A stretch of DNA of 37,107 nt from Acidithiobacillus sp. HP-2 (GTDB lineage Bacteria > Pseudomonadota > Gammaproteobacteria > Acidithiobacillales > Acidithiobacillaceae): assembly GCF_015100155.1 (NCBI RefSeq), contig NZ_JACKZA010000022.1:1-37107 (forward strand), in the 5' to 3' direction. Positions within the stretch are counted from its first letter, which is position 1; every line of letters starts with the position of its first letter. Below are positions 1 through 37,107 of this stretch, piece by piece. The translations under genes were made by a program, and so were the position numbers. The notes under the pieces were generated by a model that saw only the letters and a list, made by a program, of their open reading frames with translations, was not told the origin of the DNA and did not search any database.

Positions 1-101
1 CCCCTGAAGGGCCGTGGAAGACCACCACGTTGATAGGCTCCATGTGGAAGCGCAGTAATGCGTGCAGCTAAGGAGTACTAATCGCCCGTGCGGCTTGACC
101 A
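1..101 (+). rRNA. 23S rRNA, 3' end (partial)
   Basis: The first hundred bases match the 3' end of bacterial 23S rRNA, including the stretch GGAGTACTAATCGCCCGTG followed by the conserved GGCTTGACC terminus. Only the last part of the gene is inside the window. The exact 3' end is set to within a few bases by comparison with E. coli, which ends in GGCTTAACCTT. It is followed 77 bases later by 5S rRNA, so this is the distal end of an rRNA operon read on the plus strand. Confidence 0.93.
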
Positions 102-143
102 TATATCACCCAAGCATCCAATAAACCTTCCCTTCTGATACAC

Positions 144-162
144 CCTGAGACAAAATCTCAGG
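144..162 (+). other. Stem-loop in 23S-5S spacer
   Basis: A perfect 7-bp stem (CCTGAGA / TCTCAGG) with a 5-base loop lies in the spacer between 23S and 5S rRNA. Such stems can help rRNA processing or folding; that role is inference. There is no tRNA in the spacer. Confidence 0.4.
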
Positions 163-178
163 CAGACCAGTTTAAACT

Positions 179-297
179 TGTCTGGCGGCCATAGCGCAGT
201 GGAACCACCCCTTCCCATCCCGAACAGGACCGTGAAACACTGCAGCGCCTATGATAGTTGAGGGCCTCCCTCCGCGAAAGTCGGTCACCGCCAGACA
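179..297 (+). rRNA. rrf: 5S rRNA
   Basis: The sequence follows the 5S rRNA pattern closely. The ends pair (TGTCTGGC at 179-186 with GCCAGACA at 290-297) to make helix I, and the interior carries the conserved GGCCATAGCGCAGTGGAACC and CCATCCCGAACAGGACCGTG segments. Length is about 119 nt, usual for a bacterial 5S. It is co-transcribed with the 23S gene and followed immediately by a strong terminator. Ends are uncertain by one or two bases. Confidence 0.95.
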
Positions 298-305
298 CCT
301 ATACC

Positions 306-342
306 TTAGCCCTGCTTCTTTTTGAAGCAGGGCTAATTTTTT
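306..342 (+). terminator. rRNA operon terminator
   Basis: A perfect 13-bp stem (TTAGCCCTGCTTC at 306-318 with its complement at 324-336) and a 5-T loop are followed by six Ts at 337-342. This is a textbook Rho-independent terminator 9 bases after 5S rRNA. The minus-strand flavoprotein gene converges on it from the other side; the reverse strand has no U-tract, so termination there would be weaker. Confidence 0.92.
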
Positions 343-361
343 GTCAGAATGCCCTTTGGGG

Positions 362-1546
362 TCATGCGTCATTGCCCGCTGCGGAGCCGGATGCCCAGGC
401 CCACTGAAAATTGTATCCCCCCAACCAGCCAGTCACATCCACAACCTCCCCAATAAAATAAAGTCCGGTGACGATTCTGGATTCCATGGTGCTGGAGGAA
501 AGTTCGGCAGTATCTATACCGCCGAGGGTTACCTCAGCTTTACGATACCCCTCTGTACCACTCGGAAGAATGGACCATTGCTGCAACTTTTGGGCAATAG
601 AAGCCAATTCCAGGTCTGGGTAATTACCCAGAGGCTGATTGTGCCAATAAAGATCGCACATGGTTTGGGCAAGACGGTTGGGCAGTATTTCGGACAGCAC
701 ACTTTTCAAGAAGGATTGCGGTTTTTGCATTTTTAGTTGGCATAAATACGCATAAACATCCAGTTCTGGCAGCAAATCAATCTCAAGAGCTTTACCTTCC
801 TGCCAGAAGGATGAGATCTGCAAAATGGCCGGGCCACTGAGGCCGCGATGGGTGAACAATAACCCGGCACGAAAATGCTGCTTGTTGAAACGGGTTTCTG
901 CAGAACTTAAAGACACTCCGGCAAGGCCACTTAATGGTTCATGAGCACGGCCAGTCAAAGTGAGCGGCACCAATCCCGGTCGGGTATTTTGTAGGTTATG
1001 ACCAAACTGTCGCCCCAATTGATAGCCGAAACCACTGGCTCCCAGGCTGGGAATGGACAGTCCGCCGGTGGCTATGACCAGGGATTCCGCACTGAAATCT
1101 CCCTGATTGCTTTTGATATGAAAAATACCTTTCTCTTTTTTGCAGGAAATTATGTTGCACTGCTTGTGGATATCCACATTGGCTGCTTGGCACTCTCCAG
1201 CAAGCATGGCCACAATCTGTTTGGAGGATCCATCACAAAAGAGCTGTCCGGCTTCTTTTTCATGATAGGCGATCTGGTGTTTTTCAACCAGTTCGATGAA
1301 ATTTTCCGGGGTATAGCGAGCCAAAGCAGACTTGGCAAAATGTCTGTTTGTGCTGAGATAGTTGGCAGCACTTACGGACAGGTTGGTAAAATTACAATGG
1401 CCACCGCCAGACATCAGAATTTTTTTGCCGATACGATTGGCATGATCCACAAGAATGACTTTGCGGCCACGCTGTCCCGCTGTAATTGCGCACATCAATC
1501 CGGCGGCACCAGCACCAATGATGAATACCTCTGTATGCTCTGACAT
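362..1546 (-). CDS. HI0933-family flavoprotein (NAD(P)/FAD-dependent oxidoreductase)
   Basis: This 394-residue protein belongs to the HI0933/YhiN flavoprotein family, whose physiological substrate is not firmly known. The N-terminus carries the FAD Rossmann motif GAGAAGL (residues 11-17), then the family signature KKILMSGGGHCNFTN. The C-terminus has GEVVDVTGWLGGYNFQWAWA, which closes the FAD site in this family. Length is normal for the family. The ATG at 1546 puts the Rossmann motif close to the N-terminus as usual; the ribosome site is weak (AAGGA about 15 bases upstream). The gene converges with the rRNA operon and is divergent from the nitroreductase gene, so it is probably monocistronic. 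I infer a cytosolic redox enzyme and cannot name its reaction. Confidence 0.88.
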   Translation of the reverse strand: MSEHTEVFIIGAGAAGLMCAITAGQRGRKVILVDHANRIGKKILMSGGGHCNFTNLSVSAANYLSTNRHFAKSALARYTPENFIELVEKHQIAYHEKEAGQLFCDGSSKQIVAMLAGECQAANVDIHKQCNIISCKKEKGIFHIKSNQGDFSAESLVIATGGLSIPSLGASGFGYQLGRQFGHNLQNTRPGLVPLTLTGRAHEPLSGLAGVSLSSAETRFNKQHFRAGLLFTHRGLSGPAILQISSFWQEGKALEIDLLPELDVYAYLCQLKMQKPQSFLKSVLSEILPNRLAQTMCDLYWHNQPLGNYPDLELASIAQKLQQWSILPSGTEGYRKAEVTLGGIDTAELSSSTMESRIVTGLYFIGEVVDVTGWLGGYNFQWAWASGSAAGNDA

Positions 1547-1576
1547 GATCGTTTGTGGAGTCCTTCAATCGGAAGG

Positions 1577-1606
1577 TTGACAATACCAACCGGTCGGTTC
1601 TAGATT
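1577..1606 (+). promoter_or_regulatory. Predicted promoter of nitroreductase with inverted repeat in spacer
   Basis: TTGACA (1577-1582) is separated by 18 bases from TAGATT (1601-1606). The spacer contains an inverted repeat, AACCG-GT-CGGTT (1588-1599), placed where an operator would sit. The start codon of the nitroreductase follows about 38 bases after the -10. Promoter call is by consensus; operator function is inference. Confidence 0.5.
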
Positions 1607-1643
1607 GTGATGAGTTATTTTATAACATCAAAGAGGTGAGTAT

Positions 1644-2243
1644 ATGGATGTCATTACCGCAGTCCAGCAACGTCGTGCAACGAAGTCCTTTGATCCGCAT
1701 CATCAGATGTCTGCCGAAACCAAAAGAACGCTTCTGGAGCACGCTTCTTTAGCGCCCAGTGCCTACAACATTCAGCACTGGCGGATTGTGGATGTGCAGG
1801 ATCCGCAGCTGCGTGCGGCCATTCGTGAACAAGCCTGGGGTCAGGCACAGGTCACCGATGCATCGGCGCTCTTTGTTTTATGTGCAGATCTGGAGGCCTG
1901 GCAGGAAGATCCGCAACGGTACTGGGCGACTTCTCCGCAGCCGGTCCAGGATTTTTTATTGCCGAAACTGGATGAATACTATCGCGGAAAGCCGGAAATT
2001 GCGCGGGATGAAGCCATGCGTACCCTGGGTATTTTTGGAATGACGCTGATGTTGTTGGCCCAGGATCTTGGTTATGATTCCTGTCCGATGGATGGTTTTG
2101 ATTTTGACGCCGTGGCGGAACTCATTCATTTGCCCGAACATTATGCAATCGGATACATGATTGCCGTGGGGAAAGGGACCGAAAATGCCTGGGAAAGAAA
2201 TCGGGTTGATATCCAGTCACTGGTAAAAACAGATCATTTTTAG
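1644..2243 (+). CDS. Nitroreductase-family protein
   Basis: The 199-residue protein has the N-terminal pattern of FMN-dependent nitroreductases: AVQQRRATKSFDP (residues 6-18), where the Arg pair binds FMN phosphate, then LAPSAYNIQHWR (36-47), the variant of the family SxxNxQPWR motif. The C-terminal part has the usual GYDSCPMDGFD segment that lines the flavin pocket. Members reduce nitro compounds, quinones or related electrophiles with NAD(P)H and act as dimers in the cytosol. AGAGGTG lies 7 bases before the ATG and fixes the start. It has its own predicted promoter, and 74 bases separate it from the next gene. The physiological substrate cannot be told from sequence. Confidence 0.88.
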   Translation: MDVITAVQQRRATKSFDPHHQMSAETKRTLLEHASLAPSAYNIQHWRIVDVQDPQLRAAIREQAWGQAQVTDASALFVLCADLEAWQEDPQRYWATSPQPVQDFLLPKLDEYYRGKPEIARDEAMRTLGIFGMTLMLLAQDLGYDSCPMDGFDFDAVAELIHLPEHYAIGYMIAVGKGTENAWERNRVDIQSLVKTDHF

Positions 2244-2264
2244 TGATCCAAGGGGCTAAAGTAC

Positions 2265-2304
2265 TATAATCCAGTTCCAGTTGATACGGGCAGGATTATC
2301 CTGC
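2265..2304 (+). promoter_or_regulatory. Possible -10 box and palindrome before DUF2892 gene
   Basis: A perfect TATAAT (2265-2270) without a clear -35 precedes a hyphenated palindrome, GCAGGAT-T-ATCCTGC (2290-2304), that ends two bases before the ribosome site of the small membrane protein gene. It could be an operator or a short leader hairpin. This is inference from position and symmetry only. Confidence 0.35.
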
Positions 2305-2317
2305 AGGAGAGAGGGCA

Positions 2318-2524
2318 ATGCCAGTCAATGAAGGAAGCGTGGATCGTCTGGTCCGGGTGATTGTGGGCTTGGTGATTATTGTGGTTCTCGCAGTATTCTT
2401 GCACGGTGAAAACAAATGGTGGGCGGTGCTTGGGTTGGTGCCGCTGATTACTGGAATCACTGGTTTTTGTGGGTTGTATACATTGCTGGGTATCAAAACC
2501 TGCCCGGCAAAAAAGCATTCCTGA
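2318..2524 (+). CDS. DUF2892 (YgaP-like) small inner membrane protein
   Basis: This 68-residue protein matches the DUF2892 pattern: an N-terminal NEGSVDRLVRVIVGL segment, a hydrophobic helix (about residues 12-28), a short loop with WWAVLGLVPLITGITGFC, and a C-terminal LYTLLGIKTC. It should span the inner membrane twice. Homologous domains are fused to rhodanese in YgaP, suggesting a link with sulfur chemistry, but for stand-alone proteins no function is established. The conserved Cys residues near the end of helix 2 and in GIKTC are visible. AGGAGAG lies about 8 bases before the ATG. A hairpin terminator follows, so it is likely transcribed alone or with the nitroreductase. Confidence 0.8.
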   Translation: MPVNEGSVDRLVRVIVGLVIIVVLAVFLHGENKWWAVLGLVPLITGITGFCGLYTLLGIKTCPAKKHS

Positions 2525-2572
2525 GATCAGGGTGTATCCTCCTTAGCTCAGTATAAGGTTTAGTGAAAACAG

Positions 2573-2600
2573 AAGGCACGGTCGTCCCGTGCCTTTGGTT
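2573..2600 (+). terminator. Terminator-like hairpin after DUF2892 gene
   Basis: A perfect 9-bp stem (AAGGCACGG at 2573-2581 with CCGTGCCTT at 2587-2595) has a 5-base loop and is followed by a short T-rich tail (TGGTTT). The tail is weak, so strength is uncertain. Its downstream arm covers the upstream GTG and TTG candidates of the following MFS gene, which argues that translation of that gene starts further down. Confidence 0.6.
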
Positions 2601-2624
2601 TATCAGGCATGGCAAGGAAAAACA

Positions 2625-3824
2625 TTGCTGCATAAAAGACGACTGATTTTTATCCTGGGCATGTTAAGTGCCTTTGGCCCGATGTCTATTGATATGTACC
2701 TTCCCAGTCTGCCGACTCTGTCCCGTTATTTTACAGCGCCACATCTGGCAGTGCAGTTGACCCTGGCGAGTTTTTTTGTGGGACTTTCTCTGGGGCAGCT
2801 GTTTTTTGGGACGCTTTCGGATCGTTTTGGACGCCGCCGACCTCTGTTGCTGGGACTGATAATGTATGTGCTGACTTCGGCTGGCTGTGCTTTATCTCCC
2901 TCTATCGGGGTGCTGATCGGTCTACGTTTTGTGCAGGGGCTGGGAGCATGCGCAGGTCTGGTGATTTCCCGGGCCGTGGTGCGTGATCTGTTTACCGCCA
3001 AGGAAGCGCCACATATTTTTGCCGCCATGATTCTGGTGATGGGCCTTGCTCCTATTATTGCGCCGTTGATGGGTGGGTACTTGCTGGTCTGGTTGGGATG
3101 GCAGAGTATTTTCTGGTTTTTGACGGTATTCGGGTTGCTTATTTTTGGGCTGGTTTACCTGGGCTTGCGCGAAAGTCATCAGCCCACAACGGAACATTCC
3201 CTGGAGGTAAGCCAGGTTTTGCGGCGTTACCATGCGCTCTTGCAGGACAGGCGTTTTATGGCTTTTTCTTTGGTTTATGCCATGTGCTACGGCGGCATGT
3301 TTGCGTATATTGCCGGATCGCCCTTTGTGTTTATTGATCTTTATAAGGTCCCGGCCAACAGTTTTGGCTGGATATTCGGTGCCAATGCCTTGGGTCTGGT
3401 AGTAATGTCACAACTCAACCGAATCCTGCATCGGCGCTACACAGCGGAAGGAATCCTCCAGACGGTGGTGATCATTCAGTTGCTGACGGGTATCGTCTTG
3501 TTTGTCATTGGTTATTATCCAGAAATCAGCATGTTTGTCATTATGCTGCCGCTGTTCGTCTATGTAGCGAGCATTGGTCTGGTCGGCCCCAATGCCACGG
3601 CACTGGCCATGGCCGGGCAAGGCGCTCATGCGGGCGGTGCCTCAGCACTGCTCGGAGCCATGCAGTTCACGGCTGCATCTGTTTCTGCCATGGTTATTGG
3701 CAGTATGGTCATGCACAGTGCGTTTCCATTGGGCATTACCATTTTGGGGTGTGCTGCTGTTGCGGTGGTCGGTTTGCGCTACGCCCGCAAGCTGCAAGAT
3801 CCCGCCCTGCTCATGAAAAGCTGA
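2625..3824 (+). CDS. MFS transporter, Bcr/CflA drug-resistance type
   Basis: The protein has about 12 hydrophobic segments and the features of the Bcr/CflA subfamily of proton-coupled drug exporters: GPMSIDMYLPSLPTLSRYF in the first helix and loop, and the loop 2-3 motif GTLSDRFGRRRPLLLG. Helix 5 has the antiporter motif region GLAPIIAPLMGGYL. I chose TTG at 2625 (399 aa), because AAGGA lies 6 bases upstream; the in-frame GTG at 2589 lies inside the preceding terminator stem and has no ribosome site. The length suits the family (about 400 aa). Substrates cannot be predicted; members export bicyclomycin, chloramphenicol or sulfur metabolites such as cysteine. The gene ends 9 bases before the end of a convergent small gene. 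Confidence 0.88.
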   Translation: MLHKRRLIFILGMLSAFGPMSIDMYLPSLPTLSRYFTAPHLAVQLTLASFFVGLSLGQLFFGTLSDRFGRRRPLLLGLIMYVLTSAGCALSPSIGVLIGLRFVQGLGACAGLVISRAVVRDLFTAKEAPHIFAAMILVMGLAPIIAPLMGGYLLVWLGWQSIFWFLTVFGLLIFGLVYLGLRESHQPTTEHSLEVSQVLRRYHALLQDRRFMAFSLVYAMCYGGMFAYIAGSPFVFIDLYKVPANSFGWIFGANALGLVVMSQLNRILHRRYTAEGILQTVVIIQLLTGIVLFVIGYYPEISMFVIMLPLFVYVASIGLVGPNATALAMAGQGAHAGGASALLGAMQFTAASVSAMVIGSMVMHSAFPLGITILGCAAVAVVGLRYARKLQDPALLMKS

Positions 3825-3833
3825 CTGGACTTT

Positions 3834-4139
3834 TTAGCAGGAACCCGGCCGGCATAACCATGCGTCACTAACCTGACCATTGGCATCAAGACGCACATGC
3901 GCCTGTCCCTGTTGTCGCAGACGCTGATCTCCAGCAGCTCCAAAGGGGACCAGTTCTTCAAAATCAAACTGACAAAGCACAATCACTTCATTGCCCACAT
4001 GCTCGGGAAGACTGCAGTGACACTGTGCACCCTCCCTGAGAGCTACTCCGCCCATGCTGGTGAAGCTGGCCAGCAGTTGTTTTTGTTCCAGATAGTCCAA
4101 TATGCCCGACTGGACGACGGGGGCTTCCCAAATATTCAT
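3834..4139 (-). CDS. Hypothetical protein (101 aa)
   Basis: I do not recognise this family. The predicted 101-residue protein is soluble, with no signal peptide or membrane segment. It starts MNIWEAPVVQSGILDYLEQ and has three or four Cys (two in QCHCSLPEH, one in LCQFDFEE, one at the C-terminus). The ATG at 4139 is supported by GAGGAG 8 bases upstream; an in-frame TTG at 4154 overlaps that ribosome site and is not used. The gene is divergent from the nuo operon and convergent with the MFS gene. The last part could fold as a small beta-rich domain, but this is a guess. Coding status rests on the ribosome site and on the compact fit between neighbours. Confidence 0.6.
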   Translation of the reverse strand: MNIWEAPVVQSGILDYLEQKQLLASFTSMGGVALREGAQCHCSLPEHVGNEVIVLCQFDFEELVPFGAAGDQRLRQQGQAHVRLDANGQVSDAWLCRPGSC

Positions 4140-4212
4140 TAGAGGGCTCCTCAAATGCGCTACAAATGATGGTCTATACTATACAGCGTAGTTCAATGAT
4201 GACATTGTGTGC

Positions 4213-4236
4213 TGCCGTGCCGTGCCGTGCCGTGCC
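4213..4236 (+). repeat. Pentanucleotide tandem repeat (TGCCG x 4.8)
   Basis: Four full copies of TGCCG plus a partial fifth lie in the intergenic region, 64 bases before the nuoA start codon. The 160-base gap between the divergent hypothetical gene and nuoA must hold the nuo promoter; a TATACT at 4175-4180 is a possible -10 but no good -35 is visible. The repeat may therefore lie in the 5' untranslated leader. Confidence 0.85.
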
Positions 4237-4299
4237 TGGATTCTGGAAAGGGGGCTTTTTGTATTTTCCGACAAAAATCGCACTTTGGGGGAATCGGCA

Positions 4300-4659
4300 A
4301 TGATGGCGAGTCCTGCCCTGATAGTTGGGATTTTTGCCGCTGCAGTGTTGCTGGTATTGATGATTATTCTCTGGATATCGGGTCTGCTCGGCGGACAACA
4401 CCCCAATCGCAATAAAAACATTCCTTTTGAAAGTGGGCTGGGAGCCAACACCAGTACGCATCCGCGAACCCCCGTTGCTTTTTATCTTCTGGCCGTTTCC
4501 TTTCTGGTGTTTGAGCTGGAAGCCGCTTTTCTTTTTGCCTGGGCAGTGGCTTTTCATGCCCTGGGCTGGGGACCGGTTGTGGCTGGACTGGCTTTTATGG
4601 TGATCCTGGGTCTGGGCTTGTTTTATGAGTGGCGTATGGGAGGTTTGCAATGGCATTAG
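4300..4659 (+). CDS. nuoA: NADH-quinone oxidoreductase subunit A
   Basis: NuoA is a small three-helix membrane subunit at the joint between the arms of complex I, next to the quinone site. The 119-residue protein has the conserved loop [20 protein letters not shown] between helices 1 and 2, and helix 2 has [11 protein letters not shown], with Glu in place of the usual Asp followed by the conserved Glu. Start: ATG 4300 has GGGGGA 7 bases upstream; an in-frame ATG at 4207 would run through the pentanucleotide repeat and gives an N-terminus not seen in the family. It is first in the nuo operon; its last 10 bases overlap nuoB. Confidence 0.95.
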
Positions 4660-5150
4660 CTCCGGGTCCCTTGTCTTTGCTGGTGGGCAAATTTGAAGAA
4701 ATACTGGCTTGGAGTCGGGCAGGTTCTCTCTGGCCCCTGAATTTTGGTACTTCCTGCTGTTTTATTGAAATGGTGGCTGCCGTGACGCCCCGCCATGATT
4801 TGTCGCGATTTGGTGCCGAGGTGCTGCGTGGCTCGCCCCGGCAGTCGGATGTGCTGATCACTTCAGGGACGATTTTCGTGAAAATGGCGCCCATGATTCT
4901 GGAGATATATGAACAAATGCTGGAGCCCAAATGGGTAATTTCCATGGGCTCCTGTTCCAATTCCGGAGGCATGTATGATGTCTACAGCGTGGTCCAGGGT
5001 ATTGATCGACTGCTGCCCGTAGATATTTATGTGCCGGGTTGTCCACCCCGTCCGGAAGCCCTGATGGACGGTTTGTTATTGTTGCAGCAGAAAATCCGGC
5101 GTAATCCTCCCCGGATATTTCAGCGGGAGCTGACCCATGCTTCTGGCTGA
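4650..5150 (+). CDS. nuoB: NADH-quinone oxidoreductase subunit B (N2 cluster subunit)
   Basis: NuoB carries the [4Fe-4S] cluster N2, the last electron carrier before quinone. The 166-residue protein shows all four ligands: the tandem Cys36-Cys37 in [12 protein letters not shown], Cys102 in [12 protein letters not shown] and Cys131 in [15 protein letters not shown]. The ATG at 4650 has GGGAGG six bases upstream; an earlier start at 4629 has none. It overlaps nuoA by 10 bases and nuoCD by 14, so translation of the three is probably coupled. No transmembrane segment; it sits in the peripheral arm facing the cytoplasm. Confidence 0.96.
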
Positions 5151-6837
5151 GATGCTGCAAAAGCACTTTGCTGCGAGTCCGGTTACCGATGGGCGGGATG
5201 GCTGGCCGGATTTTCTGCTGCCTGAAGAGCAGTTGCTGCCGGCCATGCAATTCCTGCATGAACAAATGCAACCGTCTTTTCCGATGTTGCTGGATTTGAC
5301 GGCCGTGGATGAAGGACCACAGGGTGCCTCAGAGGCTGCACAATATACCTTGACCTATCATCTGCACGGACTGGAGGGTTGTGGTGCCCTGCGTTTGCGG
5401 GTGACACACGCCGACGCCGAGCTTCCGGTACCGTCGATAACCGGTATTTTTGCCAATGCCAATTGGTATGAACGGGAAGTGTACGATCTGTTTGGTCTAA
5501 AGTTCAGTGGTCATCCGGATTTGCGGCGCATTTTACTCCCGCCCCTCTGGGAAGGGCACCCGCTGCGAAAAAGCGAAGCCATCCGTGCCACAGAGCGCCC
5601 CGCCTATCGTTTGAGTAAAACCGATTTGCAGGAAGCACTCAAAGCCTACAGCGACGAGGTGTCAGCTCCGGAATCCGGGCAGACGGTACTGAATGTTGGC
5701 CCACATCATCCCGGAACCCACGGAATTTTGCGCTTTGTACTGAAAATTTCCGGGGAAAAAATTGCCAGCGTGGACCCCGATATTGGTTATCACCATCGGG
5801 GTGTGGAAAAAATAGCCGAAGGACATACGTTCCATAATTTTATTCCCTATACCGACCGGGTGGATTATCTGGGGGGAATCCTGGGTGAGTTTCCCTATGT
5901 CCGTGCGGTGGAGATGCTGGCGGATTTGCAATTGCCGGATCGTGCCGAAGGTATCCGGACCTTGTTGGCGGAAATCTGCCGGATATCTTCCCATTTGGTG
6001 TGGCTGGGCAGCTATGGAAATGATCTCGGCACCATGGGACCGGCATTTTATGCGTTTCGGGATAGGGCGTTGTTGCTCGATCTGATCGAAAAATATACCG
6101 GCGGGCGCCTGCACCCACAGTTTTTTCGGATTGGTGGAGTAGCGGCTGACTTGCCGGAGGACTGGCGCGCTGATCTGCTGCAAGTCCTCCAGAAAGTGGA
6201 GTCGGGTTTGCGGGATACGGAGACGCTCACCGTAGGGAATCCCATTTTCCGTGCCCGCACTCAGGGGATTGGGGTGTTGTCAGCGGCGCAGGCGGAAAAG
6301 TGGGGCGCATCGGGTATTGTCTTGCGCAGTACGGGCAAAGCCTGGGATATGCGCAAAGCAGCACCCTACGGGCTATACGATGCTCTTGATTTTGAGGTAC
6401 CGACCTCCACTGATGGGGATGCTTTAGCCAGAACCCAACTGCATATTGATGAGATTCGCGAAAGTATCGGGATGCTTCGTCAGCTCGCCGACAAAATGCC
6501 GGATGGTGCGACTCTGGCTGCTGACGCCCGGTATGCCCTGCCACCCAAAGACCATACCTTGCGGGATATTGAAACGCTGATTCATCATTTCGAGCAGATG
6601 GCGGGCGAAATTGGTCCTCCTGCAGGACAGGTACTGAGCATCACCGAGTCAGCGCGCGGCATGCTCGCCTATTACATTGTGGCTGACGGTAGCGCCCACC
6701 CATACCGGCTAAGGGTACGGACTCCTTCCTTCCCCCACGTCCAGCTGATTACCGAACTGGGGCGCGATACGGCCCTCCCCGATTTTATTGCCACGATTGG
6801 ATCCATAGATTATGTCCTCGCCGACCTCGATCGTTGA
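5137..6837 (+). CDS. nuoCD: NADH-quinone oxidoreductase fused subunits C and D
   Basis: This 566-residue protein joins the 30-kDa (NuoC) and 49-kDa (NuoD) subunits, as in E. coli. The NuoC part (about 1-150) ends in the signature [21 protein letters not shown] and EGHPLRKS. After a linker, NuoD begins near residue 184 with [16 protein letters not shown], containing the His of the quinone-binding loop, followed by [11 protein letters not shown] and TDRVDYLGG. It ends in [17 protein letters not shown], the usual SxDxVxGEVDR region. The domain forms the roof of the quinone chamber with NuoB. The start (ATG 5137) has GGGAGC upstream and overlaps nuoB; the end overlaps nuoE by 26 bases. The NuoC part is shorter than in many species, and the linker is about 30 residues. 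Confidence 0.95.
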
Positions 6838-7324
6838 CTTGAATGATGCATCGCTTCTCGCCAGGTTGCAGGATCTGGTGGCGGCGTCACCGGTTCCGGA
6901 AGCTGCCATCAGTGAAGTCCTGCAGGTCCTGCAAAAGGCCCGAGGCTACATTGACGGGGATGCATTGCGTCTGGCAGCGTCTTTGACCGGGTTGAGTCCG
7001 GTCAGGGTCGAAGAGCTCTGCACCTTTTACAGTCTGGTGTTGCGTGAACCGGTGGGCACCCATGTTCTGCGCATCTGTGACAGCATCGCCTGCCATATGG
7101 CCGGAGCTCAGGATATCCTGACTCAAGCCCGCCAGCATTCGGGCGTGGATCTCGGTGAGGTCAGTCGCAGTGGCAAGCTGACGGTGATACCGCATGTCTG
7201 CATTGGCCTCTGTGATCGGGCCCCCGCCCTGATGGTGGATGATCAGGCGCTGGGTCCGGTGGATACCCAGACATTGACCCGGCTTTTGGCACAACTGGAG
7301 GCGGATATATGGAAGCCATCCTGA
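6812..7324 (+). CDS. nuoE: NADH-quinone oxidoreductase subunit E ([2Fe-2S] N1a)
   Basis: NuoE is the 24-kDa thioredoxin-like subunit that carries cluster N1a next to the FMN of NuoF. The 170-residue protein has a helical N-terminal half (EVLQVLQKARGYIDGDALR, VEELCTFYSLVLREPVG) and the ligand pattern C-x4-C (Cys89, Cys94 in ICDSIACHMAG) and C-x3-C (Cys130, Cys134 in HVCIGLCDRAPAL). All four ligands are present. ATG 6812 lies inside the end of nuoCD and has only a weak ribosome site, so translation may depend on coupling to nuoCD. It overlaps nuoF by 16 bases. Confidence 0.95.
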   Translation: MSSPTSIVDLNDASLLARLQDLVAASPVPEAAISEVLQVLQKARGYIDGDALRLAASLTGLSPVRVEELCTFYSLVLREPVGTHVLRICDSIACHMAGAQDILTQARQHSGVDLGEVSRSGKLTVIPHVCIGLCDRAPALMVDDQALGPVDTQTLTRLLAQLEADIWKPS

Positions 7325-8568
7325 GCCGGCATTTTGCAGATCGCGATCCGGCAGATCTGCGCGTTTACCGGGATGCCGGTGGGTATGTGGGGCTTGCAAG
7401 AGCCGTGCAGATGGATCCCGCTGATATTATTGCGGAACTGGAAAAATCCGGACTTCGGGGTTGTGGTGGTGCGGGCTTTCCGACGGGCCTCAAATGGCGG
7501 CTGCGCGGAGTTGATGCTCCTGAACCGCGTTATCTGGTTTGCAATCTGGATGAAACCGAGCCGGGCAGTATCAAGGACCGGGCTCTGCTTTTCGGGGCTC
7601 CGCACCATATTCTGGAAGGCATGTTTATTGCGGCGCACGCTCTGGGGGTGCGCTATGCCGTCGTTTTTGTACGGGGTGAATATGCAGCAGGTGCCCGTGT
7701 TCTGGAAAAAGCGCTGCATCAGGCCCGCGAGGCAGGACTAATGCGCTTGCCTGATGGCGATTTGCGCCTGGATATTCATGTTTCTTTGGGACGCTATATT
7801 TGTGGCGAAGATTCGGCCATTCTCAATGCCATTGAAGGCAAACGCGCAAATCCGCGTAAAAAACCGCCGCATATCAGTCAGCAGGGGCTCTGGCAGCAAC
7901 CGACCACCGTCAACAACGCCGAAAGCATTGCGCATTTGCCGGGTATTTTTGCGCATGGCGCGGACTGGTTTCGCAGTCTGGGTGTCAATGGCGGCGTGGG
8001 CAGCAAATTGTACAGTGTCTGCGGCCCTGCAAAACGCCCCGGTGTTTTTGAATTGCCCATGGGAACGACCGCTCAGGAAATACTGTTTGAACATGCAGGA
8101 GGTTTGCTGCCAGGGCGCACTTTGCGCGCGGTGTTGCCGGGTGGCTCCTCCACACCCTTTCTGATGCCCGAACACTTTGATACGCCCATGCATTTTGATG
8201 CAGTGGCCAAAGTCGGTTCCCGACTGGGCACCGGGGGCTTTATTCTGATGGATGATCGGCAGTGCCCCGTCGATTTTCTGGTGGCGACGACCCGTTTTTT
8301 CGCGCGCGAATCGTGCGGGTTCTGCACCCCCTGCCGGGAGGGCCTGCCCTATGTGCGCTGGTTGCTGGAGCGGATTGAGGCTGGAGAAGGCAGTGCCGAG
8401 GATATTGCGACCCTGCATCAGCTCGGTGGGCAAATTGCGCCCAACAGTTTTTGTGCGTTGGCTCCGGGAGCGCTGATGCCGGTGCTTTCGGGTTTACATG
8501 CCTTTGCGGATGATTTTGAGACGCATGTTCGTCTGGGTCATTGTCCATATCGGGGGCCTCAATCATGA
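7309..8568 (+). CDS. nuoF: NADH-quinone oxidoreductase subunit F (NADH/FMN/N3)
   Basis: NuoF binds NADH, FMN and the [4Fe-4S] cluster N3. In this 419-residue protein the glycine-rich flavin/nucleotide region reads GLRGCGGAGFPTGLKW (49-64), then CNLDETEPGSIKDR with the acidic pair next to NADH, then GRYICGEDSAILNAIEGKRANPR. The N3 ligands are in ESCGFCTPCREG and NSFCALAPG. Two deviations stand out: Cys52 replaces the Arg of the almost invariant GRGGAG, and GEDSA replaces GEETA at a segment linked in E. coli and Aquifex to nucleotide handling (from memory). Both are encoded clearly and flanked by intact sequence, so a sequencing error is unlikely though not excluded. It overlaps nuoE by 16 bases and shares ATGA with nuoG. 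Confidence 0.95.
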   Translation: MEAILSRHFADRDPADLRVYRDAGGYVGLARAVQMDPADIIAELEKSGLRGCGGAGFPTGLKWRLRGVDAPEPRYLVCNLDETEPGSIKDRALLFGAPHHILEGMFIAAHALGVRYAVVFVRGEYAAGARVLEKALHQAREAGLMRLPDGDLRLDIHVSLGRYICGEDSAILNAIEGKRANPRKKPPHISQQGLWQQPTTVNNAESIAHLPGIFAHGADWFRSLGVNGGVGSKLYSVCGPAKRPGVFELPMGTTAQEILFEHAGGLLPGRTLRAVLPGGSSTPFLMPEHFDTPMHFDAVAKVGSRLGTGGFILMDDRQCPVDFLVATTRFFARESCGFCTPCREGLPYVRWLLERIEAGEGSAEDIATLHQLGGQIAPNSFCALAPGALMPVLSGLHAFADDFETHVRLGHCPYRGPQS

Positions 8569-10862
8569 AGCATGTATTTTTTCTGGATGGCCAGGAGATC
8601 CCCTTCATCCCTGGACAGAACGTGCTGGAGGCGGCTATTGCTGCCGGAAAAAATCAGCAGATCCCCTATTTTTGTTTTCATCCCGCCTTGGGAAGTCTGG
8701 GGGCTTGTCGGCAATGTGCCGTGAAAATGTACGCCCATGACAGCAAACACCCACCCCGGATTACCATGGCCTGCCTGCTGCCGGCCAGCGATGGCCTGCA
8801 ACTGGTTACTCTGGAAGACGACGTGCATACCGAGCATCGGGAAATCATTGAGCTATTGATGACCAACCATCCGCTTGACTGTCCGGTCTGTGATGAGGGT
8901 GGACAATGTCATCTTCAGGATATGACGGTGCAGACCGGACATAGCGTGCGCCATTACAGCGGTCCGAAGCGTACCTATCGCAATCAGGACCTCGGTCCTT
9001 TGGTGTATCAGGAAATGAATCGCTGTATTACCTGCTATCGCTGCGTGCGTTTTTATCAGGATGCTGCCCAGGGTGAGGATTTCGGGGTGTTCGGCTCCCG
9101 CAACCGGGTCAGCTTTGGTCGCCTGGAAGATGGGCCGCTGGAAAGTCCTTTCAGTGGGAATCTGGTCGAAGTCTGTCCGACGGGCGTATTTACGGACAAG
9201 GTTTTTCGTCATGATTATGTCAGGGTTTGGGATTTGCAGCAGGGTCCTTCGGTATGTCCCCATTGTGCGGTGGGTTGTAACACGACTCCCGGAGCGCGTC
9301 TGGGAACCTTGCGCCGCATACGAAACCGCATACGGCCGGAAATAAATGGTCACTTCCTCTGTGACCGGGGTCGTTATGCTTTTCCCTACGTGACGGCAAA
9401 TTCCCGGCCCCTGCAGCCCCGCCTGATGGGCGAAACCACTCGTCAGGATGCCGTCTTGCGTCAGCTGGCCAGCCGTCTGGAAGAAGGACGCAGTGGCTTC
9501 CTGGGCTCCCCGCGCGAAGATCTGCAAAGTAATCTGGGTCTTTTTGCGTTGGCAGACTGCCTGCATGCGCCTTTTGCTGCGGTAACCAGTTCCTGGGCAG
9601 AAGCTCTGGCGCAACAATGTCTGGCACTTCCGCAGGCGCCCAGTTTGCAGGAAGTGGCGGCGGCCGACCGCATTGTGGTCATCGGCGATCTGGACAGCAT
9701 TGCCCCCATGGCGGGTTTTGCCGTACGTCAGGCATTGCGCCAGGGCGCACGCTTGACGGTGCTGGCCAGCAGCCGGACCGAATTGGCCCAAAAAGGGGAT
9801 TATCGGCCTTTACGCCCCAGTGCCTTGCGTGATCAGGTTGCCCAATTAGCGGATGATCCCTGTTTGCAGGGGGGGCGGTTTCCAGTGCTGTTGGCCACCG
9901 CAGAAACCCTGGGTCCATCTGGTTTGTATGCACTGCGCAAAACCCTGGAAAAACTGCCTGCCAACGCCCGGGCCGGTGCTTTTGTCAATCGACCCAATTT
10001 GTTTGGGGCCGCCTATTTTGCGGCAGACGGTCATACCGAGCGCCTGCAGCAGGCCTTGCGGCAACGCAAAATCAATCATCTGCTTTGTCTGGGCGCTGAT
10101 CCCTTGGGCGAGGACTGGGGGGCGGGTACCTGGCGCACACTCGCTCCAGGTCTGGATGGTCTGACCTTGCTGGATATGGTTGATTCGGAAACGGCCAGAA
10201 GCGCAGAAGCCTTGATACCCGTGGCGGCCTTTCCCGAGCGGGCCGGTTTATTTGTAAATTATGAAGGCCGGATTCAGGCGTTTTCACCGGTTTATCGCCG
10301 CGAGGCGCTGGTGCTGCACTCGGCTGTGCAGGGCAGCGGCTTTCCTGAGGCCGCCGGTGGCTTGAAGCACCCGATCGGTCCGCCGCCGCCATTGTTTTGG
10401 CTGGGTCGTCTGGCGGAAATGCTGCACTTGCACGAAGCCTGGCAAAAACGGCTGGATTTTTATTTGCATTTTCTGTGTCCTGAACGGCCAGACCCGGAGG
10501 GTCCCGGAGTTTTGTTGCCAGACACTATTCGTGCCCGCTTTGAAATCGCAGCAGTTCCGGCAACCCGGACGGTGACGCCCGAGCAATGGGAACTCGATAT
10601 TTTTCGCTGGTATGGTGGGGAAACGCTGGCTGATACGGCCGACGAACTGCATTCTCTGGCTCCGGCCCGGGGTTTGCGGGTGCATCCGGATGTTCAGGCC
10701 GTGGCTGCTACTTTGCATGGTCCTTGCGGAGACTTGCAGTTGCCGGTTATTGCCTGCGCAGAAATGGTCCAAGGGGTTATTGCCATTGATCAGGAAGGTT
10801 TCGCCGAACTGGGCTTATATCCTGGTGATCCCGTCGAAGTCAGCTGGGAGCAACGCCAATGA
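8565..10862 (+). CDS. nuoG: NADH-quinone oxidoreductase subunit G (Fe-S clusters N1b, N4, N5, N7)
   Basis: The 765-residue NuoG passes electrons through the peripheral arm. Ligands in order: N1b at Cys37, Cys48, Cys51, Cys70; N5 at His102, Cys106, Cys109, Cys115; N4 at Cys154, Cys157, Cys160, Cys204. A further C-x2-C-x3-C-x27-C (Cys231, 234, 238, 266) is the N7 motif kept in E. coli, Thermus and Aquifex but lost in mitochondria. The rest (about 270-765) is the molybdopterin-oxidoreductase-like domain, which in complex I binds no cofactor. Start is ATG 8565 in the ATGA overlap with nuoF; a GGGGG run 8 bases upstream is a weak ribosome site. The C-terminal domain is much more divergent than the Fe-S part. 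It overlaps nuoH by four bases. Confidence 0.94.
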   Translation: MKHVFFLDGQEIPFIPGQNVLEAAIAAGKNQQIPYFCFHPALGSLGACRQCAVKMYAHDSKHPPRITMACLLPASDGLQLVTLEDDVHTEHREIIELLMTNHPLDCPVCDEGGQCHLQDMTVQTGHSVRHYSGPKRTYRNQDLGPLVYQEMNRCITCYRCVRFYQDAAQGEDFGVFGSRNRVSFGRLEDGPLESPFSGNLVEVCPTGVFTDKVFRHDYVRVWDLQQGPSVCPHCAVGCNTTPGARLGTLRRIRNRIRPEINGHFLCDRGRYAFPYVTANSRPLQPRLMGETTRQDAVLRQLASRLEEGRSGFLGSPREDLQSNLGLFALADCLHAPFAAVTSSWAEALAQQCLALPQAPSLQEVAAADRIVVIGDLDSIAPMAGFAVRQALRQGARLTVLASSRTELAQKGDYRPLRPSALRDQVAQLADDPCLQGGRFPVLLATAETLGPSGLYALRKTLEKLPANARAGAFVNRPNLFGAAYFAADGHTERLQQALRQRKINHLLCLGADPLGEDWGAGTWRTLAPGLDGLTLLDMVDSETARSAEALIPVAAFPERAGLFVNYEGRIQAFSPVYRREALVLHSAVQGSGFPEAAGGLKHPIGPPPPLFWLGRLAEMLHLHEAWQKRLDFYLHFLCPERPDPEGPGVLLPDTIRARFEIAAVPATRTVTPEQWELDIFRWYGGETLADTADELHSLAPARGLRVHPDVQAVAATLHGPCGDLQLPVIACAEMVQGVIAIDQEGFAELGLYPGDPVEVSWEQRQ

Positions 10863-11815
10863 TGCTTTTTCTGATGGCTCTGGGCATGTTGTTTACCACC
10901 TTGGTTTTACTCGGCGTGGCGGGTTTTCTGGTATTTGCAGAGCGGCGGGTTCTGGGTTTTCTGCAGAATCGTCTGGGCCCCAATCGACTGGGTCCTCTGG
11001 GCGTTGGCCAGGCGCTTGCCGATGCCCTCAAGTTGATGAGCAAAGAAAATTTTGTGCCCGATTTTGCCGATCCGGTACTTTACCGGACGGCGCCGGTTCT
11101 GGTGGCTTTCAGCGCTTTGGCCAGCTTTGCCGTGGTACCGCTGGATCATCATTTTTCCTGGGCAGGCAACTGGAATATCGGTTTGTTGTTCATTCTGGCC
11201 ATGAGTTCTCTGAACGCCTATGGAGTATTTCTGGGGGGCTGGGCTTCGGGCAACAAGTTTTCCCTGCTGGGCGCAGTCCGGGCAGTGGCCCAGTTGGTCA
11301 GCTATGAGTTACCCATGGGACTGGCCCTTTTGGGTGTGGTTTTGCTGAGTGGATCGCTGTCCCTCAACGGGATTGTCGCGGCGCAAAATCTGCCCTATAT
11401 CGTCCTTCAGCCTCTGGGTTTTGTCATTTTTCTGATAGCCGGTGTAGCGGAAACCCACCGCCTTCCCTTTGATTTGCCCGAAGCAGAAAGCGAATTGGTG
11501 GCCGGATTTAATACAGAATACGGGGGGATGCGCTTTGGCTATTTCTTCCTGGGAGAGTATCTTGGCCTGACCTTGATCGCAGTGCTGACGGCATTACTTT
11601 ACCTCGGCGGCTGGCATGGTCCCTGGCTACCCGGATGGATCTGGTTGCTGATCAAGACGGCAGCGGTGATTTTCGTGTTTTTCTGGTTGCGGGCGACCTT
11701 GCCCCGACCACGTTATGACCAGCTAATGGCCTTGGGCTGGAAAGTGCTTCTGCCACTGGCCCTGTTCAATGTGCTTGCGACAGCTTTGGCGGCAGCTTTG
11801 TGGAGGCTGGCATGA
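10859..11815 (+). CDS. nuoH: NADH-quinone oxidoreductase subunit H
   Basis: NuoH (318 aa, eight hydrophobic helices) forms the membrane side of the quinone tunnel and the E-channel. The key charged positions of E. coli NuoH are all seen: Glu in VFAERRVLG, Asp in QALADALKL, Glu in LVSYELPMG, and the acidic loop PFDLPEAESELVAGF followed by NTEYGGMRF. The tail LRATLPRPRYDQLMALGWK is a family hallmark. This subunit is thus canonical, in contrast to NuoK, NuoM and NuoN. The first ATG of an ATGATG pair at 10859 overlaps the nuoG stop; GGGAG lies 9 bases upstream. Confidence 0.96.
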   Translation: MMLFLMALGMLFTTLVLLGVAGFLVFAERRVLGFLQNRLGPNRLGPLGVGQALADALKLMSKENFVPDFADPVLYRTAPVLVAFSALASFAVVPLDHHFSWAGNWNIGLLFILAMSSLNAYGVFLGGWASGNKFSLLGAVRAVAQLVSYELPMGLALLGVVLLSGSLSLNGIVAAQNLPYIVLQPLGFVIFLIAGVAETHRLPFDLPEAESELVAGFNTEYGGMRFGYFFLGEYLGLTLIAVLTALLYLGGWHGPWLPGWIWLLIKTAAVIFVFFWLRATLPRPRYDQLMALGWKVLLPLALFNVLATALAAALWRLA

Positions 11816-12342
11816 GGGTCTGGCGCAATATCTCCGAACTGGGTGCAGGGCTGTGGACGACCTTGCGTCAGCTGGGCCGAACTTCAACCGTCAGTTATCC
11901 TGAGGAGCCTTTGAACTTGCCGCCACGCTGGCGGGGACGGCCCGTACTTACGCGTGATCCCGACGGTGATGAGCGCTGCGTTGCCTGCCAGCTTTGTTCA
12001 GCGGTATGTCCGACGCGTTGCATTGAATTGCAAGCCGGAGAGCGCCCTGACACGCGCCGCTATCCACTGACGTTCCGCATTAATTTTTCCCGGTGCATTT
12101 ATTGCGGCCTCTGTGAGGAGGCTTGTCCGACGCTGGCCATCCAGCTCCTCGATGAATTTGCTTTCAGTAAAGAACACCACGCTGATTTTATCTACGAAAA
12201 AGAGGCGTTGCTCATTGACGGGACGGGTAAGCATCCGCATTACAATTTTTATCGGCATTCCGGAGTGGCGCTGCAAGACAAGGATAAAGGTGAGGGCATC
12301 AACGAAAAAACGCCCGTCAATGTCCGGAGTAATCTGCCATGA
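11812..12342 (+). CDS. nuoI: NADH-quinone oxidoreductase subunit I (clusters N6a/N6b)
   Basis: NuoI is a ferredoxin-like subunit with two [4Fe-4S] clusters leading to N2. The 176-residue protein shows C-x2-C-x2-C-x3-C twice: Cys56, 59, 62, 66 in CVACQLCSAVCP and Cys95, 98, 101, 105 in CIYCGLCEEACP. The N-terminal amphipathic segment LGAGLWTTLRQLGR would lie on the membrane surface. GGAGG five bases before ATG 11812 decides the start over a GTG at 11800. It overlaps nuoH and nuoJ by four bases each. The C-terminal tail (about 30 residues after HPHYNFYRHSG) is polar and poorly conserved. Confidence 0.95.
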   Translation: MRVWRNISELGAGLWTTLRQLGRTSTVSYPEEPLNLPPRWRGRPVLTRDPDGDERCVACQLCSAVCPTRCIELQAGERPDTRRYPLTFRINFSRCIYCGLCEEACPTLAIQLLDEFAFSKEHHADFIYEKEALLIDGTGKHPHYNFYRHSGVALQDKDKGEGINEKTPVNVRSNLP

Positions 12343-12833
12343 CAATTTTTCTGATCTTGCTGTTATTGTTGATCATTCTCACAGCGGGAGCCGCGTTGCT
12401 GGTGGTCCGTGATCCCATGCATGGCGCGGTGAATCTGGGCGTCAGCCTGCTGGCCTTGAGCATTCTGTTTCTGGTGCTGGGAGCACCTTTTGTCGCTGCT
12501 CTGGAAGTGATGTTGTATGTGGGCGCTATTCTGGTCCTTTTTCTTTTTGCCATCATGTTGTTACGCACTCCGCTGACGATCCGGGAAGAACCGCGCTGGC
12601 GCCGGGGTTTTTGGTGGCCAGCGGTGCTGGTGGTTCTGCTGACGGCAGTCCTGATCCTTCTTTTCAGTCGTCGCCCGGATCTGATGGTGCTTATTCAGGA
12701 AATAGGCCCAGGCACAGTAGGGCGTGCCCTTTTTGGTCCCTATCTCTGGCTTACGGAGTCTGTGGCGCTGCTGCTCTTTGCCGTGATTGCCGCCGTGCTG
12801 GCCATTCATCGGAGGGATGATCATGACGCTTGA
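12339..12833 (+). CDS. nuoJ: NADH-quinone oxidoreductase subunit J
   Basis: NuoJ (164 aa) has five predicted membrane helices and packs beside NuoK, NuoA and NuoH. The third helix has the conserved AALEVMLYVGAILVLFLF, including the Glu and Tyr that line the proton path, so this subunit looks normal at its key positions. The segment LFGPYLWLTESVALLLF near the C-terminus matches the family. ATG 12339 is in the ATGA overlap with nuoI; GGAG lies 10 bases upstream. The end overlaps nuoK by 11 bases. Confidence 0.93.
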   Translation: MTIFLILLLLLIILTAGAALLVVRDPMHGAVNLGVSLLALSILFLVLGAPFVAALEVMLYVGAILVLFLFAIMLLRTPLTIREEPRWRRGFWWPAVLVVLLTAVLILLFSRRPDLMVLIQEIGPGTVGRALFGPYLWLTESVALLLFAVIAAVLAIHRRDDHDA

Positions 12834-13134
12834 ACTCGCACTGGTGATTGCCGCATTACTTTTTGTGACTGGAATGGCGTTGATCATTTTGCGCCGCAAT
12901 CTCATTTTTTTGTTGCTGGGCATTGAGTTGCTCTTTAACGCTGCCATGGTCATTGCCCTGGCCGGAGGTGCCCGCTGGCATTCTGTCACCGGGCAAGTAC
13001 TGGTGGTGTTCATGATGGCGCTGAGCGGTGCGGCCCTGGCTTTGACCCTGGCCTTGTTGTTGCGCGTCAAACAGGAACTGGGCGGGGATACGGTAGATGA
13101 CCTGCGGCAGCTTCGGGAGGAAGTCGATGAATGA
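12823..13134 (+). CDS. nuoK: NADH-quinone oxidoreductase subunit K, lacking the second membrane Glu
   Basis: NuoK (103 aa) has three helices and a core similar to MrpC. Helix 2 keeps the first essential Glu (Glu35 in LLGIELLFNA, E36 of E. coli). Helix 3 reads VFMMALSGAALALTLALLL; in E. coli the matching stretch has AAAEASIGLALLL. Aligned from the shared ALLL end without gaps, the second conserved Glu (E72) is Ala71 here. The start ATG 12823 has GGAGGG six bases upstream; the ATG at 12817 touches the ribosome site. The C-terminal 25 residues form a charged cytoplasmic tail. Identity is clear from position, size and helix 2. The lost Glu, together with changes in NuoM and NuoN, suggests an altered proton path (inference). 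Confidence 0.93.
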   Translation: MTLELALVIAALLFVTGMALIILRRNLIFLLLGIELLFNAAMVIALAGGARWHSVTGQVLVVFMMALSGAALALTLALLLRVKQELGGDTVDDLRQLREEVDE

Positions 13135-14989
13135 GTGGCTTTTTCTAATCCCTGGTTTTCCTCTGCTGGGGGCGTTGCTGAATAGCATTTTTGGGGAGCA
13201 TTTTTCGCCACGGCAAATAGGTCGCATGGCCGCAACCATGCCCTTCCTGTCTACCCTGGTGGTATTTGCAGTCTGGATGACCCACGGTCGCGACCCGAAT
13301 CTCCATGAACAGGTCTGGACCTGGATTTCGGTGGGTAATTTCCATGCCAATATAGGCTTTCATGTAGATCAAGTGACTTTGGTCATGATCAGTATTGCCT
13401 CCTTTGTAGGTTTTCTGATTCATCTGTTTTCCCAGCAATATCTGAACGGGGATTACGGCGAGCGGCGCTACTATTTTTATTTGAACTTATTTGTGGGCGG
13501 AATGCTGATTCTCACCATGGCAGATAACCTGCTGCTTCTGTACCTGGGCTGGGAGACGGTCGGCTTGTGTTCTTATGCCCTGGTGGCGCACTGGTATCGC
13601 AAACAGGAAAATGCCTGGGCCGGGCGCAAGGCATTTGTGGTGACCCGTATTGGGGATACGGCCCTGGCATTGGCAATATTTATCCTGTTTGCCGAATATC
13701 ACACCCTCAATTACCACACCCTGTTTGCGGCTGTGGCGGCCCGCCCCGATCTGCTGGCCCTCACCATAGCGGGGATTTTGGTGTTGATTGGTGCTGTCGC
13801 CAAATCTGCGCAGTTTCCTCTGCATATCTGGTTGCCGGATTCCATGGCCGGTCCCAGTACGGTCTCCGCCCTGATTCATGCGGCTACCATGGTCACTGCT
13901 GGCGTGTATTTGTGTATTCGTCTGTACCCTATTTTTGCAGCAGTCCCCGGGATGCTCTGGGTGATCGGGTTGAGCGGGGCTTTTACCGCCCTGTATGCGG
14001 CAAGTTGCGGTATTGCTCAGGTGGACATCAAGCGGGTGCTGGCCTACTCCACCATCAGCCAGCTGGGCTACATGTTTCTCGGGGTGGGCATTGGTGCTCC
14101 TTCACTCGGCCTTTTCCATCTGCTTGTACATGCCTGTTTCAAAGCACTGCTGTTTATGGGGGCAGGTGTAGTCATTCTCATCTACAGTGATAATCATGAT
14201 ATTCGCCAGATGGGCGGTCTCAAAAAGCAGCAACCCTTTTTACGCTGGACGTTTCTGGCGGGTATTTTTGCCCTGGCTGCCGTACCTGTCATTTCGGCTT
14301 CTTTCTATAGCAAGGACGCCATTATTGCTACGGCTTTTATCGTCCCCGGTGGCAAGCTGCTCTGGGTGCTGGCATTGCTGGGCGCGGTATTTACGGCGAT
14401 TTATGCGTTTCGGCTTTATTTTCTGGTGTTTGAAGGCCCGGAAAAGCTGGGCGAGCCCTATCAGATGGGTTGGGGCATGAAAATTCCTCTGGGAATCCTG
14501 GCCGTTGCCAGTATTGGTATTGGCTGGCTGCAGTTTCCGCCGGGCTGGCCAGGCCCGAAAATCTGGTTACCCTGGCTGGCTCCAGAGTTGGGCATGCCGC
14601 CAGCCCCGTCGGGGGATGTGAATATTTTTCTGCAAGTGGCGGGTTCAGTGGCCACCCTCATTGGTATTGCCATTGCCTACAAAGCCGCACAATGGGAGCG
14701 TGAAGGTCGTGGCCTCAGTCGCATAGCCTTTCTTTTCAATGCCTGGTTTTTCGACCGGATTTTTCTACGCATTTTTCCGCCCATCTGGTACGCATTTGCG
14801 CATATCCTGGACCGGCTGATTGAGCAGGGCGGTTTTCAACTGATGCTGCTCGGCGGGTTGAGAGATGGTTTCGGGCTTGGTAGCCGTGCTCTGGAAGCGG
14901 GTGAAAATGGCCTGATCAGTCGCTATGCCAGTGGCATGATTCTGGGTCTGGTGGTACTGCTCTTCATCGCCTGGGGGTACTTGTTGTGA
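13127..14989 (+). CDS. nuoL: NADH-quinone oxidoreductase subunit L (distal antiporter-like)
   Basis: NuoL (620 aa) is the distal antiporter-like subunit with the long lateral helix. Its functional positions look canonical: Glu in LLYLGWETVGLCSYALV (TM5), Asp in TRIGDTAL, Lys in AKSAQFPLHIWLPDSMAGPS (TM7), His in SALIHAATMVTAGVYL (TM8), the CGIAQVDIKRVLAYSTISQ motif, Lys in HACFKALLFMG, and Lys in SFYSKDAII (TM12). It thus serves as an internal control against which the changes in NuoM and NuoN stand out. ATG 13127 has GGGAGGA about five bases upstream and overlaps nuoK by 8 bases. It shares GTGA with nuoM. Confidence 0.96.
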   Translation: MNEWLFLIPGFPLLGALLNSIFGEHFSPRQIGRMAATMPFLSTLVVFAVWMTHGRDPNLHEQVWTWISVGNFHANIGFHVDQVTLVMISIASFVGFLIHLFSQQYLNGDYGERRYYFYLNLFVGGMLILTMADNLLLLYLGWETVGLCSYALVAHWYRKQENAWAGRKAFVVTRIGDTALALAIFILFAEYHTLNYHTLFAAVAARPDLLALTIAGILVLIGAVAKSAQFPLHIWLPDSMAGPSTVSALIHAATMVTAGVYLCIRLYPIFAAVPGMLWVIGLSGAFTALYAASCGIAQVDIKRVLAYSTISQLGYMFLGVGIGAPSLGLFHLLVHACFKALLFMGAGVVILIYSDNHDIRQMGGLKKQQPFLRWTFLAGIFALAAVPVISASFYSKDAIIATAFIVPGGKLLWVLALLGAVFTAIYAFRLYFLVFEGPEKLGEPYQMGWGMKIPLGILAVASIGIGWLQFPPGWPGPKIWLPWLAPELGMPPAPSGDVNIFLQVAGSVATLIGIAIAYKAAQWEREGRGLSRIAFLFNAWFFDRIFLRIFPPIWYAFAHILDRLIEQGGFQLMLLGGLRDGFGLGSRALEAGENGLISRYASGMILGLVVLLFIAWGYLL

Positions 14990-16446
14990 TCCTGGTAACG
15001 GTGTTGATTGTTCTCCCCTGGGGTGCGGCGCTGTGGCTTTCTGCGCAAAAACAAAGTGGTCAGTACTTTGCCATGAGCATCGCGCTGGTCGAATTGTTGT
15101 TGGCGTTGATTCAGCGTTTTGCCCCCGGAGCCAGCGGCACTTTAGGGCATGCTCTCCATATCCCTTATCTGGGTAGTCTTTGGACCTTGCACGCTGGCCC
15201 TCTGGGCAGCACCCTGGCGCTTCTGTGCGCTTTGCTGATTCCGGTGAGTCTGGCTTTTGCCTGGCGCTTACCCGAATTCCGGGTGCTGGCGAGTGCCGTG
15301 CTGGTGATGTCCGGGGCTTTGTTCGGGATATTTTTCGCTCAAAATGTCCTGATGTTTTATATTTTTTATGAAATCCTCGCGTTGGCGGGAGCTTTCCTGA
15401 TTTTGCGCAGTGGTCACAAAAGTCGTGCTGCTGCCCTACAGTTTTTGTTGTACACCTTCGTTGGGTCCTTACTTTTTCTGGTCGCACTGGTTGTGGTTTA
15501 TGTCCTCCACGGTCAGCAGACTGGAATCTACAATTTTTCCATTTTGCAGCTTGCTGACACCCGTATTACCGGGGGTCTCGGTATCTGGCTGTTTTTGGGT
15601 ATGGTCGCCGGCCTGGCGGTCAAAATGCCACTTTTCCCTCTGCATAGTTGGGCGGGTACTGGCTACGGCAATGCCGCGCCGGCGGGGAGTGTGTTTCTTT
15701 CGGGGGCCGCCGTGACAGCGGGTGCCTATGGCCTGATTCATTTTGCTATCCCCATGCTTCCCCAGGCGGCACTGGAGTTTGCCCCGGTCGGCATTATTCT
15801 CGGTGCAATCGGGACCCTGTATGGGGCCTTCCTCGCCCTCAATGCTGCCAACCTTCGCCTTTTCGCAGCCTGGGCCAGTGTCAGCCACATGAATCTGGTG
15901 GCTCTCGGACTGTTTGCCCTGCAAACGCAGGCCATACATGGCAGTGTGTTTTTGCTGATTGCGCACGGCGTGGTTTCGGCAGGACTGTTCGGCGTAGTCA
16001 GCATTATGGAAAGCCGGGGTTTGACGGGAGAATGGTCAGGGCTGGGAGGCTTGTTTCGACGCGCGCCCCGTCTCGGTGCCTGGATGCTTTTTTTCTTTCT
16101 GGCGGGAATGGGGCTGCCGGGGCTAGCCAATTTTCCTGGAGAGTTTCTCAGCCTCGCAGGGGCCTTTCGGGTGTTGCCTTGGGCTGCTGGACTGGCGACC
16201 TTGGGGATCCTCGCGGGTGTGGTCTATTTTTTACGTGCCTACGAGCGGATCATGCTGGGTCCGCTGAACGGAACCTTGCCGGATAATCTGGTGGATTTGC
16301 AGCAGAGCGAGTGGTTGCTGTTCTGGGTGCTGGGACTGCTGACCTTGTGGCTCGGCCTGGATCCCCAGATCATTCTTGCCCATCTGGGTACCCTGCTCTC
16401 CATGCATAGTGGAGATGTCATTGCCGGAGGTGGTCATGGCTTATAG
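14986..16446 (+). CDS. nuoM: NADH-quinone oxidoreductase subunit M, divergent at proton-path motifs
   Basis: The 486-residue protein is NuoM by order, size, about 14 helices and clear similarity. It keeps Glu129 in FYIFYEILAL (TM5), Lys213 in AVKMPLFPLHSW (TM7), the HGVVSAGLF motif and Glu in NFPGEFLSLAGAF (TM12). It departs from the family where others read WLPDAHxxAPTAGSV and LLKxxxYG: here it has SWAGTGYGNAAPAGSV and AAVTAGAYG, so the TM8 Lys (K265 of E. coli) is Thr244. The DxKR-x-x-AYxSVSHMG motif reads NLRLFAAWASVSHMN (289-303), losing Asp and changing KR to RL. The alignment has no gaps, so a frameshift is not the cause. Start is GTG 14986 overlapping the nuoL stop. Confidence 0.92.
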   Translation: MILVTVLIVLPWGAALWLSAQKQSGQYFAMSIALVELLLALIQRFAPGASGTLGHALHIPYLGSLWTLHAGPLGSTLALLCALLIPVSLAFAWRLPEFRVLASAVLVMSGALFGIFFAQNVLMFYIFYEILALAGAFLILRSGHKSRAAALQFLLYTFVGSLLFLVALVVVYVLHGQQTGIYNFSILQLADTRITGGLGIWLFLGMVAGLAVKMPLFPLHSWAGTGYGNAAPAGSVFLSGAAVTAGAYGLIHFAIPMLPQAALEFAPVGIILGAIGTLYGAFLALNAANLRLFAAWASVSHMNLVALGLFALQTQAIHGSVFLLIAHGVVSAGLFGVVSIMESRGLTGEWSGLGGLFRRAPRLGAWMLFFFLAGMGLPGLANFPGEFLSLAGAFRVLPWAAGLATLGILAGVVYFLRAYERIMLGPLNGTLPDNLVDLQQSEWLLFWVLGLLTLWLGLDPQIILAHLGTLLSMHSGDVIAGGGHGL

Positions 16447-17764
16447 TCCAACCTTGCTGCCATTACTCATAGTTGCTGCTGCGGCACTGATTGCTTTTCT
16501 CGCAGATGCCCTGCGGCTGGGTCGACTCATGCCCTGGTTAGGCGGAATCAGCAGCATTGCTGCTGCAGCCAGTATTTTCGTCGAGCATATGGCTCTGGGA
16601 GCTGATCTGTACTGGGATCTCAGCGCCACTCTTCTCGGTGTCTATTTGAGCCTTGCCATGGCGGCGGGACTGTTTTTTATTACCTTTCATCCACTTTCCC
16701 GAAAAATGACAGGCAGTTTGGTTGGGCTGTTGCTGACTATGTTGGCGGGTAGTCTGATTTTGGTGAGTGCCCAGAATCTTCTGTTGATGTTTGTTGGTCT
16801 GGAGCTGCAGGTGTTACCTTTTTTTGCGTTGCTGGCCTGGCCTGGCAGCGGCCGCGCAGCCGTAGAATCCGCCTTTAAATATGCGGTGCTGGCCGGGCTT
16901 GCATCGGCCCAGTTTGCCATTGGAATTGCCTTGATTTATCTGGGTGATGGCAGTCTGGCAGTGATTCCGCCAATGGGTGATATGACATCCAATGTATTCG
17001 GATTGATGGGCGTGCTGGCCTTACTGGCCGCTTTGAGTTTTGAGATTGCCGCCGCGCCTTTTCATGCCTGGGTAGCAGACATTTATCAAGGCGCGCCAGC
17101 GCCATTTCTGATTTTTCTAGGTGGAGTGGCAAAAGTCGCCATCATGGGGGCGCTGATTACCCTGGCGGCGGCAACACCAAAGCTGGAAATACCCATTGCC
17201 GTTATTGCGGCAACCAGCATTGTAGTGGGTAACGTCCTGGCTTATCGCGCCGGACATTTGCGAAGAATGTTGGGCTATTCGGCTATTGCCCATGCCGGTT
17301 ATTTTCTGGCCGCCCTCGCGGTCGGCCCCTTGGGTATCATCGCAGGCGCTATTTATGCCTTGGTGTATGGCCTGATGAACATGGGGACTTTCATGGGCCT
17401 GTCGGCGCTGCCGGAAAACAGCATTGCCATCCCCTGGGCGGCATTGCGGGAGCGCCAACCAGTACTGGCCGGGCTTCTGGGTCTGACTTTGCTCTCGCTG
17501 GCTGGAATGCCGCCCAGCATAGGTTTTTTTGCCAAATTGCTGGTCATTATCGCCGATGTGCACGACCAGGTCTATTGGTTGGCCATTCTGATTGCTCTCG
17601 GTAGCGCCTTTTCTTTTGCTTACTATCTCAGTACCTTGTGGAAGCCGTCCGTGCTCAGCAACCCCGACCGCCTGCTGCATCGGCGCAGTTGGGAGACTTT
17701 TGCCGCACTGGGCATATTGATCCTGCTATTCGGCTGGTTGCTGGCGCCCTTGGGGATGGGTTGA
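16436..17764 (+). CDS. nuoN: NADH-quinone oxidoreductase subunit N, TM7 Lys replaced by Glu
   Basis: NuoN (442 aa) is the antiporter-like subunit nearest NuoK. It retains Glu123 in FVGLELQVL (TM5), Lys148 in SAFKYAVL, Lys233 in GGVAKVAIMG (TM8) and Lys in GFFAKLLVI (TM12). At TM7 the family reads FKLxxxPFHxWxPDVYQGAPxP; here it is SFEIAAAPFHAWVADIYQGAPAP, so the central Lys (K217 of E. coli) is Glu203 and the Pro before Asp is Ala. The NIKR motif reads HLRR. The codon is GAG in clean sequence. ATG 16436 has GGAGG five bases upstream. It is shorter than many NuoN proteins. It is the last gene of the operon; no strong terminator follows before the rplM promoter. Confidence 0.92.
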   Translation: MAYSPTLLPLLIVAAAALIAFLADALRLGRLMPWLGGISSIAAAASIFVEHMALGADLYWDLSATLLGVYLSLAMAAGLFFITFHPLSRKMTGSLVGLLLTMLAGSLILVSAQNLLLMFVGLELQVLPFFALLAWPGSGRAAVESAFKYAVLAGLASAQFAIGIALIYLGDGSLAVIPPMGDMTSNVFGLMGVLALLAALSFEIAAAPFHAWVADIYQGAPAPFLIFLGGVAKVAIMGALITLAAATPKLEIPIAVIAATSIVVGNVLAYRAGHLRRMLGYSAIAHAGYFLAALAVGPLGIIAGAIYALVYGLMNMGTFMGLSALPENSIAIPWAALRERQPVLAGLLGLTLLSLAGMPPSIGFFAKLLVIIADVHDQVYWLAILIALGSAFSFAYYLSTLWKPSVLSNPDRLLHRRSWETFAALGILILLFGWLLAPLGMG

Positions 17765-17796
17765 GAAGATTGCGTCTTCACCAGCCCGTATATGCC

Positions 17797-17825
17797 TTGA
17801 CATGGCCCCGTTTCATCGCTAATCT
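17797..17825 (+). promoter_or_regulatory. Strong sigma-70 promoter of rplM-rpsI
   Basis: TTGACA (17797-17802), a 17-base spacer and TAATCT (17820-17825) make a near-consensus promoter. It lies 40 bases before the rplM start in the 100-base gap after nuoN, as expected for a highly expressed ribosomal protein operon. Confidence 0.75.
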
Positions 17826-17864
17826 CCCGCCCCTCAGTGAAAAACCCGAAGCCGGAGTTTTGTG

Positions 17865-18293
17865 ATGAAGACCTATTCTGCCAAGTCTCATGAAGTACAG
17901 GGAGACTGGTTCGTCGTAGATGCGACCGATAAAGTGCTGGGCCGTCTTTCTGTAGAGGTGGCTACCCGCCTGCGCGGTAAGCATAAGCCCGAATTTACCC
18001 CCCATGCCGACATCGGGGATCATATTATTGTGATCAACGCGGACAAGATTGCGGTGACCGGCAACAAGGCCAAAGACAAGATGTACTATCATCATACCGG
18101 CTATGTCGGCAATCTGAAGAGTGCTTCTTTTGAAAAGATGATGGAAACGCATCCAGAGCGGATTATCGAAATTGCCGTCAAGGGAATGCTTCCAAAAAAC
18201 TCCCTGGGCCGCGCTATGTACCGGAAACTCAAGGTTTACAGTGGTTCCGAGCATCCCCATTCTGCGCAACAGCCTCAGACTTTAGATATTTAA
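17865..18293 (+). CDS. rplM: 50S ribosomal protein L13
   Basis: The 142-residue protein matches L13, the same length as in E. coli. It starts [29 protein letters not shown] and contains the conserved [22 protein letters not shown] and the signature region [29 protein letters not shown]. It binds 23S rRNA early in 50S assembly. The ATG at 17865 is seven bases after GGAG; the GTG just before it is too close to the ribosome site. It is followed by rpsI after 13 bases, the standard L13-S9 pairing. Confidence 0.98.
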
Positions 18294-18306
18294 GGTGAGC
18301 ACTATT

Positions 18307-18693
18307 ATGGAACAATATTACGGCACTGGTCGGCGCAAAAGCGCAACTGCACGGGTTTATTTGCGTCGTGGCTCTGGCAAGATCGTCATCAACAAGCGCA
18401 GCCTGGAAGAATACTTTGGTCGCGAGACATCGCGTATGGTAGTCATGCAGCCACTGGAACTGACCGGGCACGGCAGCCAGTTTGATATTCTGGTGAATGT
18501 CAGCGGTGGTGGTGCCAGCGGACAGGCTGGTGCCATTCGCCATGGTATCACCCGTGCCCTGATGGTTTATGACGAAACCTTGCGGCGTCCGCTCCGTGGC
18601 GCGGGTTTTGTGACCCGGGATGCTCGCGAAGTGGAACGTAAGAAGGTCGGCAAGCATAAGGCGCGGCGTAGTCATCAGTTCTCCAAGCGTTAA
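18307..18693 (+). CDS. rpsI: 30S ribosomal protein S9
   Basis: The 128-residue protein matches S9: N-terminal [20 protein letters not shown], central [19 protein letters not shown] and the basic C-terminal tail [17 protein letters not shown], whose terminal Lys-Arg reaches the tRNA anticodon in the P site. ATG 18307 has AAGGTGAG seven bases upstream; a GTG at 18295 lies within that site and is not used. It is co-transcribed with rplM and closed by a strong terminator. Confidence 0.98.
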
Positions 18694-18712
18694 TAAAACC
18701 GCTTCGGATCGG

Positions 18713-18738
18713 AAAAGCCGCCTAAGGGCGGCTTTTTT
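18713..18738 (+). terminator. Terminator of rplM-rpsI
   Basis: A 10-bp stem (AAAAGCCGCC with GGCGGCTTTT) and a TAAG loop run into six Ts, 20 bases after the rpsI stop. It is a clear Rho-independent terminator. Confidence 0.92.
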
Positions 18739-18764
18739 GTTGGTTTATGACAGGGGGTTGCAGC

Positions 18765-19799
18765 ATGATTCGTGCAGGCATTGTGGGTGGTACCGGCTAC
18801 ACCGGAGTGGAATTGTTGCGCTTGTTGCTTCCTCATCCCGAAGTGGAAGTGCAGGTCATCACCTCTCGTGTTGAAGCGGGAGAACGCGTAGATACCCATT
18901 TCCCCAATCTGCGGGGCGTGTGTGATCTGTATTATACAGCCCCCGATCCAGAGACTCTGGCAAAGCTGGATGTCGTATTTTTTGCGACGCCCCACGGGGT
19001 GGCCATGGATAGTGCCCCGGACCTGCTGGCGCATGATGTGCGCGTTATTGACCTCGGTGCTGATTTTCGGCTGGCCGACGCGGAAGCTTTTGCGCACTGG
19101 TATGGCATGGCGCATCGGGCGCCTGAGGCGTTGCGTGCAGCTTGTTATGGGCTGCCGGAATATTTTCGGGAGAACATCGCCCAATCACGCCTGATTGCCA
19201 ATCCCGGATGTTATCCAACCGCAGTCATTCTGGGATTCGCTCCCTTGCTGGAGGCGGGATTACTGCATCAAGACACGCTGATTGCCGATTGCAAATCGGG
19301 GGTGAGCGGTGCGGGCCGCGCTGGACGGGTGAACCTGATCGTGCCGGAAGCCGCAGATAGTGTCACTGCCTACGGAGTGAGTGGTCACCGTCATCGTCCC
19401 GAAATTGAGGCGACTCTCTCAAAACTGAGCGGGGAGATGATTGAACTACAGTTCACGCCGCACCTGATGCCCATGATACGCGGGATTCATGCCACCTTGT
19501 ACGGACGCTTGCAGCACCCGTTGAGTGACACCGCCTTGCAAACCTTGTTTGCAGAGCGTTACGCGCAGGAGCCATTTGTTGATGTGCTGCCATTTGGCAG
19601 TCATCCGGCAACGCGCTCCGTGCGCGGGGCCAACGTTTGTCGTATTGCCGTTCATCAGCCGCGCCCGGGGCAGGTGGTCGTTCTGTCTGTTATTGATAAC
19701 CTGGTGAAAGGTGCGGCTGGGCAGGCAGTTCAGAACATGAACCGGATGTTCGCCCTGCCGGAAACGCTTGGTTTGACACAAATTGCCTTACTGCCATAG
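18765..19799 (+). CDS. argC: N-acetyl-gamma-glutamyl-phosphate reductase
   Basis: ArgC reduces N-acetylglutamyl phosphate to the semialdehyde with NADPH, the third step of arginine synthesis. The 344-residue protein has the Rossmann motif [17 protein letters not shown] (5-21), the catalytic Cys149 in [19 protein letters not shown], and the active-site His in VSGHRHRPE. The C-terminal [15 protein letters not shown] and [16 protein letters not shown] complete the long type-1 form. The ATG at 18765 has AGGGGG eight bases upstream; an in-frame ATG at 18747 lies just after the previous terminator without a ribosome site. No other arg gene is adjacent, so it is a lone arg gene here. Confidence 0.96.
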
Positions 19800-19912
19800 T
19801 GTTATGTGAGTAGTCTGGTCAAAGATGCGTTTTGTCTGGATCCAATAAATCTTGCTCTTTTTCACATTTCAGTCCGAATATTCCATCAATCAGCAAAAAA
19901 TCGTCGGAATTT

Positions 19913-19938
19913 AAGCCCCGCACGATTGTGCGAGGCTT
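19913..19938. repeat. Inverted repeat downstream of argC
   Basis: AAGCCCCGCAC and GTGCGAGGCTT form an 11-bp stem with one mismatch and a GATT loop. There is no T-run after it, so it may be a weak terminator, an mRNA 3' end or a REP-like element. Whether it recurs elsewhere cannot be seen in this window. Confidence 0.5.
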
Positions 19939-20005
19939 CTGGGCGGATTAACTCCCCAACCCTCCATTTTTGAGTATGGAATAGCGTGAAGAGCTCAGCC
20001 GTCTG

Positions 20006-20179
20006 ATGCTGGTGGCAGGTCCCCAGGTTCTGGAATCGCTGGATGCTCAGGGCATTTTTCTTGATCTGTCGTTCAATGTAGACCGCGATTTTATGGTTGG
20101 GCATGATGGTGTGACTTGTTTTACAGGATCCCAGTGTACACATTGCCCTGAAGAAGCTTTAGGCGACAAGGCAACGTGA
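20006..20179 (+). pseudogene. Possible gene fragment or very small protein (57 aa)
   Basis: An open frame from ATG 20006 to TGA 20177-20179 would encode a 57-residue polar peptide with coding-like composition and a Cys motif C-x5-C-x2-C (CFTGSQCTHCPEEA). The frame stays open upstream to 19985, where an amber codon follows a possible ATG GAA at 19976, giving Met-Glu-stop-Arg-Glu-Glu-Leu. No ribosome site is visible at either start. It could be the decayed end of a longer gene interrupted by a stop, or chance. I do not recognise the sequence. The CxxxxxCxxC arrangement could bind a metal, but that is speculation. Confidence 0.3.
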
Positions 20180-20382
20180 TAAAAAACCAGCAGTTTCCGA
20201 TTTAAGGTACATTACTGTGGTTGTTTGGCTACAGGGGGTATTTTTAACCGATTGAAAAATATAGGTGCTTGGCTGGCAAGCTTCTTGCTGATGTGATGGG
20301 TTAGTCAGATAGCTCTCGGGAATCTCCATGCTTATCTGCAAACGTATATATCTTGATGAGTCTGACGGCTCAAGGAGGCCAC

Positions 20383-20775
20383 ATGATAAAGATATGGACG
20401 CACCCCCTTCATCGTTTACCGCAACTTGTGGCATTTGTAGGCATATTTGCCGGATTGAGCAGCCCTGCCTGGGCGGATGGTGATTTGTCCCTGGGCGTTG
20501 CTGTTCCTGGTTTAAGCGTGTTTTTAGGGAATAATCCCGGTTATTATGCCGCACCTGTTTACGCGCCTCCGCCAGTATATTATGCGCCGCCACCGCGCCG
20601 TGTGTATTATGTTCCAGCGCCGCCACCTCCGCCCGTGCGTTATCAGTTGCCCGGGTACTATGTGCAGCCAGCGCCCATTCGCTATTACCGGCCCCGCCCT
20701 TGGGAGCATCACGGTCCACCGCCGTGGGCGGGTCGTTGGCGGCATGATGATGATCATGATGGCTGGAGACATTAG
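20383..20775 (+). CDS. Secreted Pro/Tyr-rich protein (PXPV-repeat-like)
   Basis: The 130-residue protein begins with a signal peptide (basic start MIKIWTHPLHR, hydrophobic core, cleavage likely after SSPAWA at about residue 31). The mature part has a short GVAVPGLSVFLGN region and then a Pro/Tyr-rich stretch with repeats such as YYAPPP and APPPPPV, and a His/Trp/Arg-rich tail ending WRHDDDHDGWRH. Such proteins, sometimes called PXPV-repeat proteins, are found at the envelope of beta- and gammaproteobacteria with unknown function. The His/Asp-rich tail could bind metal (inference). The start ATG 20383 follows GGAGG by five bases. It is probably co-transcribed with the lipoprotein 51 bases downstream. 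Confidence 0.82.
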   Translation: MIKIWTHPLHRLPQLVAFVGIFAGLSSPAWADGDLSLGVAVPGLSVFLGNNPGYYAAPVYAPPPVYYAPPPRRVYYVPAPPPPPVRYQLPGYYVQPAPIRYYRPRPWEHHGPPPWAGRWRHDDDHDGWRH

Positions 20776-20826
20776 TTTCATCTGCCCAGTGGTTCACTGA
20801 GCCAGAAAAATACAGGAGTAAGTTGA

Positions 20827-21099
20827 GTGAAAATGAATGCTGAGGTTTTGGAGCGCGGCTCCAGAAAAAGTGGATGGTTGTTGGTCGCATTGTGTGTGGT
20901 TGCACTGAGTGGTTGTGCAAACATGAGCCCCACCGGCCAACGGGCACTCAGTGGTGGTGCTATTGGTGCTGCCGGAGGGGCCGTGTTGGGCACGGTTGTT
21001 GCCGGCAATCCTGCGGTGGGTGCAGCCGTGGGTGGTGCGGTGGGTGCCGGAGTTGGTGCGGCGCTGCCCAATATTGAAAGAACCTTAAACGGGAATTAA
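20827..21099 (+). CDS. Glycine-zipper lipoprotein
   Basis: The 90-residue protein has a lipoprotein signal with lipobox LSGC (Cys30). The rest is a glycine-zipper segment, GGAIGAAGGAVLGTVVAG and GAAVGGAVGAGVGAA, of the kind found in OmpA-associated or 17-kDa-antigen-like outer membrane lipoproteins. Such segments form tightly packed helices in membranes. GTG 20827 is chosen because AGGAG lies eight bases before it; ATG 20833 would be 14 bases away. The next feature is a terminator, so with the preceding gene it forms a two-gene unit. Exact role unknown. Confidence 0.82.
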   Translation: MKMNAEVLERGSRKSGWLLVALCVVALSGCANMSPTGQRALSGGAIGAAGGAVLGTVVAGNPAVGAAVGGAVGAGVGAALPNIERTLNGN

Positions 21100-21128
21100 C
21101 CAGAAAACTTCCCCGACGTTATGTACTC

Positions 21129-21160
21129 AAACCCCGACATCATTTATGCCGGGGTTTTTT
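21129..21160 (+). terminator. Terminator after glycine-zipper lipoprotein gene
   Basis: AAACCCCG (21129-21136) pairs with CGGGGTTT (21150-21157), with a small inner CAT/ATG pairing, and a run of six Ts ends at 21160. This is a good Rho-independent terminator. Confidence 0.85.
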
Positions 21161-21199
21161 GTGGGCGCAATTTACTGTCGCACCAATTTAATGCGTTGG

Positions 21200-21248
21200 G
21201 CACCAAAGTGGTGCATAACAGGCTTATAATTTTCTTGGGGGTTATAAT
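21200..21248 (+). promoter_or_regulatory. Putative porin promoter region with inverted repeat
   Basis: A perfect inverted repeat GCACCA-AAG-TGGTGC (21200-21214) is followed by two TATAAT boxes (21225-21230 and 21243-21248). A further GCACCAA half-site-like copy starts at 21180. The boxes lack good -35 elements, which would fit activator-dependent promoters. The porin start codon is 115 bases after the second box. Confidence 0.45.
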
Positions 21249-21362
21249 TTTAAATATAAAAAAGTACTACAAATCAAAGCCATGAATAAAATTATTGTGT
21301 GGGCATGCATTTTGCTTTTTGACAACAGGCTTGATTTTTTTCATACAAACCAAGGAGTCAAC

Positions 21363-22571
21363 ATGTCGCACTACAGCACTAAAAATCGCTATTCGTTTTT
21401 ACGTCGTTCAATTCTCGCCAGCATGCTGATGGGGCTGCCATTGGTCGCCAGTGTGGCGGACGCCAGTCCATTATCTTTGCCGAATCCCCTCAAATTCTGT
21501 GCCGGACCATTGGGTCAACTGGACGTGCAAGGGGTAGCCAGCGGCATGGCCTTTTATCAGGATAATCCTCCCGGAGGTGGGTATACTGAGGCTGACTATG
21601 CAGGTTTATTAGGGGCAAAGCGGGTCGGCGCTTCTATCACCAATGGTATGGTGATCATCCAGAAAGAAAACGGTCCAATTCAGTTTTACATTCAAGCGGG
21701 GGCTTACAGCTTTCCAACACTTGCAGAACCTATTTCTTCTGCATCAACTAATATACAAGAATTCGGTGCATTACCAGTAGCCTATTTAAAAATAGCACCA
21801 TCTTCAAATTACTCCATGGAAATCGGACAGTTGCCCACCCTGATTGGCGCTGAGAGTGCTTTTACCTACCAGAATATCAATATTGAGCGCGGTTTGCTCT
21901 GGGATATGGAGCCCATCATTAGTCGTGGAATCCAGATTAATGGTAGTGCGGGGCCGTTGAGTGCGTCGATTGCCTGGACGGATGGGTATTTTTCGAATCG
22001 CTATAATGTGATGAGTGGTCTGCTTAGTTATGCGATCAACGGCTCCAATACGCTCAGCTTTTATGCGCAAGGCTCTTTGGGGAAATCCCGTCTAAGTTCT
22101 AATGATGTAGCTTATAGTGCCTTAGGTAATGAAAGCCAGATTTATGGTGTCGAATATGAATATAGTTCGGGACCATGGATGATTGAACCTTATTTTCAGT
22201 ATATGCATACGCCAACTGCACCGTTGTTGGGCGTGAATCATGCGTTCGACAATTATGGTGGAGCATTATTGGCTGATTACAGCTTTACTAAAACAATCTC
22301 TCTCGGTACCCGAGTGGAATATCTGCGGGTTGGTGGGCCGTTGACTAATGGTGCGACAAGCGGAGCGGCTGCAACACTCACCGGGCTTCCATCCGATTCC
22401 CACGCATGGTCCATCACCCTCACCCCGACCTACCAGAGTGGTGGTTTCTTCGCCCGCGCTGAACTTTCTTACGTGACTGCCTCCGCACCTGCTGGACTCG
22501 GTTTCTCCGGCGCTGAGGGAACCAACACCAATCAACTGCGTGGCATGGTCGAAACCGGCTTCATGTTCTGA
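21363..22571 (+). CDS. Outer membrane porin (OmpL-like BBP2 type)
   Basis: The 402-residue protein has a signal peptide (RRSILASMLMGLPLVASVADA, cleavage near residue 34) and a mature part of alternating polar and hydrophobic strands typical of an outer membrane beta-barrel. It ends in VETGFMF, with the terminal Phe needed by the BAM machinery. The segment EIGQLPTLIGAESAFTYQN and ERGLLWDMEPIISRGIQI resembles the putative beta-barrel porin-2 (OmpL-like) family. Substrate unknown. ATG 21363 follows AAGGAG by five bases; an ORF start at 21282 has no ribosome site. It is preceded by an AT-rich promoter region and followed by a stem-loop. Confidence 0.82.
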   Translation: MSHYSTKNRYSFLRRSILASMLMGLPLVASVADASPLSLPNPLKFCAGPLGQLDVQGVASGMAFYQDNPPGGGYTEADYAGLLGAKRVGASITNGMVIIQKENGPIQFYIQAGAYSFPTLAEPISSASTNIQEFGALPVAYLKIAPSSNYSMEIGQLPTLIGAESAFTYQNINIERGLLWDMEPIISRGIQINGSAGPLSASIAWTDGYFSNRYNVMSGLLSYAINGSNTLSFYAQGSLGKSRLSSNDVAYSALGNESQIYGVEYEYSSGPWMIEPYFQYMHTPTAPLLGVNHAFDNYGGALLADYSFTKTISLGTRVEYLRVGGPLTNGATSGAAATLTGLPSDSHAWSITLTPTYQSGGFFARAELSYVTASAPAGLGFSGAEGTNTNQLRGMVETGFMF

Positions 22572-22590
22572 TCGGTCTATTCATCAAAAG

Positions 22591-22616
22591 GGAGCCTCGC
22601 TGCTGCGGGGTTCTCC
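22591..22616 (+). terminator. Stem-loop after porin gene (weak terminator)
   Basis: GGAGCCTCGC pairs with GCGGGG-TT-CTCC around a TGCT loop, with a two-base bulge. It lies 19 bases after the porin stop. The tail (ATCTAACG) is not a T-run, so it may stabilise the porin mRNA 3' end or only partly terminate before the OmpA-like gene. Confidence 0.45.
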
Positions 22617-22650
22617 ATCTAACGTATTTTGAGTTCAGGAGAATCCAAAC

Positions 22651-23199
22651 ATGAAACATGCTGCGCAATTATCCAGGTTACTGCTATTGGGGTCCGTTGT
22701 TGCCGCCTCGGGCTGTGGTTTATATGAGGTGACACCTTGCCCGGCTGGTCCTGCTCCGGTAGCCCCAGTGGTTTCTGCACAGACACCACCACCGCCGCCT
22801 GCACCTATCGCCCCGGTAGAGCGTACGGTGCTGGAAAGTAAGCCCATCACCATTACCGGTATCAATTTCAAAACCGGTTCTGCGCAGTTGATGGGGTCGG
22901 ATATTGGCGTCCTCGATAAGGTGGCCGGTTTCGCCAAAATGCACCCGGATGCCACCCTGCATATTAATGGTTATTGCAGTAAAACAGGAAGTTATGCCTA
23001 TAACTACAAGCTGTCCAAGGCGCGTGCGGGCAGTGTTGCCGGTTATCTCGAAAAGCGGGGTGTTGCTGCGGATCGCATGATGGTCAAAGGCTACTCCTAT
23101 GAAGATCCCATTGCTACCAACACGACCCCGGCTGGTCGTTTCAAAAACCAGCGGGTTGAAATCAATTCCAGTGTCATGGTGCGTACTACCGTCAAATAA
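22651..23199 (+). CDS. OmpA-family lipoprotein
   Basis: The 182-residue protein has a lipoprotein signal with lipobox AASGC (Cys22), a Pro/Ala-rich linker (about 30-58, including TPPPPPAP), and an OmpA/MotB C-terminal domain (about 70-175): FKTGSAQLMGSDIGVLDKVAGFAK, NYKLSKARAGSVAGYLEKRGV and NTTPAGRFKNQRVEI. Such domains bind peptidoglycan diaminopimelate and link the outer membrane to the wall. The binding loop normally reads GHTDxxG; here it is GYCSKTG, so the Asp ligand is missing although the downstream Arg (KARAGS) is kept. Peptidoglycan binding may thus be weakened (inference). AGGAGA lies about 9 bases before the ATG. A strong terminator follows. Confidence 0.88.
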   Translation: MKHAAQLSRLLLLGSVVAASGCGLYEVTPCPAGPAPVAPVVSAQTPPPPPAPIAPVERTVLESKPITITGINFKTGSAQLMGSDIGVLDKVAGFAKMHPDATLHINGYCSKTGSYAYNYKLSKARAGSVAGYLEKRGVAADRMMVKGYSYEDPIATNTTPAGRFKNQRVEINSSVMVRTTVK

Positions 23200-23235
23200 A
23201 GTTTTATGACGGCCGTTTGCGCTTTTTTGTGATGG

Positions 23236-23265
23236 CCCGCTTGGTCTTTATCAAGCGGGTTTTTT
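23236..23265 (+). terminator. Terminator after OmpA-like gene
   Basis: CCCGCTTG (23236-23243) pairs with CAAGCGGG (23252-23259) around an 8-base loop, followed by six Ts. It closes the envelope gene run ahead of the pdh promoter. Confidence 0.9.
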
Positions 23266-23307
23266 AAAGATACGGCGTTGGAATGCCCCACGCGATATCC
23301 ACTACTC

Positions 23308-23388
23308 TTGACGCTTTGCAGTAGCCTAGGCCATCATCTCCATGACTTTGGCTGAATTTTCACTATGACCACGTCTGCGGACGCGGTC
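23308..23388 (+). promoter_or_regulatory. Candidate pdh promoter and leader hairpin
   Basis: TTGACG (23308-23313) could be a -35, but the matching -10 (CATCAT, 18 bases on) is poor. Further down, GACCACGTC (23367-23375) and GACGCGGTC (23380-23388) form a 9-bp stem with one mismatch and a TGCG loop, ending 22 bases before the pdhA start. The hairpin could be an operator or a leader structure. Both calls are tentative. Confidence 0.3.
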
Positions 23389-23410
23389 CATTATTTTGTC
23401 TGGGAGGACC

Positions 23411-24391
23411 ATGGACGCCACGGACCAGAAGCGCCTGTTGCGTGAAATGCTTTTTGCCCGCCGCTTTGAAGAACGCTGTGCGGAGGCTTATCACGAACGC
23501 CAGATTGGCGGTTTTTTACACCTTTATCCGGGTGAGGAAGCCTGCGCGATTGGTGTTTTAGAGAAAGCCCAAACGGGTTCTGATTATGTGGTGACCGGGT
23601 ATCGGGACCACATTCATGCCCTTAAATCCGGCATGGACCCCAAAGCGCTGATGGCCGAGCTTTTCGGTAAGGAAGCCGGTTGCTCCAAGGGCCGGGGTGG
23701 TTCCATGCACTTGTTCGACCCAGACGTGCATTTTATGGGCGGTTACGCGTTGGTTGGCGGGCCCTTCCCGCTGGCAGCCGGCTTTGCCAAGGCGATCCAG
23801 TTGCGCGGTGGTCAGGAAATCTCCATCTGTTTTCTGGGGGATGGTGCCAACAACCAGGGGACCTTCCATGAAACCATGAACATGGCAAGCCTGTGGAACC
23901 TGCCGGTGCTGTTTATCTGCGAAAACAACCTGTATGGCATTGGTACGGCCATTGAGCGTTCGACGGTGGAAATCAACCAGTACAAACGCGTGGCACCTTA
24001 CGGCATCGAAGCAGCGCAATGTGATGGGCAGGACATTGATATTGTCATGGCACATGCCGAAAAAGCCGTAAATTATGTGCGCGAACAACGCAAGCCCTAT
24101 TTCCTGGAACTCATGACCTATCGATTGCGCGGCCATTCCATGTCGGACTCCGGTGCCTATCGCAGCAAGGAAGAAGTAGAAGAATGGGCGCAACGCGATC
24201 CCATCGGCATTTACAAGCGTCGTCTGGTAGAAGCCGGCGTGGTGACTGAAGATGAATTCCATGCCATGGACAAGGCGGTTCAGGACGAAATCGAGAACGA
24301 AGTGGTGCGTTACGCTATTGAATGCCCGGAACCGCGCGTCGAAGATGTAACGCGTTACGTCTATACCGAAGGAGGTAACAACCATGGCTGA
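23411..24391 (+). CDS. pdhA: Pyruvate dehydrogenase E1 component, alpha subunit
   Basis: The 326-residue protein is the alpha chain of a heterotetrameric (alpha2beta2) E1, which decarboxylates a 2-oxo acid using thiamine diphosphate. The ThDP motif is GDGANNQGTFHETMNMASLW (about 145-164) followed by FICENN. GHSMSDSGAYR is the conserved loop over the active site. RFEERCAEAYHERQIGGFLHLYPGEEA is typical of the pyruvate-specific group, so pyruvate is the likely substrate; acetoin or branched-chain acids are less likely. ATG 23411 has GGGAGG very close upstream (3-4 bases), an unusually short spacing. It overlaps pdhB by 8 bases. It is first in pdhA-pdhB-E2/E3, apparently a single operon. Confidence 0.93.
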   Translation: MDATDQKRLLREMLFARRFEERCAEAYHERQIGGFLHLYPGEEACAIGVLEKAQTGSDYVVTGYRDHIHALKSGMDPKALMAELFGKEAGCSKGRGGSMHLFDPDVHFMGGYALVGGPFPLAAGFAKAIQLRGGQEISICFLGDGANNQGTFHETMNMASLWNLPVLFICENNLYGIGTAIERSTVEINQYKRVAPYGIEAAQCDGQDIDIVMAHAEKAVNYVREQRKPYFLELMTYRLRGHSMSDSGAYRSKEEVEEWAQRDPIGIYKRRLVEAGVVTEDEFHAMDKAVQDEIENEVVRYAIECPEPRVEDVTRYVYTEGGNNHG

Positions 24392-25364
24392 ATTAATGTA
24401 TTGGCAGGGAATTCTGCGTGCCCACGATGAAGAAATGGCACGTGACCCGCTGGTATTTGCCATGGGTGAGGATATTGGTGTCGCTGGCGGTACCTACAAG
24501 GCGACTTCAGGACTTTTCGCCAAATATGGTGAACAGCGGGTTATTGATACCCCTATTTCCGAAAATAGTTACACCGGCATTGGTGTGGGTGCCGCCATGG
24601 TTGGTGCCCGCCCCATAGTCGAAATCATGAGTGTGAACTTTGCCTGGTTGGCTATGGATCAGCTCATGAATAACGCGGCGAAAATTCATTACATGTCGGG
24701 TGGACGGATTCGTTGTCCCTTTGTCATGCGCGTTCCCGGTGGCACGGCGCATCAGCTGGGTGCCCAGCATTCGGCGCGGATGGAAAAAGTATTCATGGGA
24801 ATTTCCGGCCTGCGCGTGGTGACTCCGGCTACCCCCCGGGATGCTTATGGCTTGCTAAAAAGTGCCGTACGTTCAGATGATCCGGTGGTGATTATCGAAC
24901 ATGAAAGCATGTATAACCTCAAGGGCGAAGTGCCGGACGAGGAGTTTTTCACCCCGCTGGAAGGAGTGGAAATCATGCGTCCGGGTAAGGACGTCAGCAT
25001 TTTTGCCTACAACATCAGTGTGCATTGGGCATTGGACGCGGCCAAAAAACTGGCCAGCGAGTATGGTATTGATGCTGAAGTGATTGATTTAAGGGCCCTG
25101 AAACCTTTGGATCGTGCCGGAATTGCTGCCAGTGTGTGCAAAACTCATCATGCCATCATCGTGGAAGAAGACGAAGCTCCGGTCGGTGTTGGTTCGGAAG
25201 TCATGGCCATCATCAATGAAGAATGCTTTTTTGATCTGGATGCGGCGCCGGTGCGAGTGCATGCCCTGGATATTCCCATTCCCTACAATCATCGCCTGGA
25301 AAAGGCGGCGATTCCCAATGCCGGGGATGTGATTGCTGCGGTAAGGAAGATGTTTGGCCGCTAA
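24384..25364 (+). CDS. pdhB: Pyruvate dehydrogenase E1 component, beta subunit
   Basis: The 326-residue beta chain completes the E1 active site. It shows MGEDIGVAGGTYKAT with the Glu that activates ThDP, DTPISENSYTGIGVGAAMVGARP, and GGRIRCPFVMRVPGG, all standard for PDH-type E1 beta. The C-terminal transketolase domain includes DLRALKPLDRAGI and VEEDEAPVGVGSE. AAGGAGG eight bases before ATG 24384 gives a strong ribosome site. It overlaps pdhA and is followed after 53 bases by the E2-E3 fusion gene. Confidence 0.95.
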   Translation: MAELMYWQGILRAHDEEMARDPLVFAMGEDIGVAGGTYKATSGLFAKYGEQRVIDTPISENSYTGIGVGAAMVGARPIVEIMSVNFAWLAMDQLMNNAAKIHYMSGGRIRCPFVMRVPGGTAHQLGAQHSARMEKVFMGISGLRVVTPATPRDAYGLLKSAVRSDDPVVIIEHESMYNLKGEVPDEEFFTPLEGVEIMRPGKDVSIFAYNISVHWALDAAKKLASEYGIDAEVIDLRALKPLDRAGIAASVCKTHHAIIVEEDEAPVGVGSEVMAIINEECFFDLDAAPVRVHALDIPIPYNHRLEKAAIPNAGDVIAAVRKMFGR

Positions 25365-25417
25365 GGCCGCACTTCTCTCGATATGTTTTGATCTACAGAA
25401 ACTCAATAGGGTGAAAA

Positions 25418-28402
25418 ATGGCTGAACCTTACGTCATCAAGATGCCGCAACTGACCGATACTATGACGGAAGGGGTGGTCGTTTCCTGGGAAAAACCCAT
25501 TGGCGCTCGGGTCGAACGCGGCGATGTGGTGGCGACCATCGAAACGGACAAGGCGATCATGGATGTGGAAGTGTTCCGCTCCGGCTATCTGGCGGGTCCT
25601 TTGGCAGCGGTGGATAGTGTCATGCCGGTTGGTGCGACCATGGCCTATCTGACGGAAACGCCGGATGAGGCTGTATCCCCGGTTCAGGATGCCCCAGTCC
25701 AAAGCGCGCCTGCTGTTGCTTCAGAACCGACAACACCGACAGAATCTGAAGCGCCTTCGGGTTATGCCATCAAAATGCCACAGCTTTCCGATACAATGAC
25801 TGAAGGCGTGCTGGTGTCCTGGGAAAAATCTCTGGGCGATAAAATCCAGCGTGGCGATGTGGTGGCGACCATTGAAACCGACAAGGCCATCATGGATGTG
25901 GAAGTATTTCGTGAAGGCTATCTTTCCGGTCCGCGTGTTGCGGTGGACGCAGTGGTACCCGTGGGTGATCCGATTGCCTGGTTGGTAGAAACGGCGGATC
26001 AGGTGCGCGAAGCTGGCACTGCTTCGGGATCACGACCGGAGCGGTCGGCAGCTGCGGTGGACAAGACTCCCGGCGCTTCCACTATATCCGCTCAAGCGCC
26101 TGTTGCTCAGCCTTTGTCAGCCCGGGTGCCTGGAGCGCAACCTGCGCCGCGCCCTCAGCAGGGGGCGGCAAGTCCCTTTGCCCGGCAGTTGGCCGGGCAG
26201 CAGGGCGTGGACCTCAATCATCTGCAGGGTAGCGGGCCAGCAGGAGTCATTGTTGCCGCAGATGTCATTGCTGCGGCGGGTCGTGCTGCCCCCGCCACGA
26301 CAGGCGCCCGAGTTTCTGAACCTGCCGTGCCCGGAGAAGGGCGGGCGATGAGCGCCATTGAAAAGGCCATCAGTCAGGCCATGGTGGCCTCCCTGAGTAT
26401 TCCGGTATTTCACGTCACCGTGAAGGCCAAACCCGAAGCTCTGATGCGCGCTGCCAAAGCGCACAAAGTGTCGCTGACCGTGGCTATCGCCAAGGCCGCA
26501 TCCCAGGCGTTGGCCAAACATCCCCTGGTGAATGCCGCTTATCAGCCGACGGACAAAATCGTGGAGCGCGCCCAGCATGATATTGGCATCGCCGCGACGA
26601 CGGAAGACGGCGGGTTGGTTGTTCCGGTGTTGCGTGCGGTGGAGGGCAAGGATCTGGCGCTACTCCAGAGTGAATGGACGCCGCTGGTGGAAAAAGCGCG
26701 TAAGCGGCGCTTGAGTCCTCCCGAATATACGCACCCCACTTTCACTATTTCGAATATGGGGATGTATGGCATCACCCAGTTTGATGCCATTGTCACGCCG
26801 GGGACCGCCGCCATTATTGCCATTGCCGGTAATAGCCCGGAAGGCATGCCCATTACCATCACGGCGGATCATCGGGTGGTCAATGGTGCCGAAGCCGCGC
26901 TCTTTCTAAAAGATCTCAAAAAAGCCATTGAACATCCGGAAGGCTGGCTGGGGGCTGCTGCCTCGCCCATTCCCGAAGGCGATTATGATGTTCAGGTGCT
27001 GGTCATTGGCGCTGGGCCGGGCGGCGAGGATTGCGCCCGGGAACTCGTCGAAAACGGTGTCAAGGTAGCCATGGTCAATAATGCCCCCTATCCCGGCGGG
27101 GAATGCCTGTGGCGTGGCTGCATTCCTTCCAAAGCCTGGCGTGCTGCAGCAGACCGGATTCGTGATCGGGAGCATGATGCGGCCATGGGACTGCAAATGG
27201 GCACGCCGAAGCTGGATTGGGCGCAACTGGAAAAACATCGTCGCGGCATCTTGCAGGCACGCGGAGAAATGGCCCTGAAAACAGATCAAGGCATGAAAAT
27301 TCAGGTGCTTGAAGGCACGGCGCGATTTACCGGCGAACACAGTGTCGAAATCAGTGGTAAAGACGCGCGCAGCCTCCGTTTCGGGGCCTGCGTCATCGCT
27401 ACCGGCGCTCCCGCCTTTGTGCCGCCCATTCCCGGCGTTCAGGAAGCCTTGAAAAGTGGTGCTGCGGTCACTTCGGATACGGTTTGGGATCTGGCCCAAC
27501 CCCCCAGGCGGCTTTGTGTCATCGGCGCGGGTGCCATTGGTATGGAAATGGCGCAGATGTTCCATGATTTCGGTGCCGAGGTGCTGGTGCTGGAGGCGCT
27601 GCCGCGACCGGTGGCGGAAATGGAAAAAGAAGTTTCCGAGCAGCTGATGAAAGCACTGGCGCACAACAGTCCGCGTCTGCAGGTTCTGACTGACGTCAAG
27701 GTGCAGGAAGTTTCCGGTAAGCCCGGAGCCCTGGATATCCGCTATCAGTTTGGTGAAGAAGTCACCCATCATTCCTGTGATCTGCTGCTGGTGGCTACCG
27801 GCAAACGTCCTGATACCAGCGCGCTGAATTTGTCTTCTGCAGGCGTGACTCTTGCCGAGCGGGGCGCGATTGCGGCGAGCAGCACCGGTCAGACCAGCGT
27901 GGCGCATATTTATGCGGTAGGAGATGTGGTGGGCGGCTATATGTTGGCACATACGGCGGGTCAGCAGGGCCGGGTAGCTGCTGCCAACCTGCTGGGTCAT
28001 GCTGCTCAATATGATGCGGCCAAAGATAGTGGTGTGACTTTTACCCGCCCACAGTGCGCCTTTGTCGGTCTGTCCATGGAACAGGCCAAGGCTGCGGGAG
28101 TGGACGTGGCCGAGGTCAAGGTGCCCATGAGTATTGATGCCAAGGCCATGATGACCGGTGAAACTGATGGCCTCATCAAAATGGTGGCCGACAAGGTCAG
28201 CCACCGCATTGTCGGTGTCCACTTCCTTGCCGATCACGCCGATCTGCTGGTGGGTGAAGCCGTCATGATGGTCAGTGCCGGGTTGACACTGGAACAGGTA
28301 GCCGAGGCTATTCATCCCCATCCCACCCAGACTGAGTTGTTCGGAGAAATGGCCAGACGTTTGCTGTCACGCTTGCGGCGCTCGGCACGGGCAGCAGGCT
28401 GA
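25418..28402 (+). CDS. Fused dihydrolipoamide acetyltransferase (E2) and dihydrolipoamide dehydrogenase (E3)
   Basis: One 994-residue frame encodes both E2 and E3. Domains: lipoyl 1 (about 5-80, Lys45 in ETDKA), lipoyl 2 (116-190, Lys156 in ETDKA), Ala/Pro-rich linkers, an E1/E3-binding domain (about 250-290, SPFARQLAGQQGVDLNHLQG), the acyltransferase (about 305-515) and a complete E3 from about 523: FAD motif VIGAGPGGEDCA, redox Cys563/Cys568 in GGECLWRGCIPSK, NAD motif CVIGAGAIGMEMA, FAD motif YAVGDVVGG and the C-terminal His/Glu motif HPHPTQTE. The E2 catalytic motif HxxxDG reads H485-RVV-N489-G, so Asp is Asn. No stop or frameshift separates the parts. The start has AGGG upstream. Fusion fixes E3 to E2 at 1:1, unusual for PDH complexes. 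Confidence 0.94.
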   Translation: MAEPYVIKMPQLTDTMTEGVVVSWEKPIGARVERGDVVATIETDKAIMDVEVFRSGYLAGPLAAVDSVMPVGATMAYLTETPDEAVSPVQDAPVQSAPAVASEPTTPTESEAPSGYAIKMPQLSDTMTEGVLVSWEKSLGDKIQRGDVVATIETDKAIMDVEVFREGYLSGPRVAVDAVVPVGDPIAWLVETADQVREAGTASGSRPERSAAAVDKTPGASTISAQAPVAQPLSARVPGAQPAPRPQQGAASPFARQLAGQQGVDLNHLQGSGPAGVIVAADVIAAAGRAAPATTGARVSEPAVPGEGRAMSAIEKAISQAMVASLSIPVFHVTVKAKPEALMRAAKAHKVSLTVAIAKAASQALAKHPLVNAAYQPTDKIVERAQHDIGIAATTEDGGLVVPVLRAVEGKDLALLQSEWTPLVEKARKRRLSPPEYTHPTFTISNMGMYGITQFDAIVTPGTAAIIAIAGNSPEGMPITITADHRVVNGAEAALFLKDLKKAIEHPEGWLGAAASPIPEGDYDVQVLVIGAGPGGEDCARELVENGVKVAMVNNAPYPGGECLWRGCIPSKAWRAAADRIRDREHDAAMGLQMGTPKLDWAQLEKHRRGILQARGEMALKTDQGMKIQVLEGTARFTGEHSVEISGKDARSLRFGACVIATGAPAFVPPIPGVQEALKSGAAVTSDTVWDLAQPPRRLCVIGAGAIGMEMAQMFHDFGAEVLVLEALPRPVAEMEKEVSEQLMKALAHNSPRLQVLTDVKVQEVSGKPGALDIRYQFGEEVTHHSCDLLLVATGKRPDTSALNLSSAGVTLAERGAIAASSTGQTSVAHIYAVGDVVGGYMLAHTAGQQGRVAAANLLGHAAQYDAAKDSGVTFTRPQCAFVGLSMEQAKAAGVDVAEVKVPMSIDAKAMMTGETDGLIKMVADKVSHRIVGVHFLADHADLLVGEAVMMVSAGLTLEQVAEAIHPHPTQTELFGEMARRLLSRLRRSARAAG
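25439..25984 (+). repeat. Tandemly duplicated lipoyl domains
   Basis: The codons for residues 8-78 (25439-25651) and 119-189 (25772-25984) are highly similar at the DNA level. For example, GGCGATGTGGTGGCGACCAT occurs in both copies, followed by nearly the same bases through the lipoyl Lys. This suggests a recent duplication or ongoing gene conversion inside the E2-E3 gene. Confidence 0.8.
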
Positions 28403-28406
28403 CAAC

Positions 28407-28880
28407 TTGGCCAAGCCGGATGTTGAGGAATCGCAGCCAGCGGTAAGTATCAGCGGGATGCGCGCACGCATCCTGCGCTTTTACGAAAGATTTCTCGACC
28501 TCATCGTGGTGGTGCTGATATTTGTCATGCTGATCACCTTGCTGGCCTCCGTGGTGGGGGTGGTCTGGGACGTGTACAAAACCGTTTTGTCCTTCCGGGA
28601 AGAAGCGGCCATTCAGGGTCTGGTGGCTGATGTGCTGTCGGTATTTGTGCTCATTGAGCTGTTCCGGACGTTTACCGATTACCTGGAGTTTCACCGTATC
28701 CGCTTGCGGGTGCTGTCGGAAGTGGCCATTGTTTTTGTATTGCGGGAATTGTTTATCGGTCTTTATGCCCATCGTCTCGGACCCATGGATCTGATCGCAT
28801 CGGCAGTGCTGCTTGCAGTGCTGGTCGGTGCCCGGGTTGCCGCTGTTCAGTACGCTCCGAAGAACACCGAAAGAGACTGA
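28407..28880 (+). CDS. PsiE-like membrane protein
   Basis: The 157-residue protein has four predicted membrane helices (about 32-52, 72-88, 103-120, 125-145) and resembles the phosphate-starvation-inducible PsiE family: RFLDLIVVVLIFVML, VLIELFRTFTDYLEFHRIRLRVLSEVAIVFVLRELFI. The role of PsiE is not known. TTG 28407, four bases after the E2-E3 stop, is the possible first start; ATG 28458 (140 aa) just before the first helix is an alternative, and neither has a strong ribosome site. Its closeness to the pdh genes suggests co-transcription. No Pho box was recognised. Confidence 0.72.
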   Translation: MAKPDVEESQPAVSISGMRARILRFYERFLDLIVVVLIFVMLITLLASVVGVVWDVYKTVLSFREEAAIQGLVADVLSVFVLIELFRTFTDYLEFHRIRLRVLSEVAIVFVLRELFIGLYAHRLGPMDLIASAVLLAVLVGARVAAVQYAPKNTERD

Positions 28881-28995
28881 AACGGCCATATCCGTCCCGA
28901 AAATTGTCCGGGCAACTTGACGCTGCCCCGAAAAAGCGAGCAAAATGGTCGGGTATCCACTGAACAACGCGCTGCAGCGCATGGAGTTAAGCACA

Positions 28996-29367
28996 ATGAG
29001 CACAGCAACTGAAACAATGACCAATCTGGATTCCATTCCTCCGGTAATGACCCTGACGCAAAACGCGGCGGATAAAATTACCTCTCTGATTGAAGAAGAA
29101 GGCTCTGAAGACCTCAAGCTGCGAGTTTTTGTGACGGGCGGCGGTTGTTCCGGTTTTCAGTATGGTTTTACTTTTGATGAGAATATGAATGAGGGTGATA
29201 CGGAAGTGCATCAGTTTGGCGTCAGCCTCCTGATTGATCCCATGAGTTACCAATATCTGGTTGGCGCTGAAATTGATTACAGCGAAGGCCTGGAAGGTGC
29301 CCAGTTCGTGATCAAAAACCCGAATGCGACCACCACCTGTGGTTGCGGATCTTCTTTCTCTGCCTGA
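28996..29367 (+). CDS. erpA: Iron-sulfur cluster insertion protein ErpA (A-type carrier)
   Basis: The 123-residue protein is an A-type Fe-S carrier. It has the fold signature [20 protein letters not shown] and the three ligand Cys (Cys51, Cys115, Cys117, the last two in TTCGCGSSF). [13 protein letters not shown]-like sequence ([20 protein letters not shown]) is characteristic of ErpA more than IscA. It delivers [4Fe-4S] clusters to target proteins; complex I in this window needs many. ATG 28996 has GGAG nine bases upstream; earlier in-frame ATGs at 28945 and 28981 are less likely. It stands alone between psiE-like gene and terminator. Confidence 0.92.
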
Positions 29368-29394
29368 TTTTTGTAGAGATAAGAATTTCTCCAG

Positions 29395-29423
29395 GGGAGG
29401 CTCATGGCCTCCCTTTTATTTTT
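29395..29423 (+). terminator. Terminator of erpA
   Basis: GGGAGGC (29395-29401) pairs with GCCTCCC (29407-29413) around a TCATG loop, followed by TTTTATTTTT. This is a clear Rho-independent terminator 28 bases after the stop. Confidence 0.9.
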
Positions 29424-29451
29424 CCAGCGCGTTATGATGACTCTCAGGCTC

Positions 29452-29475
29452 TTGCTGTCCTGATCAGGACAGCAA
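29452..29475. promoter_or_regulatory. 24-bp perfect palindrome upstream of gltA
   Basis: TTGCTGTCCTGA (29452-29463) is followed directly by its exact reverse complement (29464-29475). The symmetry stops sharply on both sides. It lies 66 bases before the gltA start codon and 29 bases after the erpA terminator, the place for an operator or a leader hairpin controlling the gltA-gsh-pyr unit. No T-run follows, so a terminator is unlikely. Its regulator is unknown. Confidence 0.7.
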
Positions 29476-29541
29476 CTGTGCGTGGGTTGTTGCCCCGTGA
29501 CAGTTGGATTCATTACTGACCAGAATAACAAGGAGTTCGGC

Positions 29542-30714
29542 ATGGCGGATACGAACGTGGCTCCCGGTCTGGAAGGCGTGGCGGCAACGCACTCCAGTAT
29601 TTCTCACATAGATGGTGTGGCAGGTTTGCTGAGTTATCGTGGCTACGCTATTGATGACCTGGTAGCCCATAGCAGCTTTGAAGAAGTGGCCCTGCTTCTG
29701 CTGGACGGCGCACTTCCGGATGGTGCAGATCTCAAAGCTTTTGATGAGGGGCTGCGCAGTCATCGGCAAGTCAAATACAATGTCCGGGAAATCATGAAAT
29801 TCATGCCGGTAACCGGGCATCCCATGGATATGCTGCATTGCGCCGTGGCGAGTCTGGGGATGTTTTATCCGCAGCAGGAGCTGTCCGATGCTGAGCGCGA
29901 AAACACCCCGCATCTGGATGCCATGGCAATGCGCATCATCGCCCGGATGCCCACCATCGTCGCCATGTGGGAGCAGATGCGTTTCGGCAATGATCCCATC
30001 GTGCCGCGTACGGACCTGAATCATGCCGCCAATTTTCTGTATATGATTTCCGGTAAGGAGCCCAATCCGGCACTGGCGAAAATCCTCGACACCTGTCTGA
30101 TTCTTCATGCCGAGCATACCATCAATGCCAGTACCTTTGCGGTACTGGTCACCGGTTCTACGCTCACCAATCCCTACCATGTGATTGGCAGTGCGATTGG
30201 TACGCTGGCGGGTCCCTTGCACGGCGGTGCGAATCAGAAAGTGGTTGAGATGTTGGAGGAAATTGGCAGCGTGGCCAAGGTGGGCGCTTATCTGGACGCC
30301 AAAATGGCCAATAAGGAAAAAATCTGGGGCTTTGGTCACCGGGTGTATAAAACCCGGGATCCTCGTGCGGCCATTTTGAAAGAGATGATGGAAAAACTGG
30401 CCAGCAATGGGCATTTGCGGCATAGCCAGCTTTTTGAAATTGCCATTGAGGTCGAAAAACAGGCGACTGATCGCCTCGGCCCCAAGGGCATTCACGCCAA
30501 TGTCGATTTTTATTCTGGTGTTCTTTACCACGAAATGGGAATCAAGGCTGATTTGTTTACGCCCATATTTGCCATGGCGCGCTCGGCAGGTTGGCTGGCA
30601 CACTGGCGGGAACAGCTGGCAGACAACCGGATATTTCGTCCCACCCAGGTTTACAATGGTGCAAGCCCAAGGGCTTATGTAGCGCTGGACAAAAGGAATC
30701 AGGCACAGGCATGA
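29542..30714 (+). CDS. gltA: Citrate synthase
   Basis: GltA condenses acetyl-CoA with oxaloacetate. The 390-residue protein is the shorter form and keeps the catalytic residues: His in LILHAEHTINASTF, His in AGPLHGGANQKV and Asp in HANVDFYSGVLY. GFGHRVYKTRDPRA is the family signature. 2-Methylcitrate synthase is a possible alternative, but no prp genes are nearby. ATG 29542 follows AAGGAG by six bases; an earlier frame start at 29482 has none. Its stop overlaps the gshA start (ATGA), so citrate and glutathione synthesis seem translationally coupled. Confidence 0.94.
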   Translation: MADTNVAPGLEGVAATHSSISHIDGVAGLLSYRGYAIDDLVAHSSFEEVALLLLDGALPDGADLKAFDEGLRSHRQVKYNVREIMKFMPVTGHPMDMLHCAVASLGMFYPQQELSDAERENTPHLDAMAMRIIARMPTIVAMWEQMRFGNDPIVPRTDLNHAANFLYMISGKEPNPALAKILDTCLILHAEHTINASTFAVLVTGSTLTNPYHVIGSAIGTLAGPLHGGANQKVVEMLEEIGSVAKVGAYLDAKMANKEKIWGFGHRVYKTRDPRAAILKEMMEKLASNGHLRHSQLFEIAIEVEKQATDRLGPKGIHANVDFYSGVLYHEMGIKADLFTPIFAMARSAGWLAHWREQLADNRIFRPTQVYNGASPRAYVALDKRNQAQA

Positions 30715-32018
30715 CAGAAGTTTTACAAAATATTCCCTTCCTCGCTACGGAACGTACCGAGGCCTTGCTGGATATTGAGCGGCATCTGATAGCGGGTCAG
30801 TCGGCCATAGAACGCTGGTTTCGAGGCCAGTTTCAAAAAACTCCGGCGCCCTTTTACGCGTCCGTCGATTTGCGCAACTCCGGTTTCAAGTTGGCACCGG
30901 TGGATACCAATCTGTTTTCGGCAGGCTTCAACAATCTGAATCCTGAATTTTCATCGCTCTATGTATCGGCCATTCAGCACTATCTGAACCAGCATCATCC
31001 GGGCCTGGAGCGCGTGCTGCTCATTCCCGAAAATCATACCCGCAACCTGTTTTATCTGGAAAATGTGGCCAGATTGCGAGAGCTTCTGGAAATGTCCGGA
31101 CTGGAAGTGCGGGTGGGTTCACTCTTGCTGGAAGAGCGCACGGCTTATGATTTACCTTCGGGTAATTCCCTGCTTTTGGAGCCCATTTTTCGTGAAGGCG
31201 GACGCTTAAAGGCCGCAGGATTTGATCCCCAGCTGATTTTGCTCAATAACGATCTTTCCGGCGGTGTGCCGGAAATTCTGGAGAATCTCGAACAACCCAT
31301 ATCCCCGCCTCTGGCGGCAGGTTGGCGCTCGCGGCGGAAGTCCCAGCACTTTGCCCATTATCGTGCCGCCGCACATGAACTGGCGGAAGTGATAGATATC
31401 GACCCCTGGTTGATTGATCCGTTTTTCCGGCGTTGTCAGGGTATTGATTTCATGCGTGCCGAAGGCCGTGATTGCCTGGTCGCCAATGTCGATGCGGTTC
31501 TGGAATTGACCCGCGAGCGCTACGCCCACTATGGGATTACCCAGCGTCCCTTTGTGATTGTCAAAGCCGACGCAGGCACCTACGGCATGGGCATCATGAC
31601 GGCTTACTCCGGTGAAGAGTTCATGGATCTCAATCGTAAGGAACGCACGCGCATGGCTAAAAGCAAGGAAGGCCTGCCAGTGAGTGACGTGTTTATTCAG
31701 GAAGGGGTGTATACCTTTGAGCAGACCGCCGAGGAGGCGGTGGCTGAGCCGGTAGTTTATATGGTGGGTCAGCAGGTGCTGGGCGGCTTTTACCGGGTGC
31801 ATACCGGGCGGGGGCGCGATGAAAACCTGAATGCCCCCGGCGCGCATTTTGAGCCCATGGCCTTTGGTGAGCCTTGCATACTGCCTTGCCGGAAATCGCC
31901 GCCCGATGCCCCAGTAAACCGTTACTATGCTTATGGCGTCATTGCCCGCCTGACCCTGGTGGCGGCGGCCCGGGAAATGGCCGATTGGCGTCGGCAGCAA
32001 ATCCGGAGTGTTGAGTGA
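30711..32018 (+). CDS. gshA: Glutamate-cysteine ligase, ferrooxidans-type family
   Basis: This 435-residue protein resembles the rare glutamate-cysteine ligase family first shown in Thiobacillus ferrooxidans, not the E. coli or plant-type GshA. Seen in the sequence: FYASVDLRNSGFKLAPVDTN near the N-terminus, RPFVIVKADAGTYGMGIMTA in the middle (an ATP-grasp-like nucleotide loop, by inference) and NRYYAYGVIARLTLVAAARE near the end. It makes gamma-glutamylcysteine from glutamate and cysteine with ATP. The gshB gene follows at once, which strongly supports the call. ATG 30711 is in an ATGA overlap with gltA; the ribosome site is weak (AAGGA 13 bases upstream), so translation probably depends on gltA. 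Confidence 0.92.
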   Translation: MTEVLQNIPFLATERTEALLDIERHLIAGQSAIERWFRGQFQKTPAPFYASVDLRNSGFKLAPVDTNLFSAGFNNLNPEFSSLYVSAIQHYLNQHHPGLERVLLIPENHTRNLFYLENVARLRELLEMSGLEVRVGSLLLEERTAYDLPSGNSLLLEPIFREGGRLKAAGFDPQLILLNNDLSGGVPEILENLEQPISPPLAAGWRSRRKSQHFAHYRAAAHELAEVIDIDPWLIDPFFRRCQGIDFMRAEGRDCLVANVDAVLELTRERYAHYGITQRPFVIVKADAGTYGMGIMTAYSGEEFMDLNRKERTRMAKSKEGLPVSDVFIQEGVYTFEQTAEEAVAEPVVYMVGQQVLGGFYRVHTGRGRDENLNAPGAHFEPMAFGEPCILPCRKSPPDAPVNRYYAYGVIARLTLVAAAREMADWRRQQIRSVE

Positions 32019-32956
32019 TGACCCCGTTGAAAGCAGCCATTCTCATGGATCCCATAGCCGGGATCAAACCCGCCAAAGACAGCACTTTCGCCATGCTCCT
32101 GGCGGCGCAGGCACGGGGGCACCAGTGCTGGGTGTTTGGCCTGCCTGATTTGTTCATGCGCGATGGCCAGGTCTGGGCACGCCTGCAGGCGGTGACGGTG
32201 CAGGATGACAGTGCCGACTTCGCGACGCTGGCTGCCGTTGAAGAGCGGCCCCTGGCAGATATGGACGTGGTGCTGATGCGCAAGGACCCTCCGGTCGATC
32301 TGGAATATCTGACCGCCTGTTATCTGCTGGAACATGCCGGAACCTGGGTGGTGAACAATCCGGTGAGTCTGCGTAATGCCAATGAAAAACTCTATGCCTT
32401 GCATTTCCCCGAGTTTCTCCCGCCCTTTCTGGTCAGTCGTGATCTGGGTGACCTGCGCGCTTTTCTGGCCGAGCATGGCGAGGTGGTGGTCAAACCCCTT
32501 TCTGCGCGGGGGGGCGAAGGGGTATTTTACTTGCACCAGCAAGACCGCAATGTGGGCAGCATCCTCGAAACCGTAACGGCCTGGGGACAGCATTATGTCA
32601 TGGCTCAGCGCTATATTCCGGCCATACGCGAAGGCGACAAGCGCATTATTCTGGTGGACGGCGTGGCGGTGCCTGGTGCCATGTTGCGGGTACCTTCTGA
32701 AAAAGACTTTCGTGGCAATCTGGTAGCAGGGGCTACAGCCGTAGCCGCCGAGCTGAGTGCGCGGGATCAGGATATTTGTGCGGCAATAGGGCCAGCTCTC
32801 CGTGCTGCAGGATTACTTTTTGTCGGGCTGGATGTGATTGGCGGCTATGTGACTGAAATCAACGTCACCAGTCCCACCGGGGTGCGGGAGATTCGTCGCT
32901 TTTTTGCTGTGGATGCCGCCGAGCTGCTCTGGCAGCGTCTGGAACAAGGGCAGTAA
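32018..32956 (+). CDS. gshB: Glutathione synthetase
   Basis: GshB joins gamma-glutamylcysteine to glycine with ATP. The 312-residue protein aligns with E. coli GshB along its length: AAILMDPIAGIKPAKDSTFAMLL, DVVLMRKDPPVDLEYL, NNPVSLRNANEKLYAL, the ATP-grasp EVVVKPLSARGGEGVFYL, YIPAIREGDKRIILVDG and the end FVGLDVIGGYVTEINVTSP. ATG 32018 is preferred, with GGAG 10 bases upstream; GTG 32015 is also possible. It overlaps the gshA stop. After it comes a 67-base gap to yqgE, the largest within this gene series, which may hold a weak internal promoter (TATGAT at 33011). Confidence 0.96.
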   Translation: MTPLKAAILMDPIAGIKPAKDSTFAMLLAAQARGHQCWVFGLPDLFMRDGQVWARLQAVTVQDDSADFATLAAVEERPLADMDVVLMRKDPPVDLEYLTACYLLEHAGTWVVNNPVSLRNANEKLYALHFPEFLPPFLVSRDLGDLRAFLAEHGEVVVKPLSARGGEGVFYLHQQDRNVGSILETVTAWGQHYVMAQRYIPAIREGDKRIILVDGVAVPGAMLRVPSEKDFRGNLVAGATAVAAELSARDQDICAAIGPALRAAGLLFVGLDVIGGYVTEINVTSPTGVREIRRFFAVDAAELLWQRLEQGQ

Positions 32957-33023
32957 TGGCCGCGCTGGCACAGTCGGGAATGCAATCTGCCGTTTTTCAT
33001 CGAAAACCCGTATGATAGGCAGT

Positions 33024-33584
33024 ATGACGAATTTCTCTTCTCTTAAAAATCATCTGCTCATTGCCATGCCGGCGCTTCATGACGGTATTTTTGACCGGAC
33101 GGTGATTGTAGTTTGCGAGCATAGCCCCGACGGTGCCATGGGCGTGGTCATCAATCGTCTTGTGGATATTAATATGTCCGAAGCTCTCAAGGCCGTAGAT
33201 ATCCAGCCTTCCGAAGAAATGATTCATCGCCCGGTTTATTGGGGTGGACCGGTGCAGCCGCAGCACGGCTTTATTTTGCATTCGCCCAAGGGTGAATGGC
33301 TTTCCAGTCTGGAGCTGAACGAGGACCTGGCATTGACCAGCTCTCCCGATATTTTGCAAGCCATCGCCCAGCATGAGGAACCCCAGCGTTATCTGTTAGC
33401 TTTGGGGTATGCCGGTTGGGGGGCGCAGCAACTGGAAGAAGAGTTGAAAGAAAATGCCTGGTTGCACGGCCCGATGGATATGCAGGTCATGTTTGAGTTG
33501 CCCGCCAGTGAACGCTGGCAGGCCGCCGCGCGCTCGCTCGGAGTGGATATGCGCCTGCTCAGCGGGGCGGCGGGCCATGCCTGA
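33024..33584 (+). CDS. yqgE: UPF0301 (YqgE/AlgH) family protein
   Basis: The 186-residue protein matches the YqgE/AlgH family: SLKNHLLIAMPALHDGIFDRTVI, CEHSPDGAMGVVINR, VYWGGPVQPQHGFILHSP, LALGYAGWGAQQLEEEL, ENAWL and the C-terminal GVDMRLLSGAAGHA. The family has no settled biochemical function, although it nearly always sits beside ruvX, as here. The start ATG 33024 gives the family N-terminus; the ribosome site is weak (AGG six bases upstream) and ATG 33012 is an alternative. The end overlaps ruvX by 8 bases. Confidence 0.94.
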   Translation: MTNFSSLKNHLLIAMPALHDGIFDRTVIVVCEHSPDGAMGVVINRLVDINMSEALKAVDIQPSEEMIHRPVYWGGPVQPQHGFILHSPKGEWLSSLELNEDLALTSSPDILQAIAQHEEPQRYLLALGYAGWGAQQLEEELKENAWLHGPMDMQVMFELPASERWQAAARSLGVDMRLLSGAAGHA

Positions 33585-34008
33585 GGGCTCCGGGCCGCTT
33601 CTGGGGATTGATTTCGGGGAACGACGTATTGGTATTGCCGTGTTGGGCGAATCCGGTTGGGCACCGCAGGGCGTAGCTACCCTGCGCAATGGGGAGATCG
33701 GCCCGGATTGGGAGAGCTTTGCGCGCATCCTCAAGGACTGGCAACCGCGCGCTATAGTTCTGGGTTTGCCCCTGAACATGGACGGTAGTGAAGGCTTGAT
33801 GGTGCGCCGGGTGCGCAATTTTGCCAGGAGTCTGCAGCGCCGTTTCCCCCTGCCTGTGCATTGGGTGGACGAACGCCTCAGTAGTCATGCGGCCGAATGG
33901 ATGCTGAAAGAGCGGGCGCTTTCCGCAAAGCAGCGCGCCGGGCTTTTGGATCAGGCCGCTGCCTGTGAAATTCTCCAGACTTTTCAGGATGTCGGAGCCA
34001 TGCAATGA
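33577..34008 (+). CDS. ruvX: Holliday junction resolvase-like RuvX (YqgF)
   Basis: The 143-residue protein has the YqgF RNase H-like fold motifs: LLGIDFGERRIGIAVLG with the first catalytic Asp, IVLGLPLNMDGSEG, and VHWVDERLSSHAAEWML with the second acidic pair, and a final Asp in LLDQAAACEILQTF. YqgF proteins act in 16S rRNA 5' end maturation and have been proposed as Holliday junction resolvases. ATG 33577 overlaps the yqgE end, and the end shares ATGA with pyrR. Confidence 0.93.
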   Translation: MPEGSGPLLGIDFGERRIGIAVLGESGWAPQGVATLRNGEIGPDWESFARILKDWQPRAIVLGLPLNMDGSEGLMVRRVRNFARSLQRRFPLPVHWVDERLSSHAAEWMLKERALSAKQRAGLLDQAAACEILQTFQDVGAMQ

Positions 34009-34514
34009 ATGCAGACTGGGATGTGACAACACTGCTGGAAGGAATGGTTCGGGATTTGCGTCCGCATGTAGACCCGGAGCAGACCGCCATGATTGGTATA
34101 TTTACGGGTGGTGTCTGGATAGCCCAGGCGCTGCACCGCGCTTTGGGGCTGAAAACGGCGCTGGGGCAGCTGGATATTTCTTTTTATCGGGATGATTTCA
34201 GTCAGATTGGTCTGCACCCGCAAGTCCGGGCGTCGGATATTCCCTTTGCTGTGGACGGTCGCTCCATCGTTCTGGTGGATGACGTGCTCTATACGGGGCG
34301 TACCATCCGCGCCGCCATGAACGAAATATTTGATTATGGCCGACCGGCAAACATTCTCCTGGCCGTACTGGTAGATCGCGGTGGGCACGAAGTCCCGGTG
34401 GCGGCCGACATTGCTGCCTTACGCCTCAACGCGGCGGCGGGTGGACAAATCAAACTCCGGGGCCCCGATCCGCTGCGTCTGGAATTGCTGACATCGCCAA
34501 GGACAGCTTCATGA
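34005..34514 (+). CDS. pyrR: PyrR bifunctional regulator / uracil phosphoribosyltransferase
   Basis: The 169-residue protein has the type I phosphoribosyltransferase fold with the PRPP loop [18 protein letters not shown] and the PyrR region [18 protein letters not shown]. In Bacillus PyrR binds pyr mRNA and attenuates it; in Pseudomonas PyrR precedes pyrB and also regulates. No obvious pyr attenuator stem-loop is seen in the tight ruvX-pyrR-pyrB junctions, so control here may act further upstream or PyrR may act as a UMP-forming enzyme (inference). ATG 34005 has GGAG eight bases upstream and overlaps ruvX. The end overlaps pyrB (ATGA). Confidence 0.94.
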
Positions 34515-35509
34515 GTTTTTCCACTTTCCGTTTTGGTGATGGTAATCCTCAATATGACGCCCAGGGTCGTCTCCGCCATCTGCTTAATACCGAAGGGCTG
34601 CGTGAACCCGAAATGCTGCAGATTCTGGATACGGCCGAATCCTTCCTCAGCATCGCGCAGCGCAGTGTCAAAAAAACCCCGACGCTCCGGGGCAAAACCA
34701 TCGTCAATCTGTTTTTTGAGAACAGCACACGCACGCGGAGCACCTTTGAGCTGGCCGCCAAACGCCTCTCCGCCGATGTTTTGAATATTGCGGTCAGTAC
34801 CAGCAGTGCCAGTAAGGGCGAATCCCTGATCGACACGGTGGATAATCTTATGGCCATGCAGGTGGATGGTTTTGTGATTCGCCATCCGGAAGCCGGAGCC
34901 GCGCATCTGATCGCCCGGCATCTGGGAGACTCGGCGCTGGTGATCAATGCAGGTGATGGCCAGCATGCCCATCCGACCCAGGCCTTGCTGGATGTATTCA
35001 CGATTCGGCGTCTGGCCGGACCCATTGAAGACCGGGTCGTGGCTATTGTGGGTGATGTCCTGCATTCGCGGGTGGCGCGTTCCCAGATTCATGCCTTGTC
35101 GATTCTCGGTTGCCCGGAAATCCGGGTCATCGGGCCACAAACCCTGGTTCCCAAAGAACTCTCCGCGCTGGGGGTGCATGTCTACCACGACCTGCAGGCA
35201 GGATTGCGCGGTGTCAATGTCATTTGTGCCCTGCGATTGCAGAAGGAACGCATGGAATCCCATCGTCTGCCCAGTCTGGATGAATTCCATCGCCGCTTTG
35301 GCCTGACTCCGGAGCGCTTGCAGTGGGCGCAGCCTGATGCGCTGGTCCTGCATCCGGGGCCTATGAATCGCGGCGTGGAAATTGCGTCGGAAGTGGCGGA
35401 CGGTCATCAGGCCGTGATTTTGCAACAGGTTGCATACGGTCTCGCCGTGCGTATGGCGGTATTGACCCTCCTGGCGGGTGCTGCGGGCGGAGGCGAAAAC
35501 CATGCGTAG
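34511..35509 (+). CDS. pyrB: Aspartate carbamoyltransferase catalytic subunit
   Basis: PyrB makes carbamoyl aspartate in the first committed step of pyrimidine synthesis. The 332-residue protein has the carbamoyl-phosphate motif [19 protein letters not shown], the Ser/Lys loop [30 protein letters not shown] and [12 protein letters not shown]. The N-terminal extension (about 20 residues before LLNTEGL) fits the class A ATCases that form dodecamers with PyrC' in Pseudomonas. The gene overlaps pyrR by four bases and the following pyrC' by 8. No pyrI regulatory subunit gene is present. Confidence 0.96.
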
Positions 35510-36776
35510 AATCATCCGCAATGTCCGCGTCATGGATCCCGGCGATGGATTTGATGCGGTAACCGACCTGGCTATTGTCGCTGGAAAAATCGCTGTACGG
35601 GGTGCTGTCGCTGAGGATTTTCGGGCGGATGAAATTCTCGATGGTACAGGCCTGGTAGCTTGCCCGGGGCTGATAGAAAGCAGCTTGCAGGCGCATAGTC
35701 CCGGTCATGGACGCGATGGCGATCTGGCCAGCGAGCTACAGGCCGCCGTGGCGGGTGGGGTAACGCAGGTCGTGCTGCGTCCGGATACCCAGCCCGTTGC
35801 CGATACCCCTGCCGTCCTCCGGGAGCAGCAACTGTTGGCTGAAAAGCTGGCTCTGGCGCGGGTGCAGGTCAGCGCGGCCCTGACAACGGGCTTGCAGGGG
35901 CAAGCCTTGAGTGAAATGACGGCACTTATGGATGCTGGGGCGCGGGTGTTCAGTCAGGCCAAGCAGCCTGTCCATAGCGCCGCCCTGCTGCGTCTGGCCC
36001 TGAGCTACGCGGCTGATTTGGGACTGCCGGTAATGCTCCATCCCGAAGACCCCGAACTGGCCGCCCATGGCGTGATGAACGAAAGCGGGTTGAGCCTGCG
36101 GCTGGGCCTTCCGGGGCGCACGGCCGTGGCTGAACAGGTGGGCATCCAGCGGGATATAGCCATTGCGGCACTGAGTGGCTGCCCTCTGTTTTTCCCTCAT
36201 CTCAGCACGGGCGGCGCTGTTGCTGCGGTAAAAGCCGCCCGTAAGCGTGGTGAGGCGGTGCGCTGCGGGGTCAGCATCCACCACTTGTTGCTCAGTGAGC
36301 AGGATGTCGGGTTTTTCAACGTCCATGCCAAAGTATTGCCACCGCTACGCTCTTTGGCCGAACGGGATGCCCTGCGCCGGGCTGTGGCCGAGGGCGATGT
36401 TGCGGCCATCAGCAGCGATCATACTCCCTGGGGAGTAGACCGCGAGAGCATGACTTTTATTCAGGCTCCTTTCGGGATCAGTGCGGTGGAGTGCTTGTTG
36501 CCGCTGACTTTGCGTCTGGTGGACGACGGCCTGCTGGGTTTAATGGCTGCGCTGCGATTACTCAGCACCGGCCCTGCTCAGGCGCTGGGCTTGCCGCTGC
36601 CTTCTCTGCAAGTCGGCAGTGTGGCGGATTTATGTCTGTTTGATCCGGAAGCCGCATTTACCCTTAATCCCGCATCCGGAGCCAGCCGGGGCCGCAATCT
36701 GCCTTATGCCCAATGGGATCTGCGCGGACGGGTGCGCTATACCATGGTGGAGGGGCGGGTGGTGTTTCGGGGTTGA
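35502..36776 (+). CDS. pyrC': Dihydroorotase-like PyrC', metal ligands lost
   Basis: The 424-residue protein has the overall dihydroorotase fold: [63 protein letters not shown] and ISSDHTPW. However, the first metal motif, normally PGLVDLHVHLREPG, reads [14 protein letters not shown] (54-67), so both HxH ligands are Ser61 and Gln63. The enzyme is probably inactive, like PyrC' of Pseudomonas, which is needed to assemble active PyrB. The pyrR-pyrB-pyrC' order is the same there. An active dihydroorotase is expected elsewhere in the genome. GGAGG eight bases before ATG 35502 marks the start. An IS begins about 20 bases after the stop. Confidence 0.9.
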
Positions 36777-36836
36777 GGATGTTTGTGCCAATACCCCTAG
36801 CAGCTTGTCGGACTTTCATTTTGCCTAAAATTATCG

Positions 36837-36842
36837 TATAAT
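36837..36842 (+). promoter_or_regulatory. -10 box of transposase gene
   Basis: A perfect TATAAT lies 31 bases before the likely transposase start. The -35 region (TTTCAT at 36814-36819, 17-base spacer) is poor. Confidence 0.4.
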
Positions 36843-36872
36843 TACTTATGATTCAATGTGATGAGTGATTTT

Positions 36873-37107
36873 ATGGCCCACTTCCTCGATGCTGACCGCA
36901 AGACCGATTATCTTCTGCCCCCCTCCATGGACGACTGGCTTCCGGAAGGGCACCTGGCGCGATTTATCGTGGAAGTCATTGATCAGCTCGATCTCTCGCT
37001 GCTGGTCCAACAATATGCGGGTCGTGGCCATAAGGCCTATCACCCGGCCACCCTCCTGGCGATTCTGGTCTACGGCTATGCCAACGGGGTCTTTTCCAGC
37101 CGTAAAC
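36873..37107 (+). CDS. Transposase, N-terminal part (IS1182/DUF772 type), partial
   Basis: The frame is open from ATG 36873 to the window end and gives 78 residues: FLDADRKTDYLLPPSMDDWL, then LARFIVEVIDQLDLS, then AYHPATLLAILVYGYANGVF. This is the N-terminal domain (DUF772) of DDE transposases of the IS1182/IS5-like group. The DDE catalytic core lies beyond the window. An in-frame ATG at 36861 would add four residues; neither start has a clear ribosome site, which is common for transposases. The gene appears intact so far as it can be read. Confidence 0.82.
   Translation, partial: MAHFLDADRKTDYLLPPSMDDWLPEGHLARFIVEVIDQLDLSLLVQQYAGRGHKAYHPATLLAILVYGYANGVFSSRK

Follow-up and report, generated by a model that had tools for sequence, protein, structure and literature searches.

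The operon and its gene content

The window, which is the whole analysed stretch of 37,107 nucleotides from Acidithiobacillus sp. HP-2, carries a complete complex I operon of 13 genes, each in one frame, with NuoC and NuoD fused (Table 1). The full NuoA-N subunit set that marks respiratory complex I lies in this single operon, and its one NuoM gene sets it apart from the type of complex I with a second NuoM. The start of NuoA is uncertain, and the first ~30 codons may be untranslated. Ten of the 13 proteins (NuoA, B, CD, E, F, G, H, K, M and N) were compared with curated NCBIfam cut-offs; NuoB, NuoD, NuoH and NuoM scored above and NuoA, E, F, G, K and N below (for NuoN with TIGR01770, 234.1 vs 332.6 bits).

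Table 1. Genes of the complex I operon in the window and the residues called in each product (E. coli K-12 numbering).
Gene	Position	Strand	Features
NuoA	4207..4659	+	ORF; NCBIfam NuoA match at residues 36-149, below cut-off
NuoB	4629..5150	+	four conserved cysteines present
NuoCD	5137..6837	+	fusion as in E. coli; quinone-site His and Tyr motifs present
NuoE	6812..7324	+	four cluster cysteines present
NuoF	7309..8568	+	4Fe cysteines present; GRGG to GCGG, E183D
NuoG	8541..10862	+	E. coli cluster cysteines present, including the N7-type set
NuoH	10859..11815	+	five acidic residues tested, all retained
NuoI	11800..12342	+	both 4Fe cysteine sets present
NuoJ	12339..12833	+	E55 retained
NuoK	12823..13134	+	E36 retained (12925-12927); E72 to Ala (13033-13035)
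NuoL	13127..14989	+	ten axis residues tested, all retained; T247S, P248T, G228A
NuoM	14986..16446	+	L244A (15652-15654), H248Y (15664-15666), K265T (15715-15717), K312R
NuoN	16430..17764	+	start GTG 16430 or ATG 16436; K217 to Glu (17042-17044); E133, K247, K395 retained

A search for a second nuo copy found a canonical complex I with separate NuoC and NuoD in the same genome (C48 copy), so the organism has more than one complex I. The two share enzyme class and genome, but the canonical copy has only ~33% NuoM identity, retains the axis residues tested and belongs to a separate lineage. Two nuo clusters, similar to those of A. caldus, have been reported from A. thiooxidans A01, where the account, as excerpted, gives their presence without residue analysis (PMC4109375); they very probably correspond to the two operons described here. 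With regard to the surroundings, g1 loci share the flanking genes of the window, and g3 and g4 loci show little or nothing of them. Comparison of the flanking genes of these g1, g3 and g4 loci gave no hint of function.

Residue changes in the membrane arm

Residues were called from pairwise alignments with solved complexes and from MAFFT alignments, and six of the codons concerned were re-read directly from the window sequence. The preliminary description had reported Ala at the second membrane Glu of NuoK, Thr at the TM8 Lys of NuoM with loss of the LPDAH and DxKR motifs, Glu at the TM7 Lys of NuoN, and intact key charges in NuoL, NuoH, NuoJ and NuoA. The alignments recover all of these: NuoK E72 is Ala, NuoM K265 is Thr, LPDAH reads AGTGY, DxKR is altered with its K312 replaced by Arg, and NuoN K217 is Glu. 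All tested sites of NuoL (10), NuoH (5) and NuoJ (E55) are kept, and the acidic pair of NuoA reads F-E-L-E in the window ORF. NuoM itself retains E144 (TM5), K234 (TM7), H322, H348 and E407 (TM12). Counted over the charged-axis sites, 10/10 are retained in NuoL, 1/2 in NuoK, 3/4 in NuoM and 3/4 in NuoN, which leaves the axis incomplete. Judged from sequence, descent and architecture make the window enzyme a complex I, albeit one without the standard charged axis. It resembles E. coli NDH-1 in the NuoCD fusion, the N7-type NuoG cysteines, NuoJ E55 and the side of the tree on which it falls, but differs at NuoK E72A, NuoM L244A/H248Y/K265T/K312R, NuoN K217E and NuoF E183D.

The changes are fixed in a divergent clade sampled as 18 loci from 17 genomes, some fragmentary; the counts exclude rows gapped at the site and an unrelated antiporter ORF in L068. 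Ala occupies NuoK 72 in 15/15 sequences and Glu occupies NuoN 217 in 17/17, NuoM L244A and H248Y are each found in 17/17 and K312R in all 18 NuoM rows, and NuoM 265 is T in 10/17 and L in 7/17. The NuoF changes, GRGG to GCGG and E183D, are likewise fixed; no paper linking E183D with NADPH was found in the open-licence literature. The outgroup comprised 40 loci that represent 39 further Pseudomonadota families; they were picked by hand among the stronger NuoM matches rather than at random, and one locus (L122) contributed only a NuoM-like gene. Here the ordinary residue was found throughout (NuoK E72 39/39, NuoM K265 40/40, NuoN K217 39/39), and the altered ones in 0/39, 0/40 and 0/39. Changes in adjacent subunits, which the preliminary description had thought unlikely to reflect drift, are non-random; they are conserved in 17 genomes and absent from 39-40 ordinary complexes. 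Chance or sequencing error was rejected, as the substituted residues recur across 17 genomes and three genera; this recurrence indicates that the altered sites are more than chance and are kept.

The departures are concentrated in NuoM. Among positions invariant in a reference of 13-14 complexes, 37/100 are changed in NuoM vs 75/601 in ten other subunits pooled (Fisher 2e-8; NuoA and NuoCD left out), and 14/117 differ in NuoL. Of 39 other NuoN proteins, 37 have T/A at the position motif-matched to NuoM 244 and 38 have Y at the one matched to 248, so that the TM7b motif of the divergent NuoM is now NuoN-like. In NuoN of the canonical Acidithiobacillus copies, the counterpart of NuoM 244 is L/I/V instead of T/A (11/11). 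No new charge was found within 7 residues of NuoK 72, NuoM 265 or NuoN 217 in four clade sequences, and a substitute charge at a neighbouring position of the chain was rejected for these sites. NuoM does carry extra charges at E363, R438, E441 and H273; near position 248 some clade sequences have Arg (245 or 250), the Arg at 245 occurring in 5/17 rows. An alternative proton route could run through E363, R438, E441, H273 or Arg 245.

Descent, probable order of changes and selection

In a tree rooted on 11 canonical operons, the divergent operons fall on the same side as E. coli-type operons (100/100 branch vs the 11 canonical operons), and the canonical Acidithiobacillus copy forms a separate lineage. 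This placement indicates that the divergent operon encodes a second, E. coli-type complex I with fused NuoCD beside the canonical one. The divergent copy occurs in 17/29 genomes of the Acidithiobacillaceae, and 16 of these 17 also carry canonical complex I. Two outlying operons are nested stepwise (100/100 per step). L161 has standard residues at the altered sites; L160 has NuoN K217E together with NuoM L244A, H248Y and K265N, yet its NuoK E72 is intact. These two operons suggest an order in which NuoN K217E and the NuoM changes came first and NuoK E72A later. In L160, the interval between NuoL and NuoM holds only open frames with no evident kin by eye.

A NuoM query against 398 genomes of the phylum, with at most three candidates scored each, gave no identity above 38% outside its own genome among the matches listed. 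Two more relatives, at 44% and 41%, were found in 369 genomes of the class, and their families (5 and 3 genomes) held no further ones. A contig scan with NuoN, which reaches close relatives only, returned five Acidithiobacillus loci and one remote match.

Gene integrity was assessed in 14 full operons. In 12 of them, from three genera, all 13 genes lie in one frame; single-base breaks affect NuoJ of G004 and NuoF and NuoG of G026, through either decay or sequencing error. Fe-S ligands and the quinone-site His/Tyr motifs are retained in 14/14 operons with the exception of one row, probably L063 with its broken NuoF and NuoG frames, which shows departures or gaps in NuoF and NuoG. The dN/dS ratio is low, 0 to 0.23 across 12 subunits (all but NuoA), which points to purifying selection; dS is at saturation in several comparisons and has no defined value in one. 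A pseudogene was rejected for the clade on dN/dS. A membrane arm that pumps little if at all, because it is degenerating or has become a scaffold, would fit the 37/100 changed NuoM positions, the frame breaks and the near inactivity of some equivalent single mutants (PMC9802314). We nevertheless regard it as very improbable in view of the low dN/dS, the fixation of the substituted A244, Y248 and E217 themselves, the retained Fe-S ligands and tested NuoL sites, the 12/14 intact operons and the listing of nuoCD among regulated genes in an A. caldus transcriptome (PMC10599003).

Proton uptake in NuoM and possible roles of the second enzyme

In Thermus Nqo13, Lys282, His218 and Lys235 have been described as uptake residues (PMC11496545), and in P. 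denitrificans the channel residues include L242, H246 and K263 (PMC9802314). By our own mapping, with an offset of 30 from Thermus and of 2 from P. denitrificans to E. coli, the NuoM changes L244A, H248Y and K312R correspond to these three Thermus uptake residues and to the P. denitrificans channel residues; the residue matching Thermus Asp228, another proposed uptake residue, is unconserved in ordinary copies too (V in the canonical copy). Most of the proposed cytoplasmic proton-uptake path of NuoM is lost in the divergent enzyme, with K312, H248, L244 and K265 replaced. In NuoN, a fixed Glu takes the place of the Lys in the entry ion pair, and a nearby NuoK Glu was lost later. The redox arm and the quinone-site motifs are intact, and so are the NuoL axis residues tested and the charged residues that run laterally through NuoM (E144, K234, H322, H348, E407). 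Sites reported to be the most sensitive are also preserved (NuoM E144, K234, E407; NuoN K247, K395). According to a review, ND4 takes in protons from the cytoplasm through an input gated at the TM8 Lys, and such an input is probably absent from ND2, perhaps in a species-dependent way (PMC10212512).

We tentatively prefer, at somewhat under even chances, the reading that this second complex I is under selection and that its NuoM acts as a lateral relay without proton intake. NuoM would no longer load its own proton and would merely hand charge or protons on between NuoN and NuoL; each turnover would therefore move less than the usual four protons, perhaps three. A further variant, in which a NuoN-like NuoM and an exchange of charges between NuoN (Glu gained) and NuoK (one then lost) give a low-gear complex I with three or fewer protons per NADH, seems unlikely, if far from negligible.

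Laboratory mutants bear on the proton number. In P. denitrificans, no Nqo13 variant active enough to measure departed from four protons; L242A, H246F and K263Q worked at severely reduced rates, in K263Q too low for measurement (PMC9802314). E. coli NuoN K217A pumped at 68-109% with NADH oxidase activity at about half (PMC13073174). From these single mutants, a slower enzyme would be predicted and not a lower-geared one, and by the same comparison some of the sites replaced here have severe effects when mutated alone. The lower proton/electron ratio put forward in the preliminary description may still apply, but the four protons of the NuoM-equivalent variants (PMC9802314) and the continued pumping of NuoN K217A (PMC13073174) count against it. 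It is almost as probable that the full four protons are still pumped and that the substitutions serve to adjust rate, gating or pKa, for instance to suit an extremely high proton motive force; proton uptake by NuoM would then be supplied by NuoL or by a chain of water molecules. The tested sites of the lateral axis and of NuoL, which are retained, agree with this, as does the water network that the authors propose as a possible stand-in for the TM8 Lys (PMC9802314); E133A also still pumps in E. coli NuoN, and nearby NuoK Glu72 is said to back up E133 (PMC13073174). On the other hand, this evidence comes from mutants with one change each in enzymes that evolved to pump four protons, L242A and H246F were nearly inactive (PMC9802314), and simple retuning needs no set of at least four changed and retained uptake-path residues.

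The preliminary description had connected the charge losses with reverse electron flow in an acidophile, through cheaper NADH or a blocked leak. In published models, electrons from sulfur do reach complex I by way of the quinol pool and provide reducing power (PMC3440390, PMC4109375). Carriers of the divergent copy are Acidithiobacillaceae mostly without rusticyanin: of the 29 family genomes, 17 have the copy and eight have rusticyanin above cut-off, with a single genome (G005) having both (Fisher p = 0.003, ignoring shared descent). G765, an intermediate, has rusticyanin-like proteins below cut-off. Since only one genome combines the two, the divergent copy does not track iron-driven uphill electron flow, and an adaptation to that process does not suit its rarity in rusticyanin-bearing relatives. 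By arithmetic, a three-proton machine balances at 220-240 mV if a gap of 0.33-0.36 V is assumed for a reduced quinone pool. The gradient of acidophiles may exceed these values. At a gap of 0.42 V, running such a three-proton machine backwards needs more than 280 mV; a lower proton ratio makes reverse transport thermodynamically harder. We consider this explanation improbable, given also that the canonical copy of 16/17 carriers could do the same job and that 7/8 rusticyanin-bearing genomes lack the divergent one.

Under the relay reading of NuoM, the balance point of a three-proton machine would lie at a larger proton motive force than that of the four-proton copy. Such an enzyme might make NADH for fewer protons when the quinone pool is strongly reduced or, alternatively, run forward against a large acid gradient. 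If the low-gear variant holds, two complexes I of different gear would share one proton motive force and could work in different directions or at different costs. Chadwick et al. in 2018 reportedly described complexes I with extra pumping subunits, also a natural change of the pumping arm; those add capacity, whereas here the subunit number is normal and the uptake residues of one subunit are replaced. Several identical residues have been altered in engineered Nqo13 and NuoN mutants (PMC9802314, PMC13073174, PMC11496545), but those are single laboratory changes (in NuoN K to A or K to R, vs K to E here) and not a set fixed by evolution. Among the matches listed, no earlier description of the residue pattern was found in the open-licence literature. 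In which subunits of complex I the four protons are taken up and released is a central question that is still open, and uptake-channel mutants made in the laboratory may turn over too slowly for measurement. A selected natural enzyme that lacks most of the proposed NuoM uptake residues offers a test case, and the normal complex I of the same cell together with the L160 and L161 relatives provides an evolutionary series for comparison.

A second altered copy was also observed in the family. An E. coli-type operon of genome G011 (L066) carries NuoM K265Q, NuoN K395E and NuoL D400G, and NuoN of this type is present in 1/29 genomes.

Residue states and copies of the operon

With E. coli K-12 as the ruler for residue numbering, the window encodes NuoK with E36 and A72, NuoM with E144, K234, T265 and E407, and NuoN with E133, E217, K247 and K395, and codons were checked in all three. 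The Ala in NuoK, the Thr in TM8 of NuoM and the Glu in TM7 of NuoN named in the preliminary description are all present. The charges said to be kept in NuoL, NuoH and NuoJ were also found unchanged at the sites tested (ten in NuoL, five in NuoH, and NuoJ E55). The divergent clade was sampled as 18 loci from 17 genomes, fragmentary loci among them. NuoK A72 was observed in 15/15 rows and NuoN E217 in 17/17; NuoM 265 is T in 10/17 and L in 7/17, and at NuoN 133 sixteen rows have E and one has D. The canonical operons used for comparison, which encode ordinary complex I, keep the standard residues at these sites (n = 11, NuoK found in 10). Outside the family, 40 loci from 39 families, hand-picked from the better matches among 274/398 matching genomes and not a random draw, showed EE in NuoK (39/39), EKKE in NuoM (40/40) and EKKK in NuoN (39/39); L122, one of them, has a NuoM-like gene alone. 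The altered residues, whose presence in ordinary complexes I would have spoken against an unusual pattern, occur in none of these loci. Another 29 loci (L085-L113), mostly from the same genomes, concur (NuoM 29/29, NuoN 28/28).

Coordinates of the operons and stretches discussed
Feature	Location	Strand	Remark
Complete complex I operon, NuoA to NuoN	window 4207-17764	+	NuoC/NuoD fused
NuoF	window 7309-8568		
Altered E. coli-type operon L066	G011:C1:78000-95500		
L160, NuoL/NuoM gap	5500-6522		~1 kb
L160, NuoH/NuoI gap	9844-10479		~0.6 kb

The genome measures 3.2 Mb, and the window makes up its contig C19; the second nuo copy that had been proposed for a search is present on contig C48, with NuoC and NuoD separate. 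Divergent NuoM was found at no less than 50% identity (at least 50%) in 17/29 family genomes, and 16 of these 17 also carry canonical NuoM, the sole exception being a genome that is 85% complete. Two nuo clusters, similar to A. caldus, are already in print for A. thiooxidans A01 (PMC4109375). Among the matches listed from the open-licence literature, no published account of the altered residues was found. Beyond both operons, five more antiporter-like matches lie on contigs C11, C22 and C46 of the window's genome; our guess is that they are probably hydrogenase-like and carbon-uptake complexes.

Changes across subunits and selection

The counts below take the positions that do not vary among 14 reference complexes (13 in the case of NuoB and NuoK) and score as changed those at which all 14 divergent rows differ. 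NuoM has the largest number of changes; in proportion, the small NuoJ and NuoK are similar or somewhat lower.

Invariant positions changed in the divergent clade
Subunit	14 references	Wider reference (52-54 rows)
NuoM	37/100	31/90
NuoL	18/136	14/117
NuoN	11/62	7/47
NuoK	5/18	6/16
NuoJ	8/22	
NuoH	9/80	
NuoF	12/97	
NuoG	6/74	
NuoE	4/18	
NuoB	2/56	
NuoI	0/38	

The NuoL changes include G228A, adjoining K229, and T247S/P248T. In NuoF, GRGG is replaced by GCGG and E183 by D in 14/14 divergent operons; canonical copies have R in 10/11 and E in 11/11, and one E. coli-type copy has M and A. We take this region to lie near the nucleotide site, and substrate preference could differ in the divergent clade.

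Comparison of the window with four relatives gave dN/dS of 0 to 0.23 in 12 subunits, with dS saturated in the farther pairs; the highest value is for NuoJ in the comparison with G004, which has a frame break in that gene. In 12/14 full-length operons, all 13 genes are each in one frame. Relative to the nearest relative compared, NuoJ of G004 (L052) is one base short, and NuoF and NuoG of G026 (L063) are each one base short as well. In G002 (L050), ~155 extra bases interrupt NuoM on a contig holding 98 N. These broken frames might be either error or recent decay. Fe-S cysteines and quinone-site motifs are retained, save in one NuoF/NuoG row, probably that of G026. The canonical copy (L070) of G021, presumably A. 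caldus, has separate C and D. Under salt, nuoCD and other nuo transcripts of A. caldus were lower (PMC10599003), and given the separate C and D, this nuoCD transcript would point to the divergent operon.

Proton paths and order of change

Further NuoM changes, each in 17/17 divergent rows, are L244A, H248Y, R273H, H367L and R369G/S, and K312 is Arg in 18/18; H241, W243, H322 and H348 are retained. Simulations of Thermus Nqo13 describe cytoplasmic input at Lys282, transfer via His218 and Asp228 to Lys235, and a lateral path from there via His292 to Glu377 (PMC11496545). With an offset of 30, inferred from matching key residues, Lys282, His218 and Lys235 would correspond to K312, H248 and K265 of E. 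coli, each of which is replaced in divergent NuoM, and His292 and Glu377 would correspond to H322 and E407, both retained. Asp228 would be D258, which is unconserved in ordinary copies as well (V in the canonical copy). In P. denitrificans, six variants were severely slowed, including L242A, H246F and K263Q (counterparts of positions L244, H248 and K265); the first two of these three were taken as support for proton uptake there (PMC9802314). The divergent TM7b motif of NuoM is NuoN-like, most clearly in the remoter operon L160 (WAPDTYQ). At motif-matched positions, 37 of the 39 NuoN proteins from other families carry T/A and 38 carry Y, and canonical Acidithiobacillus-type NuoN (n = 11) has L/I/V and Y. 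A review proposes cytoplasmic input in ND4 gated by the TM8 Lys, and regards such input as probably absent from ND2, perhaps depending on species (PMC10212512).

The replacements K217 to Glu in NuoN and E72 to Ala in NuoK both fall at one junction. In E. coli NuoN, E133A had no effect, which the authors explain by the nearby NuoK Glu72; K217A halved NADH oxidase with pumping at 68-109%, and K247A and K395A were severe (PMC13073174). NuoN 217 has a single replacement, Glu, L160 included, and NuoM 265 has three (T, L or N); the former looks like new function and the latter like release from constraint.

Two remoter operons, L161 (G695) and L160 (G765), came from a class sample of 369 genomes. 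L161 is standard at all listed sites except NuoM 367. L160 has NuoN K217E and P228A and NuoM L244A, H248Y, K265N, H367R and R369L, and is still standard at NuoK E72 and NuoM D246 and R273. In a tree built from NuoCD, F, H and L (altered subunits excluded; LG+G4; 13 clade loci; rooted on canonical operons), the successive branches are L161, L160 and the Acidithiobacillaceae clade, at 100/100 each step, with E. coli-type operons outside; the program flags the clade and L160 as long branches. A quick NuoL tree concurs, with a single clade on the E. coli-type side and the same warning. If the tree holds, the NuoN and NuoM changes thus preceded that in NuoK.

The L160 gaps listed in the first table have translations that look alike; no gene was evident by eye, and they are perhaps copies of a repeat. 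L066 is a different second E. coli-type complex I with its own axis changes (NuoM K265Q and H348S, NuoN K395E, NuoL D400G), and its NuoN was found in 1/29 family genomes. K395 is a sensitive site in E. coli (PMC13073174).

Physiological setting and proton gearing

Rusticyanin exceeded the cut-off in 8 of the 29 family genomes; it occurs together with divergent NuoM in G005 only, and five genomes have neither (Fisher p = 0.003, related genomes not being independent). This distribution makes iron oxidation unlikely as the setting in most carriers, and sulfur oxidation is the likely one. G765 may be an Acidihalobacter relative, in part on the grounds that its family has rusticyanin-like proteins that score below the family cut-off.

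The architecture, the residue states, selection and, on the tree, the order of change are established at the level of sequence. NuoM might act as a relay without its own proton loading, in which case fewer than four protons would be moved per NADH. Counter-evidence is that Nqo13 variants, wherever measurable, all kept strictly to four protons (PMC9802314). By arithmetic, with an NADH-quinone gap of 0.42 V a four-proton machine balances at 210 mV and a three-proton machine at 280 mV; with 0.33-0.36 V, balance is at 165-180 mV and 220-240 mV, respectively. Should the gradient in these acidophiles be close to 250 mV, a four-proton machine would run backwards and a three-proton machine would be near balance, so that the latter may run forwards, or backwards with a very reduced quinone pool.
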